From NCBI RefSeq assembly GCF_025165815.1, contig NZ_JAFFZE010000010.1, positions 310,001 to 374,000 on the forward strand: a stretch of 64,000 nt of DNA, in the 5' to 3' direction. The first letter of the stretch is position 1. The number at the start of each line of letters is the position of its first letter. The stretch is from Actinophytocola gossypii. Its GTDB lineage: Bacteria; Actinomycetota; Actinomycetes; Mycobacteriales; Pseudonocardiaceae. A model generated the notes under the pieces. That model was not told the DNA's origin, ran no database searches, and was given only the letters and a program-made list of their open reading frames with translations. Shown here one piece after another: positions 1 to 64,000 of this stretch. Position numbers and translations under genes: made by a program.

Positions 1-288
1 GTCCCAGCCGGCCGGCACCTTCAGCTCCAGGGTGCCGAGCCGCGCCTGTCGTTCGAGGTCGACCCGCAGCCACTGCTGCTTCGCGGTCGAGCTTTCCCAG
101 TAGGTCTCGGGGTTTCCGTCGTTCACGTTGGCCGCCGGCCCGGTGGCGCTGCTCGCGGTGACCGGCTTGCCGTAGGCCAGGTCGTCGGGGTGCGGGTCGG
201 CGATGGCGGTGGTGGCACCGGTCGCGACGAGCACGCCGGTGAGGAGGGTCGCGGCGGTCAGCCAGGACACGAAACGCTTCGCTCTCAT
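1..288 (-). CDS. Secreted discoidin/F5-8 type C-like protein, N-terminal part only
   Basis: Only the first 96 codons are present; the gene runs off the left edge. The product starts MRAKRFVSW with a classical signal peptide (basic start, hydrophobic residues about 8-27, likely cleavage after AIA). The mature part reads AYGKPVTASSATGPAANVND, then YWESS and QWLRVDLE, the pattern of a galactose-binding-like discoidin (F5/8 type C) domain that binds carbohydrate. It is probably an exported glycan-active enzyme or binding protein whose catalytic part lies outside the window. It is divergent from the protease at 546. ATG at 288 is the only sensible start; the ATG just upstream meets a stop after five codons. 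Confidence 0.75.
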   Translation of the reverse strand, partial: MRAKRFVSWLTAATLLTGVLVATGATTAIADPHPDDLAYGKPVTASSATGPAANVNDGNPETYWESSTAKQQWLRVDLERQARLGTLELKVPAGWD

Positions 289-484
289 AGCGTCGCTCTC
301 ATCTGTACGAGTTTTGCAGGGGTTTGCTCGATTCTTGCGATGATTAGGTCAAGAGTTGCCCATCGGCTACTCAAAGTCAACGGTTCCCGCGTCGTTCACT
401 CGGACTATTGCCACCCAGTGAGGTGATGGATACGTTCAGTGCGTGCACGACTGGGGGCGTCGGGGCTTGCTCACCCGAGACGCA

Positions 485-513
485 ATCAGCTATACGCCCT
501 GTGTATAGCTGAT
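485..513. promoter_or_regulatory. Perfect 11-7-11 palindrome upstream of the protease gene
   Basis: ATCAGCTATAC (485-495) is repeated in exact inverted form as GTATAGCTGAT (503-513), with GCCCTGT between them. It ends 32 bases before the GTG start of the subtilase in a 257-bp divergent intergenic region. It is far more AT-rich than its surroundings and looks like an operator for a dimeric regulator. A transcribed hairpin is the alternative. No regulator gene is adjacent. Confidence 0.5.
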
Positions 514-545
514 CCGCGCCGCCAGTCCCGACCGGAAGGTGTCAG

Positions 546-3500
546 GTGCGAATCGGCGGAAAAGCAGGGATCTGCGGCGTGGTCCTGGGGACGGTGCTCG
601 CCACCGCCCCCGCGGCCGCGGCGGCCCCGTCAACGGCCGCGAGTCCGGAGACAACAGCCAACACCACAGCCAACTCGACAGTGCAGACGGTCACCCTGAT
701 CACCGGTGACCAGGTCGTCATGCACGACGGCCAGGCGAGATCCGTGCGGCCGGGCCCGGGCCGCGACGGAATGTCGTTCTCCGCGTTCACCCACGACGAC
801 CACACCTACGTCATCCCGGCCGACGCTCGGCGGCTCGTCGCGACCGGGCGCGTGGACCGTCGGCTGTTCGACGTCACCACGCTGATCGAGTTCGGCTACG
901 ACGACGCGCACCGCGACAGCGTGCCGCTGATCGTCACCCATCCGGAGGATCGGGCCGCGCCGCGGGTCGCCGGCGCCACCGACACCCGGGCGCTGGACAG
1001 CATCGACGCCGTCGCGATGACGGCGGAGAAGGGCGGCACCACCTGGGAGGCGCTGACCGACGGCACCGCGACCAGGCGCACCGCCGGCGGCGTGTCGAAG
1101 GTCTGGCTGGACGGCAAGCGAACGTCCACACTGGACCACAGCGTGCCGCAGATCGGCGCTCCGACCGCCTGGGAGGCCGGCTACACCGGTGAGGGCATCA
1201 CGGTCGCGGTGCTCGACACCGGCGTCGACCAGACCCACCCCGACCTCGCCGACCGGGAGATCGCCGAGCAGAACTTCACCGAGGCGCCGGACAACGTGGA
1301 CAACTTCGGCCACGGCACCCACGTCGCCTCGATCGTCGCCGGCACCGGCGCGAAGTCCGAGGGCAAGTACCGCGGCGTGGCGTGGGGCGCGTCGATCCTG
1401 GACGGCAAGGTGCTCGACGACTTCGGCGGCGGCCTCGAGTCGTGGATCATCGCCGGCATGGAGTGGGCGGCCGAGCAGGGTGCCGACGTCGCGAACCTGA
1501 GCCTCGGCGGCGGCGACACCGCGGACATCGACCCGCTGGAGGAGGCCGTCAACCGCCTGTCGGCCGAGACCGACACGCTGTTCGTGATCGCCGCGGGCAA
1601 CTCCGGCCCGGGTGCGGGCACGGTCGGCTCGCCGGGCAGCGCGGAGGCCGCGCTGACCGTCGGCGCCGTGGACCGCGACGACGAGCTGGCCGACTTCTCC
1701 AGCCGCGGCCCCCGGATCGGTGACGGCGGCATCAAGCCGGACGTCACCGCGCCGGGCGTGGACATCGTGGCCGCGTTGCACGCCGCCGGCACCATCGGCC
1801 CGCCGGTGGTCGACGGGTACACCGCGCTGTCCGGCACGTCGATGGCCGCCCCGCACGTCGCGGGCGCGGCGGCGTTGCTCGCCCAGCAGCACCCGGACTG
1901 GACCGGCGAGCAGCTCAAGGCCGTGCTCACCGGCTCGGCGACCCCGCACGAGTCGCTGACCGCGTTCGAGCAGGGCTCCGGCCGCGTCGACGTCGCGGCG
2001 GCGATGACCCAGACCCTGGTGACCGAGCCGACGAACGTCAGCCTGGGCACCGTCGCCTGGCCGCACGACGACGACGAGCCGGTGACCAAGGAGCTCACCT
2101 ACCGCAACCTCGGCGACACCGACGTCACGCTGGCGCTGTCGGTCGAGGCGACCGGCCCGGACGGCGCGCCGGCGGATCTGTTCTCGCTGAGCGACGACGA
2201 GGTCACCGTGCCCGCGGGCGGCGAGGCGAGCGTGTCGGTCACCGGCGACACCACGCTCGGCAGTGTCGACGGCGCGTACTCGGGCGCCGTGCTCGCCACC
2301 TCGGGCGAGTCGGTGACCAGGACGCCGGTGGCGATCACCCGTGAGGTGGAGAGCTACGACGTCACGCTGAACTTCCTCGACGACAACGGGCAGCCGACCG
2401 GGGAGTACTCCACGCTGCTGATCGGCCTGGACAACGACACGTTCGCCTTCCCGTACGACGAGGACGGTTCGGTCGAGGTGCGGCTGCCGAAGGGCCGGTA
2501 CGTCGCCGACCACATGGTGTTCACCGCCGGCGGCGACCACTACAACCTGCTCCCGCAGCCGGGGCTGGTGGTGGACCAGGAGCGCACGGTGACCGTCGAC
2601 GCGCGGGAGGCCGGACCGGTGGAGGTCACCCCGCCGGGCGACGTGACCCTCGGCCTCGGTGACCTCGGGTACGAGGCGGCGACCGACACCAGCTCGTTCG
2701 GCAGCGCCTTCCTCACCAACGACCTGAGCACGCTGTCGATCGGGCAGATCGGTTCGGCGTCGCCCGACGTCCGGTTCACCGCGAAGATCAACACCCAGTG
2801 GCTCGGCGCGAACGGCGACTTCTACGGGCTGTCGTGGTTCCCCGAGGGCGGGATGCCGACCGGGTTCACCCGGCACGTCGAGCAGGGCGACCTGGCCACC
2901 GTGCGCGCCGAGTTCGCGCAGGCGGTCGAGGGGACGACGGCGTCACGGCCGATGTTCCCGCAACCGCCGTCCGGCGCCGGGTTCGTGTTCGGTCTCGGCA
3001 GCGAGCTGGCACTGCCCGGCTCGCGCACCGAGTACCTCAGCACCGAGGGCGGCGTGCGCTGGGCGAGCACCATGTGGATCTCCGACGCCGAGGGGGACAG
3101 CATCTCGTCCCTCGACTCGCCGCCGACGGCGTACCGGGCGGGCCGGACGTACCAGGATCGGTTCAACCACGCGGTGTTCGGGCCCGCGCTGCCGGAGACC
3201 GAGTACCCGTGGGTGTACCGGGTCGGTGACGACCTGGCCGTGTCGGTGCCGCTGTTCAGCGACGGTGCCGGGCACGCCGGCTTCTCGGTGGTGGAGTCCG
3301 GGTCGACGAAGCTGTACCGGGGCGACGAGCTGATCGGCGAGCTTCCGGCCGGCGGCGGCTACCTGACCGGTCTGCCGCCGGAGCCGGGCGAGTACCGCCT
3401 GGTCAGCACGGCCCACCGGCCGGCGATCTTCGACCTGACCACGGCGGTCACGGCGGAGTGGACGTTCACCTCTGAGCACGCCGAGGGCAGCGAGCCCACC

Positions 3501-3812
3501 GCGGTCGACCTGAACACCGTCCGGTTCACCCCGAGGCTCGACGAGAACAACGCGGCCCCGGCCGGCCGGTCCTACCTGGTGCCGCTGACGGTGCAGGACG
3601 AGTCGGGCGAGCGGGCGCGGCCCCGGTCGCTGCGCGTCGACGTGTCCTATGACGGCGGGGCGTCGTGGCAGCGGGTGCCGGTGCTGCTGAAGCTGGTGGC
3701 GGTACTGCACCACCCGGCCGACGCGGAGACGGTGTCCCTGCGCGCGACCGCGACCGACCGCGAGGGCAACACGCTGAAGCAGACGATCGTGGACGCGTAC
3801 GACCTCAGGTGA
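546..3812 (+). CDS. Secreted S8 family subtilisin-like serine protease
   Basis: This is a 1088-residue exported protease. Residues 1-27 form a signal peptide; residues about 45-195 form a prodomain beginning QTVTLITGDQVV, a start typical of large actinobacterial subtilases. The catalytic residues are all visible: Asp224 (VAVLDTGVD), His256 (FGHGTHVAS), oxyanion Asn352 (AAGNSGP) and Ser432 (LSGTSMAAPHVAG). The 600 residues after the catalytic domain are beta-rich and unrecognised, probably immunoglobulin-like or substrate-binding modules. Start GTG at 546 puts the signal peptide at the N-terminus. It probably degrades extracellular protein. The family assignment is secure; the substrate is unknown. 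Confidence 0.95.
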   Translation: MRIGGKAGICGVVLGTVLATAPAAAAAPSTAASPETTANTTANSTVQTVTLITGDQVVMHDGQARSVRPGPGRDGMSFSAFTHDDHTYVIPADARRLVATGRVDRRLFDVTTLIEFGYDDAHRDSVPLIVTHPEDRAAPRVAGATDTRALDSIDAVAMTAEKGGTTWEALTDGTATRRTAGGVSKVWLDGKRTSTLDHSVPQIGAPTAWEAGYTGEGITVAVLDTGVDQTHPDLADREIAEQNFTEAPDNVDNFGHGTHVASIVAGTGAKSEGKYRGVAWGASILDGKVLDDFGGGLESWIIAGMEWAAEQGADVANLSLGGGDTADIDPLEEAVNRLSAETDTLFVIAAGNSGPGAGTVGSPGSAEAALTVGAVDRDDELADFSSRGPRIGDGGIKPDVTAPGVDIVAALHAAGTIGPPVVDGYTALSGTSMAAPHVAGAAALLAQQHPDWTGEQLKAVLTGSATPHESLTAFEQGSGRVDVAAAMTQTLVTEPTNVSLGTVAWPHDDDEPVTKELTYRNLGDTDVTLALSVEATGPDGAPADLFSLSDDEVTVPAGGEASVSVTGDTTLGSVDGAYSGAVLATSGESVTRTPVAITREVESYDVTLNFLDDNGQPTGEYSTLLIGLDNDTFAFPYDEDGSVEVRLPKGRYVADHMVFTAGGDHYNLLPQPGLVVDQERTVTVDAREAGPVEVTPPGDVTLGLGDLGYEAATDTSSFGSAFLTNDLSTLSIGQIGSASPDVRFTAKINTQWLGANGDFYGLSWFPEGGMPTGFTRHVEQGDLATVRAEFAQAVEGTTASRPMFPQPPSGAGFVFGLGSELALPGSRTEYLSTEGGVRWASTMWISDAEGDSISSLDSPPTAYRAGRTYQDRFNHAVFGPALPETEYPWVYRVGDDLAVSVPLFSDGAGHAGFSVVESGSTKLYRGDELIGELPAGGGYLTGLPPEPGEYRLVSTAHRPAIFDLTTAVTAEWTFTSEHAEGSEPTAVDLNTVRFTPRLDENNAAPAGRSYLVPLTVQDESGERARPRSLRVDVSYDGGASWQRVPVLLKLVAVLHHPADAETVSLRATATDREGNTLKQTIVDAYDLR

Positions 3813-3818
3813 GTTTCC

Positions 3819-3850
3819 GGGCCCGCGGTCGCGTGTGCGGCCGCGGGCCC
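3819..3850. terminator. Bidirectional hairpin between protease and VOC genes
   Basis: GGGCCCGCGG (3819-3828) pairs perfectly with CCGCGGGCCC (3841-3850) across a 12-base loop. It lies between the convergent stops at 3812 and 3851 and has no T-tract, as is usual for actinobacterial terminators. Confidence 0.75.
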
Positions 3851-4582
3851 TCACTCCGCGAGGGTGGCCGCGAGGTCGTCGAGGCTGGTGAGCGTCTCGG
3901 CGTACGCGGCTCGTTCGGCATCGGTGAGGGGGACCTCGCCTGCTTGGGCCAGGAAGGCGCGGACGCCTGCCTGGTCGTCGGTCCTCGCCGCGAGTTCGGC
4001 GCGGTAGGCGAGGGCTTCCAGCAGTTCCCCGGGCGCCGCGGTGTGCCGGTCGCGGCGAAGGGCGGTGTCCAGGATCCGGACGGCCTGGCCGTCGTCGCCG
4101 CGGGAGTCGCCCATGACCACGGCGTTCCGCAGGGACGAGGTGAGCTTGCCCCCGGCCGGTTCCTCGGCCGGTTCCTCAGCCGAGGGCTCGGCCTTGTCGG
4201 CCATGAACCTGATCCAGTTCCCGCCGGGGTCGATGACGGTGAACCCGGACAGGTCGTCCGCGTTCTTGCGTTTGCGTGGCCGGGTCATCCGGGGGATCCC
4301 GGAGACCAGGAGCTTGCCGTGGGCCGCGCGCATCCCGTCGGCGAACGCCCGGAACAGCGCTCCGGTGTCGGGGACGAGCACCACGCAGGTCCCGTACGAG
4401 TCCGCCGGAACGAACTCCGGCATGCCGAAGAAGTGCAGGTTGACGTCCTCGCGCCGCACGCACACGTAGGGGTTGGGACGGATCTGACGGTAGGTCTGCG
4501 TGAATCCCAGCATCTCGTAGAACTCGGCCATGTCGTCGATCGACCGGCAGGGCAGCAGCGGTATGGTCGTCTCGTTCGCCAT
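3851..4582 (-). CDS. VOC (glyoxalase/bleomycin-resistance fold) protein with helical C-terminal extension
   Basis: This is a 243-residue protein. Residues 1-125 are a vicinal-oxygen-chelate domain in the style of bleomycin-resistance proteins (PLLPCRSIDDMAEFYEMLGF, later VIDPGGNWIRFM). After an acidic/proline linker (about 130-150) comes a helical segment of about 100 residues with TPR-like composition, absent from minimal bleomycin-binding proteins. ATG at 4582 is chosen because the domain starts there; upstream codons overlap the TetR control region. It is divergent from the TetR gene at 4620, the standard layout for a repressor and its target. It may bind or sequester a toxic small molecule; no ligand can be named. 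Confidence 0.8.
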   Translation of the reverse strand: MANETTIPLLPCRSIDDMAEFYEMLGFTQTYRQIRPNPYVCVRREDVNLHFFGMPEFVPADSYGTCVVLVPDTGALFRAFADGMRAAHGKLLVSGIPRMTRPRKRKNADDLSGFTVIDPGGNWIRFMADKAEPSAEEPAEEPAGGKLTSSLRNAVVMGDSRGDDGQAVRILDTALRRDRHTAAPGELLEALAYRAELAARTDDQAGVRAFLAQAGEVPLTDAERAAYAETLTSLDDLAATLAE

Positions 4583-4586
4583 ACGC

Positions 4587-4597
4587 TGTACCGTACA
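4587..4597. promoter_or_regulatory. Putative TetR operator in the VOC/TetR divergent region
   Basis: TGTAC-C-GTACA (4587-4597) is a perfect palindrome in the 37-bp gap between the divergent starts 4582 and 4620. CCGTAC recurs at 4598-4603, giving a run of GTAC/CCGTAC half-sites through 4603. Position and symmetry fit an autoregulatory TetR site controlling both genes. The TetR ribosome-binding GGAGG lies at 4608-4612. Confidence 0.6.
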
Positions 4598-4619
4598 CCG
4601 TACCGTTGGAGGTTCACCA

Positions 4620-5450
4620 GTGCCTCGAGGCGCCCCGGACCTGGCCCGCACCATCTACCTGCTGTGGGGTCACCACCCCAGCCCGGGGCGCTCCGGGCTC
4701 ACCGTGTCCGCGATCGTCCGTGCCGGCATCGAACTCGCGGACGCCGAGGGGCTCGACGCCGTCTCGATGCGCAAGGTGGCGGACCGGCTGGGTGTCGGCG
4801 CGATGTCCCTGTACGGGCACGTGCCGGGCAAGGACGACCTCACCGCGCTCATGGTCGACTCGGTCTACGGCGAGCTCTACGACAACGACGTCGAGGCGGC
4901 GACCCGCGTCGGTGACTGGCGCGCGGCGATGAGGTTCGTCGCCGCGCGGAACTGGGCCCTGTACGAACGACACCCGTGGCTGTTCGACATCCGCTCCGCC
5001 CGGCCGTCCCTCGGGCCGAACCTCAGCCGGAAGTACGAGACGGAGCTGCGGCCGCTGGACGGGATCGGCCTGCCCGACGTCGAGATGGACGCCGCGTTGA
5101 CCCTGGTGCTCAGCCACGTCGACAGCACCGCCCGCGCGCACCGGAACGTCTCCAGGACCAGGGCCGAGTCCGGGATGTCGGACGCCGAGTGGTGGGCGGC
5201 CGTCGCCCCGGTCCTCGAACAGGTCATGGTCGACGACGAGCTCGTGCTGTCCGCGCGGGTCGGCGGCGCGGTCGGCGCGCGGTTCGACGCGGCGCAGAGC
5301 CCCGAGCACGCGCTCGCGTTCGGTCTGGACACCATCCTCGACGGCATCGAGGCCCGCATCGCGGAGTTCACCACCACTCGGCCGGATCCCGGCCCGGCCG
5401 GCGAGGCCCCGCCGGCCGGATCCGCGCCCCCGGCACCCGGAGATGGGTGA
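4620..5450 (+). CDS. TetR/AcrR family transcriptional regulator
   Basis: This 276-residue repressor has its helix-turn-helix at about residues 25-70 (ELADAEGLDAVSMRKVADRL followed by GVGAMSLYGHVPGKDDL). The 200-residue C-terminal ligand domain resembles the TetR C-terminal type. The start is GTG 4620, 7 bases after GGAGG; an upstream ATG in frame would run through the divergent VOC gene's leader. It probably represses itself and the VOC gene through the GTAC palindrome. Its 3' end overlaps the convergent CoA-transferase gene by 83 bases, in a proline/glycine-rich C-terminal tail. Confidence 0.88.
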   Translation: MPRGAPDLARTIYLLWGHHPSPGRSGLTVSAIVRAGIELADAEGLDAVSMRKVADRLGVGAMSLYGHVPGKDDLTALMVDSVYGELYDNDVEAATRVGDWRAAMRFVAARNWALYERHPWLFDIRSARPSLGPNLSRKYETELRPLDGIGLPDVEMDAALTLVLSHVDSTARAHRNVSRTRAESGMSDAEWWAAVAPVLEQVMVDDELVLSARVGGAVGARFDAAQSPEHALAFGLDTILDGIEARIAEFTTTRPDPGPAGEAPPAGSAPPAPGDG

Positions 5451-6660
5451 GCCGGCCGAAGTCGCTGTCGGTCTCGTCGAGGAACGGCCGAACGTCGACC
5501 TCGCGAACCGGGACGTCGTCCCGCCGTCCCAGGTCGTGCAACCACTCCGCGGTCCTGGCGAGCGAGAGCCGCACGCGCCACGAGCCGCCCTCGGTGGCCC
5601 GCCGCCGCAACGCCGCGATCGTGCCGAACGCGGCGAGCCACCCGGTCGCGTGGTCGAGCGCCTGCACGGGCAGCGGCGCCGGCGGGTCGCCGGCCGCGAT
5701 CCCGCAGGACATCTGGACGAGACTGTCGAACCCACGCCGATCCCGCCACGGCCCGGTGTGCCCGTACGCGGCCAACTCGACGACGACGATGCCCGGCCGC
5801 ATGGCGGCGAGGTCCCGCGCCCCGAACCCCTTGGCGGCCAGGGCACCGGGCCGGTAGGACTGTAGGAAGACGTCGGCACCGGAAACCAAGGCGCGCAACC
5901 GATCGGGCTCGGCACGCAGGTCGAGATGACACGAGCGCTTGCCGAACCCGGTGTCCAGCACGAGCTGCTCCAGCACGGGCAGATGCGCCGCACCGACGTG
6001 CAGGACGTCGGCCCCGTGCGCGGCGAGCGCCCGTCCACCCACCGGCCCGGCGATGACGTGCGTGAGGTCGAGTACCCGCACCCCGGCCAACGCCGCCGGT
6101 CCCGGGCCGTTCGCCGGTCGCTGCGCGCCGACGACCGAGTCCCGTTGTCCCGTCTCGTCGATCCGCTCGATCGCCACCAGCGGTTCCGTGCGGATCGCGG
6201 CGCCCGGTCCGTCCGTCAGCCACTCCTCGCGGGTGCGCATCGCCGCCGCCGCGCCGCCTTCGGCCAGTACCGACTCCTCGACGTCGACCGCCCGCCTGCG
6301 GGCCGCCTCGGCGCGGACGCCGTCCTCTGGCACGCCCAACGCCCGGAGGATCGCCGCCGCGTGGTGCGGGTAGTTGGCGTGCAGGCGAACCCAGCCGTCG
6401 GCCGTGCGGTAGTCGCCGGACAGTGGTGTCCACAGGTCGGCCGGCGGGCGCAGGTGGCGCTCGCTGCGGAACGCCTCCGCCGCGTGTCCTATGTGGACCT
6501 TCGAGCCGGCGTCGGCCGCGAGGGTGGTGGCGGCGACGCAGACGGCGGCCGCGTGCGCCACCCGGTACCGGCCGGGGAGCACGTGCTCGTCGCCGGTGAA
6601 GGTGACCGGCGGCAACGGCTCACCGGTCACCTCCTGCCAGAGGGCGGCGAGCGCGTCCAC
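5368..6660 (-). CDS. CaiB/BaiF family III CoA-transferase-like protein
   Basis: This is a 430-residue protein related to family III CoA transferases, which move CoA between carboxylic acids. The Rossmann-type segment normally found at the N-terminus (GVRVLDLTHVIAGPVGGRAL, then SGADVFLQSYRPGALAAKGF and ELAAYGHTGPW) begins only near residue 200. The first 200 residues resemble the C-terminal part of the family (TADGWVRLHANYPHHAAAIL). The domain order therefore looks permuted or partly duplicated. GTG at 6660 follows the hemQ stop by two bases, so it is probably translated with hemQ. The substrate is unknown. Confidence 0.8.
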   Translation of the reverse strand: MDALAALWQEVTGEPLPPVTFTGDEHVLPGRYRVAHAAAVCVAATTLAADAGSKVHIGHAAEAFRSERHLRPPADLWTPLSGDYRTADGWVRLHANYPHHAAAILRALGVPEDGVRAEAARRRAVDVEESVLAEGGAAAAMRTREEWLTDGPGAAIRTEPLVAIERIDETGQRDSVVGAQRPANGPGPAALAGVRVLDLTHVIAGPVGGRALAAHGADVLHVGAAHLPVLEQLVLDTGFGKRSCHLDLRAEPDRLRALVSGADVFLQSYRPGALAAKGFGARDLAAMRPGIVVVELAAYGHTGPWRDRRGFDSLVQMSCGIAAGDPPAPLPVQALDHATGWLAAFGTIAALRRRATEGGSWRVRLSLARTAEWLHDLGRRDDVPVREVDVRPFLDETDSDFGRLTHLRVPGARIRPAGPRRPGRDPAEWW

Positions 6661-6662
6661 GT

Positions 6663-7352
6663 TCAGGGCAGGTTCGCGACCAGTTCGGCCGGCGCGACCA
6701 TCGGCCCGGTGTAGAACGGGATCTCCTCGCGCACGTGCCGGCGCGCGGTGCTGCCCCGCAGGTGCCGCATCAGGTCGACGATCCGGTCCAGCGCGTCCGC
6801 CTCGAACGCGAGGATCCACTCGTAGTCACCGAGCGCGAACGCCGGCACCGTGTTCGCCCGCACGTCCGGGTAGTCGCGCGCCATCAGCCCGTGCTCGGCG
6901 AGCATGCCGCGACGCTCGTCGTCGGGGAGCAGGTACCACTCGTACGAGCGCACGAACGGGTAGACGCACACGTACTTGCGCGCCGGCTCGCCGGCCACGA
7001 ACGCGGGCAGGTGGCTCTTGTTGAACTCGGCCGGCCGGTGCAGCGCCGCCTGGCTCCACACCGGGGTCGACGCGCGGCCGAGCGCGGTGCGGCGGAACCC
7101 GCTGTACGCGGCCTGCAGCTGCTCGATCTCCTCGGCGTGCCACCACACGAGGTAGTCGGCGTCGGCGCGGAGGCCGGCGACGTCGTACACCCCGCGGACG
7201 GTGACCCCCTTGTCGCCGAGGGCGTCCAGGTACTGCTGCGCCTCGGTGGCGGCGGCGTCCCGGTCCTCCAGGCGGCCTGGTTCGGCGCGGAACACCGACC
7301 ACATGGTGTAGACGATCTTGTCGTTGAGCTCGGCGTAGTTCAGGCGGGCCAT
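6663..7352 (-). CDS. hemQ: Coproheme decarboxylase HemQ (ChdC)
   Basis: This 229-residue enzyme decarboxylates coproheme III to haem b, the last step of the coproporphyrin-dependent haem pathway of Gram-positive bacteria. It is a chlorite-dismutase-fold protein of actinobacterial type ([20 protein letters not shown]). By comparison with the Corynebacterium diphtheriae enzyme, whose key residues all sit four positions later, His114 is the distal histidine, Tyr131 (YPFVRS) the catalytic tyrosine and His154 the proximal ligand. It lies 15 bases downstream of hemY and 2 bases upstream of the CoA-transferase-like gene, within one minus-strand operon with hemE. Confidence 0.96.
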
Positions 7353-7367
7353 GTGCCCATGTTTCCA

Positions 7368-8864
7368 CTAGCGCGCGGCGGTGTGCTCCAGAAGGTGCGC
7401 GGCGACACGCTCGGCGGCGGCGGTGGCGGTCTCCACGCAGGCCGGGATGCCGACACCGCGGAACGACGCACCGGCGACCGCGAGCCCCGGCACCGCCGCG
7501 ACGGCCCGTTCGATCGCCTCGACGGCGGCGACGTGCCCGACGCCGTACTGCGGCAGGCCCCCACCCCATCGGGTGATCACCCAGTCGAGCGGGCGGGCGT
7601 CGATCCCGGTCAACTCCCGGAGGTCGCCGAGTACCCCGGCGAGCAGTTCCTGGTCGTCCCGCCGAAGCAGCTCGGTCTCGCCGACCCGGCCGATCGAGGC
7701 CCGCAGCCGCACCGGCGCGGAGCCCCACTTGACGCTCGTGTGGGTGAACGCCTTGGCGGTGAACGGCGTCCCGTCCGAGTGCCGCTGCCCGACGGCGAGC
7801 AGCACGCCGCTGCTGTCGGGGAGGGTGACGGTGTCGGGCAGCACCATGCTCAGCACCGCCATGGAGCCGACCTCGATGCCCGCGAACCCCCTGGCCGCCT
7901 CGGGTGCGACCGGTTCGAGCAGCCGCCGGGCCGCTGGCGGCGGAACCGCGAGCACGACGGCGTCCGCGTGCAGGACCTCGGCCCGTCCGGGGCTGCCGAT
8001 CTCGAGCCGCCACCCGTCAAGTTCCCGGGCCAGCTCCCGCACCGGGTACCCGAGCCGCACGTCGGCCCGCGCCGCCCTGGCGAGCGCGTCGACGAGCACG
8101 CCCATCCCACCCCGCAACGCGCCGAACACGGGAGGTCGAGTGCCCTGGAGGTGACCTTCAGGACGTTGGGCGTCTCGAAGGTCACCTTCAGGGCTTTTCG
8201 GTCGCCGCTCGCCGCCGGACCCGGCCCCGCCCCCAGGTCCGCTCGCCGTCCCGCCGACAATCCCGGCCGCCGCCCTCGTCAAGGAGCCACCGGCGGCCTG
8301 CAGCCGGGCCACCAGCGCGGGCATCGTCGCGCGCAGGCCCAGTTCGTCGGCGCGGCCCGCGTACACCCCGCCCAGCAGCGGCTCGACCAGCCGGTCCACC
8401 AGCTCGCGGCCGAAGCGCTCCGCCAGCACCTCACCCACCGCGCGATCCCCGTCCGCCGGCAGCTCGAGCGGCGGCAGGGACGCCTCCCCCGCCACCCGCG
8501 AGGCCCCGTCCGCCGACAGCACCCCGCGTACCTCGCCCGCGTCCGCCGGCACGCCCAGGAACGTCCGCCTCGGCAGCCGGACCGTCCGTCCACCGGCCCG
8601 CACCGTCGCCCCCGCCGGCCCCGGGTGGATCAGCTCCAGCCCCAGTTCCCCGGCCAACGCCGCCGCCGCCGGGTTGCGCAGGACGAACGCCTCCGCCCCG
8701 ACATCGGTCGGCACCCCGCCGACCGGGACCGTCCGGAGCTTCCCGCCGAGCCGGTTCGCCTGCTCTACCAGCGTGATCCGCGCGTCCGGCCCGAGCAGCG
8801 CACGCAACCGGTACGCGGCCACCAGCCCGGACACGCCCCCACCCACGACAACGACATGCCTCAC
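7368..8864 (-). CDS. hemY: Coproporphyrinogen III oxidase (HemY/CgoX), with palindromic insert
   Basis: This 498-residue FAD enzyme oxidises coproporphyrinogen III to coproporphyrin III, given that hemQ is present. The N-terminal dinucleotide motif is [18 protein letters not shown]; the C-terminus closes with the FAD-contacting segment around [19 protein letters not shown] 8864 overlaps the hemE stop as GTGA, so the two are coupled. Residues about 201-243 are a low-complexity Gly/Ser/Pro insert just before the conserved [12 protein letters not shown]. Residues 224-241 of it ([18 protein letters not shown]) are encoded by a 53-bp palindromic repeat that also occurs at 10616. The frame stays open and the rest of the protein looks intact. 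Confidence 0.94.
8142..8194. repeat. 53-bp palindromic element, copy 1, in frame inside hemY
   Basis: The arms 8142-8164 and 8172-8194 are 23 bases each, pairing at 20 of 23 positions, with a 7-base loop. It matches the copy at 10616-10668 at 47 of 53 positions. GGTGACC, itself a palindrome, is the core of each arm. This copy is translated as part of a loop of HemY rather than lying between genes. 53 is not a multiple of three, so the flanks must have been adjusted. Confidence 0.85.
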
Positions 8865-9919
8865 GGCTCCAGGCTATGCACCAGCTCCACGACCCTGGTC
8901 AGCACGGTCGGGTCGGTCTCCGGCAGCACCCCGTGGCCCAGGTTGAACACGTGCCCACCGGCCGCCCGGCCCTCCGCCACGATCCGCCGGACCTCGCGCT
9001 CCACGGCGTCGAAGTCGGCCAGCAGCACCGCCGGGTCGAGGTTGCCCTGCACCACCGGCGCCGGCCGGCCCGGCACGGTCAGCCGGCGCACCGCCTCGTC
9101 GAGCGGCACCCGCCAGTCGACGCCGACGACGTCCGCGCCGGCGTCGCGCATGGCCGGCAGCAGTTCGCCGGTGCCGACGCCGAAGTGGATCTTCGGTACC
9201 TCGCGGACCGTGTCCAGTACGCGGGTCGAGTGCGGCAGCACGAACTCGCGGTAGTCCCGCTCGGACAGCGCGCCGGCCCACGAGTCGAACAGCTGCACCG
9301 CCTGCACGCCGGCCGCGACCTGTTCCGCCAGGAACGTGCTGGTGATGCCGGCCAGCGCGCCGAGCAGCGCGTGCCAGGTCTCCGGCTCCGAGTGCATCAG
9401 CGCCTTGGTGCGCTCGTGGTGGCGGCTCGGACCGCCCTCGATCAGGTACGACGCCAGCGTGAACGGCGCGCCGGCGAACCCGATCAGCGGTGTCTCGCCC
9501 AGCTCGGCACGCAGCAGCCGGACGGCCTCGGCGACCGGCGCGACCTGCTCGGCGTGCAGCTCGGGCAGGGCGTCGACCGCCGCCCTGGTGCGCACCGGCT
9601 CGGCCACCACCGGGCCGGTGCCGGGCACGATGTCGACGTCGAGCCCGGCGGCCACCAGCGGCACGACGATGTCGCTGAACAGGATCGCCGCGTCCACGCC
9701 GTGCCGGCGGACCGGCTGCATGGTGATCTCGCGGACCAGGTCGGGGGTGAAGCACGCCCGCAGCATCGGGATGTCCTTGCGGACCTCGCGGTACTCGGGA
9801 AGGGACCGACCCGCCTGGCGCATGAACCAGACCGGGACGCGGGCGGGGGTACCACCCGCGGCGGCCACCAGCAGCGGCGCTGTGGTGGTGCGGGGGGCGG
9901 CATCGGGCACGGAAGTCAT
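8861..9919 (-). CDS. hemE: Uroporphyrinogen decarboxylase
   Basis: This 352-residue enzyme converts uroporphyrinogen III to coproporphyrinogen III in the cytoplasm. The family signature [19 protein letters not shown] is near the N-terminus and [17 protein letters not shown] lies mid-protein. ATG at 9919 gives the usual family length. The TGA stop shares bases with the GTG of hemY, making hemE the first gene of hemE-hemY-hemQ-CoA-transferase. It is divergent from the DUF3000 gene, as in other actinobacteria. Confidence 0.97.
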
Positions 9920-10041
9920 AACGACACGAATCGTGCCACGGGGCGCCGGCGGCCCTGGTTTGACCTCCCGCCACCCTGGGTACGTAGGAAGATCACGGTG
10001 ACCTCCGGCGCGGCGTACACGCTCACTAGCTCGGGTGGTCT

Positions 10042-10047
10042 TACAGT
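10042..10047 (+). promoter_or_regulatory. -10 box TACAGT, leaderless start of DUF3000 gene
   Basis: TACAGT fits TANNNT and ends 8 bases before the GTG at 10056, so transcription would begin at or next to the start codon. No ribosome-binding site is visible. Confidence 0.5.
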
Positions 10048-10055
10048 TACGAGTC

Positions 10056-10622
10056 GTGACCAGAACGTCGGCACCGCCCGAACTGTTCACTCAGGCCGTC
10101 GCAGCCCTGAAGTCGCTGCGTCCGCGGCCGGAGTTGGAGCTCGGTGTGGTGCGCGCACCGCAACGCCTGGCACCGTGGGCCTACGCGATCACCGCCGAGG
10201 TCAACGGGCCGGCGGACGTGCTCGCCACCGGGCGGCTCGTCCTGCTGCACGACCCGGAGGGCCCGGAGTCCTGGGACGGCGTGCTGCGCCTGGTCGCCTA
10301 CGTCCGGGCCGAGCTCGACGCCGAGCTGGCCGACGACCCGCTGCTGCCGACGGTCGGCTGGTCCTGGCTGACCGACGCGCTGGCCGCCACCGGCGCGGAG
10401 TACACGGCGCTGGGCGGAACCGTCACCGACACCTCCTCGGCCCGGTTCGGCGACATCTCCGGCCCGGCCCGCACCGACGACCTCGAGCTCCGCGCGTCCT
10501 GGACCCCGGTGGACGCGAACCTCGTCCCGCACGGCGAGGCGTTCTGCGACCTGATGGCGAGCGTGGTGGGCCTGCCCCCGGTCGGCGTCACCGTCTTCTC
10601 CCAGCGGCAGGGCACGCCCTGA
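10056..10622 (+). CDS. DUF3000 family protein
   Basis: This is a 188-residue conserved actinobacterial protein of unknown function, recognised by [20 protein letters not shown] and by its location between hemE and the RNase D region. It has no signal peptide or membrane segment. GTG 10056 is preferred over the upstream in-frame GTG because a -10 box sits at the right distance. The last bases, including the stop codon, form the start of the palindromic repeat at 10616. Confidence 0.88.
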
Positions 10623-10668
10623 AGGTGACCTCGAGGACGCCGGGCGTCTCGAAGGTCACCTTCGGGGC
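10616..10668. terminator. 53-bp palindromic element, copy 2, at a convergent junction
   Basis: The arms are 10616-10638 and 10646-10668 with a 7-base loop, the same 23-7-23 layout as the hemY copy (47 of 53 bases identical). It begins inside the DUF3000 gene, whose stop TGA is at 10620-10622, and ends three bases before the stop of the convergent dipeptidase gene. Here it can serve as a bidirectional terminator. Confidence 0.75.
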
Positions 10669-10671
10669 TCC

Positions 10672-11820
10672 TCAGCGGGCGACGTCCTCGGCGGCGGCCA
10701 GGGCGCGGAGGACGTTCTCGCCGGCGAGCTTGGCGCAGTCCCGCTCGCTCCAGCCCCGCTCCAGCAGGGCCGCGAACAGCGCGGGGTAGCGGCTCACGTC
10801 CTCCAGGCCGACCGGGAGCGCGCTGACGCCGTCGTAGTCACCGCCCAGGCCGATGTGGTCGATGCCGGCGACCTCGCGGGCGTGCTCCACGTGCTTGACC
10901 ACCTCGTCGATGCCCACGTGCGGCATGGGCGGGCCGGACCACGTCTTGGCGAAGCGGTTCCGCTCGTCGACGTCGTTGTGGTCCAGGCCGGCCTCGGTCA
11001 TCGCCTCGTGCACCCGCTTGTCCCACTCCACCAGGGCGTCCGACACGAAGTAGGGCACGAACGTCACCATGCACACCCCGCCGTTCCCGGCCAGACGTTC
11101 CAGCACGTCGTCCGGCACGTTGCGCGGGTGGTCGGTGACCGCCCGGCACGAGGAGTGGCTGAAGATCACCGGAGCCGTGCTCACGTCCAGCGCGTCCCGC
11201 ATCGTCGTGGCCGCGACGTGCGAGAGGTCCACCAGCATGCCGATCCGGTTCATCTCGGCCACCACCTCGCGGCCGAAGTCGGTCAGGCCGCCCACCGCTG
11301 GCTCGTCGGTCGCCGAGTCGGCCCACGGCACGTTCTCGTTGTGCGTGAGCGTCATGTACCGCACGCCGAGCCGGTACAGCGCGCGCAGCACGCCGAGCGA
11401 CGAGTCGATGCAGTGGCCGCCCTCGGCGCCGAGCATCGACGCGACCCGGCCGTCGGCGAACGCGGCCCTGGCCTCGGCGGCGGTGGACACCACCCGCAGG
11501 TGCTCGGGGTACCGTTCGGCGAGGGTGTGCACCAGCTCCGCCTGCTGCACGACGGCGGTGACCGCGGCGTCGCCGGTGAACCGGCACGGCACGTACACCG
11601 ACCAGAACTGCAGCCCGACCCCGCCGGCGCGCAGCCGGGCGAGGTCGGTGTGCAGCCCGGGCTGGTGCTCGGTCAGGTCGACGCCGAAGCCGTCCGCGCG
11701 GGTTGTGTCGACACCCGGCAGGGACCGCAGCGCCCACGGCAGATCGTTGTGTCCATCGACCAGTGGAGTGGCGCCGAGCAACTGCCGCGCCCGCTCGAAG
11801 TAACCGTTCTGCACAACCAC
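10672..11820 (-). CDS. Membrane-dipeptidase family (peptidase M19) zinc dipeptidase
   Basis: This 382-residue protein belongs to the renal dipeptidase family, which hydrolyses dipeptides with a binuclear zinc centre. The zinc ligands are recognisable: His24 and Asp26 (VDGHND), bridging Glu133 (GAEGGH), His201 (DLSHVA) and His222 (FSHSS); GLGGDYDG near residue 310 supplies the acidic residue. No signal peptide is seen, so it is probably cytoplasmic despite the family name. The start is GTG 11820, with a second in-frame GTG two codons later. It is absent from the corresponding place in mycobacteria. Confidence 0.92.
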
Positions 11821-11871
11821 GACCCCGTTTCATCGTGTACCGACTCTTATTCGTTACGTCACCAACAAGAT

Positions 11872-11889
11872 GTCACCCGATCGTGTGAC
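11872..11889. promoter_or_regulatory. Near-perfect 18-bp dyad upstream of the dipeptidase gene
   Basis: GTCAC, one base, CGATCG, one base, GTGAC: a palindrome with only one mismatched pair, 52 bases upstream of the dipeptidase start in the 248-bp divergent gap before the response regulator. It is a possible operator; no binding protein can be assigned. Confidence 0.35.
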
Positions 11890-12068
11890 GTCTGCACGCC
11901 AGAGTGATGTCTCGATTGGATAGATAACGAATTGATCATCCCGCTAACCCGCTTGGGGGGCTAGGCTGCCCTCGTCGACACCACTTTCGGTCCAATGGCG
12001 GCGCGGCTGTTTGGCCGAAGGTCCCGGTGTAGGTCGGGGGGCACGACCGACTCCAGGGAGGTAGTGAC

Positions 12069-12785
12069 GTGGCTGCCGTCGGCTTAGGTCAGGCCGTTCG
12101 AACCACGCCAGCCGGCGTCTTGCCGGCGAACATGGTCCCGCACCCGCGGGAAGAGCTGTTCTCGGTGTTGGTGGTCGATGACCATCCGTTGTTGAGGGAG
12201 GCGATAGCTGCCCGGTTGACCCAGATGGGTGCGGGCACCGTTCACGAGGCCGCCACGGTGGCCGAAGCGAGGGCGCGAGCGCTGGCCACCGGGCCGTGCG
12301 ACCTGGCGATCCTCGACCTCGGTCTGCCGGACGGCAGCGGTATCGAGCTGGTCACCGAGCTGCGCGGCCATGGTTGGCCGCGGATCGTGGTGCTGGCGTC
12401 ATCGGACGACCCGTACGCCGTGCGTTCGGCCTTCCAGGCAGGGGCTCAGGCCTACCTGCTGAAGTCGGCCTCGCCGGTGGTGGTGACCGACGGGGTGCGG
12501 CGGGTGCTCGAGGGCGGCGTGTACGCCGACCCGAGTGTCGCGCCGATCCTCGCCACGGGCACCAGGGTCCCCGGCACCGACAACACCCCGCGCGAGCTGT
12601 CCGCGCGCGAGGTCGAGGTGCTCCAGCTCGTCGCGGACGGCCAGTCCAACAAGGAGATCGGCGAGGGGCTCAACCTGTCTGCACTGACGGTGAAGAGCCA
12701 CCTCTCGCGGATCGGCCGCAAGTTGGGCACCGGTGACCGGGCGCAGATGGTCGCGTTGGCCATGCGCGCGGGCGTGATCCGCTGA
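12069..12785 (+). CDS. Orphan NarL/LuxR-type response regulator
   Basis: This 238-residue regulator has an N-terminal receiver domain from residue about 31 (FSVLVVDDHPLLREAIAARL), with the phosphoacceptor Asp83 (AILDLGLPDGSG), and a C-terminal LuxR helix-turn-helix (LSAREVEVLQLVADGQSNKE, then LSALTVKSHLSRIGRKLG). No kinase gene lies next to it. GTG 12069 follows GGGAGG by seven bases; an internal ATG at 12132 is the alternative start. It probably controls genes elsewhere. Confidence 0.92.
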   Translation: MAAVGLGQAVRTTPAGVLPANMVPHPREELFSVLVVDDHPLLREAIAARLTQMGAGTVHEAATVAEARARALATGPCDLAILDLGLPDGSGIELVTELRGHGWPRIVVLASSDDPYAVRSAFQAGAQAYLLKSASPVVVTDGVRRVLEGGVYADPSVAPILATGTRVPGTDNTPRELSAREVEVLQLVADGQSNKEIGEGLNLSALTVKSHLSRIGRKLGTGDRAQMVALAMRAGVIR

Positions 12786-12923
12786 GCGGAACATGATCGG
12801 AACGTCGGCGGATCGGGGCGCGGGGCACAGTGCGCTCCCCGGTCCGCCGGTGTTCGGTCCCGCCTTGATCACAGCTCGACCGCATAGCTCCAGGTTAGAG
12901 GGACACCCGCACCCTCGGTCCCG

Positions 12924-12929
12924 TATGGT
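12924..12929 (+). promoter_or_regulatory. -10 box TATGGT, leaderless start of rnd
   Basis: TATGGT ends 8 bases before the GTG start of the RNase D gene at 12938, and there is no ribosome-binding sequence. This fits a leaderless transcript. Confidence 0.5.
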
Positions 12930-12937
12930 CATCCGCC

Positions 12938-14179
12938 GTGGGCGAATCGGGGACCGAAACTGACGGGGAGGACCGACCGGAGCCGGTACTGCTGACCCAG
13001 CCTGTGGCCGGCACACCGGACGTGGTCGAGACGTCCGAGGCACTGCGCGCGGCAGCGGACGCGCTGGCCGCCGGGCGCGGACCGATCGCGGTGGACACGG
13101 AGAGAGCGTCCGGCTACCGCTACTCCCAGCGCGCCTACCTGGTGCAGGTGCGCCGCGAGGACGCGGGCACCGTCCTGGTCGACCCGGTCGCGCTGCACGA
13201 CCGCATCGACCCCCTGATCGCGGCGCTCGCCGACACCGAGTGGGTGCTGCACGCCGCCTCCCAGGACCTGCCGTGCCTGGCCGAGCTGGGCCTGGCGCCC
13301 GCGCGTCTGTTCGACACCGAGCTGGCCGGCCGGCTCGCCGGGTTCGAGCGGGTCGCCCTCGGCACGCTGGTCGAGCTGCTGCTCGGCTACCACCTGGAGA
13401 AGGGTCACGGCGCCGCCGACTGGTCTCGCCGCCCGCTCCCCCAGGACTGGCTGGACTACGCCGCCCTCGACGTCGAGCTTCTCATCGAGTTGCGCGACGC
13501 GCTCGAGACCGAACTGGCCGACCAGGGCAAGCTGGCGTGGGCGCTGGAGGAGTTCGAGGCACTGCGCGTCGCACCGCCCCCGCCGCCGAGGGCAGAGCCG
13601 TGGCGCCGCACGTCCGGGATCCACCGGGTGCGCTCCCCGCGCGGGCTGGCCGCGGTCCGGGCGCTGTGGGAGGCCAGGGACGCGCTGGCCAGGCAGCGGG
13701 ACATCGCACCCGGCCGGGTGCTGCCGGACAGCTCGATCGTGCAGGCCGCGATCGCGGCGCCGACCAGCGAGGCCGACCTGCTCCAGCTGCCGGTGTTCAA
13801 GGGCCGCGCCCAGCGCCGGATCGCCGACCTGTGGGTACGTGCCCTGCGCACCGCGGCCGGTCTGTCCCGCTCCGAGCTGCCCGACCCGTCACCGCCGCAC
13901 GACGGCCCGCCCCCGCCGAACCGCTGGGCGGACCGGGACCCGGCCGCCGCCGCCCGCCTCGCCGCGGCCCGCGGCGCGCTGACCACGATCGCCCAGGACA
14001 ACCGGCTCCCGATCGAGAACCTGCTCCAGCCGGACCTGGTGCGGCGCACCTGCTGGCGGCCGCCGGACCCGCTCGGCACCGACACGGTCGCCGACGCGCT
14101 GCGGACCGGTGGGGCACGGGAGTGGCAGATCAACCTGACCGTCGACGCGCTGGCCACCGCGCTCAACGGCACCGGCTGA
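12938..14179 (+). CDS. rnd: Ribonuclease D
   Basis: This 413-residue 3'-5' exoribonuclease of the DEDD group trims RNA 3' ends. The Exo I acidic pair is Asp53 and Glu55 (IAVDTERASGYRYSQRAYLV), the Exo II aspartate is Asp110 (HAASQDLPCL) and Exo III is DWLDYAALDVELL. An HRDC domain follows from about residue 220 (VRALWEARDALARQRDIAPG). It corresponds to the actinobacterial RNase D normally found between DUF3000 and dxs. The gene starts at GTG 12938 without a leader. Confidence 0.93.
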   Translation: MGESGTETDGEDRPEPVLLTQPVAGTPDVVETSEALRAAADALAAGRGPIAVDTERASGYRYSQRAYLVQVRREDAGTVLVDPVALHDRIDPLIAALADTEWVLHAASQDLPCLAELGLAPARLFDTELAGRLAGFERVALGTLVELLLGYHLEKGHGAADWSRRPLPQDWLDYAALDVELLIELRDALETELADQGKLAWALEEFEALRVAPPPPPRAEPWRRTSGIHRVRSPRGLAAVRALWEARDALARQRDIAPGRVLPDSSIVQAAIAAPTSEADLLQLPVFKGRAQRRIADLWVRALRTAAGLSRSELPDPSPPHDGPPPPNRWADRDPAAAARLAAARGALTTIAQDNRLPIENLLQPDLVRRTCWRPPDPLGTDTVADALRTGGAREWQINLTVDALATALNGTG

Positions 14180-14183
14180 GCGC

Positions 14184-15017
14184 ATGGCCGGGCGGGTCCG
14201 GATCGGCACCTCGGGGTGGGTGTACCCGCCGTGGCGCGGGGTGTTCTATCCGGAGAAGCTGGCGCACCGCCGGGAGTTGGAGCACCTGTCCGGCCGGCTC
14301 AACTCGGTGGAGATCAACGGCAGCTTCTACTCGCTGCAACGGCCGTCGAGCTACCTGTCCTGGCGCGGGCAGACCCCGGACGGGTTCGAGTTCGCGGTCA
14401 AGGGCGGGCGTTTCATCACCCATATGAAGCGGTTGAGCGACGTCGAGACGCCGCTGGCGAACTTCTTCGCCTCCGGAGTCCTGGCGCTCGGCGACAAGCT
14501 CGGTCCGTTCCTGTGGCAGCTCCCGCCGAACCTCCCGTACGACCGGGAGCAGCTGACCAGGTTCTTCGCGATGCTGCCGCGCAGCACGGTCGAGGCCGCC
14601 GAGCTGGCCGCCCGGCACGACGAGCGCCTGGACGGCCGGGCGCTGACCGTCGCGGAGTTCCGGGCGCCGCTGCGGCACGCGCTGGAGGTCCGGCACCCGA
14701 GCTTCACCGATCCGGGGTTCCCGGACGTCCTCCGCGCGCACGACGTCGGCCTGGTGATCGCCGACGCGGCCGCCGACTGGCCGTACCTGGAGCAGGTGAC
14801 CACGGACTTCGCCTACGTGCGCCTGCACGGCAGCACAGAGCTGTACACCAGCGGGTACACGCCCGAGTCACTCGACGAGTGGGCCGAGCGGATCCGCGGC
14901 TGGACCGCCGCGGGCGTCGACACCTACGCCTACTTCGACAACGACGCCAAGGTCCGCGCGCCGTTCGACGCCCTGGCGCTCAGCGAACGCCTGGACGTGC
15001 GATGGCCCGGAGCGTGA
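14184..15017 (+). CDS. DUF72 (YecE-like) family protein
   Basis: This is a 277-residue TIM-barrel protein of the DUF72 family, recognised by RIGTSGWVYPPWRGVFYPE and SVEINGSFYSLQRPSSYLSW. The biochemical role of the family is not established. It starts four bases after the RNase D stop and may be cotranscribed with it. The C-terminal YAYFDNDAKVRAPFDAL is typical of the family. Confidence 0.9.
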   Translation: MAGRVRIGTSGWVYPPWRGVFYPEKLAHRRELEHLSGRLNSVEINGSFYSLQRPSSYLSWRGQTPDGFEFAVKGGRFITHMKRLSDVETPLANFFASGVLALGDKLGPFLWQLPPNLPYDREQLTRFFAMLPRSTVEAAELAARHDERLDGRALTVAEFRAPLRHALEVRHPSFTDPGFPDVLRAHDVGLVIADAAADWPYLEQVTTDFAYVRLHGSTELYTSGYTPESLDEWAERIRGWTAAGVDTYAYFDNDAKVRAPFDALALSERLDVRWPGA

Positions 15018-15471
15018 GTTCCACCAGGTGCTCGATCGCGCCCGGCGCCGGGTCGGGCATCAGTTGGGCGATGTCGTTCGCGGTCACGCCGGGAGCGATG
15101 GATCGGTCGCAGCGGTCGACGGCTTGCTGACCGATCTGCGTGAGGTGGGCGAGGCATCCTCGAGATCCACGTGGACTGGTGGGCCAACGCCCGGAGGCCG
15201 CGGTGCGCCCGATCGTCGGCATCATCGACGACCCGAGGCCGGGGTGGGCCGTGTACCGGGGTGCCGGCGAGCTGGCCATCGACGTCGGCGACCGGGCCGC
15301 GCAGGACGCCGCACGCCTGGCCGCGGCGGTCGAACCCGATTAGCGGGTGCGACGGCCGAAGATCGCCGCGCGCCCGGCACGCCGTTCCGCGGACGCTCGC
15401 GTTGCTCGGGTGTTGCTCGCACCGTCAGCGGACGCGAACACACTCGCCCCAACCTGACCGGGAGGACGCAC
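15018..15471. pseudogene. Gap with two gene-like fragments, no intact gene
   Basis: This 454-base gap has no convincing complete gene. On the plus strand IHVDWWANAR (about 15168-15197) and AVRPIVGIIDDPRPGWAVYR running to a stop at 15343 look like pieces of one protein in two frames, as if broken by a frameshift. On the minus strand, 15150-14980 could encode a C-terminal-like piece (QQAVDRCDRSIAPGVTANDI, then EHLVELTLRAI) whose end overlaps the DUF72 gene. Neither is recognised. The MFS ribosome-binding GGGAGG is at 15459-15465. Confidence 0.3.
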
Positions 15472-16671
15472 ATGCCGTTACGCCACGGCTCGCCGGCGCT
15501 GGTGGTCGCGCTCGGGTTCGCCGCCATCGTGTTCGACGGGTACGACCTCATCGTCTTCGGGTCGGTCGTGCCGGCGTTGCTGGAGCATCCGGGATGGGAC
15601 CTGACCGCCGCCCAGGTCGGGGCGATCGGCAGTTACGCGCTCATCGGGATGCTCGTGGGGGCGATCAGCTCGGGGTGGCTCACCGACCTGTTCGGGCGGC
15701 GACGGCTGTTCGTCGGGTGCCTGGCGTGGTTCTCGGTGATGATGATCGGGGTGGCGTTGGCGCCGAACCCGGAACTGCTCGGGGTGTTCCGCTTCCTGGC
15801 GGGGCTGGGGTTCGGGGGGATCGCGCCGACGGCGATCGCGCTCGTGGTGGAGTCCGTTCCCGCGTCGCGGAAGAACCTGTGGAACGCGGTCATGCTCGCC
15901 GGGTTCCCGGTCGGCGGGGTGCTCGCGGCCGTGCTGGCGGTCGCCATGCTCGAACCGTACGGCTTCCGGGTGTTGTTCCTGATCGGCGCGCTGCCGCTGG
16001 TCACGCTCGTGCCGCTGGCGCTGTGGCTGCTGCCGGAGTCGCCGCAGTTCCGGCGCGCTCGGTCGAGCCTGCGCGGGATTCCGCTCGGGCCGCTGACCTA
16101 CTTCGCCGTCGCCAACTTCGCCGGGTTCCTGCTCGTGTTCGGGCTCAACACCTGGCTGCCGCAGCTGATGCGGCTCGCCGGGTACGACCTCGGGTCGGCG
16201 CTCGGCTTCCTGCTCGTGCTGAACCTCGGTGCCGTCGCCGGGGGGCTGGCGGGATCGGCACTGGCGGACCGGTGGGGCGGGCGCTGGGTCGCGACCGGGC
16301 TGTTCGTCGTAGCGGCGGTGTCGCTCGCGTTGGTGGCGCTGCCGATGCCGGTCGTGCTCGTGTACCTGGTCGTCGCGGTCGCGGGGGCGGCGACGATCGG
16401 GAACCAGATCGTCGTCTACGGGTACGTCGCGACCCACTTCCCGGCCGAACACCGGGCCACCGCGCTCGGGGTCACCTCGGGCATCGGCCGGCTCGGGGCG
16501 GCGATCGGGCCGGTGCTCGGCGGGCTGCTGGTCGGCGCCGGGCTGACGGTGAACGTCGGGGTGTTCGCGGCGGTCGCGCTGCTCGGGGCGCTCGCGTCCG
16601 CGCTCGCGGTGCGGCGCGAGCCGGCGGAGGTGACGCGGTTCCCCGCCGGCTCGCTGTCCAGGGCCGCCTGA
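15472..16671 (+). CDS. MFS transporter, aromatic-acid:proton symporter type
   Basis: This 399-residue protein has about 12 membrane segments. It starts with FDGYDLIVFGSVVPALLEHP, the motif of the aromatic-acid:H+ symporter (AAHS, PcaK/BenK-like) family, and has the MFS loop SGWLTDLFGRRR between segments 2 and 3. It probably imports an aromatic or other organic acid. ATG 15472 is preceded by GGGAGG at a good distance. It is slightly shorter than typical members, with a short central loop. No aromatic catabolic genes are adjacent, so the substrate is open. Confidence 0.88.
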   Translation: MPLRHGSPALVVALGFAAIVFDGYDLIVFGSVVPALLEHPGWDLTAAQVGAIGSYALIGMLVGAISSGWLTDLFGRRRLFVGCLAWFSVMMIGVALAPNPELLGVFRFLAGLGFGGIAPTAIALVVESVPASRKNLWNAVMLAGFPVGGVLAAVLAVAMLEPYGFRVLFLIGALPLVTLVPLALWLLPESPQFRRARSSLRGIPLGPLTYFAVANFAGFLLVFGLNTWLPQLMRLAGYDLGSALGFLLVLNLGAVAGGLAGSALADRWGGRWVATGLFVVAAVSLALVALPMPVVLVYLVVAVAGAATIGNQIVVYGYVATHFPAEHRATALGVTSGIGRLGAAIGPVLGGLLVGAGLTVNVGVFAAVALLGALASALAVRREPAEVTRFPAGSLSRAA

Positions 16672-16693
16672 CCAACCTCCCTGGACATCACAG

Positions 16694-17116
16694 CTAAGCG
16701 ACGGCGGTGCCTTCGAGTTCGACCAGCAGGGTGGGGACAGCCAGCCGGGTCACGCCGAGCATCGTGCTGGTCGGGGCCACCCCGGCGGCGTCCAGCCGGG
16801 ACGCCAGCACACCGTAGTGCTGGATGAGCAGGTCGACGTCGGTGGTGTAGACGTTGAGCCGGACGAGGTTCCCGAGGGACATGCCGCCCGCGCCGAGAAC
16901 GGCCTCCAGGTTGTCCAGGCTCAGCGTCAGCTGCGCGGCCAGGTCGTCGGCGTGCTGGGGCGTGCCGTCGGCGCTCAGCGCGGTCTGTCCCGCGCAGTAC
17001 AGGGTCCGGGTGTGCCCGGAGACGAGTTCGCCCTGGTTGTAGCCCAGTTCCTTCGACCACGTCCACGGGTTGACCGTCGTACGTTCCACTGTCACATCAG
17101 GCTCCGTTCGGTTCAT
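16694..17116 (-). CDS. RidA/YjgF family protein
   Basis: This 140-residue protein belongs to the RidA family, which hydrolyses reactive enamine/imine intermediates. The characteristic segments are GHTRTLYCAGQTALSADG, LDNLEAVLGAGGMSLGNLVR and the ending TLLVELEGTAVA. The C-terminal arginine expected in the classic active site (near PxxxVExE) is not obvious, so it may be a divergent member. It is divergent from the WYL regulator with a 19-bp palindrome between them, which suggests direct control. Confidence 0.88.
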   Translation of the reverse strand: MNRTEPDVTVERTTVNPWTWSKELGYNQGELVSGHTRTLYCAGQTALSADGTPQHADDLAAQLTLSLDNLEAVLGAGGMSLGNLVRLNVYTTDVDLLIQHYGVLASRLDAAGVAPTSTMLGVTRLAVPTLLVELEGTAVA

Positions 17117-17144
17117 CGACAGTGGTGCGAGCCTGGCAAGGAAT

Positions 17145-17163
17145 CACGACACCCTGTGTCGTG
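17145..17163. promoter_or_regulatory. Perfect 8-3-8 operator between RidA and WYL genes
   Basis: CACGACAC-CCT-GTGTCGTG is an exact palindrome in the 66-bp divergent gap. It ends 7 bases before the WYL -10 box and so covers its -35 region. It is probably the binding site of the WYL regulator on both genes. Confidence 0.6.
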
Positions 17164-17170
17164 TATTCGG

Positions 17171-17176
17171 TACGGT
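17171..17176 (+). promoter_or_regulatory. -10 box TACGGT, leaderless start of WYL regulator
   Basis: TACGGT ends 6 bases before GTG 17183, the expected distance for a transcript starting at the start codon. Confidence 0.55.
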
Positions 17177-17182
17177 CTTCTG

Positions 17183-18157
17183 GTGCGCGCCGACCGGTTG
17201 GTCTCGCTGGTGCTGCTGCTGCGCCAGCGCGGTCGGCTGTCCGCGGCGACGCTGGCCAGGGAGCTGGAGGTGTCCACCAGGACGGTGTTGCGGGACATCG
17301 AGGCGCTGTCCTCGGCGGGTGTCCCGGTCTACGCCGAACGCGGCCGGCACGGCGGTTTCGCGTTGTTGCCCGGTTTCCAGGCGGAGCTGACCGGGCTGAA
17401 CCACGACGAGGCGCTCGCGCTGCTGGTCGCCGGGTCGCGGCGTGGGGCGCAGGTGTTCGGCCTCGGCTCGGCGCTCGCCTCGGCGATGCTGAAGGTGGTC
17501 GACGCGCTGCCGGCGGGCCAGCGGGACACCGCGGCCGGCGCGGTGCGGCGGCTGCTCATCGACCCGGAGTCCGACCTGCTCGCGCGGCGGGTGGTCGCCG
17601 ACGAGGTGCCCGACGCGACGGTGGCCGAGATCCGGCGGGCGGTGTTCGCCGGGCACAAGCTGCGGATCCGGTACGCGGCAGTGGACCAGGCGCCGGCGTG
17701 GCGGACGGTGGACCCGATCGGGCTGGTCACCGTGCGCGACCAGGGCTACCTGCTGGCCACGAGGTCCGGCGCGGACCGCACCTACCGGCTGTCCCGGGTG
17801 CTGGCCGCCGAGGAACTGGACGAGCCGGCGGACCGGCCGGAGCGGGTCGACCTGGACCGCGCGTGGCAGGAACGCGGCACCCGGTTCCGGACCGGTGGGG
17901 ACCAGGTCGCCGTCCTGGTACGGCTGAACCCGGCACGGCGGTCGGACCTGGTGAACACCGCGCTCGCCGTCCGCGCGGAGGAGGTCGACGCGGACGGCTG
18001 GCTGCGCCTGGAGGTGACCTTCCAGGACGCGCGGCACGCCGAGTGGACCATATGGCAACTCGCCACGAACGCGGAAGCCCTTGCGCCGCAGTGGTTACGC
18101 GCCTCCCTGCACGACCGCGCAGCCGCGATCGCCGACCGCTACGGGGCGACGTCATGA
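17183..18157 (+). CDS. DeoR-type HTH / WYL domain transcriptional regulator
   Basis: This 324-residue regulator has an N-terminal HTH (RADRLVSLVLLLRQRGRLSA, then ELEVSTRTVLRDIEALSSAG) and a WYL domain from about residue 135, built around AVDQAPAWRTVDPIGLVTVRD. WYL domains sense small ligands or nucleic acid. GTG 17183 is chosen because the -10 box is 6 bases upstream and the HTH starts immediately. It overlaps the GNAT gene by ATGA. It probably regulates the divergent RidA gene and itself through the palindrome at 17145. Confidence 0.9.
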   Translation: MRADRLVSLVLLLRQRGRLSAATLARELEVSTRTVLRDIEALSSAGVPVYAERGRHGGFALLPGFQAELTGLNHDEALALLVAGSRRGAQVFGLGSALASAMLKVVDALPAGQRDTAAGAVRRLLIDPESDLLARRVVADEVPDATVAEIRRAVFAGHKLRIRYAAVDQAPAWRTVDPIGLVTVRDQGYLLATRSGADRTYRLSRVLAAEELDEPADRPERVDLDRAWQERGTRFRTGGDQVAVLVRLNPARRSDLVNTALAVRAEEVDADGWLRLEVTFQDARHAEWTIWQLATNAEALAPQWLRASLHDRAAAIADRYGATS

Positions 18158-18615
18158 ACGTTCGGCCGGCGCTGCCCGGCGACCGGGAGTTCCTCTTCGA
18201 GGTGCGGCGCGCAACTCTGCGCACCTACGTCGAACAGACGTCGGGCTGGGACGACGCCGAGCAGCGCGTGGTCGCCGATGGGGAGTTCGCCGTCCTGCCG
18301 TTCTCCGTGGTCGAGGAGGACGGTCGGCCCATCGGCTACGTGTGTGTCCTGCACCGGAGCGAGTACGACTTCATCGAGGAGATCGCGCTGTTGCCCGAGG
18401 CGCAGGGGCGTGGCATCGGCACCGAGCTGTTGCGGGGCATCCTGCTGGCCGCCGAGCGGCGCGGCGTTCCGGTCCGGCTCAGCGTCTTCGTCGACAATCC
18501 CGCGCGGGCGCTCTACACCCGCCTCGGATTCGAGGTCGTGCGGGTCGAGGATCCCCGGGTGGCGATGCGGTGGGAGCCGGTCAGCGGAGGGTCGGCAGGT
18601 GCACGGTCACCGTGA
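18154..18615 (+). CDS. GNAT family N-acetyltransferase
   Basis: This is a 153-residue acetyl-CoA-dependent acyltransferase. The acetyl-CoA-binding motif A is visible as IALLPEAQGRGIGTELLRGI, followed by LSVFVDNPARALYTRLGFEV. ATG 18154 overlaps the WYL gene stop (ATGA), so it is cotranslated with the regulator. The last 35 bases overlap the convergent histidine kinase gene. The substrate is unknown. Confidence 0.9.
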   Translation: MNVRPALPGDREFLFEVRRATLRTYVEQTSGWDDAEQRVVADGEFAVLPFSVVEEDGRPIGYVCVLHRSEYDFIEEIALLPEAQGRGIGTELLRGILLAAERRGVPVRLSVFVDNPARALYTRLGFEVVRVEDPRVAMRWEPVSGGSAGARSP

Positions 18616-19708
18616 GGCCGCCGCCGGGTACCGCCTCCGCGGTGACCATGCCGCGGTGCGCCAGCACCACCGCGCGCACGATCGACAGCCCGAGGCCAGT
18701 GCCGGTCTGGGCGGTCCGGTCCACGCCGCCTCGGCGGAACGACTCGAACAGCTCGTCCACCCGGTCCGGGTCGACCGCCGCACCGGACGAGGACACGCGC
18801 AGGCTCGCCCGTTCCGGGGTCGCTCCCGTCCACACCTCGATCCAGCCGCCGTCGACGTTGTGCCGGACCGCGTTCTCCAGCAGGTTCCCCGCCACCCGTT
18901 CCAGCAGGGCCGGGTCACCCGCGACCGGCGCCGGCAGGTCGTGGAACGCCGTGGACAGGCCCCGGCGGGTGGCGTCCGCCGCGATCGGGCGCCACGCGGC
19001 GGCGACCACGGCGGCCAGGTCGACCGGCTCCACCACGCCGAGGCCCATGCCGTCGGTGCGGGCGAGCAGCAGCAGCGCCTCGACCAGCTGACCGGACCGC
19101 AGGGTGGCGTCGCGCACGACGCCGGCCATCCGGCGCAGCTCGTCGGCGTCGGCGTTCGGGTCGGACAGGGTGACGTCGAGCTCGGTGCGGATCACCGACA
19201 GCGGGGTGCGCAGCTCGTGCGAGGCGTTCGCGACGAACTGGCGCTGGGCGGAGAACGTGGCCTGCAGCCGGTCGAGCATGGCGTCGAAGGTGTCCGCGAG
19301 CTCGGCGACCTCGTCGCGCGGGCCCCGCAGGGCGATGCGCTCGCCGAGCGACTCCGCGGACAGCCGGCGGGCGGTGCCGGTGACGTCCCGCAGCGGCTTG
19401 AGCACCCGGCCGGTGAACGTCCACGCCAGCAGGGCGGTCGCGACCAACACGCACACGAACGCGATCGAACCCGCTACCAGCACCCGGAAGCGCGCGTTGT
19501 CGCGCAGCACCTCGGCCAGCTTCTCGGCCGGCACCGCGACACCGTCGACCTCGATCGTGGTGCCCGCCGGGAGCGAGGGCACGGTGACCGCGCCGGCGGC
19601 GAGGATCCACGCCAGCCAGAGCAGCAACGCGGCGACCACCGCGACCAGCGCGGTCGCGAGCAGCGTGATCCGGGCGCGCAGGCCGGGACCGCGCCTGGGG
19701 CCGGTCAC
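18581..19708 (-). CDS. Two-component sensor histidine kinase
   Basis: This 375-residue membrane kinase has two transmembrane segments (about 12-36 and 77-97) enclosing a short extracellular loop of 40 residues. HAMP follows, then the H-box with His164 (NASHELRTPLSVIRTELDV), the N-box NLLENAVRHN and the G-box GTGLGLSIVRAVVLAH. The small sensor loop suggests detection of a membrane or envelope signal. GTG 19708 overlaps the response regulator stop (GTGA). The partner is the adjacent OmpR-type regulator. Confidence 0.94.
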   Translation of the reverse strand: MTGPRRGPGLRARITLLATALVAVVAALLLWLAWILAAGAVTVPSLPAGTTIEVDGVAVPAEKLAEVLRDNARFRVLVAGSIAFVCVLVATALLAWTFTGRVLKPLRDVTGTARRLSAESLGERIALRGPRDEVAELADTFDAMLDRLQATFSAQRQFVANASHELRTPLSVIRTELDVTLSDPNADADELRRMAGVVRDATLRSGQLVEALLLLARTDGMGLGVVEPVDLAAVVAAAWRPIAADATRRGLSTAFHDLPAPVAGDPALLERVAGNLLENAVRHNVDGGWIEVWTGATPERASLRVSSSGAAVDPDRVDELFESFRRGGVDRTAQTGTGLGLSIVRAVVLAHRGMVTAEAVPGGGLTVTVHLPTLR

Positions 19709-20385
19709 CCTGACCCGGCTCCGGCGGCGGACGGCACCCGGTACCCCGAACCGACGACCGTGTCGATGATCCCCGGCTCGCCGAGCTTCTTGCGCAGTGT
19801 CATCACCGTCACCCGGACGGTGGTGGTGAACGGGTCGGCGTGCTCGTCCCAGACCCGCTCCAGCAGCTCCTCGCTGCTCACCACCGACCCGGAGGCCGCG
19901 AGCAGTACCTCGAGGACGCCGAACTCCTTGCGGGTCAGCTCCACCGGGGCGCCGGCCCTGGTCACCGTGCGACGGGCGGGGTCGAGTTCCAGGTCACCCG
20001 CGCGCAGCACCGGCGGCGTGACCGGGGTCGAACGCCGGGCGAGCGCCCGGACCCGCGCGACCAGCTCGTCGAACGCGAACGGCTTGGCCAGGTAGTCGTC
20101 GGCGCCGAGGGACAGGCCCTCCACCCGGTCGGCCACCGTGCCCGAGGCGGTCAGCATGATCACCCTGGTCAGCGCCCCGGAGGCGACGATCTCCCGGCAC
20201 AGCTCGTCGCCGGGCATACCCGGGAGGTCCCGGTCCAGTACGACCACGTCGTACCGGGTGACGGTGGCCTTCTCGTGCCCCTCGTTCCCGTCCAGCGCGA
20301 CGTCCACCGCCATGCCCTCACGACGCAACCCTCTGGCCACGGCCTCAGCCAGGGCCTCCTCGTCCTCGACGATCAGTATCCGCAC
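19705..20385 (-). CDS. OmpR family response regulator
   Basis: This 226-residue regulator has a receiver domain at residues 1-115 (RILIVEDEEALAEAVARGLR, phosphoacceptor Asp51 in VVVLDRDLPGMPGD, Lys in LAKPFAFDEL) and a C-terminal winged helix (TRKEFGVLEVLLAASGSVVS, later RVTVMTLRKKLG). GTG 20385 is the start because the receiver begins directly. It is paired with the kinase at 18581, and sits 47 bases downstream of the AlkD-like gene on the same strand. Confidence 0.94.
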   Translation of the reverse strand: MRILIVEDEEALAEAVARGLRREGMAVDVALDGNEGHEKATVTRYDVVVLDRDLPGMPGDELCREIVASGALTRVIMLTASGTVADRVEGLSLGADDYLAKPFAFDELVARVRALARRSTPVTPPVLRAGDLELDPARRTVTRAGAPVELTRKEFGVLEVLLAASGSVVSSEELLERVWDEHADPFTTTVRVTVMTLRKKLGEPGIIDTVVGSGYRVPSAAGAGSG

Positions 20386-20432
20386 GGCCCCACGATGCCA
20401 GAGGCCACGTTCGGTCGCCGTCAGCCCGGCCG

Positions 20433-21122
20433 CTACAGGTACCGGGCGCGCAACGGCGGGGCCAGCTTCTCGACGGCGTAGCGGAGGGTCGGGCGGTGCA
20501 TCGCGGCGGCGTGCTGGTCCAGAAAGGACAGCAGGGCCGGCTCGTCGAGCAGGCCCGCGTACTTCAGCGCGATGCCGACCGGCTTGGACACCACGACGTC
20601 GTCGTCCGGCAGGAGTACCTCGGCCAGCCGGAACAGGTCGGGCAGGTGCGCGGGGGCGCCGTACCGCGCCCAGTAGAGCGGCGCGGTGATCGCCGTCCGG
20701 CGTTCGTGCTGGTTCGTCGACCGGGCGAGGGTGAACAGGGGGTCGTGCGAGCGGTCCATCAGGTACCGGCCGACGACCCGGGGCGCGGCGCGGTCGACCA
20801 TGTCCCAGGAGTCGATCCGCGCGTGTTTCGCCAGGTACAGCTCGTACCCGGCGCTCCGGTCGTCGTCGGTGAGCTTCGGGGACCGGGCCTTGAAGTCCAG
20901 CACGCACACCGCGCACAGCCGGGCCTCGTACACCGGCTCGTCGAACAACGACGCCACCTCGTCCAGCGGCATCGCGGCGTGGGCCTTGGCGAGGTCGAAC
21001 GTCGTCCTCATCCGCACGCCGAGCACGGGGTAGCCGTCCGGGAGGCGGGCGCTGGTCTTCTCACGGTCCTCGGCCGTGGCGTTCGCCAGCAGGTCGGCGA
21101 GGAGCGCGGCGGCGCTCGCCAC
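20433..21122 (-). CDS. AlkD-like DNA alkylation repair (HEAT repeat) protein
   Basis: This 229-residue, all-helical protein resembles the AlkD family of HEAT-repeat DNA glycosylases, which remove alkylated bases (RTTFDLAKAHAAMPLDEVAS, then DPLFTLARSTNQHERRTAI). GTG 21122 shares one base with the dxs stop (TAGTG), so it is translationally coupled to dxs. Whether the glycosylase residues are all present cannot be judged by eye; a non-catalytic HEAT protein is possible. Confidence 0.7.
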   Translation of the reverse strand: MASAAALLADLLANATAEDREKTSARLPDGYPVLGVRMRTTFDLAKAHAAMPLDEVASLFDEPVYEARLCAVCVLDFKARSPKLTDDDRSAGYELYLAKHARIDSWDMVDRAAPRVVGRYLMDRSHDPLFTLARSTNQHERRTAITAPLYWARYGAPAHLPDLFRLAEVLLPDDDVVVSKPVGIALKYAGLLDEPALLSFLDQHAAAMHRPTLRYAVEKLAPPLRARYL

Positions 21123-23053
21123 TAGCCCTGGTTCAGCTCGGTGCGGGCGCGGTCCCCGGCGACCGGGTCGCCGATGCGGTCGACCGTCCACTCCGTGACG
21201 CGGCGGGCCACCTGCTGCGCGGTCAGTCCGAGCCGGACCAGTACCTCCGCGCGAGTGCCCTGGCCGTGGAACTCCTGCGGGACGCCCAGGTCGCGCAGCG
21301 GGGTGTCCACGTCGGCGTCGCGCAGGGCCGCGGCCAGGGCCCAGCCGAACCCGCCGTGCCGGCCGCCGTCCTCGACGGTGACCACCAGGCGGTGCCCGGC
21401 GGCCAGGGCGACCAGCTCGGCCGGCACCGGCAGCACCCAGCGCGGGTCGACGACGGTGACGCCGATGCCCTGGTCGGCGAGGCGTTCGGCCGCCGCCAGG
21501 CCCAGCTCGGCGAACGCGCCGACGGTCACCAGCAGCACGTCGGCGCTCTCGTCGGCGGCCGGGTGACGCAGCACGTCGACGACCCCGCGCCGCTCCAGCG
21601 CGGGGATGTCGGCGCCGACCGACGCCTTCGGGAACCGCAGCACGGTCGGCCCGTCGGACACCGCGACCGCCTCGCTCAGCTCCTCGGACAGGGTGCCGGC
21701 GTCGCGCGGGGCGGCGATCCGGATACCGGGCACGGCACCGAGGATCGACAGGTCCCACATGCCGTGGTGGCTCGCGCCGTCCGGGCCGGTGATGCCGGCG
21801 CGGTCGAGCACGACGGTGACCGGCAGCCGGTGCAGGGCGACGTCCATCAGCATCTGGTCGAACGCGCGGTTCAGGAACGTCGAGTAGATCGCCACCACCG
21901 GGTGCAGGCCGCCCATGGCCAGGCCGGCCGCGGAGGTGACGGCGTGCTGCTCGGCGATGCCCACGTCGAACCAGCGGTCGGGGTAGGCGTCGGCGAACGG
22001 CGCCAGTCCGGCCGAGCGCAGCATCGCCGCGGTGATCGCGACGACGTCCGGCCGCGTCTCGCCGATCCGCACCATCTCGTTCGCGAACACCGAGGTCCAG
22101 GTGGCGCTCTTGGCGGTGGTCGGCTTGCCGGTGACCGGGTCGATCGGGTCGGTCTGGTGCATCTGGTCGACTTCGTCGTTCTCGGCGAGCGGGAAGCCGC
22201 GACCCTTGCAGGTGACCGCGTGCACGATGACCGGCCCGCCGAACTCCTTGGCCCGGCGCAGCGCCGCGTCGAGGGCGGCGAAGTCGTGGCCGTCGACCGG
22301 ACCGAGGTACTTGAGGCCGAGGTCCTCGAACATCATCTGCGGGCTGAGCGCGTCCTTGATGCCGCGCTTGGCTGCGTGCAGGGCGGCGTAGATCGGCTTG
22401 CCGACCACCGGAGTGCCCTGCAGGACCCGCTTGCCGCCCTCCAGCGCGCGCTCGTAGCCGGGGGTGAGGCGCAGCGAGGTGAGGTGGTCGGCCAGGCCGC
22501 CGATGGTGGGCGAGTAGGAGCGCCCGTTGTCGTTGACCACGATCACCACTGGCCGGTTCCTGCCGGCGGCGATGTTGTTCAGGGCTTCCCAGCACATGCC
22601 GCCGGTGAGCGCGCCGTCACCGACGACGGCGACGACGTGGCGGTGCTCGCCGCGCAACTCGTAGGCCTTGGCGAGGCCGTCGGCGTAGGAGAGGGCGGTG
22701 GAGGCGTGGCTGTTCTCGACGAGGTCGTGCTCGCTCTCGGCGCGGCTGGGGTAGCCGGAGAGGCCGGCCTGCTGGCGGAGGTGCTCGAACTCGTCGCGGC
22801 GGCCGGTGATGACCTTGTGCACGTAGGCCTGGTGGCCGACGTCGAAGATGACCGGGTCGTGCGGGGAGTCGAAGACGCGGTGGATCGCCATGGTCAGCTC
22901 GACCACGCCGAGGTTGGGGCCGAGGTGGCCGCCGGTGGTGGTGACCTTGTCGACCAGGAACTCCCGGATCTCGGCCGCGAGCCTGGGGAGGTCCTCGCCG
23001 GCCATCCGCTTGAGGTCGGCGGGGCCGTGCAGGGACTCGAGCTGGTCGGTCAC
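21122..23053 (-). CDS. dxs: 1-deoxy-D-xylulose-5-phosphate synthase
   Basis: This 643-residue thiamine-diphosphate enzyme condenses pyruvate and glyceraldehyde-3-phosphate in the first step of the MEP isoprenoid pathway. The TPP/Mg motif is [20 protein letters not shown] and the catalytic glutamate region [18 protein letters not shown] 23053 follows a GAGGTG ribosome-binding site. Its length is normal for the family. The AlkD-like gene, response regulator and kinase follow closely, so dxs may head a four-gene transcript. Confidence 0.97.
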
Positions 23054-23149
23054 CGATGGTCACCTCGGTTTCGGGTTTCGTTTCGGGGCGTTCGGCCATC
23101 CGGCGGTCCCCGCAAGTCTACGAGCGTCCACTCGATGCGGCTCCGCGCC

Positions 23150-23155
23150 TAGACT
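23150..23155 (+). promoter_or_regulatory. -10 box TAGACT, leaderless start of proline-rich gene
   Basis: TAGACT ends 6 bases before GTG 23162 and only cytosines and one more base lie between. This is a textbook leaderless arrangement. Confidence 0.6.
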
Positions 23156-23161
23156 CCCCCC

Positions 23162-26100
23162 GTGCCCGTTGCCTTCGACTCCGCCGGGATGGAGCAGTAC
23201 GACGAGCGGACGTGGTTCGACCCGCGCACCGGCGACCAGGTGAGCCTGACGTACATCGGTATGGTGCCCGACCTGCCGGCGGGGTTGGACGCGCTGCCGC
23301 TGCTGCGCCACCGGCTAGCGCTGGAGACCGCCGAGATCGGCGGGTTGATCGAGGCGCACACGGTGTTCATCGACCAGGTGCCGGCGCTGTTTCAGCTGCT
23401 CAAGGTGCCGATCCCGAACCAGGAGACGGGGCAGGCGTTCATCGCCGCGTTCACCCTGCCGAAGGCGACGTGCAGCGTGGTGCTGCGGATCCAGTGCGCC
23501 GAGGGAGCCACGACCGGCGTGCGAGAGGCGACGGTGGCCGGGCAGGTCGGCCCGGAGAACTACCTGCGCCCGCACCCGTACGCGCCGGATCTGACGGGTC
23601 TGCTCCCCTGGCACGTGGCCGACGAGGCGAGGTGGGACGCGAACTTCCCCGACCACCCGTTGACCAGAGCCCGAGCCTGGGCCCACCACACGATCGCGAC
23701 GGCTCGGGTTGACCCGGCGTTCGCCCGCCTGGCCCCGTTCCGCCCGGACCAGACGGAGACCCTGCCGAGACAGGAGACGGTGTACACGCCGGCGGTCGGC
23801 TCGACGGACCGGGCGCCGTCGCCCAAACCCCCGTCCCAGCCCCCCGCGCCGCCGACGCCTTTCGCCCAGGAGCGGTCCGCACCGGTACCGCCGTCACCGA
23901 AACCGAGGCAGCCGACGGGCTCGTGGACCGAGCCGACGTCGGTACCTCCGTTCGGCCCCCCACATCCGGCCACGTCGTCAGCGGAGGACGCGGCGACACC
24001 GGTTCCCGACGCGCCGCGTCCCACCCCGCGACCATCGGCCGACGAGCCGGCACGGGCCGAGGTCCGACACCGACCCGACCCACCCCGACCAGGACCGGCC
24101 GACCTTCCACCACGGCCAGACCAACCCCGCCCGATCGGTCTCGCACCACCAGCCGACCAACCCCACCCGGCGCCGGCCGATGAACCTCGCCCAGCACCGC
24201 GGGACGTCCCACCACCAACCAACGCACCCCGCCCGGCACCGACCACCCTCGCACCAGCCGACGAACCTCGCCCAGCACCGCGGGACGTCCCACCACCAAC
24301 CAACGCACGCCGCCCGGCACCGACCAGCCTCGCGCCACCCGACGAACCCCACCTGGAACCAGCCGATCTGCCTCCGCCAGTCGACGAGGTTCGTCCAGCG
24401 CTGCCCGACCCCCCGCCACCAGCCGACGCACCCCGTCCAGGACCGGCCGACCTTTCGCCATGGGCCGACGAGGCGGGCGCGGCACTCCCACCGCCGGCCG
24501 ACCAACTTCACTCGGCGCTGCCCGACGTCCCACCACCAGCCGACGCACCGCGACCGGCAGTGCCCGACGGTTCACCAGCCGACCAACCTCATCCAGAGCC
24601 GGTCGAGCTCTCGCCACGAGCTGACGAGGTCCGCCCGCCACTACTCGATGTCCCACCACCACCCGGCGAATCGCGCCCGGCACTGGCCGACCTCTCACCC
24701 CCAGCCGAGCAGCAGTCCCACCCGGCACCGGCCGACCTCCCACCGCCAAGCGGCCAACCCCACCACGCACTGGCCGGCCTCGCACCGTCAGCCGACCAAC
24801 CTCAGCCGGCATCGGCCGATCCTCCGGCGCCGAGCGACCAGCAGCACCCGCCACCAGACGACCAACGCCACCCGGCACCGGCCGACCTCCTACCACCAGG
24901 CGACCAACCCCACCCGGCACCGGCCGACCCTCCACCACCAAGCGACCAACACCATCCGCCACCGGCCGGCTTCTCACCGCCGGCCCACCAACCCCACCCG
25001 GCACCGGCCGATCCTCCACCGCCAAGCGACCAACACCATCCGCCACCGGCCGGCTTCTCACCGCCGGCCCACCAACCCCACCCGGCACCGGCCGACCTTC
25101 CGGCGCCGAGCGACCAATCACATCCGGCACTGCCCGACGTGCCACCGCCAGGCGACCAACCCCAGGCACCGGTGGCGAAGGGTGAAACTGATCCGGCGCC
25201 GGACGATCTCCCGGCACCTGCCGACGAACCCCGTCCCGCGCCGGCCGACGCCCCGCGAGTCGACGAGACTCCACCGGCGTCGATCGACGAAATGGGCTCG
25301 GTACCGGCGGCATCTTCGGCATCGGACGACCAGCCGCACGGTCTCGCGCCGCTCGCCGGGCTTCAGTCCCGCAGTGACGCGCCGGAGCCGACAGCCACCG
25401 AGCCGGGCGGCGACCCGCAGGTGCCGGCGATCTCCGAATCCGACCTCTCACCGGCGGCGCTCCACGGGCCGCCTACCGACCTCAGGCCGCCGCCCACGCT
25501 CGGGCCGCCGCCCGACGTGCCCGACCCGACATCGGGCGATCACTCGATCGATTCCAGCTCATCGGGTGACTCCGACGAGGTGCGGCCAACGGTCGAAGAC
25601 GAGCCGAGCCACGGGCCGCCGCGCCCGACGCACGCGTTCTCCCTTCCCCCGCTGGCCGACGAACTGCCCCCGTTCCAACTCCCCCCGCGAGCCACGCTCG
25701 ACAGCGCGGCCGGGCCGTTCCGCCGGTCTCCGCTGCCGCCTGAGCCGGAGTCGCTCGAACTCAGCCCGCCGCCACCCGAACCCCCACCCGTCCGCGCCCT
25801 GCACCCGGTCACCAACGGTCTTCGCGCGGTGCCTCCGCTGGACGAACCCGCCGCCGTCTGGCAGGCACCGCCCGCCGACCCGGTTTCGCCCGCCACCAAC
25901 GGCTCCCCCAGGCCGAGACCACGGCACGCCAGCCCGGCCGAGACCACGCGGACCGTCCTCGTCGGGCTGCCGGTGGGCGACTACCTCTCGCTCTGGGTGA
26001 ACGACGAGCTGACCTACTGGCGCCTGGCCGACCCCGACGCGGTCCGCGCCCGGCTCGGGGCCGGGATCGAGGCGCGGTCCGAGGTCGAGGACCGGCGGTT

Positions 26101-26620
26101 CCGGGAGACCGCGCTGCTCGACCCGGACGCGAACACGCTGTTCCTCGCGGACCGGTTCCGCGACAGCACCGGCCGGCTCGGCGGTCCGACCACCGCGCTG
26201 GAACCCGCCACGGAGGACGAGGCAAGGCGCGCCGCCGACGACAAGGCGATCTCCGCGCTGTACCACTGGCTCGGCGAGGTGGCACTGGCCGCGGGCGAGC
26301 GGGACGAGCTCGTCGCGGTCGAGGTCGGCGGGTGGACGGCCACGGCGTCGCCTCGGGTCGAGGTCACTTTGCGGACGGACGGAGAGGAATGGCACTCCGT
26401 AGTCGAGGCGTCCCCTGTTCCGGTGGACGCTCCCGTGTGGCGTGACCAACAACCGGTTGACGGCGACACCCAGTTACTGGTTTCCCCGGCGACGGACCGG
26501 ACGATCCGCGCCGCCGGGCTGCTGACCAGGTTCGCCGTCGGAACGTGGTCGCTGCACCCGTTCCAGCTCGGGCTGACGTTCGGGCCAAACCCCACGCTCA
26601 GTGAGACACCGACGCGGTAA
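23162..26620 (+). CDS. Large proline-rich repeat protein with conserved ends, unknown function
   Basis: This is a 1152-residue protein with no signal peptide or membrane segment. Residues 1-200 are an unrecognised globular domain (MEQYDERTWFDPRTGDQVSL, and a DHPLTRARAWAHHTIATARV segment seen in other actinobacterial hypothetical proteins). Residues about 220-850 are a disordered tract rich in Pro, Ala, Asp and His, built of degenerate units such as PADEPRPAP and PSDQHHPPPAG. Residues about 930-1150 are a second globular domain (TVLVGLPVGDYLSLWVNDEL). The gene appears leaderless. The neighbour at 26664 also has a globular head and a proline-rich tail, suggesting a two-component assembly. A secretion-chaperone or scaffold role would be a guess. 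Confidence 0.75.
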   Translation: MPVAFDSAGMEQYDERTWFDPRTGDQVSLTYIGMVPDLPAGLDALPLLRHRLALETAEIGGLIEAHTVFIDQVPALFQLLKVPIPNQETGQAFIAAFTLPKATCSVVLRIQCAEGATTGVREATVAGQVGPENYLRPHPYAPDLTGLLPWHVADEARWDANFPDHPLTRARAWAHHTIATARVDPAFARLAPFRPDQTETLPRQETVYTPAVGSTDRAPSPKPPSQPPAPPTPFAQERSAPVPPSPKPRQPTGSWTEPTSVPPFGPPHPATSSAEDAATPVPDAPRPTPRPSADEPARAEVRHRPDPPRPGPADLPPRPDQPRPIGLAPPADQPHPAPADEPRPAPRDVPPPTNAPRPAPTTLAPADEPRPAPRDVPPPTNARRPAPTSLAPPDEPHLEPADLPPPVDEVRPALPDPPPPADAPRPGPADLSPWADEAGAALPPPADQLHSALPDVPPPADAPRPAVPDGSPADQPHPEPVELSPRADEVRPPLLDVPPPPGESRPALADLSPPAEQQSHPAPADLPPPSGQPHHALAGLAPSADQPQPASADPPAPSDQQHPPPDDQRHPAPADLLPPGDQPHPAPADPPPPSDQHHPPPAGFSPPAHQPHPAPADPPPPSDQHHPPPAGFSPPAHQPHPAPADLPAPSDQSHPALPDVPPPGDQPQAPVAKGETDPAPDDLPAPADEPRPAPADAPRVDETPPASIDEMGSVPAASSASDDQPHGLAPLAGLQSRSDAPEPTATEPGGDPQVPAISESDLSPAALHGPPTDLRPPPTLGPPPDVPDPTSGDHSIDSSSSGDSDEVRPTVEDEPSHGPPRPTHAFSLPPLADELPPFQLPPRATLDSAAGPFRRSPLPPEPESLELSPPPPEPPPVRALHPVTNGLRAVPPLDEPAAVWQAPPADPVSPATNGSPRPRPRHASPAETTRTVLVGLPVGDYLSLWVNDELTYWRLADPDAVRARLGAGIEARSEVEDRRFRETALLDPDANTLFLADRFRDSTGRLGGPTTALEPATEDEARRAADDKAISALYHWLGEVALAAGERDELVAVEVGGWTATASPRVEVTLRTDGEEWHSVVEASPVPVDAPVWRDQQPVDGDTQLLVSPATDRTIRAAGLLTRFAVGTWSLHPFQLGLTFGPNPTLSETPTR
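24181..24342 (+). repeat. 81-bp tandem duplication in the proline-rich tract
   Basis: Bases 24181-24261 recur at 24262-24342 with a few substitutions, encoding 27 residues twice (ADEPRPAPRDVPPPTN core). The near identity at DNA level indicates recent expansion. Confidence 0.8.
24941..25108 (+). repeat. 84-bp tandem duplication in the proline-rich tract
   Basis: The unit 24941-25024 is repeated from 25025; the first 71 bases are identical and only the last dozen differ. It encodes the 28-residue unit SDQHHPPPAGFSPPAHQPHP plus PAPADPPP. Confidence 0.85.
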
Positions 26621-26663
26621 GGTCAACTCTCACGATGAGTGATCAGAGGGTGGGGACAGTGCA

Positions 26664-27371
26664 GTGACCGAGCCGCAGCCGGTGATGGAGCAGGCGGAGC
26701 AGGACCGGTTGACGCGGCAGGTGGGGCGCGCCCTGCTGACCGTGGCCGGCCAGGACTGGACGCAGGTACGCGCCGAGTACCGGTCCGCGGGACGGCACGT
26801 CGAGGTCGACGTGTTCGTCAGCGGCCCGGACGGGCAGCCGCGGCCGGTGCGCCCGCCGCAGGAGGTGGTCGACGGACTCGGTCGGCTGCGCCAGGGCATG
26901 TACCGGCCGGGCCGCGGAACCTGGCTGTCCGCCCTGTACCTGCTCGACCCGCCGAGCAGCTTCAGCGCCGAGTTCGAACCGGACGTCGAGCCGCGCTGGC
27001 GCCGCGTCCCGCCCCCGATCGGCTTCGCGGACGAGCTGCGCTTCTTCCCGCGCGCGGACGAGCACATCCCGGACTGGTTCCGCCAACGCGCCGGCCTCCC
27101 CCCGGCCGGCGGCGAGCAACCCCCGAACGCGCCGCCGACCCCACCGGCCGGGGCGCCGGCGACTCCCCAGCAACAACCGGCCCACCCGACGCCGCCGCAC
27201 GGCGCCCCGCAACCACCGCACCAGCCGGGACCACCGCACCAATCCGGCCGACCCGGCCAGCCGGGTCCGCCGCACCAACCCGGCCAGCCGCACCAGCCGG
27301 GACCGCCGCACACCCCGCCCCACGGCGGCCAGCAGTTCCACGGCACCACACCCGCCCGCCCGGCCTGGTAG
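26664..27371 (+). CDS. Hypothetical protein with proline/glutamine-rich C-terminal tail
   Basis: This is a 235-residue protein. Residues 1-145 are globular (VGRALLTVAGQDWTQVRAEY, ending ADELRFFPRADEHIPDWFRQ), recalling small immunity or YezG-like folds, but this is only a resemblance. Residues 150-235 are low-complexity (HQPGPPHQSGRPGQPGPP). GTG 26664 follows a GAGGGTGGGG stretch. It lies 43 bases after the large proline-rich gene and shares its architecture. The two are probably cotranscribed and may interact. Confidence 0.7.
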   Translation: MTEPQPVMEQAEQDRLTRQVGRALLTVAGQDWTQVRAEYRSAGRHVEVDVFVSGPDGQPRPVRPPQEVVDGLGRLRQGMYRPGRGTWLSALYLLDPPSSFSAEFEPDVEPRWRRVPPPIGFADELRFFPRADEHIPDWFRQRAGLPPAGGEQPPNAPPTPPAGAPATPQQQPAHPTPPHGAPQPPHQPGPPHQSGRPGQPGPPHQPGQPHQPGPPHTPPHGGQQFHGTTPARPAW

Positions 27372-27374
27372 CCG

Positions 27375-27401
27375 ATGCGATGAAGGCGTCCTTCATCGCA
27401 T
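27375..27401. terminator. Perfect 12-3-12 palindrome at a convergent junction
   Basis: ATGCGATGAAGG (27375-27386) and CCTTCATCGCAT (27390-27401) pair exactly. The right arm contains the stop codon of the methyltransferase gene on the minus strand, and the left arm starts four bases after the stop of the plus-strand gene. It probably terminates both. Confidence 0.8.
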
Positions 27402-28550
27402 GAGCAGCGCGACGCACTCCACGTGGTGGGTCATCGGGAACGCGTCGAAGGCCCGGAGCTCGGCGAGCCCGTAGCCGTGCCCGGCGAACGTGGCCACGTC
27501 ACGGGCCAGGGCCGCCGGGTCGCACGCCACGTAGACGATCCGCTCCGGCCCGGCCGACGCGATCGTGTCGACCACCGCCCGGCCGGCACCCTTGCGCGGC
27601 GGGTCCAGCACGACCACCCTCGGCGCCGGCAACGACGTCCGCTCCACCCGACCGGTGACCACCTCCACCTGCGGCAGGTCCGCGAGGTTCGACCTCGCCA
27701 GCGCGGCGGCCGCCCCCACCGACTCGACGGCCAGCACCCGCCCGGACGGGCCGACCTGCCCGGCCAGCACCGACGCGAACAGACCCACCCCCGCGTACAG
27801 ATCCCACGCCACGTCCCCACCCCGCGCGCCGGACCACTCCGCGACCACCTCCGCGTACACGTCGGCCGCGTCCGGATGGGTCTGCCAGAACCCGTCGGCC
27901 GCCACCCGCCAGCTCCGGCGCGCCGCGGACTCCACCGCCTCCCCGCCGGCCACCACCCGCCCGTCCTCGACGACATGCGTGTGCGCCGTCGAGTCGACCG
28001 CCACGGCCAGAGACGCCCCGGGCGGCCACCGCCGGTCGACGACCGCGTCGACCGTGCCGGGCGCGGCGATAGCGCAGCTGTCGACCGGGACCACCCGGTG
28101 GCTGCGGTGCGCGAGGAACCCCGGACGGCCCAGCCGGTCCACCGTCAGCCTGGCCCTGGTCCGCCAGGAGAGCAGCCCGCCGGCCAGCTCCTCGACCTCC
28201 ACCGGAACCGACACGCCGGCCAACCGCGACAGCTGCTCGGCCACCACGGCCGCCTTCAACGCCCGCTGGCCCTCGGCCGACACGTGCTGCCAGTCGCAGC
28301 CGCCGCACCGGCCCGGGCCGGAGAACGGGCACGGTGCCGGCACCCGCGACGGCGCCGCGTCCAGCGCCGACACCGCGTCCGCGCGGCAGAACGAGCCACC
28401 CCGGTCCTCGGTCACCGACACCACCACCCGCTCACCGGGCAGCGTGTGCCGCACGAACACCACCCGGCCCTCGTGCCGCGCGACGCAGTGCCCACCGTGC
28501 GCGACCGGGCCGACGGTGACCTCGAACCGGCGGCCGACCCAGGACGTCAC
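27393..28550 (-). CDS. TrmA/RumA-type class I SAM-dependent RNA methyltransferase
   Basis: This 385-residue enzyme is related to the m5U methyltransferases of tRNA and rRNA. A TRAM RNA-binding domain occupies residues 1-55. Iron-sulfur cysteines appear as CPFSGPGRCGGCDWQH, with a fourth in VDSCAIA. The SAM site is DLYAGVGLFASVLAG, and the catalytic cysteine is in YVACDPAALARD after VVLDPPRKGAG. GTG 28550 overlaps the permease stop (GTGA). The same pair, methyltransferase after permease, occurs in mycobacteria. The modified RNA position is not known. Confidence 0.92.
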   Translation of the reverse strand: MTSWVGRRFEVTVGPVAHGGHCVARHEGRVVFVRHTLPGERVVVSVTEDRGGSFCRADAVSALDAAPSRVPAPCPFSGPGRCGGCDWQHVSAEGQRALKAAVVAEQLSRLAGVSVPVEVEELAGGLLSWRTRARLTVDRLGRPGFLAHRSHRVVPVDSCAIAAPGTVDAVVDRRWPPGASLAVAVDSTAHTHVVEDGRVVAGGEAVESAARRSWRVAADGFWQTHPDAADVYAEVVAEWSGARGGDVAWDLYAGVGLFASVLAGQVGPSGRVLAVESVGAAAALARSNLADLPQVEVVTGRVERTSLPAPRVVVLDPPRKGAGRAVVDTIASAGPERIVYVACDPAALARDVATFAGHGYGLAELRAFDAFPMTHHVECVALLMR

Positions 28551-30550
28551 CGCTTGTCCTTCCCGGACAGGCCCCGGCGGACCGCACCGGGCGCGGTCAC
28601 GTCCCGGTCCCGCACCCGCTGCGCCGACGCCAGCTGCCACGGCACGCTGGTCACCATCACTCCCGGCTGGAACAGCAGCCTGCCCTTGAGCCGCAGCGCG
28701 CTCTGGTTGTGCAGCAGCTGCTCCCACCACCGGCCGACGACGTACTCCGGGATGTACACGGTGACCACGTCGCGCGGGTTGTCGGTGCGCATTCGCTTCA
28801 CGTAGTCCAGCACCGGCTTGGTGATCTCCCGGTACGGCGACTCGACCACCTTGAGCGGCACCGAGAAGTCCTCCTTCTCCCACTGCGCCACCAACGCCCT
28901 GGTGTCCGCGTCGTCGACGTTGACCGTGACCGCCTCGAGCACGTCCGGCCGGGTCGCCCGCGCGTACGCCAGCGCGCGCCGGGTCGGCAGGTGCAGCTTC
29001 GACACCAGCACGATCACGTGGTTGCGTGACGGCAGCACCGCGGGGTCGCGGTTGCGCTCGGCCTCGGCCAGCTCGGCCGCCACCCGGTCGTAGTGCCGCC
29101 GGATCGCGGTCATCAGGGCGTAGATCGTGCCCATCGCGGCGAGTGCGATCCACGCCCCATGGGTGAACTTCGCGACCAGCACGATCACCAGCACCGCCGA
29201 GGTCATCGTCAGCCCGAACGCGTTGATCGCGCGGGAGCGGCGCATCCGCCTGGCCGCTGCCTCGTCCGGCCCGTCGCGCAGCAGCCGGTTCCAGTGCCGG
29301 ATCATCCCGCTCTGGCTCAGCACGAACGACACGAACACGCCGACGATGTAGAGCTGGATCAGCCGCGTGACCTCGGCGTCGAACGACACCACCAGGATGA
29401 TCGCGAACGCGGCGAGCCCGACGATGCCGTTCGAGTACGCCAGCCGGTCACCCCGGGTGTGCAGCTGGCGCGGCAGGTACCGGTCCTGCGCGAGGATCGA
29501 GCCGAGTACCGGGAAGCCGTTGAACGCGGTGTTCGCGGCCAGCACCAGGATCAGCCCGGTGAAGAAGATGATCCACCAGACCGCCGGGTCGAACCCGGTG
29601 AACACGGCGTTAGCCAGCTGGGCCACCAGCGTCTTCTGCTCGTAGTCCGGCGGGGCGTCGACGAGCTGCTCGGCGGGGTGCTCGGCGATCTTCGCGCCGG
29701 ACATCCCGGCCAGCGCGATCAGCCCGAGGAACATCGTGATCGCGATGATGCCCATCAGCAGCAGCGTCGTCGCCGCGTTCCTCGACTTCGGCTTGCGGAA
29801 CGCCGGCACCCCGTTGCTGATCGCCTCGACACCGGTCAGCGCCGCGCTGCCGGAGGAGAACGCGCGCAGCACCAGGAACACCAGGGCCATGCCGGTGAGC
29901 TGGTCACCCTCCTCCAGCAGGGTGAAGTCGGCACTCTCCGCGCGCACCTCGTCGTCGAGCAGCACCACCCGGGTGACACCCCAGACGATCATGGCGAGGA
30001 TGCCGAACACGAACGCGTAGGTCGGGATCGCGAACAGCGTGCCCGACTCGCGCACGCCACGCAGGTTCATCGCGGTCAGCAGCACGATCGCGCCGACCGC
30101 GAACTCCACCTTGTGCGTGGCCACGAACGGCACCACCGACCCGATGTTCGCCGCCGCCGAGGAGATCGACACGGCCACGGTGAGCACGTAGTCGACCAGC
30201 AGCGCGCTGCCGACCACCAGGCCCCAGCGGCGCCCGTGGTTGACGGTGGCCACCTCGTAGTCGCCGCCGCCGGACGGGTAGGCGTGCACGTTCTGCCGGT
30301 AGGACAGCACGACCGCGGTCATCAGCAGGACCACGACGATCGCGATCCACGGGCTGAACGCGTAGGCGGAGATGCCCGCGACCGACAGCGTCAGCAGGAT
30401 CTCCTCGGGCGCGTAGGCCACGCTGGACATCGCATCCGAGGCGAACACTGGCAGGGCGACGCGCTTGGGCAACAATGTGTGGGCCAGCCGGTCCGTGCGG
30501 AACGGTCGGCCGACCAGCAGGCGCTTCGCCACCGATGCGAGCTTGGGCAC
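28547..30550 (-). CDS. APC superfamily permease, KimA-like potassium importer candidate
   Basis: This 667-residue protein has about 12 membrane segments and a cytoplasmic C-terminal domain of about 170 residues. The N-terminal ALPVFASDAMSSVAYAPEEI closely matches the LSSDALSSVAYGTEQI type motif of Bacillus KimA, a proton-coupled potassium importer of the KUP/APC group. It is divergent from two TrkA-type potassium regulators. Mycobacterial homologues are often annotated as amino-acid permeases; potassium transport is inferred from motif and context. GTG 30550 has a -10 box 8 bases upstream. Confidence 0.85.
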   Translation of the reverse strand: MPKLASVAKRLLVGRPFRTDRLAHTLLPKRVALPVFASDAMSSVAYAPEEILLTLSVAGISAYAFSPWIAIVVVLLMTAVVLSYRQNVHAYPSGGGDYEVATVNHGRRWGLVVGSALLVDYVLTVAVSISSAAANIGSVVPFVATHKVEFAVGAIVLLTAMNLRGVRESGTLFAIPTYAFVFGILAMIVWGVTRVVLLDDEVRAESADFTLLEEGDQLTGMALVFLVLRAFSSGSAALTGVEAISNGVPAFRKPKSRNAATTLLLMGIIAITMFLGLIALAGMSGAKIAEHPAEQLVDAPPDYEQKTLVAQLANAVFTGFDPAVWWIIFFTGLILVLAANTAFNGFPVLGSILAQDRYLPRQLHTRGDRLAYSNGIVGLAAFAIILVVSFDAEVTRLIQLYIVGVFVSFVLSQSGMIRHWNRLLRDGPDEAAARRMRRSRAINAFGLTMTSAVLVIVLVAKFTHGAWIALAAMGTIYALMTAIRRHYDRVAAELAEAERNRDPAVLPSRNHVIVLVSKLHLPTRRALAYARATRPDVLEAVTVNVDDADTRALVAQWEKEDFSVPLKVVESPYREITKPVLDYVKRMRTDNPRDVVTVYIPEYVVGRWWEQLLHNQSALRLKGRLLFQPGVMVTSVPWQLASAQRVRDRDVTAPGAVRRGLSGKDKR

Positions 30551-30558
30551 GGATGCAA

Positions 30559-30564
30559 AGCGTA
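30559..30564 (-). promoter_or_regulatory. -10 box TACGCT, leaderless start of the permease gene
   Basis: On the minus strand TACGCT ends 8 bases before GTG 30550. The short leader leaves no room for a c-di-AMP riboswitch of the ydaO type that precedes kimA in Bacillus. Confidence 0.5.
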
Positions 30565-30657
30565 TGCGGTCGCGTCACCGGAACGGAGCAGCGGCCGGTA
30601 GGTTGCACCCCGGCGATCCGTGCGGGGTCCGCCCGGAGGAGAAGGGAAGGCCTGGAC

Positions 30658-31323
30658 GTGCACGTGGTGATCATGGGCTGCGGGCGGGTCGGCTCGTCGC
30701 TCGCCGCCGCGGTCGAACGGCTCGGCCACTCGGTCGCGGTCGTCGACAAGGACGCGCAGGCGTTCCGGCGGCTGGGCACCGACTTCCACGGCCGGCAGGT
30801 GGTCGGCGGCGGGTTCGACCGGCGCGTGCTGGTCGAGGCCGGGATCGAGGAGGCCGCCGCGTTCGCCGCGGTGTCCAGCGGGGACAACTCCAACATCATC
30901 TCGGCGCGGGTGGCGCGGGAGACGTTCGGCGTCGAGCACGTGGTCGCCCGGATCTACGACGCCAAGCGGGCCGAGGTGTACGAGCGGCTGGGCATCCCGA
31001 CGGTGGCGACCGTGCCGTGGACCACCGACCGGCTGATGCGCACGCTGCTGCCGGACGGTGTCGCGTCGGCGTGGCGGGACCCGACCGGCAAGGTCGCGGT
31101 GGTCCAGCTGCCGATGCACGAGGGCTGGGTCGGGCACACGGTGGCTTCGCTGGAGCAGGCGACGGGGGCCAGGGTCGCGTTCGTCATGCGGTTCGGCACC
31201 GGCGTGCTGCCGACGCCGAAGACCGTGGTCCAGGCCGACGACCTGGTCTACGTGGCGGCGCTGTCCGGCACGATCTCCGACGTCACCAGCGCCGCAGGCC
31301 AATCGCCCGAGGAGGCGTCCTAG
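30658..31323 (+). CDS. ceoB: TrkA family potassium uptake regulator CeoB
   Basis: This 221-residue cytoplasmic protein has an RCK N-domain with NAD-binding motif (VIMGCGRVGSSLAAAVERLG, acidic VVDKDAQAF) and a C-terminal TrkA_C domain (VVQLPMHEGWVGHTVASLEQ). Proteins of this kind gate Trk/Ktr potassium transporters in response to nucleotides or c-di-AMP. GTG 30658 is chosen because the Rossmann strand begins there. It is followed directly by ceoC, as in mycobacteria, and no TrkH/KtrB membrane subunit is in the window. Confidence 0.92.
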   Translation: MHVVIMGCGRVGSSLAAAVERLGHSVAVVDKDAQAFRRLGTDFHGRQVVGGGFDRRVLVEAGIEEAAAFAAVSSGDNSNIISARVARETFGVEHVVARIYDAKRAEVYERLGIPTVATVPWTTDRLMRTLLPDGVASAWRDPTGKVAVVQLPMHEGWVGHTVASLEQATGARVAFVMRFGTGVLPTPKTVVQADDLVYVAALSGTISDVTSAAGQSPEEAS

Positions 31324-31980
31324 ATGCGGGTCGCGATCGCGGGGGCCGGCGCCGTCGGCCGGTCCATCGCCGCCGAGCTGGTGGCCGCCGAGCACCAGGT
31401 GATGCTGATCGAGCGGCTGGCCGCCCACTTCGAGCCGCACACCGTGGAGCAGGCGGAGTGGGTGCTGGCGGACGCGTGCGAGCTGTCCTCGCTGGAGGAC
31501 GCCGGCATGCAGCTGTGCGACGTGGTCATCGCGGCGACCGGGGACGACAAGGTCAACCTGGTCGTGTCGCTGCTGGCGAAGACGGTGTTCGCGGTGCGGC
31601 GGGTGGTGGCCAGGGTCAACGACCCCTCGAACGAGTGGCTGTTCACCGAGGCGTGGGGCGTCGACGTGGCGGTGTCGACCCCGCGGATGCTGGCCGCGAT
31701 GGTCGAGGAGGCCGTCTCCGTCGGCGACCTGGTGCGGCTGCTGACGCTGCGGCAGGGCCAGGCCAACCTGGTCGAGCTGACCCTGCCGGAGGACACCCCG
31801 CTGGCCGGCCATCCGGTGCGCGACGTGCACCTGCCCCGGGACGCCGCACTGGTGACCATCCTGCGCGGCGGCCGGGTGATCGTGCCGCAGCCGGACGACC
31901 CGCTGGAACCGGGCGACGAGCTGCTGTTCGTCGCGTCGGCGAACGTGGAGGACGAGATCAGGACGGCGCTGGGTTACTGA
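31324..31980 (+). CDS. ceoC: TrkA family potassium uptake regulator CeoC
   Basis: This 218-residue RCK protein is paralogous to CeoB. It carries the NAD motif RVAIAGAGAVGRSIAAELVA with LIERLAAHFE, and a TrkA_C domain from about residue 137 (NLVELTLPEDTPLAGHPVRD). ATG 31324 directly follows the CeoB stop TAG, so the two are translated together and probably form a hetero-oligomeric ring. The best candidate partner in this window is the divergent KimA-like permease. Confidence 0.92.
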   Translation: MRVAIAGAGAVGRSIAAELVAAEHQVMLIERLAAHFEPHTVEQAEWVLADACELSSLEDAGMQLCDVVIAATGDDKVNLVVSLLAKTVFAVRRVVARVNDPSNEWLFTEAWGVDVAVSTPRMLAAMVEEAVSVGDLVRLLTLRQGQANLVELTLPEDTPLAGHPVRDVHLPRDAALVTILRGGRVIVPQPDDPLEPGDELLFVASANVEDEIRTALGY

Positions 31981-32043
31981 GGCGGGGCGACGCCGGCCTG
32001 ATCGACGCCAGCCTCATGGGTGGCGAGGAGTTTCTCCGCTCAG

Positions 32044-32079
32044 CCCTACCTCCACTGTCGTCCCTACCTCCACTGTCGT
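32044..32079. repeat. Exact 18-bp tandem duplication
   Basis: CCCTACCTCCACTGTCGT occurs twice head to tail (32044-32061 and 32062-32079) in the 169-bp convergent gap between ceoC and the SDR gene. No further structure was seen in that gap. Confidence 0.9.
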
Positions 32080-32149
32080 CGTCGTATCGGGACGGACGTT
32101 CTTCGCGGCGACCACGCACCCGCGGGAGCTCGCCGGATCGGAACGATGA

Positions 32150-33097
32150 TCACTGTGGTTGGGGCGGGAAGCCGGGGGGCATGGTCATGGGCCGGCCGGC
32201 GCTCATGCCGCCGTCGATGAGGATCTCCGTTCCGGACAGGTAGCCGAAGTCGGCGGAGGCCAGGGCCAGGACGGCGGTCGCCATCTCCTCCGGTTCCGCC
32301 ATGCGCGGGAGTCCGTGGACGTTCAGTGGGCCCCACGCCTCCTTGAACTGCACCCACAGGTCGTCGGGGATGCCCGGGGGGCGGACCAGGCGGGTGTCGG
32401 TGGTGCCCGGGTCGACGGACAGGACGCGGATGCCCTGCGCGCCGTAATCGAGGGCGGCCGCGCGGACGATGCCCTGCACGGCGCGCTTGCTCGCCGAGTA
32501 GGTCGCGTGGCCGGGACGGGTGTGCTCGGCCTGCGAGGACGCCGTGCAGATGATCACGCCGCCACCCGCTCTGAGCAGGTGCGGGACCTCGTACTTGATC
32601 GCGAGGAACACGCCGCGCGCGTTCGTGCGGTGCACGTCCTCCCACTCGTCGACGGTGGTCTCGTGTAAGGGCTTGCCCAGGTGGATGCCGGCGTTGTTGA
32701 AGGCGATGTCGAGCCGGCCGTACCGGCGCGCCACCGCGTCGACGAACGACCGCACCTGCTCCGGCACCCGCACGTCGGCCCTGAGGTAGAACGCGTCACC
32801 GCCCGCGCGCCGGATCTCGCGTTCGACCTCGCGGCCGAGCTGCTCGCGGCGGCCGCAGAAGCCGACCCTGGCTCCCTCCGCCGCGAACGCGACCGCGGTC
32901 TCTCTGCCGATGCCCGACGTGGCGCCGGTGATCAGCACGACCTTTCCGGCGAAGCGGCCTCGACGCCGTCCACGGCCCTCGGCGGAACTGGGCGGGGTGG
33001 CGGACGCGGTGCCGACGGTGGCCGAGGTGGCGGCCAGGGCCGCCAGACCGGCCGCGGCTCCGCCCAGCACGGTACGGCGGCCTACGTTCTCACTCAT
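32150..33097 (-). CDS. SDR family oxidoreductase with Tat-type signal
   Basis: This 315-residue short-chain dehydrogenase is preceded by a twin-arginine leader: RRTVLGG at residues 7-13, a hydrophobic stretch to about 33 and ATA/ASA cleavage candidates. The dehydrogenase part has TGATSGIGRE for the nucleotide, NNAGIHLGK, and the Ser...Tyr-x-x-x-Lys set (ICTASS, YSASKRAV). GFCGRRE suggests preference for NADP. Export of a folded, cofactor-loaded SDR by Tat is unusual. It is divergent from the MerR regulator at 33172, which probably controls it. The substrate is unknown. Confidence 0.88.
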   Translation of the reverse strand: MSENVGRRTVLGGAAAGLAALAATSATVGTASATPPSSAEGRGRRRGRFAGKVVLITGATSGIGRETAVAFAAEGARVGFCGRREQLGREVEREIRRAGGDAFYLRADVRVPEQVRSFVDAVARRYGRLDIAFNNAGIHLGKPLHETTVDEWEDVHRTNARGVFLAIKYEVPHLLRAGGGVIICTASSQAEHTRPGHATYSASKRAVQGIVRAAALDYGAQGIRVLSVDPGTTDTRLVRPPGIPDDLWVQFKEAWGPLNVHGLPRMAEPEEMATAVLALASADFGYLSGTEILIDGGMSAGRPMTMPPGFPPQPQ

Positions 33098-33124
33098 GGG
33101 ATCCCTTCGGAATGGATAGCCTCG

Positions 33125-33168
33125 CTGTCCGTAACGGATAGTAGAACTATCTTTCTGAGAGAATTCTC
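33125..33168. promoter_or_regulatory. Cluster of dyads between SDR and MerR genes
   Basis: Three inverted repeats lie in the AT-rich 74-bp divergent gap: TCCGT-A-ACGGA (33128-33138, extending with one mismatch to 33125-33141), GATAGT-AGA-ACTATC (33137-33151) and GAGAATTCTC (33159-33168). They are likely MerR-family binding and promoter sites. Confidence 0.5.
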
Positions 33169-33171
33169 AAT

Positions 33172-33798
33172 GTGCGAATCGCCGAGCTCAGCCAGCGGAC
33201 GGGCGTGCCCATCCCGACGATCAAGTTCTACCTGCGCGAGCACCTTCTCCCGCCCGGCGAGCTGACGAGCCCAAACCAGGCCCAGTACGGCGAGACCCAC
33301 GTGCACCGGCTCCGCCTGGTGCGCGCGCTTGTCGAGGTGGGCGGGCTGTCGATCTCGGCGACCCGCGAGGTGCTCACGCGGATGCGGGCCGCCACCAACA
33401 CGCTGCACTCGATCGGCAAGGCCCAGTTCGCCATCGCCGATCCCGTCGAGCCGCACGAGGACGAGGCGTGGCACGACGCCGTCCGCCGGGTGGACGAACT
33501 CGTCGCGGAGCGGGGCTGGCAGGTTCGGGACAGCAACCCGGCGCGTGCGTCACTCGCCGAGGCCCTGGCGTACCTGACTCGCCTCGGCCACGGGGACCTG
33601 TTCCCGCTGCTGCGACACTACGCCTCGGCCGCCGAGCTGCTGGCGGTCTCCGAGGTGGACGTGGTGCTGAGCCGCGAGAACGTCGACAGCATGTCCGAGA
33701 CCCTCGTGACCATGTCGGTGCTCGGCGACGCCATGATGTCGGCCCTGCGCATGATGGCCCAGGAGTCCGACGCGACCCGCCGGTTCGAGGAGCCGTGA
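33172..33798 (+). CDS. MerR family transcriptional regulator
   Basis: This 208-residue regulator has a MerR winged helix at residues 1-70 (MRIAELSQRTGVPIPTIKFY, LREHLLPPGELTSPNQAQYG) and a helical C-terminal effector domain of about 130 residues with no cysteine metal motif. It therefore senses something other than a metal or binds a hydrophobic ligand. GTG 33172 is the start; the leader is very short. It is divergent from the Tat-signal SDR. Confidence 0.9.
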   Translation: MRIAELSQRTGVPIPTIKFYLREHLLPPGELTSPNQAQYGETHVHRLRLVRALVEVGGLSISATREVLTRMRAATNTLHSIGKAQFAIADPVEPHEDEAWHDAVRRVDELVAERGWQVRDSNPARASLAEALAYLTRLGHGDLFPLLRHYASAAELLAVSEVDVVLSRENVDSMSETLVTMSVLGDAMMSALRMMAQESDATRRFEEP

Positions 33799-33802
33799 GG
33801 GC

Positions 33803-34555
33803 TCAGCTGCTCTCCGGCGCGGGGCCGCCGTACTTGGCGCGCAGTTTGGCCTCGAGTTCGCGTTCCTCGGCCGCGCGGGCTTCCGCGGCGGCCTGGATGT
33901 CCTTCTGCCGGTGTCCGGCCGCCCGCACCGCCCACACGGTGACCAGCAGTGCGACGGCGGTCAGCGGGTAGCCCATGGCCAGCCGGGCGAAGCCGAGCCA
34001 GCCGGTCTGGTCCTCGTCGTAGAGCCAGCGCTGCACGACGAACCGGGCGGCGAACACCGACATCCAGGTCAGGGTCGCGATGCTGTACACCCGCACGGCC
34101 CTGCGGTCGCCGCGCCAGAGCATCCCGTGCCCGTTGAGGTACGACCAGATCACCCCGACCAGCGGCCAGCGCACCAGCACCGACACCAGGAACACGCTGC
34201 CGTAGACCAGGCTGGTCCAGATGCCGAACAGGAAGAACCCCTTGGCGTCCCCGGTCCGGTAGGCGATGAACGCCGCGATCGCCACGCCGAAGAACCCGGA
34301 GATCGCCGGCTGCAGCGGCTCCTTGCGCACCAGCCGGATCACGGTGATCGCCACCGCGCTGCCCAGTGCGCTCCAGATCGCCGCGGTCAACCCGAACAGG
34401 GAGTTGATCAGGATGAACACCAGTACCGGGATCGTCGAGTAGACGAGCCCGGTGATGCCGCCCATCTGCTCCAGCAGGGTGGGCTGCTTCTCCTTCTCCT
34501 GCTCCGGCTCCTCGGTGGAGGTGGGGGGACTGGGGGACCTGTCAGGTTCCGTCAT
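33803..34555 (-). CDS. DUF3159 membrane protein
   Basis: This is a 250-residue conserved actinobacterial integral membrane protein with about six hydrophobic segments and charged cytoplasmic ends (acidic/Pro N-terminus, ARAAEERELEAKLRAKYGG C-terminus). The function is unknown. ATG 34555 overlaps the stop of the upstream OB-fold gene (ATGA), the same pairing as in mycobacteria next to ceoC. Confidence 0.85.
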   Translation of the reverse strand: MTEPDRSPSPPTSTEEPEQEKEKQPTLLEQMGGITGLVYSTIPVLVFILINSLFGLTAAIWSALGSAVAITVIRLVRKEPLQPAISGFFGVAIAAFIAYRTGDAKGFFLFGIWTSLVYGSVFLVSVLVRWPLVGVIWSYLNGHGMLWRGDRRAVRVYSIATLTWMSVFAARFVVQRWLYDEDQTGWLGFARLAMGYPLTAVALLVTVWAVRAAGHRQKDIQAAAEARAAEERELEAKLRAKYGGPAPESS

Positions 34556-34932
34556 GTAGCCGTCTGCAACTCGTAGTAGGGGTTGTAGAGCACCTTCTGC
34601 CCGTCGCGCAGCGCGATCCGGCCCTGGGCCTTGATGGTCCGGCCGGGCTCGATGCCCGGAATACGCCGTCGACCGAGCCAGACTAGTGTCACACCCTCGG
34701 TTCCGTCGAACAGCTCGGCCTCCAGCGTCGCCACAGCGTCACGCGGGCTGAGCTCGACGGTACGGAGTCGTCCGAGGACCGTGACCTCGTCGCCGGACCG
34801 GCAGTCGCACGCCTTGCGGGCGCCGACCGCCTCGACGTTGTCGGAGAGGCTCTCGGCGTCGAGCTCGTCGACATCGCTGGTCAGGCGCTTGACCAGGCGT
34901 CGTATCGGACCGCGTCCGGCTCCGGTGGCCAT
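34552..34932 (-). CDS. OB-fold nucleic-acid-binding domain protein
   Basis: This is a 126-residue protein with a single OB-fold domain (CDCRSGDEVTVLGRLRTVEL, then GVTLVWLGRRRIPGIEPGRT and IKAQGRIALRDGQKVLYNPY). The fold suggests single-stranded nucleic-acid binding. ATG 34932 follows codons too poorly conserved to extend the gene. It is coupled to the DUF3159 gene by a 4-base overlap. Confidence 0.85.
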   Translation of the reverse strand: MATGAGRGPIRRLVKRLTSDVDELDAESLSDNVEAVGARKACDCRSGDEVTVLGRLRTVELSPRDAVATLEAELFDGTEGVTLVWLGRRRIPGIEPGRTIKAQGRIALRDGQKVLYNPYYELQTAT

Positions 34933-35028
34933 ACTGACGCTCCAGTCTGCTGGGGGCCGGCCCCGACACCCGGCCCGGACAATTCCAGCGTAACCACGCG
35001 AAGCCGCGCTGGGTGGAGGAAGTGGCAC

Positions 35029-35766
35029 GTGAATGTCTCGGTATGCCCCTTCGCCGGGGACGGCGCTCCACGGACGGCGATTATGCTGCCCGGCACCGGA
35101 TCCGACGACATATTCGTCCGATCTGTGTTCGAGATCCCGCTGGCGGCGGTCGGTGTGCGGACACTCGCGCCCACTCCCGTTCCCGGCCCCCGGCTCGCCG
35201 ACGCGCACCTGGCCGCCGTCGACGCGGCCGCCGCGGTCGAGCCGGTGCTGGTCGGGGGCGTCTCGTTCGGCGCGCACCTGGCCGCCGAGTGGGCGCTGCG
35301 CAACCCCGGCCGGTGCGCCGGCCTGGTGCTCGCGCTGCCCGCCTGGAACGGCGAGCCGGAGGACGCGCCGGCCGCCCTCTCCGCCAGGGCCTCGGCGGCC
35401 GACGTACGGCGCCGGGGCGTCGACGGGGCGCTGACGGATGTGGCCGCGTCCGCTCCGGCCTGGCTCGCCGAGGAGCTCGCCCGCGCCTGGCCCGGCTACG
35501 GCGACGGGCTCGCCGGCTCGCTGGAGCTGGCCGCGGGCCGGGCGGCGCCCACACCGGACGGGCTGGCGGCGCTACGGGTCCCGGTGGGCATCGCGGCGTG
35601 TGTCGACGATCCGGTCCATCCGGTGGGCGTGGCGGAGGCGTGGGCGCGTGCGCTGCCGCACGCGGCCGTGCGGACCACGCGGCTGGCGGTGGTCGGCCGG
35701 GATCCCGAGGCGTTGGGGCGCGCGGCGGTGCTCGCCTGGCTGCACGCTGGTGGGCGGCCCGGCTAG
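35029..35766 (+). CDS. Alpha/beta hydrolase
   Basis: This 245-residue hydrolase has the nucleophile elbow GGVSFGAHLAAEWAL (G-x-S-x-G) and HPVGVAEAWARALPHA near the C-terminus, which may supply the acid/histidine part of the triad. The oxyanion region is MLPGTGSD. GTG 35029 follows GGAGGAAGTGG. It is conserved between the OB-fold and DUF3710 genes in actinobacteria, but the substrate is unknown. Its stop overlaps the convergent LysE gene by four bases. Confidence 0.82.
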   Translation: MNVSVCPFAGDGAPRTAIMLPGTGSDDIFVRSVFEIPLAAVGVRTLAPTPVPGPRLADAHLAAVDAAAAVEPVLVGGVSFGAHLAAEWALRNPGRCAGLVLALPAWNGEPEDAPAALSARASAADVRRRGVDGALTDVAASAPAWLAEELARAWPGYGDGLAGSLELAAGRAAPTPDGLAALRVPVGIAACVDDPVHPVGVAEAWARALPHAAVRTTRLAVVGRDPEALGRAAVLAWLHAGGRPG

Positions 35767-36386
35767 CGCTCGGCCAGCGCGAGCGCGCCACCGAGGCCGA
35801 TCATCGTCAGGCCGCTCCCGATCCGCTCCCGCACCTGCCAGCGCGGGTGCGCCGCGACCAGCCGGGACAGCGCGCCGGCGAAGAACGCGACCAGCAGGTC
35901 CACCGCCATGGCCATGGCCACCACGATCAGCCCGAGGACCACGAACACCACCGCCGCCGGCACCTCGCCCCGGTGCACGAAGTGCGGCAGGAACGCCAGG
36001 AAGAACAGTGCCGTCTTCGGGTTCAGCGCCTCCACGACGACGCCCTGGCGCAGCGCGCTCCGCCTCGGCCGCGCGGCCGGGACCGCCACCTCGCCCGCGT
36101 TCCGGTCGAGCAGCGCCCGCACCCCCAGGTACACCAGGTACGCCGCGCCGGCGAGCTTCACCACGGTGAACGCGGTCGCCGACGTGGCGAGGACCGCGGA
36201 CAGCCCGAGCGCCGCCGCCAGCACGTGCAGCGAGGCGCCGATGCCGTTGCCGACCACCGAGCGCACGCCGTCCGCGCGGCCGCCGCGCAGGCTGCGGGCG
36301 AGCACGTACAGCACGCCGGGGCCGGGCAGGATCGCGAACAGGGCCGACGCTCCGAGGAACACCAGCCACTCGGCGGACGTGGGCAT
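35763..36386 (-). CDS. LysE/RhtB family amino-acid exporter
   Basis: This 207-residue protein has about six membrane segments and the family opening LFAILPGPGVLYVLARSLRG, then GNGIGASLHVLAAALGLSAV and GAAYLVYLGVRALL. It probably exports an amino acid or derivative by proton exchange. It starts one base after the DUF3710 stop and so joins the dut-DUF3710 transcript; mycobacteria lack it at this position. Confidence 0.9.
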   Translation of the reverse strand: MPTSAEWLVFLGASALFAILPGPGVLYVLARSLRGGRADGVRSVVGNGIGASLHVLAAALGLSAVLATSATAFTVVKLAGAAYLVYLGVRALLDRNAGEVAVPAARPRRSALRQGVVVEALNPKTALFFLAFLPHFVHRGEVPAAVVFVVLGLIVVAMAMAVDLLVAFFAGALSRLVAAHPRWQVRERIGSGLTMIGLGGALALAER

Positions 36387-36387
36387 G

Positions 36388-37143
36388 TCAGCCCTGCGCT
36401 GCCCGCGCCTGCTCGTTGGCCAGCGCCTGTGCCCTGGCCCTGGCCTGCGCCTGGACGTAGGCCAGCACCGGCGGCGGCAGCGTCAGCGGGAGCGGCATGC
36501 CGACCGGCATCGGGGTGGTGCCGCGCACCACGACGGTGCCGCGCATCAGCTCGTACAGCGCGGCGGCGGCGTTGTCGACCCGGTCGGGCGCCGAGCAGAC
36601 CGCGGCGCGCAGCAGCCACCGGGGGCCGTCCACGCCCACGAACCGCCACACCTCGCCGGGGTAGGTGGCGAGCAGCTCCTGGCCCCACGCGCCGGCGGTG
36701 CTCTGCACCTTCGTGCCCTTGGCGCGCATGTTGTCGGCCAGCTCGCCGCACCACTCCTCGCGCCACAGCTCACCGGAGCGCGGCGCCGCGTAGGCGCTGA
36801 GGGTGACCAGGCACAGCTCGGTGGCGAAGTTGAGCTCGCTGGCGACCGCGCCGTCCTGGCTCATCTTCGCCGCGAACCGGGAGCCGCGGACCGGCTCGAG
36901 CCCGTTGCCCGGGGTCAGCCGGAACCCGACGCACGGCGTCACCGGCAGCCGGACCGCCCCGAAGTCGAGGCGCGGCACGCCGTCCGCCGGCGCGTCCTCG
37001 GTGTCGTACGGGCCGGCGTCGTCGAACAGGTCGCCGCCGACCTCGCCACCGAGCTCGCCGTACTCGGCGTCACCGTCGTAGTCGTCCGCGAACCCGGGCT
37101 CCTCGTCGTCGAGGTCCCGCTTCCGCCGTCCGAACAGTCCCAC
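36388..37143 (-). CDS. DUF3710 family protein
   Basis: This is a 251-residue cytoplasmic protein starting MGLFGRRKRDLDDEEPGF with a basic then acidic tail, followed by a conserved domain (RLPVTPCVGFRLTPGNGLEP, GPRWLLRAAVCSAPDRVDNA). The function is unknown; it is a constant neighbour of dut in actinobacteria and begins six bases after dut. The C-terminal 30 residues are Ala/Gln/Arg-rich and helical. Confidence 0.88.
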   Translation of the reverse strand: MGLFGRRKRDLDDEEPGFADDYDGDAEYGELGGEVGGDLFDDAGPYDTEDAPADGVPRLDFGAVRLPVTPCVGFRLTPGNGLEPVRGSRFAAKMSQDGAVASELNFATELCLVTLSAYAAPRSGELWREEWCGELADNMRAKGTKVQSTAGAWGQELLATYPGEVWRFVGVDGPRWLLRAAVCSAPDRVDNAAAALYELMRGTVVVRGTTPMPVGMPLPLTLPPPVLAYVQAQARARAQALANEQARAAQG

Positions 37144-37149
37144 GTGCGT

Positions 37150-37626
37150 CTACTCCTCCGTGGCCCTGGACCCGCTCAGCACCGAGTGTCCACCGGTCGA
37201 CCCGTACCCTCCGGAGCCCCGCGGCGAGTCGGCCAGCGCCGCCACCTCGCGGAACACCGCGTGTTCCACCCGCTGCACCACCAGCTGCGCGATCCGGTCG
37301 CCCCGGCGCAGCTCGACGGGCTCCCGGAGGTCGTGGTTGACCAGGCAGACCCGGATCTCGCCACGGTACCCGGAGTCGATGGTGCCCGGCGTGTTCACCA
37401 CGCTCAGCCCCACCCGGGCGGCGAGGCCGGACCTGGGATGGACGAACGCCGCGTACCCGTCGGGCAGGGCGATCGCGACACCGGTGCCGACCGTCGACCG
37501 TTCCCCCGGCGCGATCGTCACGTCCGAGGTGGTCACCAGGTCGGCGCCCGCGTCGCCCGGCCGGGCGTACGACGGCAGGGGAACACCCGGATCGATCCGG
37601 GTCAGCAGGACCTCCACGTCGGACAC
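37150..37626 (-). CDS. dut: Deoxyuridine 5'-triphosphate nucleotidohydrolase
   Basis: This 158-residue trimeric dUTPase hydrolyses dUTP to dUMP and pyrophosphate, keeping uracil out of DNA. The five motifs are visible: GDAGADL (I), HPRSGLA (II), [11 protein letters not shown] (III), RGDRIAQLV (IV) and [12 protein letters not shown] (V). GTG 37626 gives the usual length and has a -10 box 8 bases upstream, so the mRNA is probably leaderless. DUF3710 and LysE follow. Confidence 0.96.
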
Positions 37627-37634
37627 GAGCGGCG

Positions 37635-37644
37635 AGACTACCCT
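37635..37644. promoter_or_regulatory. Overlapping divergent -10 boxes of dut and DUF3093
   Basis: On the minus strand TAGTCT (bases 37640-37635) lies 8 bases before the dut GTG; on the plus strand TACCCT (37639-37644) lies 6 bases before the DUF3093 GTG. The boxes share two bases in a 24-bp gap, so RNA polymerase cannot open both at once. Confidence 0.6.
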
Positions 37645-37650
37645 GGGGGT

Positions 37651-38148
37651 GTGAGCGACACGTCTTCCGGTGCGCGCGCCGAGCACGAGAACGCTACCGA
37701 GCGGACGTCCGCGCGGTACTCCGAACGGCTGTACGTCACGTGGTACTGGTGGCTGCTGCCGTTGCTCGCGGCCGGGCTGCTGGCCGCGGAGGTCCACCTT
37801 GGCTACCCGGGAGTGCGGGCGTGGCTGCCCTACGTCGTCCTGCTGCCGCTGACCGCGCTGCTGGTGCACCGCGCCGGCCGGACGAAGGTCGAGGTGCGCG
37901 ACGGCGAGCTGTGGGTCGGCGGCGCGCACCTGCCGCTGGAGTTCGTCGGCGAGGTCCAGGTGGTGGCCGCGAAGGACAAGCGGAAGGTGCTCGGCCCGCA
38001 CCTGGACCCCGCCGCGCACGTGCTGCACCGGGGCTGGGTCGGTCCGCTCGTCCGGTTGCGGCAGACCGACCCCGAGGACCCGACCCCCTACTGGGTGTTC
38101 AGCACGCGGCACCCGGACCGGTTGGCCGAGGTGCTGCGCGCGGGTTGA
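37651..38148 (+). CDS. DUF3093 membrane protein
   Basis: This is a 165-residue conserved actinobacterial protein with two adjacent membrane segments ([20 protein letters not shown] and [16 protein letters not shown]) and a C-terminal cytoplasmic domain ([20 protein letters not shown]). GTG 37651 has a -10 box 6 bases upstream. The function is unknown; it always accompanies dut and DUF4193. Confidence 0.88.
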
Positions 38149-38170
38149 GCCGTGTGCTCGCGCCGGCCGG

Positions 38171-38479
38171 TCAGGCGCAGTCGCGGCAGATGTACTGGCC
38201 CTTGCTCTCCTCGGCCAGCCTGCTGCGGTGATGCACCAGGAAGCACTTGGAGCAGGTGAACTCGTCGGCCTGCTTCGGCACGACGCGAACGGTCAGGTCC
38301 TCGCCGGACAGGCCGGACAGGTCGGCGCCGGGCAGCTCGAAGCTCTCCGCGGTCTCCGACTCGTCGACGTCGACGACGCCGGACTGGTTCTCGTTGCGAC
38401 GCGCCTTCAGCTCCTCGAGCGAGTCCTCCGCGAGGTCGTCCGCCTCGTTTCGGCGTGGCGCATCGTAGTCGGTGGCCAT
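38171..38479 (-). CDS. DUF4193 zinc-ribbon-like protein
   Basis: This is a 102-residue acidic protein ending in a CxxC...CxxC zinc ribbon ([21 protein letters not shown]). The acidic N-terminal half resembles RNA-polymerase-binding or anti-sigma-like small proteins, but the role is not established. It is conserved across actinobacteria in the dut-cei interval. Confidence 0.9.
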
Positions 38480-38817
38480 TGGTCTAGCACCCCCACTTCA
38501 GGATGTGTTCGTGCCGCTGGACAACGTCCCAGCGGCCCAGTTTGTGCCCGCCATCTCACGTGACGCAGGTCTCGTGCTTCGGAATCGATTCGCTCGAACC
38601 CTCGACGACCGGAGCGCGGGGAGGGTAGCCCATCGGCGAGCGCGCATCCAGCACTTCACCCGATCGGGTGTGTCCGCGCCACGGATGACTCAATCTCGAC
38701 ACGATGCGCCAACAGGACGCGCCCCGACCCGCCGACCGGCCCGCGAGCGCCTAGGCTGATCAGCAACGAACGAACTGGGTGCGGCGGGTCCTTGGGGGAC
38801 CGGAGGAGGCGGAGCGC
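38480..38817. other. Divergent intergenic region before cei
   Basis: These 338 bases between DUF4193 (minus) and cei (plus) hold no supported gene. A TAGGCT candidate -10 box lies at 38752-38757 and a GGAGGAGG ribosome-binding site just before the cei start. No repeats or strong dyads were seen. Confidence 0.5.
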
Positions 38818-39519
38818 GTGGCGTCCCGGAACGTGTGGCCGAACAACGGTCCGCAGCGCTATCGGAAGCGGCGCCCGCTGCCCGCGCTCATCCTGATCCT
38901 GGTGCTCGGCGTCACGGCCACGGTGGTGTGGATCAACGTGATGACCGACGCGGCCGAGAACGCGGGCGCGACCAGGTGCGAGCCGCCCGCGCCGCGCAAG
39001 GGCACCGAGAAGCCCACCACGCCGCCGACCACGCTCGGTCAGCAGCTGGAGTTCGCGTCACTCGACCGCACCGTGCCGGCACCACCCGGTCAGGTCCTGG
39101 TCAAGGTGAGCAACGCGAGTTCGCAGCGGGGTGCCGCCGGCATCGTCACCGCCCGCCTGCGCGAGCTCGGCTTCGCCAAGGTCGCCGACCCGGGGAACGA
39201 CCCGCTGTACGGCGACACGATGGAGTGCCGGGGCCAGATCCGTTTCGGCCCGCAGGGCACGTCCTCGGCCCGCACGCTGAGCCTGCTCGACCCGTGCGTC
39301 GAGCTGATCCGCGACGAGCGCAAGGACGCCACCGTCGACCTGGTCATCGGCGCCGACTTCGACGCCCTCACCCCGAACTCGCAGGCCCGCACCGCGCTGG
39401 AACAGCTGACCCAGTGGGCCGAGGAGCACCCGGAGACCAAGGGCGGCCTGCAGGCCAACGGCCCCCAGCCGGACCTCGACCCCGAACTGCTCGCCGGCGC
39501 CCGCAGCACCCGCTGCTAG
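38818..39519 (+). CDS. cei: Envelope integrity protein Cei (LytR C-terminal domain)
   Basis: This 233-residue membrane-anchored protein has one N-terminal transmembrane segment (residues about 20-40, PALILILVLGVTATVVWINV) followed by an extracytoplasmic LytR C-terminal domain (QVLVKVSNASSQRGAAGIVT, then FGPQGTSSARTLSLLDPC). It matches the mycobacterial Cei protein between DUF4193 and suhB, which is linked to cell-envelope integrity. GTG 38818 follows GGAGGAGGCGGA. It lacks the LytR-CpsA-Psr catalytic domain. Confidence 0.88.
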   Translation: MASRNVWPNNGPQRYRKRRPLPALILILVLGVTATVVWINVMTDAAENAGATRCEPPAPRKGTEKPTTPPTTLGQQLEFASLDRTVPAPPGQVLVKVSNASSQRGAAGIVTARLRELGFAKVADPGNDPLYGDTMECRGQIRFGPQGTSSARTLSLLDPCVELIRDERKDATVDLVIGADFDALTPNSQARTALEQLTQWAEEHPETKGGLQANGPQPDLDPELLAGARSTRC

Positions 39520-40319
39520 AGGTCCAGGTACCCGGTCTCCGCCAGCGCGGCCCACAGGTCGTCGGCGATCCCGGGCGCGGCCACGAACGTCAGCCCGTCG
39601 GTGTCGTCGTCGGACTCCGGCAACCGGACCACCGCGCCCGCCTCGGCCGCGATCAGCGCCCCGCCCGCCCAGTCCCAGCGGTTCAGGCCGTGCTCGAAGT
39701 ACCCGTCGAGCCAGCCGGCCGCGACCGCGCACAGGTCGAGCGAGGCCGCGCCGGCCCGGCGGATGTCCCGCACCCGGCTCAGCAGTCCCGGCACCCCGGC
39801 CGCCTGCCGGACCCGCCGCTCCGGCCGGTAGGCGAAGCCCGTGCCGACCAGCGACAGCTCCAGCCTCGTCGACGCCGACACCCGCAGTGGGCGCCCGTCG
39901 AGGAACGCGCCGCCACCCCGCGCGGCCGTCCACCGGCGGCCGGACACCGGCTCCACGACGGCCGCGGCCACCGACTCACCGCCGACCTGCGCGGCCAGCG
40001 ACACCGCGTACCAGGGGTAGCCGTACAGGTAGTTCACCGTGCCGTCGATCGGGTCGACGACCCAGGACACGCCGTCGTGGGGCGTGGGGGTCGAGCCGCC
40101 CGCCTCCTCCCCCAGCACCGGCTCGCCTGGCCGCAGCTCGGCCAGCCGCTCCCGGACCAGCCGCTCCACCGCGAGGTCCGCCGCTGTCACCACGTCGGTC
40201 TCGCTGGACTTCGTTCCGACGTCCCGGATCGCGTCCTCCCGGGCGGTCCTGGCCAGCTCGGCTGCCGCCGACGCGACCGACACCGCGATCTCGAGAAGGT
40301 CACCCTCTTCAACACCCAC
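39516..40319 (-). CDS. suhB: Inositol monophosphatase family protein
   Basis: This 267-residue magnesium phosphatase has the family motifs GEEAGG, WVVDPIDGTVNYLYGYPW (metal-binding Asp pair) and WDWAGGALIAAEAGAVV. It hydrolyses inositol monophosphate or related sugar phosphates; actinobacteria need inositol for phosphatidylinositol and mycothiol. GTG 40319 is one of two closely spaced in-frame starts. Its end overlaps the convergent cei gene by four bases. Orthology to mycobacterial suhB rests on gene order. Confidence 0.92.
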   Translation of the reverse strand: MGVEEGDLLEIAVSVASAAAELARTAREDAIRDVGTKSSETDVVTAADLAVERLVRERLAELRPGEPVLGEEAGGSTPTPHDGVSWVVDPIDGTVNYLYGYPWYAVSLAAQVGGESVAAAVVEPVSGRRWTAARGGGAFLDGRPLRVSASTRLELSLVGTGFAYRPERRVRQAAGVPGLLSRVRDIRRAGAASLDLCAVAAGWLDGYFEHGLNRWDWAGGALIAAEAGAVVRLPESDDDTDGLTFVAAPGIADDLWAALAETGYLDL

Positions 40320-40387
40320 GGGACCTATCGGACCACATCCGGCTAATCTCCGTGGGAAGGTGAACTGAATCGAGTACGAAGGGATCC

Positions 40388-41155
40388 GTGGGGATGGGTG
40401 CAACCCTCGGCTTCGGCGTGGACATCGGCGGCTCTGGCATCAAGGGAGGCATGGTCGACCTCGACGCGGGGAAGCTGCACGGCGAGCGCATCCGGGTCCC
40501 GACGCCCGACCCGTCCAAGCCGGACGCGGTGGCGGACGTGGTCCGGCAGATCGTCGACGAGTTCGGCTGGACCGGCAAGCTGGGCATCACCCTGCCCGCG
40601 GTCATCAAGCGCGGCATCGCGCACACCGCGGCCAACATCGACAAGACCTGGCTCGGCACCGACGCCGCCGCGCTGTTCGCCGAGCGGCTCAACCTCGATC
40701 CGAGCGAGGTGGTCGTGCTCAACGACGCCGACGCCGCCGGCATCGCCGAGATCTCCTACGGCTGGCCGGACGACCGGGAGGGCGTGGTGGTGCTGCTGAC
40801 GTTCGGTACCGGCATCGGCAGCGCGCTGTTCCGCGACGGCAAGCTCGTTCCCAACACCGAGTTCGGCCACCTCGAGGTCGACGGCCACGACGCGGAGACC
40901 CGCGCGGCTGCCTCGGTCAAGGAGGAGAACGACCTGTCCTGGGCCGAGTGGGCCAAGCGGGTCACTCGCTACGTGCGCAGTCTCGAGGACCTCATCTGGC
41001 CGGACCTGATCATCGCCGGCGGCGGGGTCAGCAAGAAGGCCGACAAGTGGCTGCCGCTGCTGGACGTGCGGACCAGGGTCGTCGCGGCCGAGCTGCGCAA
41101 CGACGCGGGAATCGTGGGGGCCGCCGTGGCCGCCCGGCAGGGCCATCACGGCTGA
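40388..41155 (+). CDS. ppgK: Polyphosphate glucokinase
   Basis: This is a 255-residue ROK-type glucokinase. Actinobacterial members phosphorylate glucose with polyphosphate or ATP. Motifs: [18 protein letters not shown] (phosphate 1), [33 protein letters not shown] (catalytic Asp) and [16 protein letters not shown]. It is the usual gene before sigA. The start is GTG 40388 or the ATG two codons later. Confidence 0.95.
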
Positions 41156-41219
41156 CACGTTCGCCGACGTCAGGGTGGATCTTCGCCCCGGGTGCGCACC
41201 TGGGGAGGAGTATCGTCGT

Positions 41220-41225
41220 TACAAT
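41220..41225 (+). promoter_or_regulatory. Candidate -10 box TACAAT of sigA
   Basis: TACAAT lies in the 177-bp gap before sigA, about 108 bases upstream of its start. No convincing -35 is visible, so sigA may also be read from ppgK. Confidence 0.4.
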
Positions 41226-41332
41226 GGAACAGTGCCCGCGGCTCACAGCGGCCCGGGACTTCCCCGCAATCCGGTTGACCAGGGCTTCGTTCCTTGGTTT
41301 CCGTGATCGACCGCAGCAGCGAAAGGGCGTAC

Positions 41333-42703
41333 GTGGCAGCCGCACGAACCGCAACCCGACGCTCCACCGCCTCGGCGAGCGCCGCCAAGTCGGCGGAAGC
41401 GCAGCCGGACACCGAACCGACTGAGAAGCCTGCCTTGAAGACCGCGAAGAAGCCGGCCGCGAAGACCACCACGCGGGCACCCCGCAAGCCCGCGGCCGGC
41501 GCGAAGAAGCCCGCCAGGAAGACCGCGGACAAGTCGAAGGCCGCCGAGGCCAACAAGAAGGCCGACGGCGCGGCCGCCGAGGACGGCGAGGAGCCGGACC
41601 TCGAGTCCCCCAACCTCTCGGACCTGGAGGACGTGGAGGTCGACCTCGTCGACGACACGGTCGCCGAGGAGGAGCCGGCGGAGGAGAAGCCGACCAAGGA
41701 AACCAAGGACGGCGACTTCGTCTGGGACGAGGAGGAGTCCGAGGCGCTGCGCCAGGCGCGCAAGGACGCCGAGCTGACCGCGTCCGCCGACTCGGTCCGG
41801 GCCTACCTCAAGCAGATCGGCAAGGTGGCGCTGCTCAACGCCGAGGAGGAGGTCGAGCTCGCCAAGCGGATCGAGGCCGGCCTGTACGCGGCGGAGCGGG
41901 TGCGCAAGGCCGAGGAGGAGTCCTCGGAGAAGCTGCTCCCGCAGATGCGCCGCGACCTGCGCTGGATCGTGCGCGACGGTGAGCGGGCCAAGAACCACCT
42001 GCTGGAGGCGAACCTGCGCCTCGTGGTGTCGCTGGCCAAGCGCTACACCGGCCGCGGCATGGCGTTCCTGGACCTCATCCAGGAGGGCAACCTGGGTCTG
42101 ATCCGTGCGGTCGAGAAGTTCGACTACACCAAGGGCTACAAGTTCTCCACCTACGCGACCTGGTGGATCCGGCAGGCGATCACCCGCGCGATGGCCGACC
42201 AGGCCCGCACCATCCGTATTCCGGTGCACATGGTCGAGGTCATCAACAAGCTGGGCCGCATCCAGCGCGAGCTGCTCCAGGACCTGGGCCGTGAGCCCAC
42301 GCCGGAGGAGCTGGCGAAGGAAATGGACATCACGCCGGAGAAGGTGCTGGAGATCCAGCAGTACGCGCGTGAGCCCATCTCGCTGGACCAGACCATCGGC
42401 GACGAGGGCGACAGCCAGCTCGGCGACTTCATCGAGGACTCCGAGGCCGTCGTCGCGGTCGACGCGGTCAGCTTCACGCTGCTGCAGGACCAGCTCCAGT
42501 CGGTGCTGGCCACGCTGTCCGAGCGCGAGGCGGGCGTGGTGCGGCTGCGCTTCGGCCTCACCGACGGCCAGCCCCGCACGCTCGACGAGATCGGCCAGGT
42601 CTACGGCGTCACCCGCGAGCGGATCCGCCAGATCGAGTCGAAGACCATGTCGAAGCTGCGGCACCCGTCGCGCTCGCAGGTTCTGCGCGACTACCTCGAG
42701 TGA
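41333..42703 (+). CDS. sigA: Principal RNA polymerase sigma factor (SigA/HrdB)
   Basis: This is the 456-residue housekeeping sigma-70 factor. Residues 1-70 are a Lys/Ala-rich N-terminal extension and 80-135 an acidic stretch, as in HrdB. Region 1.2 begins [20 protein letters not shown]; region 2 contains [20 protein letters not shown] and [17 protein letters not shown]; region 4 ends with [23 protein letters not shown] 41333 follows GAAAGGG and matches the VAAxxxT style N-terminus of orthologues. A 12-bp hairpin follows the gene. Confidence 0.98.
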
Positions 42704-42729
42704 GCCGAGACTCCACGTGCTCCACGTGC

Positions 42730-42764
42730 GAACGCCCGCCAGCCGTCCCGGTTGGCGGGCGTTC
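42730..42764. terminator. Hairpin between sigA and the EamA gene
   Basis: GAACGCCCGCCA (42730-42741) pairs exactly with TGGCGGGCGTTC (42753-42764) across an 11-base loop, between convergent stops at 42703 and 42768. It is a bidirectional terminator. Confidence 0.85.
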
Positions 42765-42767
42765 CGC

Positions 42768-43634
42768 TCACAGGGGCTCCGGGCGGGCCGGCTCGCGGGA
42801 GCGCAGGGTCAGCCCGACCACGACGGCGAGGATCCCGGCGGCCTCCGGCAGCGTCGGCACCTGACGCAGCACGACCAGCCCGACCACGGTCGCCGTCACC
42901 GGCAGCAGCGCCAGCAGCAACGCGAACGACGCCTGCCCCAGCCGCCGCAGCACCACCTGGTCCAGCACGTAGGGCACTACGGTCGACAGCACGCCGACAC
43001 CGACGCCCAGCAGCAACAGCCGTGGCGAGGACCACACCGGCCCGGTGCCGAACGCCAGCGGCACCATCAGCACGGTCGCCGCCGCGAACCCGACCGCCAG
43101 ACCGTCCACGCCGAGCCCCACGTCCGCGACCCGCTTGCCGAGCACGATGTAGCCCGCCCAGAGCACGGCCGCCGCGAGCGCGAACAGCACCCCCAGCGTG
43201 CTCCCCGACCACTGCACGTCCGCGATCAGCACCACTCCGCACAGCACGAGCAGCAGCGCCGCCACGTCCCGCCTGGTCCGCGAGCCGAACGCGGCCACCA
43301 GCACCGGGCCGACGAACTCCAGCGCCACCGCCGTGCCGAGCGGGAGCCGGGCGATCGCCTCGTAGAAGGCCACGTTCATGCCCGCGGTGACCACGCCGAA
43401 CACCGCGGCCAGCCAGAACACCCGGCCGCGCCAGGCCGCCCGCCCCGGCCGGCGCCAGGCCAGCAGCACCAGCGCCGCGCCGAGCTGGCGCAGCCACGCC
43501 ACGGACGCCGGGTCGATCTCGGCGAACAGCCACACGGCCGCGGCGGCGCCGAGGTACATGGACAGGCCGCCGGTGACGAACAGTAGCGGCGCGGGGACCT
43601 GACGGGCCCGGAGTAGCCGACCGACCGCACTCAT
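42768..43634 (-). CDS. EamA/DMT family transporter, RhtA-like
   Basis: This 288-residue protein has about ten membrane segments made of two EamA repeats. LPLGTAVALEFVGPVLVAAF and VLSTVVPYVLDQVVLRRLGQ match the RhtA (threonine/homoserine exporter) group. It probably exports an amino acid or other small metabolite. It is convergent with sigA and divergent from the small zinc protein at 43831. Confidence 0.9.
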   Translation of the reverse strand: MSAVGRLLRARQVPAPLLFVTGGLSMYLGAAAAVWLFAEIDPASVAWLRQLGAALVLLAWRRPGRAAWRGRVFWLAAVFGVVTAGMNVAFYEAIARLPLGTAVALEFVGPVLVAAFGSRTRRDVAALLLVLCGVVLIADVQWSGSTLGVLFALAAAVLWAGYIVLGKRVADVGLGVDGLAVGFAAATVLMVPLAFGTGPVWSSPRLLLLGVGVGVLSTVVPYVLDQVVLRRLGQASFALLLALLPVTATVVGLVVLRQVPTLPEAAGILAVVVGLTLRSREPARPEPL

Positions 43635-43830
43635 GCCACCGATCCTGCATCGCGGGACGACCGGTACGACAACTGGGTTAAATCTCTCGTCGAGTGATCT
43701 CTCATCGCATCGGGGAACACTGACGGGAGCTCAAACGTCTGGAAGAGTAGACGGCGCGAGCACCTCTCCGGGTGATCGCGGCCGGAGACGGCATCGGGCC
43801 AACCGGTGCCGGGACGGAGGGAGATCTGAC

Positions 43831-44028
43831 ATGAACACCACACTCGCCCGCCCCGACCTGACCGCTGCCGACCGCTGCGACCGCTGTGGAGCAGCCGCGA
43901 AGGTACGTGCCGTCCTTCCCTCCGGAGGGGAGCTCCTTTTCTGCGGGCACCACGCCCGCAAGCACCAGGACCGCCTGAAGGAGCTCGAGGCGAACATTCA
44001 GCAGGGGCAGGAAGAGCTCACCAGCTGA
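43831..44028 (+). CDS. Small DUF7455-like protein with Cys/His metal motif
   Basis: This 65-residue protein has DRCDRCGAAAKVRAVLPSGG then LLFCGHHARKHQDRL: a C-x2-C...C-x2-H arrangement that probably binds zinc, followed by a short charged helix. ATG 43831 follows GGAGGGAG. It is common near sigA in actinobacteria; the role is unknown. A GGGAAC-N18-GTC sequence at 43713-43739 resembles a sigma-R/H promoter with one mismatch. Confidence 0.85.
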   Translation: MNTTLARPDLTAADRCDRCGAAAKVRAVLPSGGELLFCGHHARKHQDRLKELEANIQQGQEELTS

Positions 44029-44047
44029 GGCGGTCACGAGGCGTTGA

Positions 44048-44080
44048 CGGGCGGGATCCGGACGAACCGGATCCCGCCCG
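44048..44080. terminator. Strong 14-bp terminator hairpin
   Basis: CGGGCGGGATCCGG (44048-44061) and CCGGATCCCGCCCG (44067-44080) pair perfectly around a 5-base loop, 20 bases after the small zinc protein and before the convergent ROK gene. Confidence 0.9.
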
Positions 44081-44111
44081 CTCATACATGACGCTTATCA
44101 CATCGCGGGAA

Positions 44112-45284
44112 TCAGACCGCGTCGAGCACCGGCTCGAAGGCCAGCTCCGCCGCGCCGAGCAGGGTCACGTCGCCACCCAGCGTGGACGCGACGATCCGGA
44201 CGCCGCCCACGGCGCGTGACACCAGGCTCCTGGTGCGCACCTCCGCCGCCACGTCCGCGACCAGCGATCCGGGCAGCGCGGTGAACAGGTCCCCGAGCAC
44301 CACCAGCTCCGGGCCGAGCACGTTCACCACGTTCACCAGGCCCAGCGTGAGCCATTCGGTGAACTCCCCGAGGCGCTCACGCACCCGCTCCGCGTCGGTT
44401 CCCAGCGACCGCAGCTCGGCGACCACCGCGCCGCGGGGGGATCCCTCGCGCAGTCCGAGCGCCCGGCACAGCGCCCGCTCGCCCACCTCGGTCTCCCAGC
44501 ACCCCCGGCTGCCGCAGTAGCACCGCCGCCCGCCGGGGTGGACCGCCATGTGGCCGAGTTCACCGAGGTAGCCGGCGGTGCCGCGCAGCGCCGAGCCGTC
44601 GGAGATCACGCCGCCGCCGACACCCACGTCGGCCGCCACGTACACCGCGTCGGAGCTGCCGCGCGCGGTGCCGCGCAGGTGCTCGGCCAGCGCGCCCAGC
44701 TCGGCGTCGTTGCCGACCACGACCGGCAGGTCGAGCACGGCGGCGAGCCGCTCGCCGAGGGGAACGTCGGTCCAGTGCAGGTTCGGCGCCTCGTGCACCA
44801 GCCCGTCGGAACGGCGGACCACGCCGGGCACCGAGATCCCGGCGGCCACGATGGTCACCCCGAGGTCAGCGGCGAGCACGACGGCCGAGTCGACCACGTG
44901 CGTGATCACCTCGCCCGGCTCGCGGGTGCGCACCCGCAGGTTCCAGCTGTTCCGGCCGAGGATCGCGCCGCCGAGGCCGACCAGCGCGATCGACACCTGC
45001 TCCACCCGGATGTCGACGGCGAGCACCACCGCGGCGTGCGCCTGCGGCAGTACCAGCAGCGACGGCCGGCCGGCGCCGCTGCGCTGCCTCGGCACCCGCT
45101 CCTCGACTACGCCGGACTCGGCGAGCCCGTCCACCAGGGCCTTGATGGTGCTGCGGTTGAGCCCGAGCTCGGTCGCGAGCGCCGCCCTGGTGCACGGGCC
45201 GCCGACGTGCAGCCTGCGGATCAGGACCGTGCGGTTGTGCCGGCGCACCTCGTCGGGCCGGGCGCCCGTTGGTGTGCTGGTCAA
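44112..45284 (-). CDS. ROK family transcriptional repressor (XylR type)
   Basis: This 390-residue protein combines an N-terminal winged helix (CTRAALATELGLNRSTIKAL) with a ROK sugar-kinase-like domain. The ROK zinc motif is GGRRCYCGSRGCWETEVGE and sugar-binding residues lie around GYLGELGHMAVHP. The ligand is probably the sugar carried by the adjacent ABC importer, most likely xylose. TTG 45284 is the start compatible with the HTH. It lies 31 bases after the permease gene as the last gene of the importer operon, and probably binds the 31-bp palindrome at 48752. Confidence 0.92.
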   Translation of the reverse strand: MTSTPTGARPDEVRRHNRTVLIRRLHVGGPCTRAALATELGLNRSTIKALVDGLAESGVVEERVPRQRSGAGRPSLLVLPQAHAAVVLAVDIRVEQVSIALVGLGGAILGRNSWNLRVRTREPGEVITHVVDSAVVLAADLGVTIVAAGISVPGVVRRSDGLVHEAPNLHWTDVPLGERLAAVLDLPVVVGNDAELGALAEHLRGTARGSSDAVYVAADVGVGGGVISDGSALRGTAGYLGELGHMAVHPGGRRCYCGSRGCWETEVGERALCRALGLREGSPRGAVVAELRSLGTDAERVRERLGEFTEWLTLGLVNVVNVLGPELVVLGDLFTALPGSLVADVAAEVRTRSLVSRAVGGVRIVASTLGGDVTLLGAAELAFEPVLDAV

Positions 45285-45315
45285 ACCCCTCGCTCCTGTC
45301 CGATCACCGCCCTGA

Positions 45316-46743
45316 TCACCGCGATGCCGCGGCGGCCCTCCGCCGGGACAGCGCGTCGACCGTGGCGGCGAGCAGCAGTACCAGCCCGGTGATGATGTTG
45401 ACCACCGCCGCCGGCTGCCGCAACAGCCCGAGGCCGTTCTCCACGACCGCGAGCACCAGCCCGCCGATGACCGCGTGCGCGACCTTGCCGCGCCCGCCGA
45501 ACAGCGACGTGCCGCCGATCACCGCCGCGCCGACGGCGAACAGCAGCGTGTTCAGCCCACCGGCCTGCGGGTCGACCGAACCGGCCTTCGACGAGTACAC
45601 GATCGCACCGATCGCGGCCGCGCAGGCGGAGACGGCGAACACACTGGCGCGGATCTTCTTCACGTCGATCCCGGCGCGGCGCGCGGCCTCGGCGTTGCCG
45701 CCGACAGCGTAGATGTGCCGCCCGTAGCGGGTGCGGTTGAGCACGTAGGTCCCGATCACCAGCAGGCCCAGGATGATCGGCACCACGTAGGGCACGCCCT
45801 GGATGGTGACCAGGTCCGGGTTCGGCGAGCGGTTCAGCGTCAGCGCCCAGGTCGACGCGACCGCGATCACCGCGACGGTGCCGACCTTGAACAGCGCGAT
45901 CGGCGTCGGCTGGGTGACCAGGCCCTTGCGCAGCCGGGCGAAGTGCTCGCCGAGCACCACCGCCGCGTAACCGCCCGCCGCGATCAGGCACAGCAGCCAG
46001 GAGCCGACTACCGAGAGGCTGCCGTTGGCGACGTTGAACAGCACCGGCGAGTTGCGGATGCCGAGCACCCCACCCTCGCCGATGAACTGCAGGATCACGC
46101 CCTGCCAGGTGATGAACAGCGCGAGCGTCACCACGAACGACGGCATGCCGATGTTGGCGACCAGGTAGCCGGTGATGCAGCCGATGGCGGCGCCGACGCA
46201 GACCGCGAGCAGCATCTCCAGCCACGCGTTCGGCTGCACACCGAGCAGCGCCATGGCGACCGCGACCAGGCTGAGCGCGGCGCCGGCCCAGATCCGCATC
46301 AGCACCGCGAGGACGGCGGCGGCGAGCAGGCCGGCGATGAACACGTAGAACACCGTGCTGCCCATGCCGCCGAGCAGGTTGCCGCCTCGGACGTAGTGCA
46401 TGGCCATCACCGCGGCGCAGACACCGGACAGCGTGCCGGCGGACAGGTCGATCTCGCCCAGCAGCAGGACGTAGACCAGGCCCATCGCGATGATCATCTT
46501 GCCGGCGCCCTGCGCGAGCAGGTTCGCCGTGTTGTTGAGCGTCAGGAAGTTGTCCGACAGGGCGGTGAACACGATCACCAGGGCGGCGAGGCCGAGCAGC
46601 GCCGGCAGCGAGCCGAGCTCGCCACCGCGCAACCTGGCCACGTAGTCCCGGATCGCCTCACCGGTGGACTGGGAGGTGGTGTCGATGCCGAAGTCGGAGA
46701 TCGCGCCGGGCGCGTTCTCGGTCTTGGCCGGGGAATCGGTCAT
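45316..46743 (-). CDS. Sugar ABC transporter permease (XylH-like)
   Basis: This is a 475-residue membrane protein of the ribose/xylose importer permease family, with about ten or more segments. Key segments are LVYVLLLGEIDLSAGTLSGV, VANIGMPSFVVTLALFITWQ and GAAVIGGTSLFGGRGKVAHA. Its length, with an extra mid-protein hydrophobic block, is that of XylH rather than RbsC. ATG 46743 lies 23 bases after the ATPase gene. It forms the channel for the binding protein at 47598. Confidence 0.92.
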   Translation of the reverse strand: MTDSPAKTENAPGAISDFGIDTTSQSTGEAIRDYVARLRGGELGSLPALLGLAALVIVFTALSDNFLTLNNTANLLAQGAGKMIIAMGLVYVLLLGEIDLSAGTLSGVCAAVMAMHYVRGGNLLGGMGSTVFYVFIAGLLAAAVLAVLMRIWAGAALSLVAVAMALLGVQPNAWLEMLLAVCVGAAIGCITGYLVANIGMPSFVVTLALFITWQGVILQFIGEGGVLGIRNSPVLFNVANGSLSVVGSWLLCLIAAGGYAAVVLGEHFARLRKGLVTQPTPIALFKVGTVAVIAVASTWALTLNRSPNPDLVTIQGVPYVVPIILGLLVIGTYVLNRTRYGRHIYAVGGNAEAARRAGIDVKKIRASVFAVSACAAAIGAIVYSSKAGSVDPQAGGLNTLLFAVGAAVIGGTSLFGGRGKVAHAVIGGLVLAVVENGLGLLRQPAAVVNIITGLVLLLAATVDALSRRRAAAASR

Positions 46744-46766
46744 GGATGAGGTCCTCGCGTGGTGAA

Positions 46767-47540
46767 TCAGAGGGTGACGGCCTCGGGCCGGGCGAGACCG
46801 AGGTCGCCGGAGCGACCCGCGGTGATCAGCTCGACGACCTGGCCGTGCGTGGTCTCCTTCGCCGGTACCTCGGCGACCAGCCGGCCGAGGTAGAGGGTGG
46901 CGATGCGGTCGGCGACCTCGAACACGTCGGCCATGTTGTGGCTGATCAGCACGACCCCGAGGCCCTGCTCGGCCAGCCTGCGGACCAGGTCGAGGACCTG
47001 GCGGGTCTGCGCGACGCCGAGCGCCGCGGTCGGCTCGTCGAGCAGCACGACCTTGCTGTCCCACAGCACGGCCTTGGCGATCGCGACGGTCTGCCGCTGC
47101 CCGCCGGACAGGGCCGCGACCGGGGTGCGGACCGACTTGACCGTGCGCACCGACAGCGACGCGAGGGTCTCGCGGGCCGCGCGCTCCATGCTCGACTCGT
47201 CCATCAGCCAGCGCGACCCGCGCTCCCGGCCGAGGAACATGTTCTGCACGACGTCGAGGTTGTCGGCCAGCGCCAGATCCTGGTACACGACCTCGATGCC
47301 GAGGTCGGCGGCGTCCTTCGGGTTGTGGATGGTGACCGGCTTGCCGCGGAAGCGGACCTCGCCGGTGTCCATCGGGTGGATCCCGGCCACGCACTTGATC
47401 AACGTGGACTTGCCGGCGCCGTTGTCGCCGACCATCGCGGTGACCTCGCCGGCCCGGACGGTGAAGTCGATGTCGTGCAGCACGTGCACGGGGCCGAAGC
47501 TCTTGTTGACCCCGATCAGCTCGAGAAGGGGTTCACTCAT
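46767..47540 (-). CDS. Sugar ABC transporter ATP-binding protein, single domain
   Basis: This is a 257-residue ATPase with Walker A GDNGAGKSTLIKCVAG, signature LSGGQRQTVAIAKAVL and Walker B KVVLLDEPTAALG. E. coli XylG and RbsA carry two such domains in about 500 residues; this protein has one, like FrcA-type ATPases, so it must act as a homodimer. ATG 47540 follows GGAGG by four bases. Confidence 0.93.
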   Translation of the reverse strand: MSEPLLELIGVNKSFGPVHVLHDIDFTVRAGEVTAMVGDNGAGKSTLIKCVAGIHPMDTGEVRFRGKPVTIHNPKDAADLGIEVVYQDLALADNLDVVQNMFLGRERGSRWLMDESSMERAARETLASLSVRTVKSVRTPVAALSGGQRQTVAIAKAVLWDSKVVLLDEPTAALGVAQTRQVLDLVRRLAEQGLGVVLISHNMADVFEVADRIATLYLGRLVAEVPAKETTHGQVVELITAGRSGDLGLARPEAVTL

Positions 47541-47552
47541 GATTCCTCCAAG

Positions 47553-47590
47553 CCCGGGGAGGGCCACCCCGGCGGGCGGCCCTCCCCGGG
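47553..47590 (-). terminator. Intercistronic 13-bp hairpin after the binding-protein gene
   Basis: CCCGGGGAGGGCC (47553-47565) pairs perfectly with GGCCCTCCCCGGG (47578-47590). It lies between the binding-protein stop and the ATPase ribosome-binding site in the same operon, so it probably acts as a partial terminator or mRNA stabiliser giving more binding protein than ATPase. Confidence 0.75.
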
Positions 47591-47597
47591 GAACCGG

Positions 47598-48728
47598 TCA
47601 GGAGATGCCGAGCTCGTCGCACTCGGCCTTCAGCTGGCCGGTGCAGATCTCACTGGCCTTGACGTAACCCTCGTCGACGACCCGCTTCACGTTCTCGCGG
47701 GTGATCAGGTACGGCTCCAGCAGCAGGGACTTGACCTCCCGCTTGCCCTCGGGGTCGTTGATCGTGTCGGTGGCGACCTCGTCGGCGGCGGCCGTGTCAC
47801 CGTCGGCGAGCGCGGCGGCGAGCTTGGCGGTCGCCTCCGCCTCCTCCTTGATCGGCTTGAACACCGTCATGTACTGGTCGCCGGCGAGGATGGCCTTGAG
47901 GCCGTCCGCGGTGGCGTCCTGGCCGGTGACCGGGACCTTGCCGTTCAGGCCGTTCTTCTTGAGGATGGTGATGACCGCGCCGGCCAGGCCGTCGTTGGCG
48001 GCCACGACACCGTCGACGTTGCCGCCGTTGCCGGTCAGGATCTGCTCGAAGGTGACGCCGCCGGTCTGGTTGTCCCAGTCGTCGATCGCCTGCGACTGCA
48101 CGAGCTCGAACTTGCCGGACTCGTACAGCGGGTCGAGGATGTTGCGCTGGCCCTGGTGGAACAGGGTCGCGTTGTTGTCCGTCGGCGCGCCCTCGATCTC
48201 GATGATCTCGGCGCCGTCCGGCGCGTCGGCGAGCGCGTCCGCCATGCCCTGGCCCTGCAGCTCGCCGACCTTCACGTTGTCGAACGACACGTAGTACTCG
48301 GAGCTGCCGCCGAGGTTGAGCCGGTCGTAGTCGATGGTCGGGATGCCCTGGGCGTTGGCCTTCTGCGCGACCGTGCCGCCGACCTCGCTGTTGATCGAGG
48401 CGATGATCAGCACCTTGACCCCGGCGTTGATCATCCCGTCGGCTAGGGTGCTGAACTTCTGCACGTCACCCTGGGCGTTCTGGATGTCCGGGTCCAGGCC
48501 CTCGGCCCGCAGGGCCTCCTCCAGCATGGGCTTGTCGAAGCCCTCCCAGCGGGCCGAGCTCGCGGTCTCCGGAAGGATCACCCCCACCGGGATGCCGCCC
48601 GAGGACTCGCTCTCGGTTCCCTCGCCGCCACCGCCCTCGCTCGGCGTCTCCTGATTGGCGCCGCAGGCCGAAAGGGCAAGGGTCAGACCCATCCCCGCGG
48701 CCAGCAGAGCAAGCCTTGTACTGCGCAT
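47598..48728 (-). CDS. xylF: Sugar ABC transporter substrate-binding lipoprotein (xylose type)
   Basis: This 376-residue lipoprotein has a signal peptide with lipobox LALSACGAN (Cys22), a short Gly/Glu/Ser linker and a periplasmic-binding type I fold (IPVGVILPETASSARWEGFD, IPTIDYDRLN, GVVAANDGLAGAVITILKKN, VPVTGQDATADGLKAI). The last two match XylF/ChvE-type xylose-binding proteins. ATG 48728 puts the signal peptide at the start. It is the first gene of the importer-ROK operon, with an operator just upstream. Confidence 0.9.
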   Translation of the reverse strand: MRSTRLALLAAGMGLTLALSACGANQETPSEGGGGEGTESESSGGIPVGVILPETASSARWEGFDKPMLEEALRAEGLDPDIQNAQGDVQKFSTLADGMINAGVKVLIIASINSEVGGTVAQKANAQGIPTIDYDRLNLGGSSEYYVSFDNVKVGELQGQGMADALADAPDGAEIIEIEGAPTDNNATLFHQGQRNILDPLYESGKFELVQSQAIDDWDNQTGGVTFEQILTGNGGNVDGVVAANDGLAGAVITILKKNGLNGKVPVTGQDATADGLKAILAGDQYMTVFKPIKEEAEATAKLAAALADGDTAAADEVATDTINDPEGKREVKSLLLEPYLITRENVKRVVDEGYVKASEICTGQLKAECDELGIS

Positions 48729-48751
48729 CAACGGTCCCTTCACGGTCCACC

Positions 48752-48782
48752 GGGCAAATGTTGCGGTGCACAACATATGCCC
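48752..48782. promoter_or_regulatory. 31-bp palindromic operator before xylF
   Basis: GGGCAAATGTTG (48752-48763) and CAACATATGCCC (48771-48782) form a 12-7-12 palindrome with one mismatch. It starts 24 bases upstream of the binding-protein ATG. It is the obvious candidate binding site for the ROK repressor encoded at the operon end. Confidence 0.7.
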
Positions 48783-48883
48783 GGACGGGCAGTGATGGAA
48801 GCCACGAACCAGCTTTTTACGACTCGCAAGCGACACGATTCGGCAACGAACCGGAAACCTGCCGCTCACCCGACCGGGGGTCG

Positions 48884-50620
48884 CTACCAGGAACGGAGAG
48901 TAGCGATCCGCTCCTCGAGCTGCTCCACCGAGGCCATCGCCGTCGGCGGACCCGCGCAGACTCTGCGCAGCTCACTGTGGATCATGCCGTGGGGTTTGCC
49001 CGTTCGGTGGTGGTACAGCCCGACGAGGGTGTTGAGCTCCTTGCGCAGCGCGGTCAGCCGTTCGGCCACGCTGCGTGGTCGCGGTTCCGGCTGGGCCGGC
49101 GCCGCTTGCTCCTCCTTCGCGCGACGGGACCGATCCGTTACCTGGTCGGCCTGCCGTTGCCGCAGCAGTGCCCGCACCTGGTCCGGTTCCAGCAGCCCGG
49201 GCAGCCCGAGGTACTCCTGCTCCTCCGCCGAGCCGGCGAACGCCGCGGTGCCGAACGAGGACCCGTCGTAGATCACCTGGTCCAACTCGGCCGACGCGCC
49301 GAGCGAGGTGTAGGCCTTCTCCTCCTCGCCGGGCTCGTCCTTGACCCGGTTGGCGTCGGCGAGCAGCTCGTCGTCCCAGCCGTCCTTCTCCCGGTGCGGC
49401 TTGCCGAGCACGTGGTCGCGCTGCGCCTCCAGCTGGCTGGCCAGCTCCAGCAGCACCGGCACGCTCGGCAGGAACACGCTCGCGGTCTCCCCTGGCCGGC
49501 GGGCGCGGACGAACCGGCCGACCGCCTGGGCGAAGAACAGCGGGGTGGACGCGCTGGTCGCGTAGACCCCGACGGCCAGCCGGGGCACGTCGACGCCCTC
49601 GGACACCATCCGCACGGCCACCAGCCACCGGTCGTCGGACTCGGCGAACTCACCGATCCGGCTGGACGCCTTCGGGTCGTCGGAGAGCACCACGACCGGC
49701 TTCGCGCCGGTCGTGCGCTCGAGGATCGTCGCGTAGGCCTTCGCCGAGTCGTGGTCGGAGGCGATGACGAGCCCGCCGGCGTCCGGCACCGACTGCCGCA
49801 GCTGCTGCAGCCGCAGGTCGGCGGCACCGAGCACGGACGGGATCCACTCGCCCATCGGATCGAGCGCGGTGCGCCAGGCCCGGGCGGTCTGCTCGGCGGT
49901 CATCGGCTCGCCCAGGCGCGCGGTGAACTCCTCGCCCGCGCTGGTCCGCCAGCTCGCCTCGCCGGAGTAGGCCAGGAAGATCACCGGGCGGACGACGCCG
50001 TCGGCCAGCGCGTCGGCGTAGCCGTAGGTGTGGTCGGCCTTGCTGCGCAGGAAGCCGGCGCCGTCCGGCTCGTAGCCGACGAACGGGATCTGCGAGTCGT
50101 CGCTGCGGAACGGGGTGCCGGTCAGCGCGAGCCGGCGCACCGCCGGGGTGAACGCCTCGCGGATCGCGTCGCCCCACGACTTGGCGTCCCCGCCGTGGTG
50201 GATCTCGTCGAGGATCACCAGCGTCTTGCGGCTCTCGGTGCGTACCCGGTGCAGCATCGGGTGCGCGGCGACCTGCGCGTAGGTGACCGCGACACCGCGG
50301 TAGTCGCCGGACGTGGCGCCGTCGCCGTTGCGGAAGTTCGGGTCGATCGGGATGCCCGCCGCGTCCGCCGCCGCGGCCCACTGGTGCTTGAGGTGCTCGG
50401 TCGGCGTCACGATCGTGACCCGCTCGACGATCCGGTCGGCGAGCAGCTCCGCGGCCACCCGCAGCCCGAACACGGTCTTGCCGGCCCCCGGGGTGGCCAC
50501 CGCCAGGAAGTCCTTCGGCCCGGAGGCCAGGTACTTGGTGATCGCCCGGCGCTGCCAGGCCCGCAACGGCCGCGCAGCCGACCGGTCCCCGGCCCCGTGC
50601 ACGATCGGTTCCGACGTCAC
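48884..50620 (-). CDS. DEAD/DEAH-box (SF2) helicase
   Basis: This is a 578-residue superfamily 2 helicase. Walker A is ATPGAGKTVFGLRVA, motif II LVILDEIHHGGDAKS, motif III LALTGTPFRSDD and motif VI QAVGRFVRARRPGE. The second RecA domain is followed by a charged C-terminal region of about 130 residues. The architecture is like XPB/RadD-type helicases common in actinobacteria. GTG 50620 is preferred; the upstream codons are not conserved in character. No nuclease or other defence gene is adjacent, so a general repair or RNA role is likelier than a defence island. Confidence 0.9.
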   Translation of the reverse strand: MTSEPIVHGAGDRSAARPLRAWQRRAITKYLASGPKDFLAVATPGAGKTVFGLRVAAELLADRIVERVTIVTPTEHLKHQWAAAADAAGIPIDPNFRNGDGATSGDYRGVAVTYAQVAAHPMLHRVRTESRKTLVILDEIHHGGDAKSWGDAIREAFTPAVRRLALTGTPFRSDDSQIPFVGYEPDGAGFLRSKADHTYGYADALADGVVRPVIFLAYSGEASWRTSAGEEFTARLGEPMTAEQTARAWRTALDPMGEWIPSVLGAADLRLQQLRQSVPDAGGLVIASDHDSAKAYATILERTTGAKPVVVLSDDPKASSRIGEFAESDDRWLVAVRMVSEGVDVPRLAVGVYATSASTPLFFAQAVGRFVRARRPGETASVFLPSVPVLLELASQLEAQRDHVLGKPHREKDGWDDELLADANRVKDEPGEEEKAYTSLGASAELDQVIYDGSSFGTAAFAGSAEEQEYLGLPGLLEPDQVRALLRQRQADQVTDRSRRAKEEQAAPAQPEPRPRSVAERLTALRKELNTLVGLYHHRTGKPHGMIHSELRRVCAGPPTAMASVEQLEERIATLRSW

Positions 50621-50665
50621 CGGCCAACCGCTCCCTTCCCCCACACGAACTCCCGGCAAACCAAT

Positions 50666-50700
50666 GCCCTCAAAGTGACCGGTCCGGCTCCGTTGAGGGC
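50666..50700. repeat. 35-bp palindrome in the helicase/YihY divergent gap
   Basis: GCCCTCAA (50666-50673) and TTGAGGGC (50693-50700) form the ends, with GTGACC inside the left half. The first 15 bases differ from the 53-bp element at 10616 at only two positions, so it may be a shortened relative. It lies between divergent genes, so termination is not its obvious role. Confidence 0.5.
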
Positions 50701-50818
50701 GTCATGACTCTACTCTCGCCAACGGAGCGCCGCCGGGGTGCGCCCCCGCGACACGTCCGTCCAGTTCACCGGGCGCATCGCGCCGATCGCGACCCGATGG
50801 ACCATGCTTGACCGTGAT

Positions 50819-51898
50819 ATGAGCCCGCAGCCACAGCACCCGACCCATGACGGGGAGCAGCCGCCCGGCGCGCACGCACGGCGCGGACCGCTCAGGCTGG
50901 TCCGGCGCACGATGGCCAAGGCGTGGGAGGGCAACCTCTTCTCCGAGGCCGCCGAGGCCGCGTTCTGGCAGATCCTGTCGCTGCCGCCGCTGCTGCTCGG
51001 GCTGCTGGGCAGCCTCGGCTACGTGGCCGACTGGTTCGGCGAGGACGTCATCCAGTCCGTGCACGACGCGATCATCGAGTGGTCCCGCACGGCGTTCAGC
51101 ACCAGCGTGGTCGACCAGATCATCCAGCCGACGGTCGACGACATCCTGCAGCACGGCCGGGGCGAGATCCTGACCGTCGGCTTCCTGATCTCGCTGTGGG
51201 CCGGCTCGTCGGCGATGTCGTCGTTCGTGGACGCGATCACCGTCGCGCACGACCAGTACGGGGTGCGCAACGAGGTGTGGCAGCGGATCTTCGCGCTGCT
51301 GCTGTACCTGGTGTCGCTGGTGCTGCTGGTGATCGGGCTGCCGATCCTGGCGCTCGGCCCGGAGCTGCTGCCGAAGCTGTTCCCCACGGACTGGCGCCCG
51401 GAGATCGGGTTCTGGGTGGACGCCTTCTACTACCCGGCACTGGCCGTGCTGATCGTGCTGGCCCTGGCCACGCTGTACAAGCTGGCCCTGCCACGCAAGC
51501 TCCCCTGGCACCGCGGTCTGCCCGGCGCGGTACTGGCGATGATCGTGTTCCTGCTCTCCAGCATCGGCCTGCGCCTCTACATCGCCTGGATCACCACCAC
51601 CGGCTACACCTACGGCGCGCTGGCCACCCCGATCGCGTTCCTGCTGTTCGCGTTCTTCATCGGCCTGGCCATCGTGATCGGCGCGTACTTCAACGCGGCC
51701 ATCCAGGAGATGTGGCCCGCGCGCATGACCCGCCGCCAACGCCGCCGCTGGCGTCGCCTGGAGATGGACCGCGCCCGCGACACACCGACCCCCGAGCCGA
51801 CCCCCGCCCAGGAGCCGGCCGACCCCGCGAGTCCCCCGCTCCCGTCGCGCGAGTCCCCCGCTCCCGACCCCGGGGTTCCACGCTCCGGAACGCCCTGA
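50819..51898 (+). CDS. YihY/virulence factor BrkB family membrane protein
   Basis: This is a 359-residue inner-membrane protein with about six segments. FSEAAEAAFWQILSLPPLLL and LISLWAGSSAMSSFVDAITV are typical of the BrkB/YihY family. A proline/serine-rich cytoplasmic tail of about 45 residues ends the protein. The function of the family is unsettled. It has the same place between sigA and DUF3039 as in mycobacteria. ATG 50819 is used; an ATG five codons earlier is possible. Confidence 0.88.
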   Translation: MSPQPQHPTHDGEQPPGAHARRGPLRLVRRTMAKAWEGNLFSEAAEAAFWQILSLPPLLLGLLGSLGYVADWFGEDVIQSVHDAIIEWSRTAFSTSVVDQIIQPTVDDILQHGRGEILTVGFLISLWAGSSAMSSFVDAITVAHDQYGVRNEVWQRIFALLLYLVSLVLLVIGLPILALGPELLPKLFPTDWRPEIGFWVDAFYYPALAVLIVLALATLYKLALPRKLPWHRGLPGAVLAMIVFLLSSIGLRLYIAWITTTGYTYGALATPIAFLLFAFFIGLAIVIGAYFNAAIQEMWPARMTRRQRRRWRRLEMDRARDTPTPEPTPAQEPADPASPPLPSRESPAPDPGVPRSGTP

Positions 51899-51905
51899 GC
51901 GCGCC

Positions 51906-52154
51906 TCAGTCGCCGGGCAGCCGCTGGTAGATGCGCTTGCACTCCGGGCACACCGGCGAGCCGGGCTTGGGCGACTTGGTCACCGGGAACACCTCGCCGC
52001 ACAGGGCGACCACCATCGAGCCGGTGACCGCGCTCTCGGCGATCTTGTCCTTGCGGACGTAGTGGAACATGTCCGGGGTGTCGTCACCGGTGGTCTCCGT
52101 GCCCTCCGGGCGCGTGTCGACCTCGGGCAGTGTCTGCGTACTCACGCCGTCCAT
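51906..52154 (-). CDS. DUF3039 family protein
   Basis: This 82-residue conserved actinobacterial protein has DMFHYVRKDKIAESAVTGSM, VVALCGEVFPV and CPECKRIYQRLPGD. The CPEC pair with the earlier Cys suggests a small zinc site. ATG 52154 and GTG 52145 are both possible starts. It is divergent from the Spo0M gene. The function is unknown. Confidence 0.88.
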   Translation of the reverse strand: MDGVSTQTLPEVDTRPEGTETTGDDTPDMFHYVRKDKIAESAVTGSMVVALCGEVFPVTKSPKPGSPVCPECKRIYQRLPGD

Positions 52155-52203
52155 GATGCCGGAAACGGCGGCGCGGCCGTACGCCACCTGGCAGGATGCC
52201 CGC

Positions 52204-53016
52204 ATGTTCCAGAAGGTGTTGGCCAGCTTCGGTCAGGGCGGCGCCACGGTCGACGCCCAGCTCCTCGACCGGCACGTGCGCCCCGGCGGCACGCTGCGCG
52301 GTGAGGTGCGGCTCATCGGCGGGCAGGTCGACCAGGAGGTCGAGGCGCTCGGGGTCACCCTGCTGGCCAGGGTCGAACGTGGTGGCGGCAACGGGGCCGA
52401 GCCGACGCTGGTGGACATGCCGTTCCAGAACGTGCACCTCGCCGGCCGGGAGCTGGTCCGGGCCGGCGCGCGGATCACCGTCCCGTTCGAGGTGCAGATG
52501 CCGTGGGAGACGCCGATCACCACGGTCTTCGGCAAGTACCTCACCGGCATGGCGGTCGGGCTGCAGACCAACCTGAACCTCGCCAGGACCGTGGTCGACC
52601 CGCAGGACGTGGACGCCATCCCGATCGAGCCGGTGCCCGCCCAGCACCGCGTCCTGGACGCGATGAGCCGGCTCGGCTTCCAGTTCCGCTCGGCGAACCT
52701 GGTGCAGGACCGCGTCGACGGCGCCGAACAGCAGCTGCCGTTCTTCCAGGAGGTCGACTTCGCGCCGTCGCCCGCGTTCGCGCCGGTGTTCAACGAGGTC
52801 GCGGTCACCTTCCTGGCCCGGCCGAGGGACGTGCAGGTGGTGCTCGACGTGAACAAGCGGGTCCGGGTGGCCAAGGGCGGCGGCCTCGGCGGGCGCGGCA
52901 GGGCGATGGTCGGCATGTTCGTCGTCGAGTACGCCGCGCTCGGGCGCACCAACTGGGAGCAGCAGATCGAGGGGTGGCTGCGCGAGGTCGCCAAGCCGAG
53001 GGGCATCTTCGACTGA
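52204..53016 (+). CDS. Spo0M-like sporulation-control/arrestin-fold protein
   Basis: This 270-residue protein matches the Spo0M family (MFQKVLASFGQGGATVDAQL, GLQTNLNLARTVVDPQDVDA, RLGFQFRSANL). Spo0M has an arrestin-like beta-sandwich and affects sporulation and cell division in Bacillus; homologues in actinobacteria are common and of unclear role. ATG 52204 leaves only 49 bases to the divergent DUF3039 start. Confidence 0.88.
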   Translation: MFQKVLASFGQGGATVDAQLLDRHVRPGGTLRGEVRLIGGQVDQEVEALGVTLLARVERGGGNGAEPTLVDMPFQNVHLAGRELVRAGARITVPFEVQMPWETPITTVFGKYLTGMAVGLQTNLNLARTVVDPQDVDAIPIEPVPAQHRVLDAMSRLGFQFRSANLVQDRVDGAEQQLPFFQEVDFAPSPAFAPVFNEVAVTFLARPRDVQVVLDVNKRVRVAKGGGLGGRGRAMVGMFVVEYAALGRTNWEQQIEGWLREVAKPRGIFD

Positions 53017-53043
53017 GCCGTCGCCGGAACCGGTGTGACGCGC

Positions 53044-53049
53044 GACAAT
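53044..53049 (+). promoter_or_regulatory. -10 box GACAAT, leaderless start of PPOX gene
   Basis: GACAAT ends six bases before ATG 53056, matching the spacing of the other leaderless starts in this window. Confidence 0.45.
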
Positions 53050-53055
53050 CGTCGG

Positions 53056-53592
53056 ATGACCGATCCAGCGAGCGACCCCGCTACCGAGCCGGAGGCGTCC
53101 CGGCCGTACATGCCGGGCTACGGCGTGCGGCCCTCCGAGCAGGGCACCGGGCTGCTGCCGTGGACCTGGGCGCTGTCCCGGCTGCGGGACAGCCACGACT
53201 TCTGGCTCGCCACGGTCTGGCCGGACGGCCGCCCGCACCTGACGCCGGTGTGGGGTGTGTGGGACGACGGCGGCCTGTGGTTCTCGGCGAGCCCCGGCTC
53301 CCGCAAGGTGCGCAACATCCGGGCCGGCTGCCGGGTCTCGATGTCGACCGAGGATCCGGAGAACCCGGTGGTGCTGGAGGGCGTCGCGGAGCTGGTGACC
53401 GACCACGAGCGGCTGGTCCGGTTCGTCGCGGTGGTCAACGTCAAGTACCGCACCGAGTACCCGGTCTCGTACTTCACGCCGGACCAGGCGGTGGTCGCGA
53501 AGGTCAACCCGGAGCGGGCGTTCGGCGTGGTGTCGACCGACTTCGACGGCTCCCCGACCCGCTGGACGTTCCCATCCGTATCCTCGGGGTGA
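53056..53592 (+). CDS. Pyridoxamine 5'-phosphate oxidase-like (PPOX/FDOR) flavoprotein
   Basis: This 178-residue split-barrel protein (SHDFWLATVWPDGRPHLTPV, FSASPGSRKVRNIRAGCRVS) belongs to the FMN- or F420-binding PPOX superfamily. The PHLTPVWGVW strand with KVRNI is typical of F420-dependent members in actinobacteria. The stop overlaps the psuG ATG (TGATG), so the two genes are translated together. The substrate is unknown. Confidence 0.85.
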   Translation: MTDPASDPATEPEASRPYMPGYGVRPSEQGTGLLPWTWALSRLRDSHDFWLATVWPDGRPHLTPVWGVWDDGGLWFSASPGSRKVRNIRAGCRVSMSTEDPENPVVLEGVAELVTDHERLVRFVAVVNVKYRTEYPVSYFTPDQAVVAKVNPERAFGVVSTDFDGSPTRWTFPSVSSG

Positions 53593-54536
53593 TGTCTGAG
53601 GTGGAGAGCGGGCGCATGCGGGTAGCCGAGGAGGTGTCGTCGGCGCTGGCCGGCGGCGGCGCGGTCGTCGCGCTGGAGAGCACGATCCTGGCGCACGGGC
53701 TGCCGCCGGGGCGCAACCGGAAGGTCGCCGCCTCGGTCGAGGACGCGGTACGCGCGGCCGGCGCGGTGCCGGCCACGATCGCCGTGCTGGACGGCCGCCT
53801 GCGCGTGGGCCTCGACGGGGCCGACCTGGACCGGGTGTGCGACCCGGACGCCGACCTGGCGAAGCTGTCGGCCCGTGATCTCGGCCCGGCGCTCGCGCTC
53901 GGCCGGGACGGCGCGACCACGATCGCCAGCACGACCCTGATCGCCAACGCGGCGGGCATCGGTGTGTTCGGCACCGGCGGCCTGGGCGGGGTGCACCTGC
54001 CGGCACCGGGCCAGACGGCGTCCTGGGACGTGTCCGCCGACCTGGACGTGCTGGGGTCCACACCGGTCGCGGTGGTGTGCTCCGGGGTGAAGTCGGTGCT
54101 GGACATCGCGGCCACCATCGAGGTGCTGGAGACCCGCTCGGTGCCGGTGCTGGGGTACCGGACCGACACGTTCCCGGCGTTCTACCGGCGCGAGTCGCGG
54201 TTCGGCGTGCCGTGGCGGGTGGACACGCCGGCGTCGGCGGCCTCGGTGGTCGCCGCGCACCGGAGCCGCGGGCCCGGCTCGGGGGTGCTGGTGGTGAACC
54301 CGGTGCCCGCCGAGCACGAGCTGGACGCCGACCTGCACGACCGGCTGCTCGCCGAGGGCATGGCGCGGGTGGCCGCGTCGGACGTGCGTGGCGGCGACGT
54401 GACCCCGGTGCTGCTGGAGCACTTCCACACCGCGAGCGGCGGCGCGTCGCTGGACGCGAACGAGGCGCTGGTGCTGGACAACGTGCGGGTGGCCGCCGAG
54501 ATCGCGGTGGAGCTGGCCGCTCAGCGACCGGTGTAG
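53592..54536 (+). CDS. psuG: Pseudouridine-5'-phosphate glycosidase
   Basis: This 314-residue enzyme cleaves pseudouridine 5'-phosphate to uracil and ribose 5-phosphate. The active-site residues fit the E. coli enzyme: Glu29 (ALESTILAHG), an Asp near 150 (DVSADLD) and Lys167 (CSGVKSVLDI). The partner kinase is expected next to it, but the PfkB gene lies 2.6 kb on, beyond three minus-strand ABC genes. Its 3' end overlaps the convergent ATPase gene by 16 bases. Confidence 0.94.
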   Translation: MSEVESGRMRVAEEVSSALAGGGAVVALESTILAHGLPPGRNRKVAASVEDAVRAAGAVPATIAVLDGRLRVGLDGADLDRVCDPDADLAKLSARDLGPALALGRDGATTIASTTLIANAAGIGVFGTGGLGGVHLPAPGQTASWDVSADLDVLGSTPVAVVCSGVKSVLDIAATIEVLETRSVPVLGYRTDTFPAFYRRESRFGVPWRVDTPASAASVVAAHRSRGPGSGVLVVNPVPAEHELDADLHDRLLAEGMARVAASDVRGGDVTPVLLEHFHTASGGASLDANEALVLDNVRVAAEIAVELAAQRPV

Positions 54537-55474
54537 AGGCGCGCGACCACGTCCTCGATCTCCGGTTCGAGCACCGACAGGTCCCGCAGCGGCACCACCT
54601 GGGCCAGCTGGGCCACCACCTCGCCCGCGGTGGCGCCGTCCAGCGACAGCGTCACCCGCAGCCCGTCGGCCTCCACCCGCTCCACCGACGCCCCGGGCAG
54701 CGTGAGGCCGTCCGGCCACGCGGTGTCGAGGTCGGCCACGACCCGCCGCTTCGACCGGTACGCGGCGTGCAGCTGCTCCACGGTGCCGTCGTGCACCACC
54801 CGCCCGTGGTCGATCACCACGAGCCTGCGGCACAGCTTCTCGATGTCGGCCAGGTCGTGGGTGGTGAGCACGATCGTGGTGTCGCCGGTCGCGTGCAGCT
54901 CGCCGAGGAAGCCCCGCACGGCCTGTTTGCTGAGCACGTCCAGTCCGATCGTCGGCTCGTCCAGGAACAGCACGCGCGGCCCGTGCAGCAGGGCGGCGGT
55001 CAGTTCCGCGCGCATCCGCTGCCCGAGCGACAGCTGGCGCACCGGGGTGTCCAGGAACGCGTCGAGGTCCAGCAGGGACCGGCACCGCCGCAGCCGGGCC
55101 GCGTGGTCGGCCGGCGGCACCCGGTAGACGTGCCGCAGCAGGGAGAACGACTCGGTGAGCGGCAGGTCCCACCACAGCTGCGACCGCTGCCCGAACACCA
55201 CCCCGATTCGCCGGGCGAGCCGGGTGCGCTGCGGCACCGGGGTGAGCCCGCAGACCGACACCTCGCCCGCGCTTGGCGTGAGCACGCCGGTCATCATCTT
55301 CAGCGTGGTGGACTTCCCGGCCCCGTTCGGGCCGATGTAGCCGAGCAGCTCCCCCTCGGCCACGGTCAGGTCAACGCCGTCCACGGCGGTCACCACGCGC
55401 CGCTCCCGGCGCAGCCGGCCGAGCTTGCGCCACACGGTGAAGTCCTTGCGCAGCGCTGATGTCTGGATGATCAC
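54521..55474 (-). CDS. ABC-2 type exporter ATP-binding protein
   Basis: This is a 317-residue ATPase with Walker A GYIGPNGAGKSTTLKMMTG, signature LSLGQRMRAELTAALL and Walker B RVLFLDEPTIGLD. The C-terminal 90 residues form an extra domain as in the daunorubicin/NatA-type group. GTG 55474 overlaps the permease stop (GTGA). With the two permeases it forms a complete exporter; the cargo is unknown. Confidence 0.92.
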   Translation of the reverse strand: MIIQTSALRKDFTVWRKLGRLRRERRVVTAVDGVDLTVAEGELLGYIGPNGAGKSTTLKMMTGVLTPSAGEVSVCGLTPVPQRTRLARRIGVVFGQRSQLWWDLPLTESFSLLRHVYRVPPADHAARLRRCRSLLDLDAFLDTPVRQLSLGQRMRAELTAALLHGPRVLFLDEPTIGLDVLSKQAVRGFLGELHATGDTTIVLTTHDLADIEKLCRRLVVIDHGRVVHDGTVEQLHAAYRSKRRVVADLDTAWPDGLTLPGASVERVEADGLRVTLSLDGATAGEVVAQLAQVVPLRDLSVLEPEIEDVVARLYTGR

Positions 55475-56265
55475 GATCCGGTACTCCGGTAGTGGCGGAC
55501 ACCGGTTCGCCAGAACAGCGCGGCGAGCCCGGCGGCGAACAGGGCGACCAGCGGCGAGCACCAGCGCAGCCAGTCCGGCACGCCGAGCGGGTCGGACCGG
55601 CCGAGCAGCGCGAGCGCCGGCAGGTAGGCGACGAAGGCGAACCCCAGGGCGTAGGCGAACACGCGCCGGAACAGGCCGCCGAAGACGGTCGTCGGGTAGG
55701 AGGCGAAGTCGCGGCCGCCGTAGGTGAACGCGTTCGCGAACTCGCCGGACTCGATCCACCAGAACGCCACGGTGGCGGCCCCGACGAAGATCGCGCCGAA
55801 GAACACCGCGGCCGACAGCGGCGCGAGCACCACGAGCACCGCGGCCGCCGGCGACCACGCGATCGGTGCCACCACGAGCGCGACGACGTAGATCACCAGC
55901 CCCTGGACCACCCGGCCGGCCCGGCGCGCGCTGAGGTCCATCGCCAGCAGTTGCCCGAGCGCCGACAGCGGGCGCAGCAGCACCGCGTCGAACAGGCCGC
56001 CACGCACGTAGATCCGCAGCCGCTCCACGTTCCCGACCGCGAAGTCGGCCAGCGGGAACCCGAGCGCGCAGATGCCGACCATCAGGAACACCTCACCCCC
56101 GCCGAACCCGCCGAGGCTGTCGTTCACGGTGAACAGCACGAACACCGTGGCCACGTCGAGCAGCGTGAGCACCGTGCTGAACACCAGCTCCAGCGTGAAC
56201 GAGAACCGGTACTGCGTCTGGCTGCGCACCTGTGCGACCAGCAGGTGCCAGTACGGGCTAGCCAC
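55471..56265 (-). CDS. ABC-2 family exporter permease
   Basis: This 264-residue protein has six membrane segments and belongs to the ABC-2 permease type that pairs with a second, related permease (YWHLLVAQVRSQTQYRFSFT; GGLFDAVLLRPLSALGQLLA). GTG 56265 overlaps the upstream permease end by eight bases. Confidence 0.88.
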   Translation of the reverse strand: MASPYWHLLVAQVRSQTQYRFSFTLELVFSTVLTLLDVATVFVLFTVNDSLGGFGGGEVFLMVGICALGFPLADFAVGNVERLRIYVRGGLFDAVLLRPLSALGQLLAMDLSARRAGRVVQGLVIYVVALVVAPIAWSPAAAVLVVLAPLSAAVFFGAIFVGAATVAFWWIESGEFANAFTYGGRDFASYPTTVFGGLFRRVFAYALGFAFVAYLPALALLGRSDPLGVPDWLRWCSPLVALFAAGLAALFWRTGVRHYRSTGS

Positions 56266-57070
56266 CCTGGATCACCAGCCGCCGGAGCCCCCGCCGCTGC
56301 ACGATTCGGGCGAGCACCACGGTCACCGCGAGCCAGGCCAGCTGCCCGGCGAGCAGCGGACCCGCCGGCCCGCGTTCCACCAGCACGTCCAGCGGCGCCT
56401 GGAGCAGCGCGGGGAACGGGGTCGCCACCCACAGCAGCGTGACCAGCCAGTCCGGCAGCAGCGGCAGCGGGAAGTACAGGCCGCTGCCGGCGCCGGCCGC
56501 GAACATCCACAGCATGCTCACGCCGCGCACGTCCAGCAGCCAGAACGCGGTAAGCCCCACCAGGTACCGGCACAGCGAGCAGATCACCACGGCCATCGCG
56601 ACCGACACCGCGAACGCCAGGTAGGCGACCGGGTTCGCCGGCAGGTACAGCCCGAACGCGAGCATGCCGACTCCCACCGGCACCACGAACCGGGTCAGCA
56701 TCGCGTAGGCGGCGCGGCCGGCGTCGGTGGCGACGTAGGTGGTCATCAGGTCCATCGGCCGCAGCAGGTCCGACACGACGTCGCCGGAGCGCACCCGCTC
56801 GGCCAGGTCGAGCTGGTTCCAGAAGTTCACCACCGAGAGCAGGCCCTGCCCGACCCAGACGAACGTGGCGAGCTGCGCGCGGTCGTACCCGCCGGCCTCC
56901 CCCGCCACGCCGGCGACCGACAGCAGCACGTAGCAGCGCATGAACCCGAACACGGTGTTGGTGAACGCACCGGCGACCGTCGCCTGCCGGTAGGTCGAGT
57001 ACCGCCGGAACCCCGCGCCGGCGACCGCGAGCACGACCCGAGCCGACCGGCTGGCGTTCGCCCCGGTCAC
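56258..57070 (-). CDS. ABC-2 family exporter permease
   Basis: This 270-residue protein has six membrane segments and is the first gene of the exporter operon. YSTYRQATVAGAFTNTVFGF and SGDVVSDLLRPMDLMTTYVA parallel the second permease, and both probably combine with the ATPase at 54521. GTG 57070 is the start next to the divergent PfkB gene. Confidence 0.88.
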   Translation of the reverse strand: MTGANASRSARVVLAVAGAGFRRYSTYRQATVAGAFTNTVFGFMRCYVLLSVAGVAGEAGGYDRAQLATFVWVGQGLLSVVNFWNQLDLAERVRSGDVVSDLLRPMDLMTTYVATDAGRAAYAMLTRFVVPVGVGMLAFGLYLPANPVAYLAFAVSVAMAVVICSLCRYLVGLTAFWLLDVRGVSMLWMFAAGAGSGLYFPLPLLPDWLVTLLWVATPFPALLQAPLDVLVERGPAGPLLAGQLAWLAVTVVLARIVQRRGLRRLVIQGG

Positions 57071-57112
57071 ACGGGTAGCCTCCGTCCGCTTCGGACCGTC
57101 GAGGGGGACATC

Positions 57113-58009
57113 ATGAGCACGATCGTCGTGGTCGGGGACGCGGGGGTGGACGTCGTCGCCGCTCATGCCGCACCGGTCGTGCACGGCGGCGACTCGCGGG
57201 CGCGGATCGCGCTCACGACCGGCGGGGCCGGCGCGAACACGGCGGCGTGGCTGGCCTGGTGCGGGGCGGACGCGGTGCTGGTCGCGCGGGTGGGCGACGA
57301 CGTGGCGGGGCGGCAGGCACGCGAGGAGCTAACCAAAGCCGGGGTGCGGTGCGCATTCGCTTTGGACCCCGACGCCGCGACCTGCTGTGTCGTGGTGCTG
57401 GTGGACGGCGGCGGCCAGCGCAGCATGCTGCCCGACCGGGGCGCGGGCGCCAGGCTGGCGCCGGCCGACCTCGATCCGGCGCTGCTCGCCGAGGCCGACC
57501 ACCTGCACCTGTCCGGCTACGTGCTGCTCGACGCCTCGACCGAGCACGCGGGTCTGGCGATGCTGGCCGCGGCCCGCGACGCCGGCCTGACCACGTCGGT
57601 CGACCCGCAGTCGGCCGGCCTGATCACCGATCCGGAGGCGTTCGTGGAGCGGTTGTCCGGGGTGGACCTGCTGCTGCCGAACCTCGACGAGCTCGCGGCG
57701 CTGACCGGCTCCCGCGACCCGGAGAGCGCGGCGAAGCTGCTGGACGCGTTCGGCGCGGTGGCGGTCACCACCGGGCCGGACGGGGCGAGCTGGGTGGGGC
57801 GGGACGCGCGGGCGTCGGTGCCGGCGGCGCCGGGCGACTGCGTGGACTCCACCGGCGCGGGCGACGCGTTCGACGCGGGCGTGCTGACCGCGTGGCTGGC
57901 CGGCGAGTCACCGGCGGACAGCCTGCTGGCCGGGGTGCGGCTGGGCGCGCTCGCGGTCGGGCGGGTGGGCGCGCAGCCCCCTACCGACCGTCCGACTGAC
58001 CGTCGATGA
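57113..58009 (+). CDS. PfkB family carbohydrate kinase, probable pseudouridine kinase
   Basis: This 298-residue ribokinase-family enzyme has an N-terminal glycine motif TTGGAGANTAAWLAWCGADA and C-terminal DSTGAGDAFDAGVLTAWLAG with the catalytic Asp. PsuK, the kinase that makes the PsuG substrate, is of this family, and psuG is close by, so pseudouridine kinase is the best guess; other sugars are possible. ATG 57113 follows GAGGGGGAC. Its end overlaps DUF3099 by 29 bases. Confidence 0.88.
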   Translation: MSTIVVVGDAGVDVVAAHAAPVVHGGDSRARIALTTGGAGANTAAWLAWCGADAVLVARVGDDVAGRQAREELTKAGVRCAFALDPDAATCCVVVLVDGGGQRSMLPDRGAGARLAPADLDPALLAEADHLHLSGYVLLDASTEHAGLAMLAAARDAGLTTSVDPQSAGLITDPEAFVERLSGVDLLLPNLDELAALTGSRDPESAAKLLDAFGAVAVTTGPDGASWVGRDARASVPAAPGDCVDSTGAGDAFDAGVLTAWLAGESPADSLLAGVRLGALAVGRVGAQPPTDRPTDRR

Positions 58010-58307
58010 CCGTGTGGCCAGGGCCTTCGATGGCCTTGGCCTCCCGCTGGTAGCGGTTGACCTCCTCGGCCTTGCGCGGCGCCCGGTCGTTGGCGATCAG
58101 CACCGCGATCCACGGCAGCGGGATCGACAGCAGCACGAACCCGAGGGCGAGCCACCACGTGTCGTGGAACAGGGCCGCGAGGACCAGACACGGGAAACGC
58201 AGCAGCATCATCGTCAGGTATTTGCGTTTGCGCGCCGCGAACTCTTCCTCGTACGACGGCGCCGCCTCGGTGATGAGTACCGGGGTGTCGTCCTGATCGC
58301 CCTTCAC
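57981..58307 (-). CDS. DUF3099 membrane protein
   Basis: This 108-residue protein has two membrane segments (YLTMMLLRFPCLVLAALFHD and WLALGFVLLSIPLPWIAVLI) between charged ends. It is a DUF3099 member, conserved near sigB in actinobacteria, of unknown function. GTG 58307 follows GGGAGGTGG. Confidence 0.85.
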   Translation of the reverse strand: MKGDQDDTPVLITEAAPSYEEEFAARKRKYLTMMLLRFPCLVLAALFHDTWWLALGFVLLSIPLPWIAVLIANDRAPRKAEEVNRYQREAKAIEGPGHTVIDGQSDGR

Positions 58308-58408
58308 GACACCACCTCCCGGGGTCCATGCTGCCACTCCGTCGCCGGGATTGCGCCATCCGGGTGGAGATGGGTCGCCGGGCGGGGTGAACCAGGTATG
58401 AAGGTGAC

Positions 58409-59146
58409 ATGACGTTGAGCGGGTTCGACACCCGACTGGACCTGTTCCAGCAGCGCCCGCTGGAACGTCTCCGGTACGCGGTCACCGAGGCCAACCTGTT
58501 GCGGCACCTCGATCCCGCGCCGCAACGGGTGCTCGACGTGGCCGGCGGCAACGGCGTGGAGGCCGTGCGGCTTGCCGCGCTCGGCCACGAGGTCACCGTG
58601 CTCGATCCGGCCGGCGCGATGCTGCACCGGGCCATCGAGACCGCGGAGAGCCAGGACGTCGCCGACCGGCTGCACGTGGTCCAGGCGGGTGCGCTGGACG
58701 CGCCGGAGGTGCTCGGCGGGCACGAGTTCGACCTGGTGCTGTGCCACAACCTGCTGCACTTCGTCGACGACCGGGACGACCGCCACGAGGTGCTGGCCGC
58801 GGTGACAGCGCCGCTGCGCGAGGGCGGGCTGCTGTCGATCCTCGGCCCGAACGCGGACTTCGACCCGCTGCACGCGGTGGTCCGCGAGTTCGACCCGGAC
58901 CAGGCCGTGCACGCGCTGTCCGGGGAGCGCGAGGCGCCGGCGGCGGAGCTGATCGCGCTGCTGGCCGGCGTCGGGTTCGCGGAGGTGGTCCGCTACGGGG
59001 TGCGCTGCGCGGCCGATCTGGTCGACCTGGCGCGGGTGGAGGACCCGGTGTTCCTGGCCGACCTGACCCGGCTCGAGGTCGCGATGGCCGACCGGATGCC
59101 GCAGCTGCTGACCGCGCGGTACTTCCACCTGGTCGCCCGCCGCTGA
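58409..59146 (+). CDS. Class I SAM-dependent methyltransferase
   Basis: This 245-residue enzyme has motif [21 protein letters not shown], then [11 protein letters not shown] and [15 protein letters not shown]. It is similar in outline to CmoM/SmtA-type methyltransferases. ATG 58409 is preceded by AAGG. The substrate is unknown. Confidence 0.88.
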
Positions 59147-59177
59147 TCCCCGTCGAGCGCCTGCCATCATCATCGCC

Positions 59178-59603
59178 GTGCGTGCGGTGGTGGCGAGGGT
59201 GACGTCGGCGAGCGTGACCGTGGGCGACGAGGTGGTCGGGCGGATCGACGAGCCCGGCCTGCTGGTGCTGCTCGGCGTGACGACCGACGACACCCGCGAG
59301 CACGCCGCGACCATGGCCCGCAAGTTGCACGAACTCCGCGTCCTGCGCGACGAGCAGTCGTGCGCCACGGCGGACGCGCCGCTGCTCGTCGTCAGCCAGT
59401 TCACTCTTTACGGTGACACCCGCAAGGGACGCCGTCCGTCCTGGACCGCGGCCGCCCGGCCGGAGACCGCCGAGCCGTTGGTCGACGCCGTGGTGGCCGA
59501 ACTCGGCGCGCGCGGCGCGCGGGTGGAGACCGGCCGGTTCGGCGCGATGATGGCCGTGGAGTCGGTCAACGACGGGCCGTTCACGGTGCTCGTCGAGGTC
59601 TAG
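59178..59603 (+). CDS. dtd: D-aminoacyl-tRNA deacylase
   Basis: This 141-residue dimeric enzyme removes D-amino acids from mischarged tRNA. Both family motifs are present: [18 protein letters not shown] and [12 protein letters not shown] (the cross-subunit Gly-Pro element). GTG 59178 begins the conserved [15 protein letters not shown]. Length is normal. Confidence 0.96.
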
Positions 59604-59675
59604 CACTCTCAGGGAAACCTCAGGTTTGGTGGAGCAACCGGTGTGGCGCGCGTGACGTCATCCAGTTGAGAACCC

Positions 59676-59702
59676 GGGAACGAAACGAACCACCCGAGCG
59701 TT
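59676..59702 (+). promoter_or_regulatory. Sigma-R/sigma-H type promoter of sigB
   Basis: GGGAAC (59676-59681), 18 bases, then GTT (59700-59702), about 130 bases upstream of sigB. This matches the stress ECF consensus GGGAAT/C-N18-GTT of Streptomyces sigma-R and its mycobacterial equivalents, which control sigB in mycobacteria. Confidence 0.6.
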
Positions 59703-59833
59703 TTGCAGAGTGTCCAGCCGAACACGGGGAACCCCAACCACAGCCACCGTTGGAGCCCGAGACCGGCGCACCGGACGTAGGCGCCGGTGTGTGACACACA
59801 GCACACCGACCCGCGAACAGGGGGAGGGAGAGC

Positions 59834-60802
59834 ATGACGGTCCCACAACAGCGCGAGCCGGAGCCCAACGAGATCGATCTCGACTCGCAGGGCCCCGCGG
59901 CCGATCTGGTCCGCGTGTACCTGAACGGCATCGGCCGGACCGCGCTCTTGACCGCGGCCCAGGAGGTCGACCTGGCCAAGCGTATCGAGGCGGGCGTGTT
60001 CGCGCAGCACATGCTCGACTCGTCCGACAGCCCGGAGGGCACGGACAGCAGCGAGCTGCGCGCACTCGTACGCGACGGGCACCGCGCGAAGAACCACCTG
60101 CTCGAGGCGAACCTGCGGCTCGTGGTGTCGCTGGCCAAGCGGTACACCGGGCGCGGCATGCCACTGCTCGACCTGATCCAGGAGGGCAACCTGGGCCTGA
60201 TCAGGGCGGTCGAGAAGTTCGACTACACCAAGGGCTTCAAGTTCTCCACGTACGCGACCTGGTGGATCCGGCAGGCCATCACCCGTGGCATGGCCGACCA
60301 GGGCCGCACCATCCGGCTGCCCGTCCACCTGGTGGAACAGGTGAACAAGCTGGCCAGGCTCAAGCGCGACCTGCACCAGCAGCTCGGCCGCGAGGCGACG
60401 AACGAGGAGCTGGCGTCCGAGGTCGGGCTGACCCCGGAGAAGGTCGCCGACCTGCTCGACCACGCGCGTGACCCGGTCAGCCTGGACATGCCGGTCGGCT
60501 CCGAGGAGGACGCCCCGCTGGGCGACTTCATCGAGGACGGCGAGGCCACCGACGCCGAGAGCGCGGTGATCTCCGGCCTGCTGCACGACGACCTGCGCCG
60601 CGTCCTCGCCACCCTCGACGACCGCGAGCAGTCGGTGATCCGGCTGCGCTACGGACTCGACGACGGCCAGCCGCACACGCTCGACCAGATCGGCAAGCGT
60701 TTCGGCCTGTCGCGCGAGCGGGTGCGCCAGATCGAGCGCGAGGTCATGTCGAAGCTGCGCCAGGGTGAGCGGGCGGAGAAGCTGCGCGCGTACGCGAGCT
60801 GA
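59834..60802 (+). CDS. sigB: Principal-like RNA polymerase sigma factor SigB
   Basis: This 322-residue group 2 sigma factor lacks the long N-terminal extension of SigA. Regions: 1.2 ([20 protein letters not shown]), 2 ([37 protein letters not shown]) and 4 ([20 protein letters not shown]). It directs stress and stationary-phase transcription. ATG 59834 follows GGGGGAGGGAG. The 230-bp leader with an ECF-type promoter suggests stress induction. Confidence 0.96.
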
Positions 60803-60957
60803 GAGCAACCCTTTCCGCCGCCGTTCCGTCCTGCTCTGTGGAAGCCTTCGCGGAAGCCATTGACATGTTCCCTCGATGGGGGCACGGTCGATGCACGAGA
60901 CTACGCGCTGCGGGCGGTCGGTGACGGCCCGTAGCGCATTCCACGGGAGGTCGGGAC

Positions 60958-60977
60958 GGCCGGGGGCCGCCCCGGCC
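60958..60977. terminator. Hairpin between sigB and fumarase genes
   Basis: GGCCGGGG-GCCG-CCCCGGCC is a perfect 8-bp stem with a 4-base loop in the 273-bp gap. It ends about 100 bases before the fumarase start. No gene is seen in the gap. Confidence 0.65.
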
Positions 60978-61075
60978 TTCCGGCAACTGGTGGTCTTGCG
61001 CACCACCTCGGGGACGGCGTGGTGGTGGCGCGGTAACGTCGGGGAATCCCACCACGTGACAAGGGAGTCCCCGCT

Positions 61076-62731
61076 GTGACCGCCTCTTTCGACCATGTTG
61101 AGCTGCTGCCGATCGGCCAGGACGTCGACACCGAGTACCGGCTGGTGTCGCCGGACGGCGTGTCGACGGTCGAGGCCGCGGGGCGGACCTTCCTGCAGGT
61201 GGAGCCGTCCGCGCTGACGACGCTGGCGAAGGAGGCGGTGCGGGACATCCAGCACCTGCTGCGGTCCTCGCACCTGGCCCAGCTCCGGACGATCGTGGAC
61301 GACCCGGAGGCCAGCGGCAACGACCGCTTCGTGGCGATGGACCTGTTGCGCAACGCCTGCATCTCGGCCGGCGGGGTGCTGCCGATGTGCCAGGACACCG
61401 GTACCGCGATCGTGATGGGGAAGCGGACCGAGAACGTGCTCACCGGCGGGGCGGACGAGGCCGCGCTGGCGAAGGGGATCTTCGAGGCGTACCAGGAGCT
61501 GAACCTGCGGTACTCCCAGCTCGCGCCGGTCAGCTTCTGGGAGGAGCGCAACACCGGGACGAACCTACCGGCGCAGATCGAGCTGTTCCACAAGGACGGC
61601 GGCAAGGCCGAGTACGAGTTCCTGTTCATGGCCAAGGGCGGCGGCAGCGCCAACAAGACGTTCCTGTACCAGGAGACCAAGGCGCTGCTGAACCCGACGC
61701 GGCTGGCCAAGTTCCTGGACGAGAAGCTCCGGAGCCTCGGCACCGCCGCGTGCCCGCCGTACCACCTGGCGATCGTCGTCGGCGGAACGTCGGCCGAGTA
61801 CAACCTCAAGGTCGCCAAGCTGGCGTCCGCCAGGTACCTGGACACCCTGCCCCCGCAGGGTTCGCCGGGCGGCCACGCGTTCCGCGACGTCGACCTCGAA
61901 CAGCAGGTGCTGGAGATGACCAGGCAGTTCGGCATCGGCGCCCAGTTCGGCGGCAAGTACTTCTGCCACGACGTGCGGGTGATCCGCCTCCCCCGCCACG
62001 GCGCTTCCTGCCCGGTCGGCATCGCCGTCTCCTGCTCCGCCGACCGCCAGGCCAAGGCCAAGATCACCGCCGACGGCGTGTTCCTGGAGCAGCTGGAACG
62101 GGATCCGGCCAGGTACCTGCCCGACGTGGTCGACGAGGACCTCACCGACGAGGTCGTCCGCATCGACCTCACCCGCCCCATGGACGAGATCCGCGCGACG
62201 CTGACCCGGCTCCCGGTGAAGACCCGCCTGTCCCTGAGCGGCCCGCTGGTGGTGGCCCGCGACATCGCCCACGCGAAGATCAAGGAGCGCCTGGACGCCG
62301 GCGAGCCGATGCCCCAGTACCTGCGCGACCACCCGGTGTACTACGCCGGGCCCGCGAAGACCCCGGAGGGTTACGCCTCCGGCTCCTTCGGCCCGACGAC
62401 GGCGGGACGCATGGACTCCTACGTCGAGCAGTTCCAGGCGGCCGGCGGTTCGCAGGTGATGCTGGCGAAGGGAAACCGGTCCCGCCAGGTCACCGACTCG
62501 TGCCAGGCACACGGCGGCTTCTACCTCGGCTCGATCGGCGGCCCCGCGGCCCGGCTGGCCCAGGACTGCATCAAGCAGGTCGACGTGCTCGAGTACCCCG
62601 AACTGGGCATGGAGGCGGTGTGGAAGATCGAGGTCGAGGACTTCCCCGCCTTCATCGTCGTGGACGACAAGGGCAACGACTTCTTCGCCGGCACCTCCCA
62701 GCCGACCCTGCAGATCGCCTTCCGCCGCTGA
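61076..62731 (+). CDS. Class I (iron-sulfur) fumarate hydratase
   Basis: This 551-residue enzyme interconverts fumarate and malate with a [4Fe-4S] cluster. The cluster cysteines match E. coli FumA: Cys105 ([10 protein letters not shown]), Cys226 ([10 protein letters not shown]) and Cys320 ([11 protein letters not shown]). The N- and C-terminal domains are fused, as in FumA/FumB, and length is normal. GTG 61076 follows AAGGGAG. Class II fumarase is the commoner actinobacterial enzyme, so this oxygen-sensitive type may be an additional isozyme. Confidence 0.95.
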
Positions 62732-62762
62732 CCAGCGGGCCTGGCCGCGCTGCCCCCCATGA

Positions 62763-62794
62763 CCCGCAACCCGGTGGCCCCGCAACCCGGTGGC
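62763..62794. repeat. Exact 16-bp tandem duplication
   Basis: CCCGCAACCCGGTGGC occurs twice in a row (62763-62778, 62779-62794) just after the fumarase gene. Confidence 0.9.
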
Positions 62795-62827
62795 CTCGGA
62801 GGCCGCGCCTGCCCGCGTTTCCGCTGG

Positions 62828-63406
62828 TCAGCGCCCGCTTTCGAGTCGAACCGTTCGGTCGCCCAGTGGCGCGTCCAGTGTGACCGTCACCGGGCGCGGG
62901 GTCATCACCGTCGTGCACATCCGACCGTCGGCGGGGCCGCCCTGTGGCTGCGGCAGCGGGCGCGTGGCGATCACGACCTCGCTCGCCGTTTCGGTCACGA
63001 CCTCGCCCTCGACACCAGTGCAGCCGCTGGTCGCCATGGCGAACGTCTGCAGCGAGTAGCCGTCGTCGTACACCCACACCAGGCCGCGGTGCTCGTTGTA
63101 CTCGGGCACGGCGCTCGCGTCGACCTGCTCGGCCGGCACCTGCCGCACGTCGGGCGGCACCACCGGGCCGGACGGCGACAAGGTCACCCGGGCGGCGGGG
63201 GTGCCCTTCGCCTCGGTGTCCCCCGGCGGGTCCTGCGGCTTGGTTTCCGGCGGGGTCCGGGTGACCTCCGGCGGGGTCGGCTCGGCCACCACGGAGCTGC
63301 GGTCCGTTCCCGCCGACACGTCGTCCCCACCGTCCCCGGTGCCCTGGCCGCAGCCGGCGAGGCCGACCAGGCCGGCGGCAGCGGCCGCGATCAGCAATGC
63401 CCTCAT
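62828..63406 (-). CDS. Lipoprotein of unknown function, paralogue 1
   Basis: This 192-residue lipoprotein has a signal peptide with lipobox LVGLAGCGQ (Cys19), then a Gly/Thr/Pro-rich linker to about residue 95, then a small domain with DASAVPEY, LVWVYDDG, a CTGVEG pair, RMCTTVMTP and the ending LDAPLGDRTVRLESGR. The same pattern occurs in the gene at 63498, so they are tandem paralogues. Paired cysteines probably form a disulfide outside the membrane. The function is unknown. Confidence 0.8.
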   Translation of the reverse strand: MRALLIAAAAAGLVGLAGCGQGTGDGGDDVSAGTDRSSVVAEPTPPEVTRTPPETKPQDPPGDTEAKGTPAARVTLSPSGPVVPPDVRQVPAEQVDASAVPEYNEHRGLVWVYDDGYSLQTFAMATSGCTGVEGEVVTETASEVVIATRPLPQPQGGPADGRMCTTVMTPRPVTVTLDAPLGDRTVRLESGR

Positions 63407-63448
63407 GGGGACAGGACGGTAGCGGCCGCCTCGCCGGTTGCACGGGAA

Positions 63449-63486
63449 GGTGCCCGGCCGCGCAGGGGCATACGCGGCCGGGCACC
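63449..63486 (-). terminator. Perfect 14-bp hairpin between the two lipoprotein genes
   Basis: GGTGCCCGGCCGCG (63449-63462) pairs exactly with CGCGGCCGGGCACC (63473-63486) across a 10-base loop, 12 bases after the stop of the upstream lipoprotein gene. The two paralogues are therefore probably transcribed separately. Confidence 0.9.
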
Positions 63487-63497
63487 ACGGGGGAAGG

Positions 63498-63983
63498 TCA
63501 GCGTTCGCGCTGGTCGTTCTTCAGCACCACCGTGCGGTCGCCGAGCGGCTGCTCGAGCTGGGTGGTCAGCTTCGGGTAGCGCAGGTCCATCGTGCACATC
63601 TTCGGTTCGCTCGGCACGGTCTCGATCATGGTGATCACGACCTGTGTCTCGTTCTGCACCGGCACCTCGAGGCTGGCCTTGCCGCAGCCGCCCTCCTGGG
63701 CGACGACGCCGACGCTGCGGCCGTCGTCCTCGGTCCACACCAGCACCGGGTAGCCCTTGGGCAGCCCGGAGGCGTCGATCCGGCCGGACTCGACCCGCTC
63801 TCCGCCGGACGGCGGGGTCCGCGCCGGCTGCTTGTCCGGTTCCGTGTCGGGCGGCGCTGAGGTCTGGGAGGTCTCGGTGGGGCGGGTGTCGCCCGCGCTG
63901 TCCTGGTTCTCCTGCGGGTTGGCGCAAGCGCTCGTCAGCAAGAGCAGAACGCCTGCGCCAACGACGGTTCCTAGGCGTTTCAT
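63498..63983 (-). CDS. Lipoprotein of unknown function, paralogue 2
   Basis: This 161-residue lipoprotein has lipobox LLLTSACAN (Cys20), a Thr/Pro/Glu linker, then DASGLPKGYPVLVWTEDDGR, GGCGKASLEV, PKMCTMDLRYP and LEQPLGDRTVVLKNDQRER. It aligns with the domain of the downstream lipoprotein, especially the PLGDRTV ending. ATG 63983 starts the signal peptide near the right edge of the window. The function is unknown. Confidence 0.8.
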   Translation of the reverse strand: MKRLGTVVGAGVLLLLTSACANPQENQDSAGDTRPTETSQTSAPPDTEPDKQPARTPPSGGERVESGRIDASGLPKGYPVLVWTEDDGRSVGVVAQEGGCGKASLEVPVQNETQVVITMIETVPSEPKMCTMDLRYPKLTTQLEQPLGDRTVVLKNDQRER

Positions 63984-64000
63984 GTGTGGAGGACGGGCCG

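Follow-up and report, generated by a model that had tools for sequence, protein, structure and literature searches.

Coding copies of Rickettsia-type palindromic elements (RPEs) share a reading frame, and inverted pairs of DNA uptake sequences, which are repeated inverted pairs at gene ends, serve as terminators. In the excerpted text of PMC2229807, RPEs are palindromic repeats of 105–146 bp that lie between genes and, as in-frame fusions, within conserved protein genes, with 19 protein reading frames carrying one. REP doublets or REPINs, as described in portions of PMC3116915, are extragenic inverted pairs of palindromic units that form hairpins and occur beside singlets and clusters. Hairpins near stop codons, for which poly-U trails are not necessary, are reported in PMC8355165.

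Here we analyzed a window of 64,000 nucleotides from the soil bacterium Actinophytocola gossypii (contig NZ_JAFFZE010000010.1, positions 310,001 to 374,000) in which a palindromic element lies in frame inside hemY. Like RPEs, the repeat occurs both between genes and in frame inside genes (2 of 39 listed sites), and its coding copies, two only, are absent from orthologues and share one frame. Compared by description, it differs from RPEs in that its unit measures 53–61 bp against the 105–146 bp given in the excerpts of PMC2229807, and in that its copies, found in an actinobacterial family, are almost all located at gene ends, only 2 of the 39 being in coding sequence. It resembles REPINs in its inverted doublets, singlets, and clusters (tandem arrays in genome G001). 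However, REPINs accompany RAYT transposases, and the RAYT-type family PF01797, detected in 5 of 14 control genomes, was found in none of the six genomes of the genus; a REP/RAYT system was rejected on this ground. In addition, REP doublets are reported to be random in extragenic space in the portions of PMC3116915 cited above, whereas the copies here are tied to gene ends. With intrinsic terminators the repeat shares a stable hairpin just past the stop codon, a two-way arrangement between convergent genes, and compensatory stem changes. Ordinary terminators, to our knowledge, do not form sets of near-identical copies homogeneous within a species, nor are they found inside enzymes, whereas the hairpins described here are near-uniform repeats in each species and also lie inside two enzymes. 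We know of no link between this gene-end hairpin family and DNA uptake.

The family would be terminator-like in action and is REPIN-like in repetition and RPE-like in its coding copies. It was assigned to neither repeat family, because the RAYT family was not found in the six genomes of the genus and the size and placement are unlike those of RPEs. For Pseudonocardiaceae, no account of such a family was found in the open-access literature searched, which lacks most subscription journals.

Two in-frame copies and their absence from relatives

The product of hemY matched the protoporphyrinogen oxidase model TIGR00562 with 177.3 bits (cut-off, 97.85). The 53-bp palindrome lies in frame in this gene, whose ORF (minus strand, 8864–7368) is open throughout; the core encodes residues 224–241, and the 61-nt frame corresponds to 20 residues. 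Positions 8142–8195 are 89% identical, ungapped over 54 nt, to positions 10616–10669. The coordinates, length, identity, and in-frame position that the first-pass annotation had given were thus confirmed. The gene downstream is presumably hemQ / chlorite-dismutase-like.

Table 1 Features of the hemY region and of the gene-end copy near position 10616. Positions are those of the window.
Feature	Position	Strand	Basis
hemY, protoporphyrinogen oxidase, 498 aa	7368..8864	-	TIGR00562 above cut-off; PDB relatives 3i6d, 3lov, 2ivd
Palindromic element in hemY	61-nt frame 8138..8198, core 8142-8194	-	Repeat, hairpin, model match, in-frame translation
hemQ / chlorite-dismutase-like gene (presumed), downstream of hemY	6663..7352	-	Gene call
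Gene-end copy of the element	10612..10672	-	Repeat and model match; fills convergent gap
Left convergent gene	10035..10622	+	Gene call; TGA stop inside element; no NCBIfam match
Right convergent gene	10672..11820	-	Gene call; end meets element; no NCBIfam match

As single-stranded RNA, the 66-nt hemY stretch was predicted to fold with -47.7 kcal/mol on the plus strand and -41.2 kcal/mol on the hemY sense strand (z of -8.42 and -8.25, respectively), and none of 200 dinucleotide shuffles was as low on either strand. Because there are at least 39 genomic sites (29 at E < 1e-6) and the folding z is about -8, the hemY palindrome is not a chance sequence. There was no U-run 3' of the stem on the sense strand, where the tail is ACTCGACC; the T-run TTTTCGGT belongs to the antisense strand. 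An Rfam scan of window positions 6000–12000 gave no match at the gathering score.

A second coding copy (contig C28, position 399808; L094) encodes ERTEGDLRGVQRPGGHLQGI in a variable linker of isochorismate synthase. The host protein scored 286.6 bits with TIGR00543 (cut-off, 224.75), and its best-scoring model, DhbC, was below its own cut-off. This copy scored 76.6 bits with the covariance model described below; it is one of the training sequences, but it was first found by an exact pattern. Both coding copies are read in the same frame (..EGDLR..QRP.GHLQG..), one of two stop-free peptide frames, and two of the three frames of the element are open on each strand.

The hemY copy lies within the linker from LRATM to PPVFGAL, which is variable in length and composition across relatives. 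The segment was absent from all 29 relatives that could be aligned out of 59 searched, five of them in the same genus; its absence from relatives, on which the suspicion of a mobile element had partly turned, is borne out to this extent. From motif to motif, the A. gossypii gene measures 222 nt against 177 nt in G002, 126 nt in G004, and 123 nt in G005, while the HemY linker of the more distant relative G009 is equally long (74 residues) without the element. No linker length was obtained for L037, and the value for L049 was wrong, a later motif having been matched. The isochorismate synthase segment was likewise absent from 19 of 19 aligned relatives (19 of 40 searched were aligned), and the linker is 9 nt longer than in G002 and G004. 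A simple precise insertion of the element was disfavored, as the net length differences misfit at both coding sites. No clean element-length insertion or target duplication was discernible at the borders, for whose exact placement the relatives are too diverged. These lengths would be better explained if the element had replaced linker DNA already present, or had inserted and then been trimmed, than by simple insertion.

Gene-end copies in A. gossypii and other Pseudonocardiaceae

At 10616, the copy spans the whole 49-nt gap that separates two convergent genes. It supplies the stop of the left gene, which ends at 10622, and in its 61-nt frame overlaps by one base the gene ending at 10672. The first-pass annotation had called this copy intergenic, which holds in that it fills the convergent gap but not in the strict sense, since it contains the one stop codon and reaches into the other gene. 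We take the left gene to be DUF3000-like and the right gene to be membrane-dipeptidase-like. No such hairpin was present at the corresponding junction in G002, where the orthologous genes overlap, or in G004, where the gap is 24 nt. In G001 and G003, hairpins of other sequence adjoin the right-hand gene. The stretch taken from G005 yielded no right-hand gene.

To count the copies, a covariance model was built from nine of them, including the hemY, 10616, and isochorismate synthase copies. Searching the 7.38-Mb genome with this model gave 71 rows on both strands, corresponding to at least 39 distinct sites at E ≤ 0.1; among the 39 sites listed, 29 had E < 1e-6 and four were 31-nt single-unit copies. 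The suggestion in the first-pass annotation that the element is mobile is upheld in this respect, that is, as a repeated family. The hemY copy was the third best row (81.6 bits) and the 10616 copy scored 73.8 bits, both being in the training set. Because these searches scored a limited number of candidates per genome, namely 150 in A. gossypii and in the searches with model R1 and, with the general model R2 described below, 45 in the family and 27 in the class sample, counts in copy-rich genomes are lower bounds and weak A. gossypii copies may be missed. The copies include single units besides inverted pairs of palindromic units.

Genes around the sites were called by a codon-usage caller trained on the window and were not taken from the annotation. 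By gene context, 26 of the 39 listed sites were in convergent gaps, 11 in co-directional gaps, none in divergent gaps, and 2 inside genes; thus 37 of 39 lay downstream of genes. A gene end was at most 30 nt away in 36 of the 37 non-coding sites, and 36 of the 63 facing gene ends overlapped the match. Given that roughly 85% of the window is coding, two or fewer of 39 sites inside genes would be expected by chance with a probability of the order of 1e-28. The corresponding values for no divergent site among 37 were 1.6e-5 by gap count and 9e-14 by gap length. The first-pass annotation had likened the element to RPEs that colonize coding sequence; the likeness stands for a repeat with in-frame copies in two enzymes that are absent in relatives, whereas colonization of coding sequence does not agree with 2 of 39 sites. 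Two exceptions to the placement were a site (C28:127436), one of the 37, far from any called gene end, and a degenerate half-copy found by pattern (L277) in a divergent gap. A single-unit pattern match inside another A. gossypii gene (L232), which is without the TGAA/TTCA frame, was counted as chance.

Gene-end copies place a stable stem at, over, or directly past the stop codon. The 8-nt tails of copies of the element held 2.3 T on average against 1.1 expected, and four or more T were present in 10 of 66 tails (33 copies). At least two further arm types with the same architecture, the GAAGGCTCCCTTC type and the GAACGACCC type (L074–L077; L073, L080, and L081), were also seen at A. gossypii gene ends; the gene pair that flanks L077 also flanks a copy in G003.

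In relatives, the same architecture occurs at gene ends with other arm sequences and compensated stem changes. For G001, G003, G005, and G149, part of the sites was examined. Among the sites first examined, 13 of 13 in G005, 19 of 20 in G003, and 22 of 22 in G001 were in convergent or co-directional gaps; in a second batch, this held for 62 of 69 matches (40 loci) in G001 and 18 of 19 (15 loci) in G149. Together, 134 of the 143 examined matches were in such gaps, and the other nine comprised three unclassified, four called inside weak predicted ORFs, and two divergent. The seven exceptions in G001 (three unclassified, three inside, and one divergent) were all in two tandem arrays, the three inside calls being units of one array in a weak ORF. 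The inside call in G003 was in a weak predicted ORF of 114 bp, and one copy in G149 was called divergent. None of the 143 examined matches in these four genomes was a verified coding copy. The G001 arrays repeat the palindromic unit at a spacing of about 30 bp (L257, 2501–2877; L239, 75–241), which shows that head-to-tail expansion of the family also occurs.

To evaluate stem conservation, 50 chosen sequences from five species were aligned: 25 of the 26 A. gossypii copies of the 61-nt type (L069, out of register, was left out), 7 of 13 from G005, 8 of 20 from G003, 6 of 22 from G001, and 4 of 15 loci from G149. Stem cells were paired in 88.4%, against 33.9–43.5% when the pairing was slid. Double-change cells numbered 214 against a shuffle mean of 81, and the seven inner columns of the arm (13–19) contained 114 of these cells. 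Two of the five covariation measures were not clearly above shuffles, namely the pairs with a double change (19 against 16.4, reached in 35 of 500 shuffles) and the further pair types (52 against 50.6, reached in 195 of 500).

A degenerate pattern of the architecture was found in 22 of 297 Pseudonocardiaceae genomes (5 of 46 genera), whereas the reversed control pattern matched no genome. A general model (R2) gave matches in 63 of 120 genomes of the family (29 of 46 genera) at E ≤ 0.001 and, at the different threshold of E ≤ 1e-5, in 8 of 197 genomes of a class sample, A. gossypii included. Genome G513, of the same order and another family, gave 16 R2 rows (best E, 1.1e-11), and the family may extend to this one other family of the order. 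Copy number was very uneven, from at least 39 sites in A. gossypii and 254 forward pattern matches in G001 to genus-mates G002 and G004, which gave no row with model R1 and two rows each with R2. At two orthologous gene pairs, the element is present in both A. gossypii and a relative, with different arms (C28:155319 and G003 L149; C28:388868 and G005 L134), too few to tell conservation from coincidence. At 55 further loci no gene pair was common to species, and only single flanking genes were shared (best identity 60.5%, C11:16836 with G149 L218).

Proposed role and competing explanations

We regard it as moderately probable that these copies form a Pseudonocardiaceae gene-end hairpin family that multiplies within species, and that hemY tolerates its copy as a passenger. 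The palindromic units measure about 30 nt, and a head-to-head pair of them usually forms one 53–61-bp hairpin capping gene 3' ends. Position and compensated stem changes show that this hairpin is located at the stop codon or across it and, in convergent gaps, faces both genes. Because of this position and the stem covariation, the data point to a hairpin acting as RNA at gene ends, most likely as a 3'-end structure, either a terminator or an exonuclease barrier. Termination and 3'-end protection are thus both likely roles. According to part of PMC4824070, a terminator several bp after a gene is almost completely repressed in E. coli through the ribosome, which argues against plain termination at the stop-codon spacing seen here; with this repression and the weak T-tails, protection appears at least as likely as termination. 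The copies would multiply and become uniform in each species through copying or conversion, as suggested by the species-specific arms and uneven copy numbers. Two copies lie inside genes, where they occupy variable linkers and are read in one of two stop-free frames. The hemY copy is most likely a passenger, an 18–20-residue loop with presumably little effect on the enzyme, and translating ribosomes would hold its hairpin open. That the hairpin inside hemY is harmless for this reason is plausible by analogy with the ribosome-mediated terminator repression in E. coli described in the same part of PMC4824070.

The same hairpin as a functional attenuator or RNA-processing site setting the hemY/hemQ ratio would suit its great stability in the message (-41.2 kcal/mol) and its place upstream of the co-directional hemQ-like gene. 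However, the sense strand has no U-run after the stem, all 29 aligned relatives lack the segment, the unrelated isochorismate synthase gene contains a similar copy, and in E. coli translation represses a terminator located late in a coding region (in the portion of PMC4824070 cited); we consider such a function very improbable. Another explanation, ordinary evolution of low-complexity linkers with a chance resemblance to the element, could call on the variability of the linker in all relatives, on G009, which has the same length without the element, and on net length changes that differ from the element length. It is nearly refuted by the 89% identity to the 10616 copy over 54 nt and by the exact-pattern match that first identified the isochorismate synthase copy; the model scores of 81.6 bits (third best row) and 76.6 bits also oppose it, though both copies are training sequences.

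More serious is a true RPE-like mobile element, which would insert anywhere by its own or borrowed transposition, selection leaving copies at gene ends and in tolerant linkers. Such an element would account for two unrelated enzymes carrying the repeat in the same frame, for the sharply different copy number among genus-mates, and for two of three open frames per strand. We nevertheless judge it unlikely. PF01797, the single transposase family covered, was found in none of the six genomes searched; the coding copies show no precise insertion length or target duplication, relatives being too diverged for exact borders; and copies lie within a few nt of gene ends, tighter than selection against coding and promoter sites predicts. 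With the equally long G009 linker, the first two of these points are also where the mobility proposed in the first-pass annotation falls short. Returning to the gene-end hairpin family, a bolder form of it can be offered tentatively: a self-spreading hairpin capping stop codons. In each species its arms would be rewritten in concert across the genome with no change of architecture or placement, and at times it would overwrite a protein linker in frame rather than insert into it.

In hemY and isochorismate synthase, it seems that a signal of gene ends has been incorporated into protein. If this is true, it would join multiplying repeat families with the transcript-end signals used by cells, which are usually kept apart, and would explain a bulk change of the gene-end hairpins of a genome. 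It would also be a case outside Rickettsia of new protein segments arising from a palindromic repeat, for which the two in-frame copies would be ready tests of whether palindrome-derived protein segments are neutral.

Other repeats in the window

Two genes 18 kb apart (41294–42703 and 59834–60802), which we take to be sigma-70-type, share repeated 300-bp blocks with 85% and 72% DNA identity. A 1152-aa ORF (23162–26620) has a Pro-rich middle of many imperfect repeats (24047–25248) of the type PADxPPPxDQPHPA, spaced mostly at 42 bp (14 residues).
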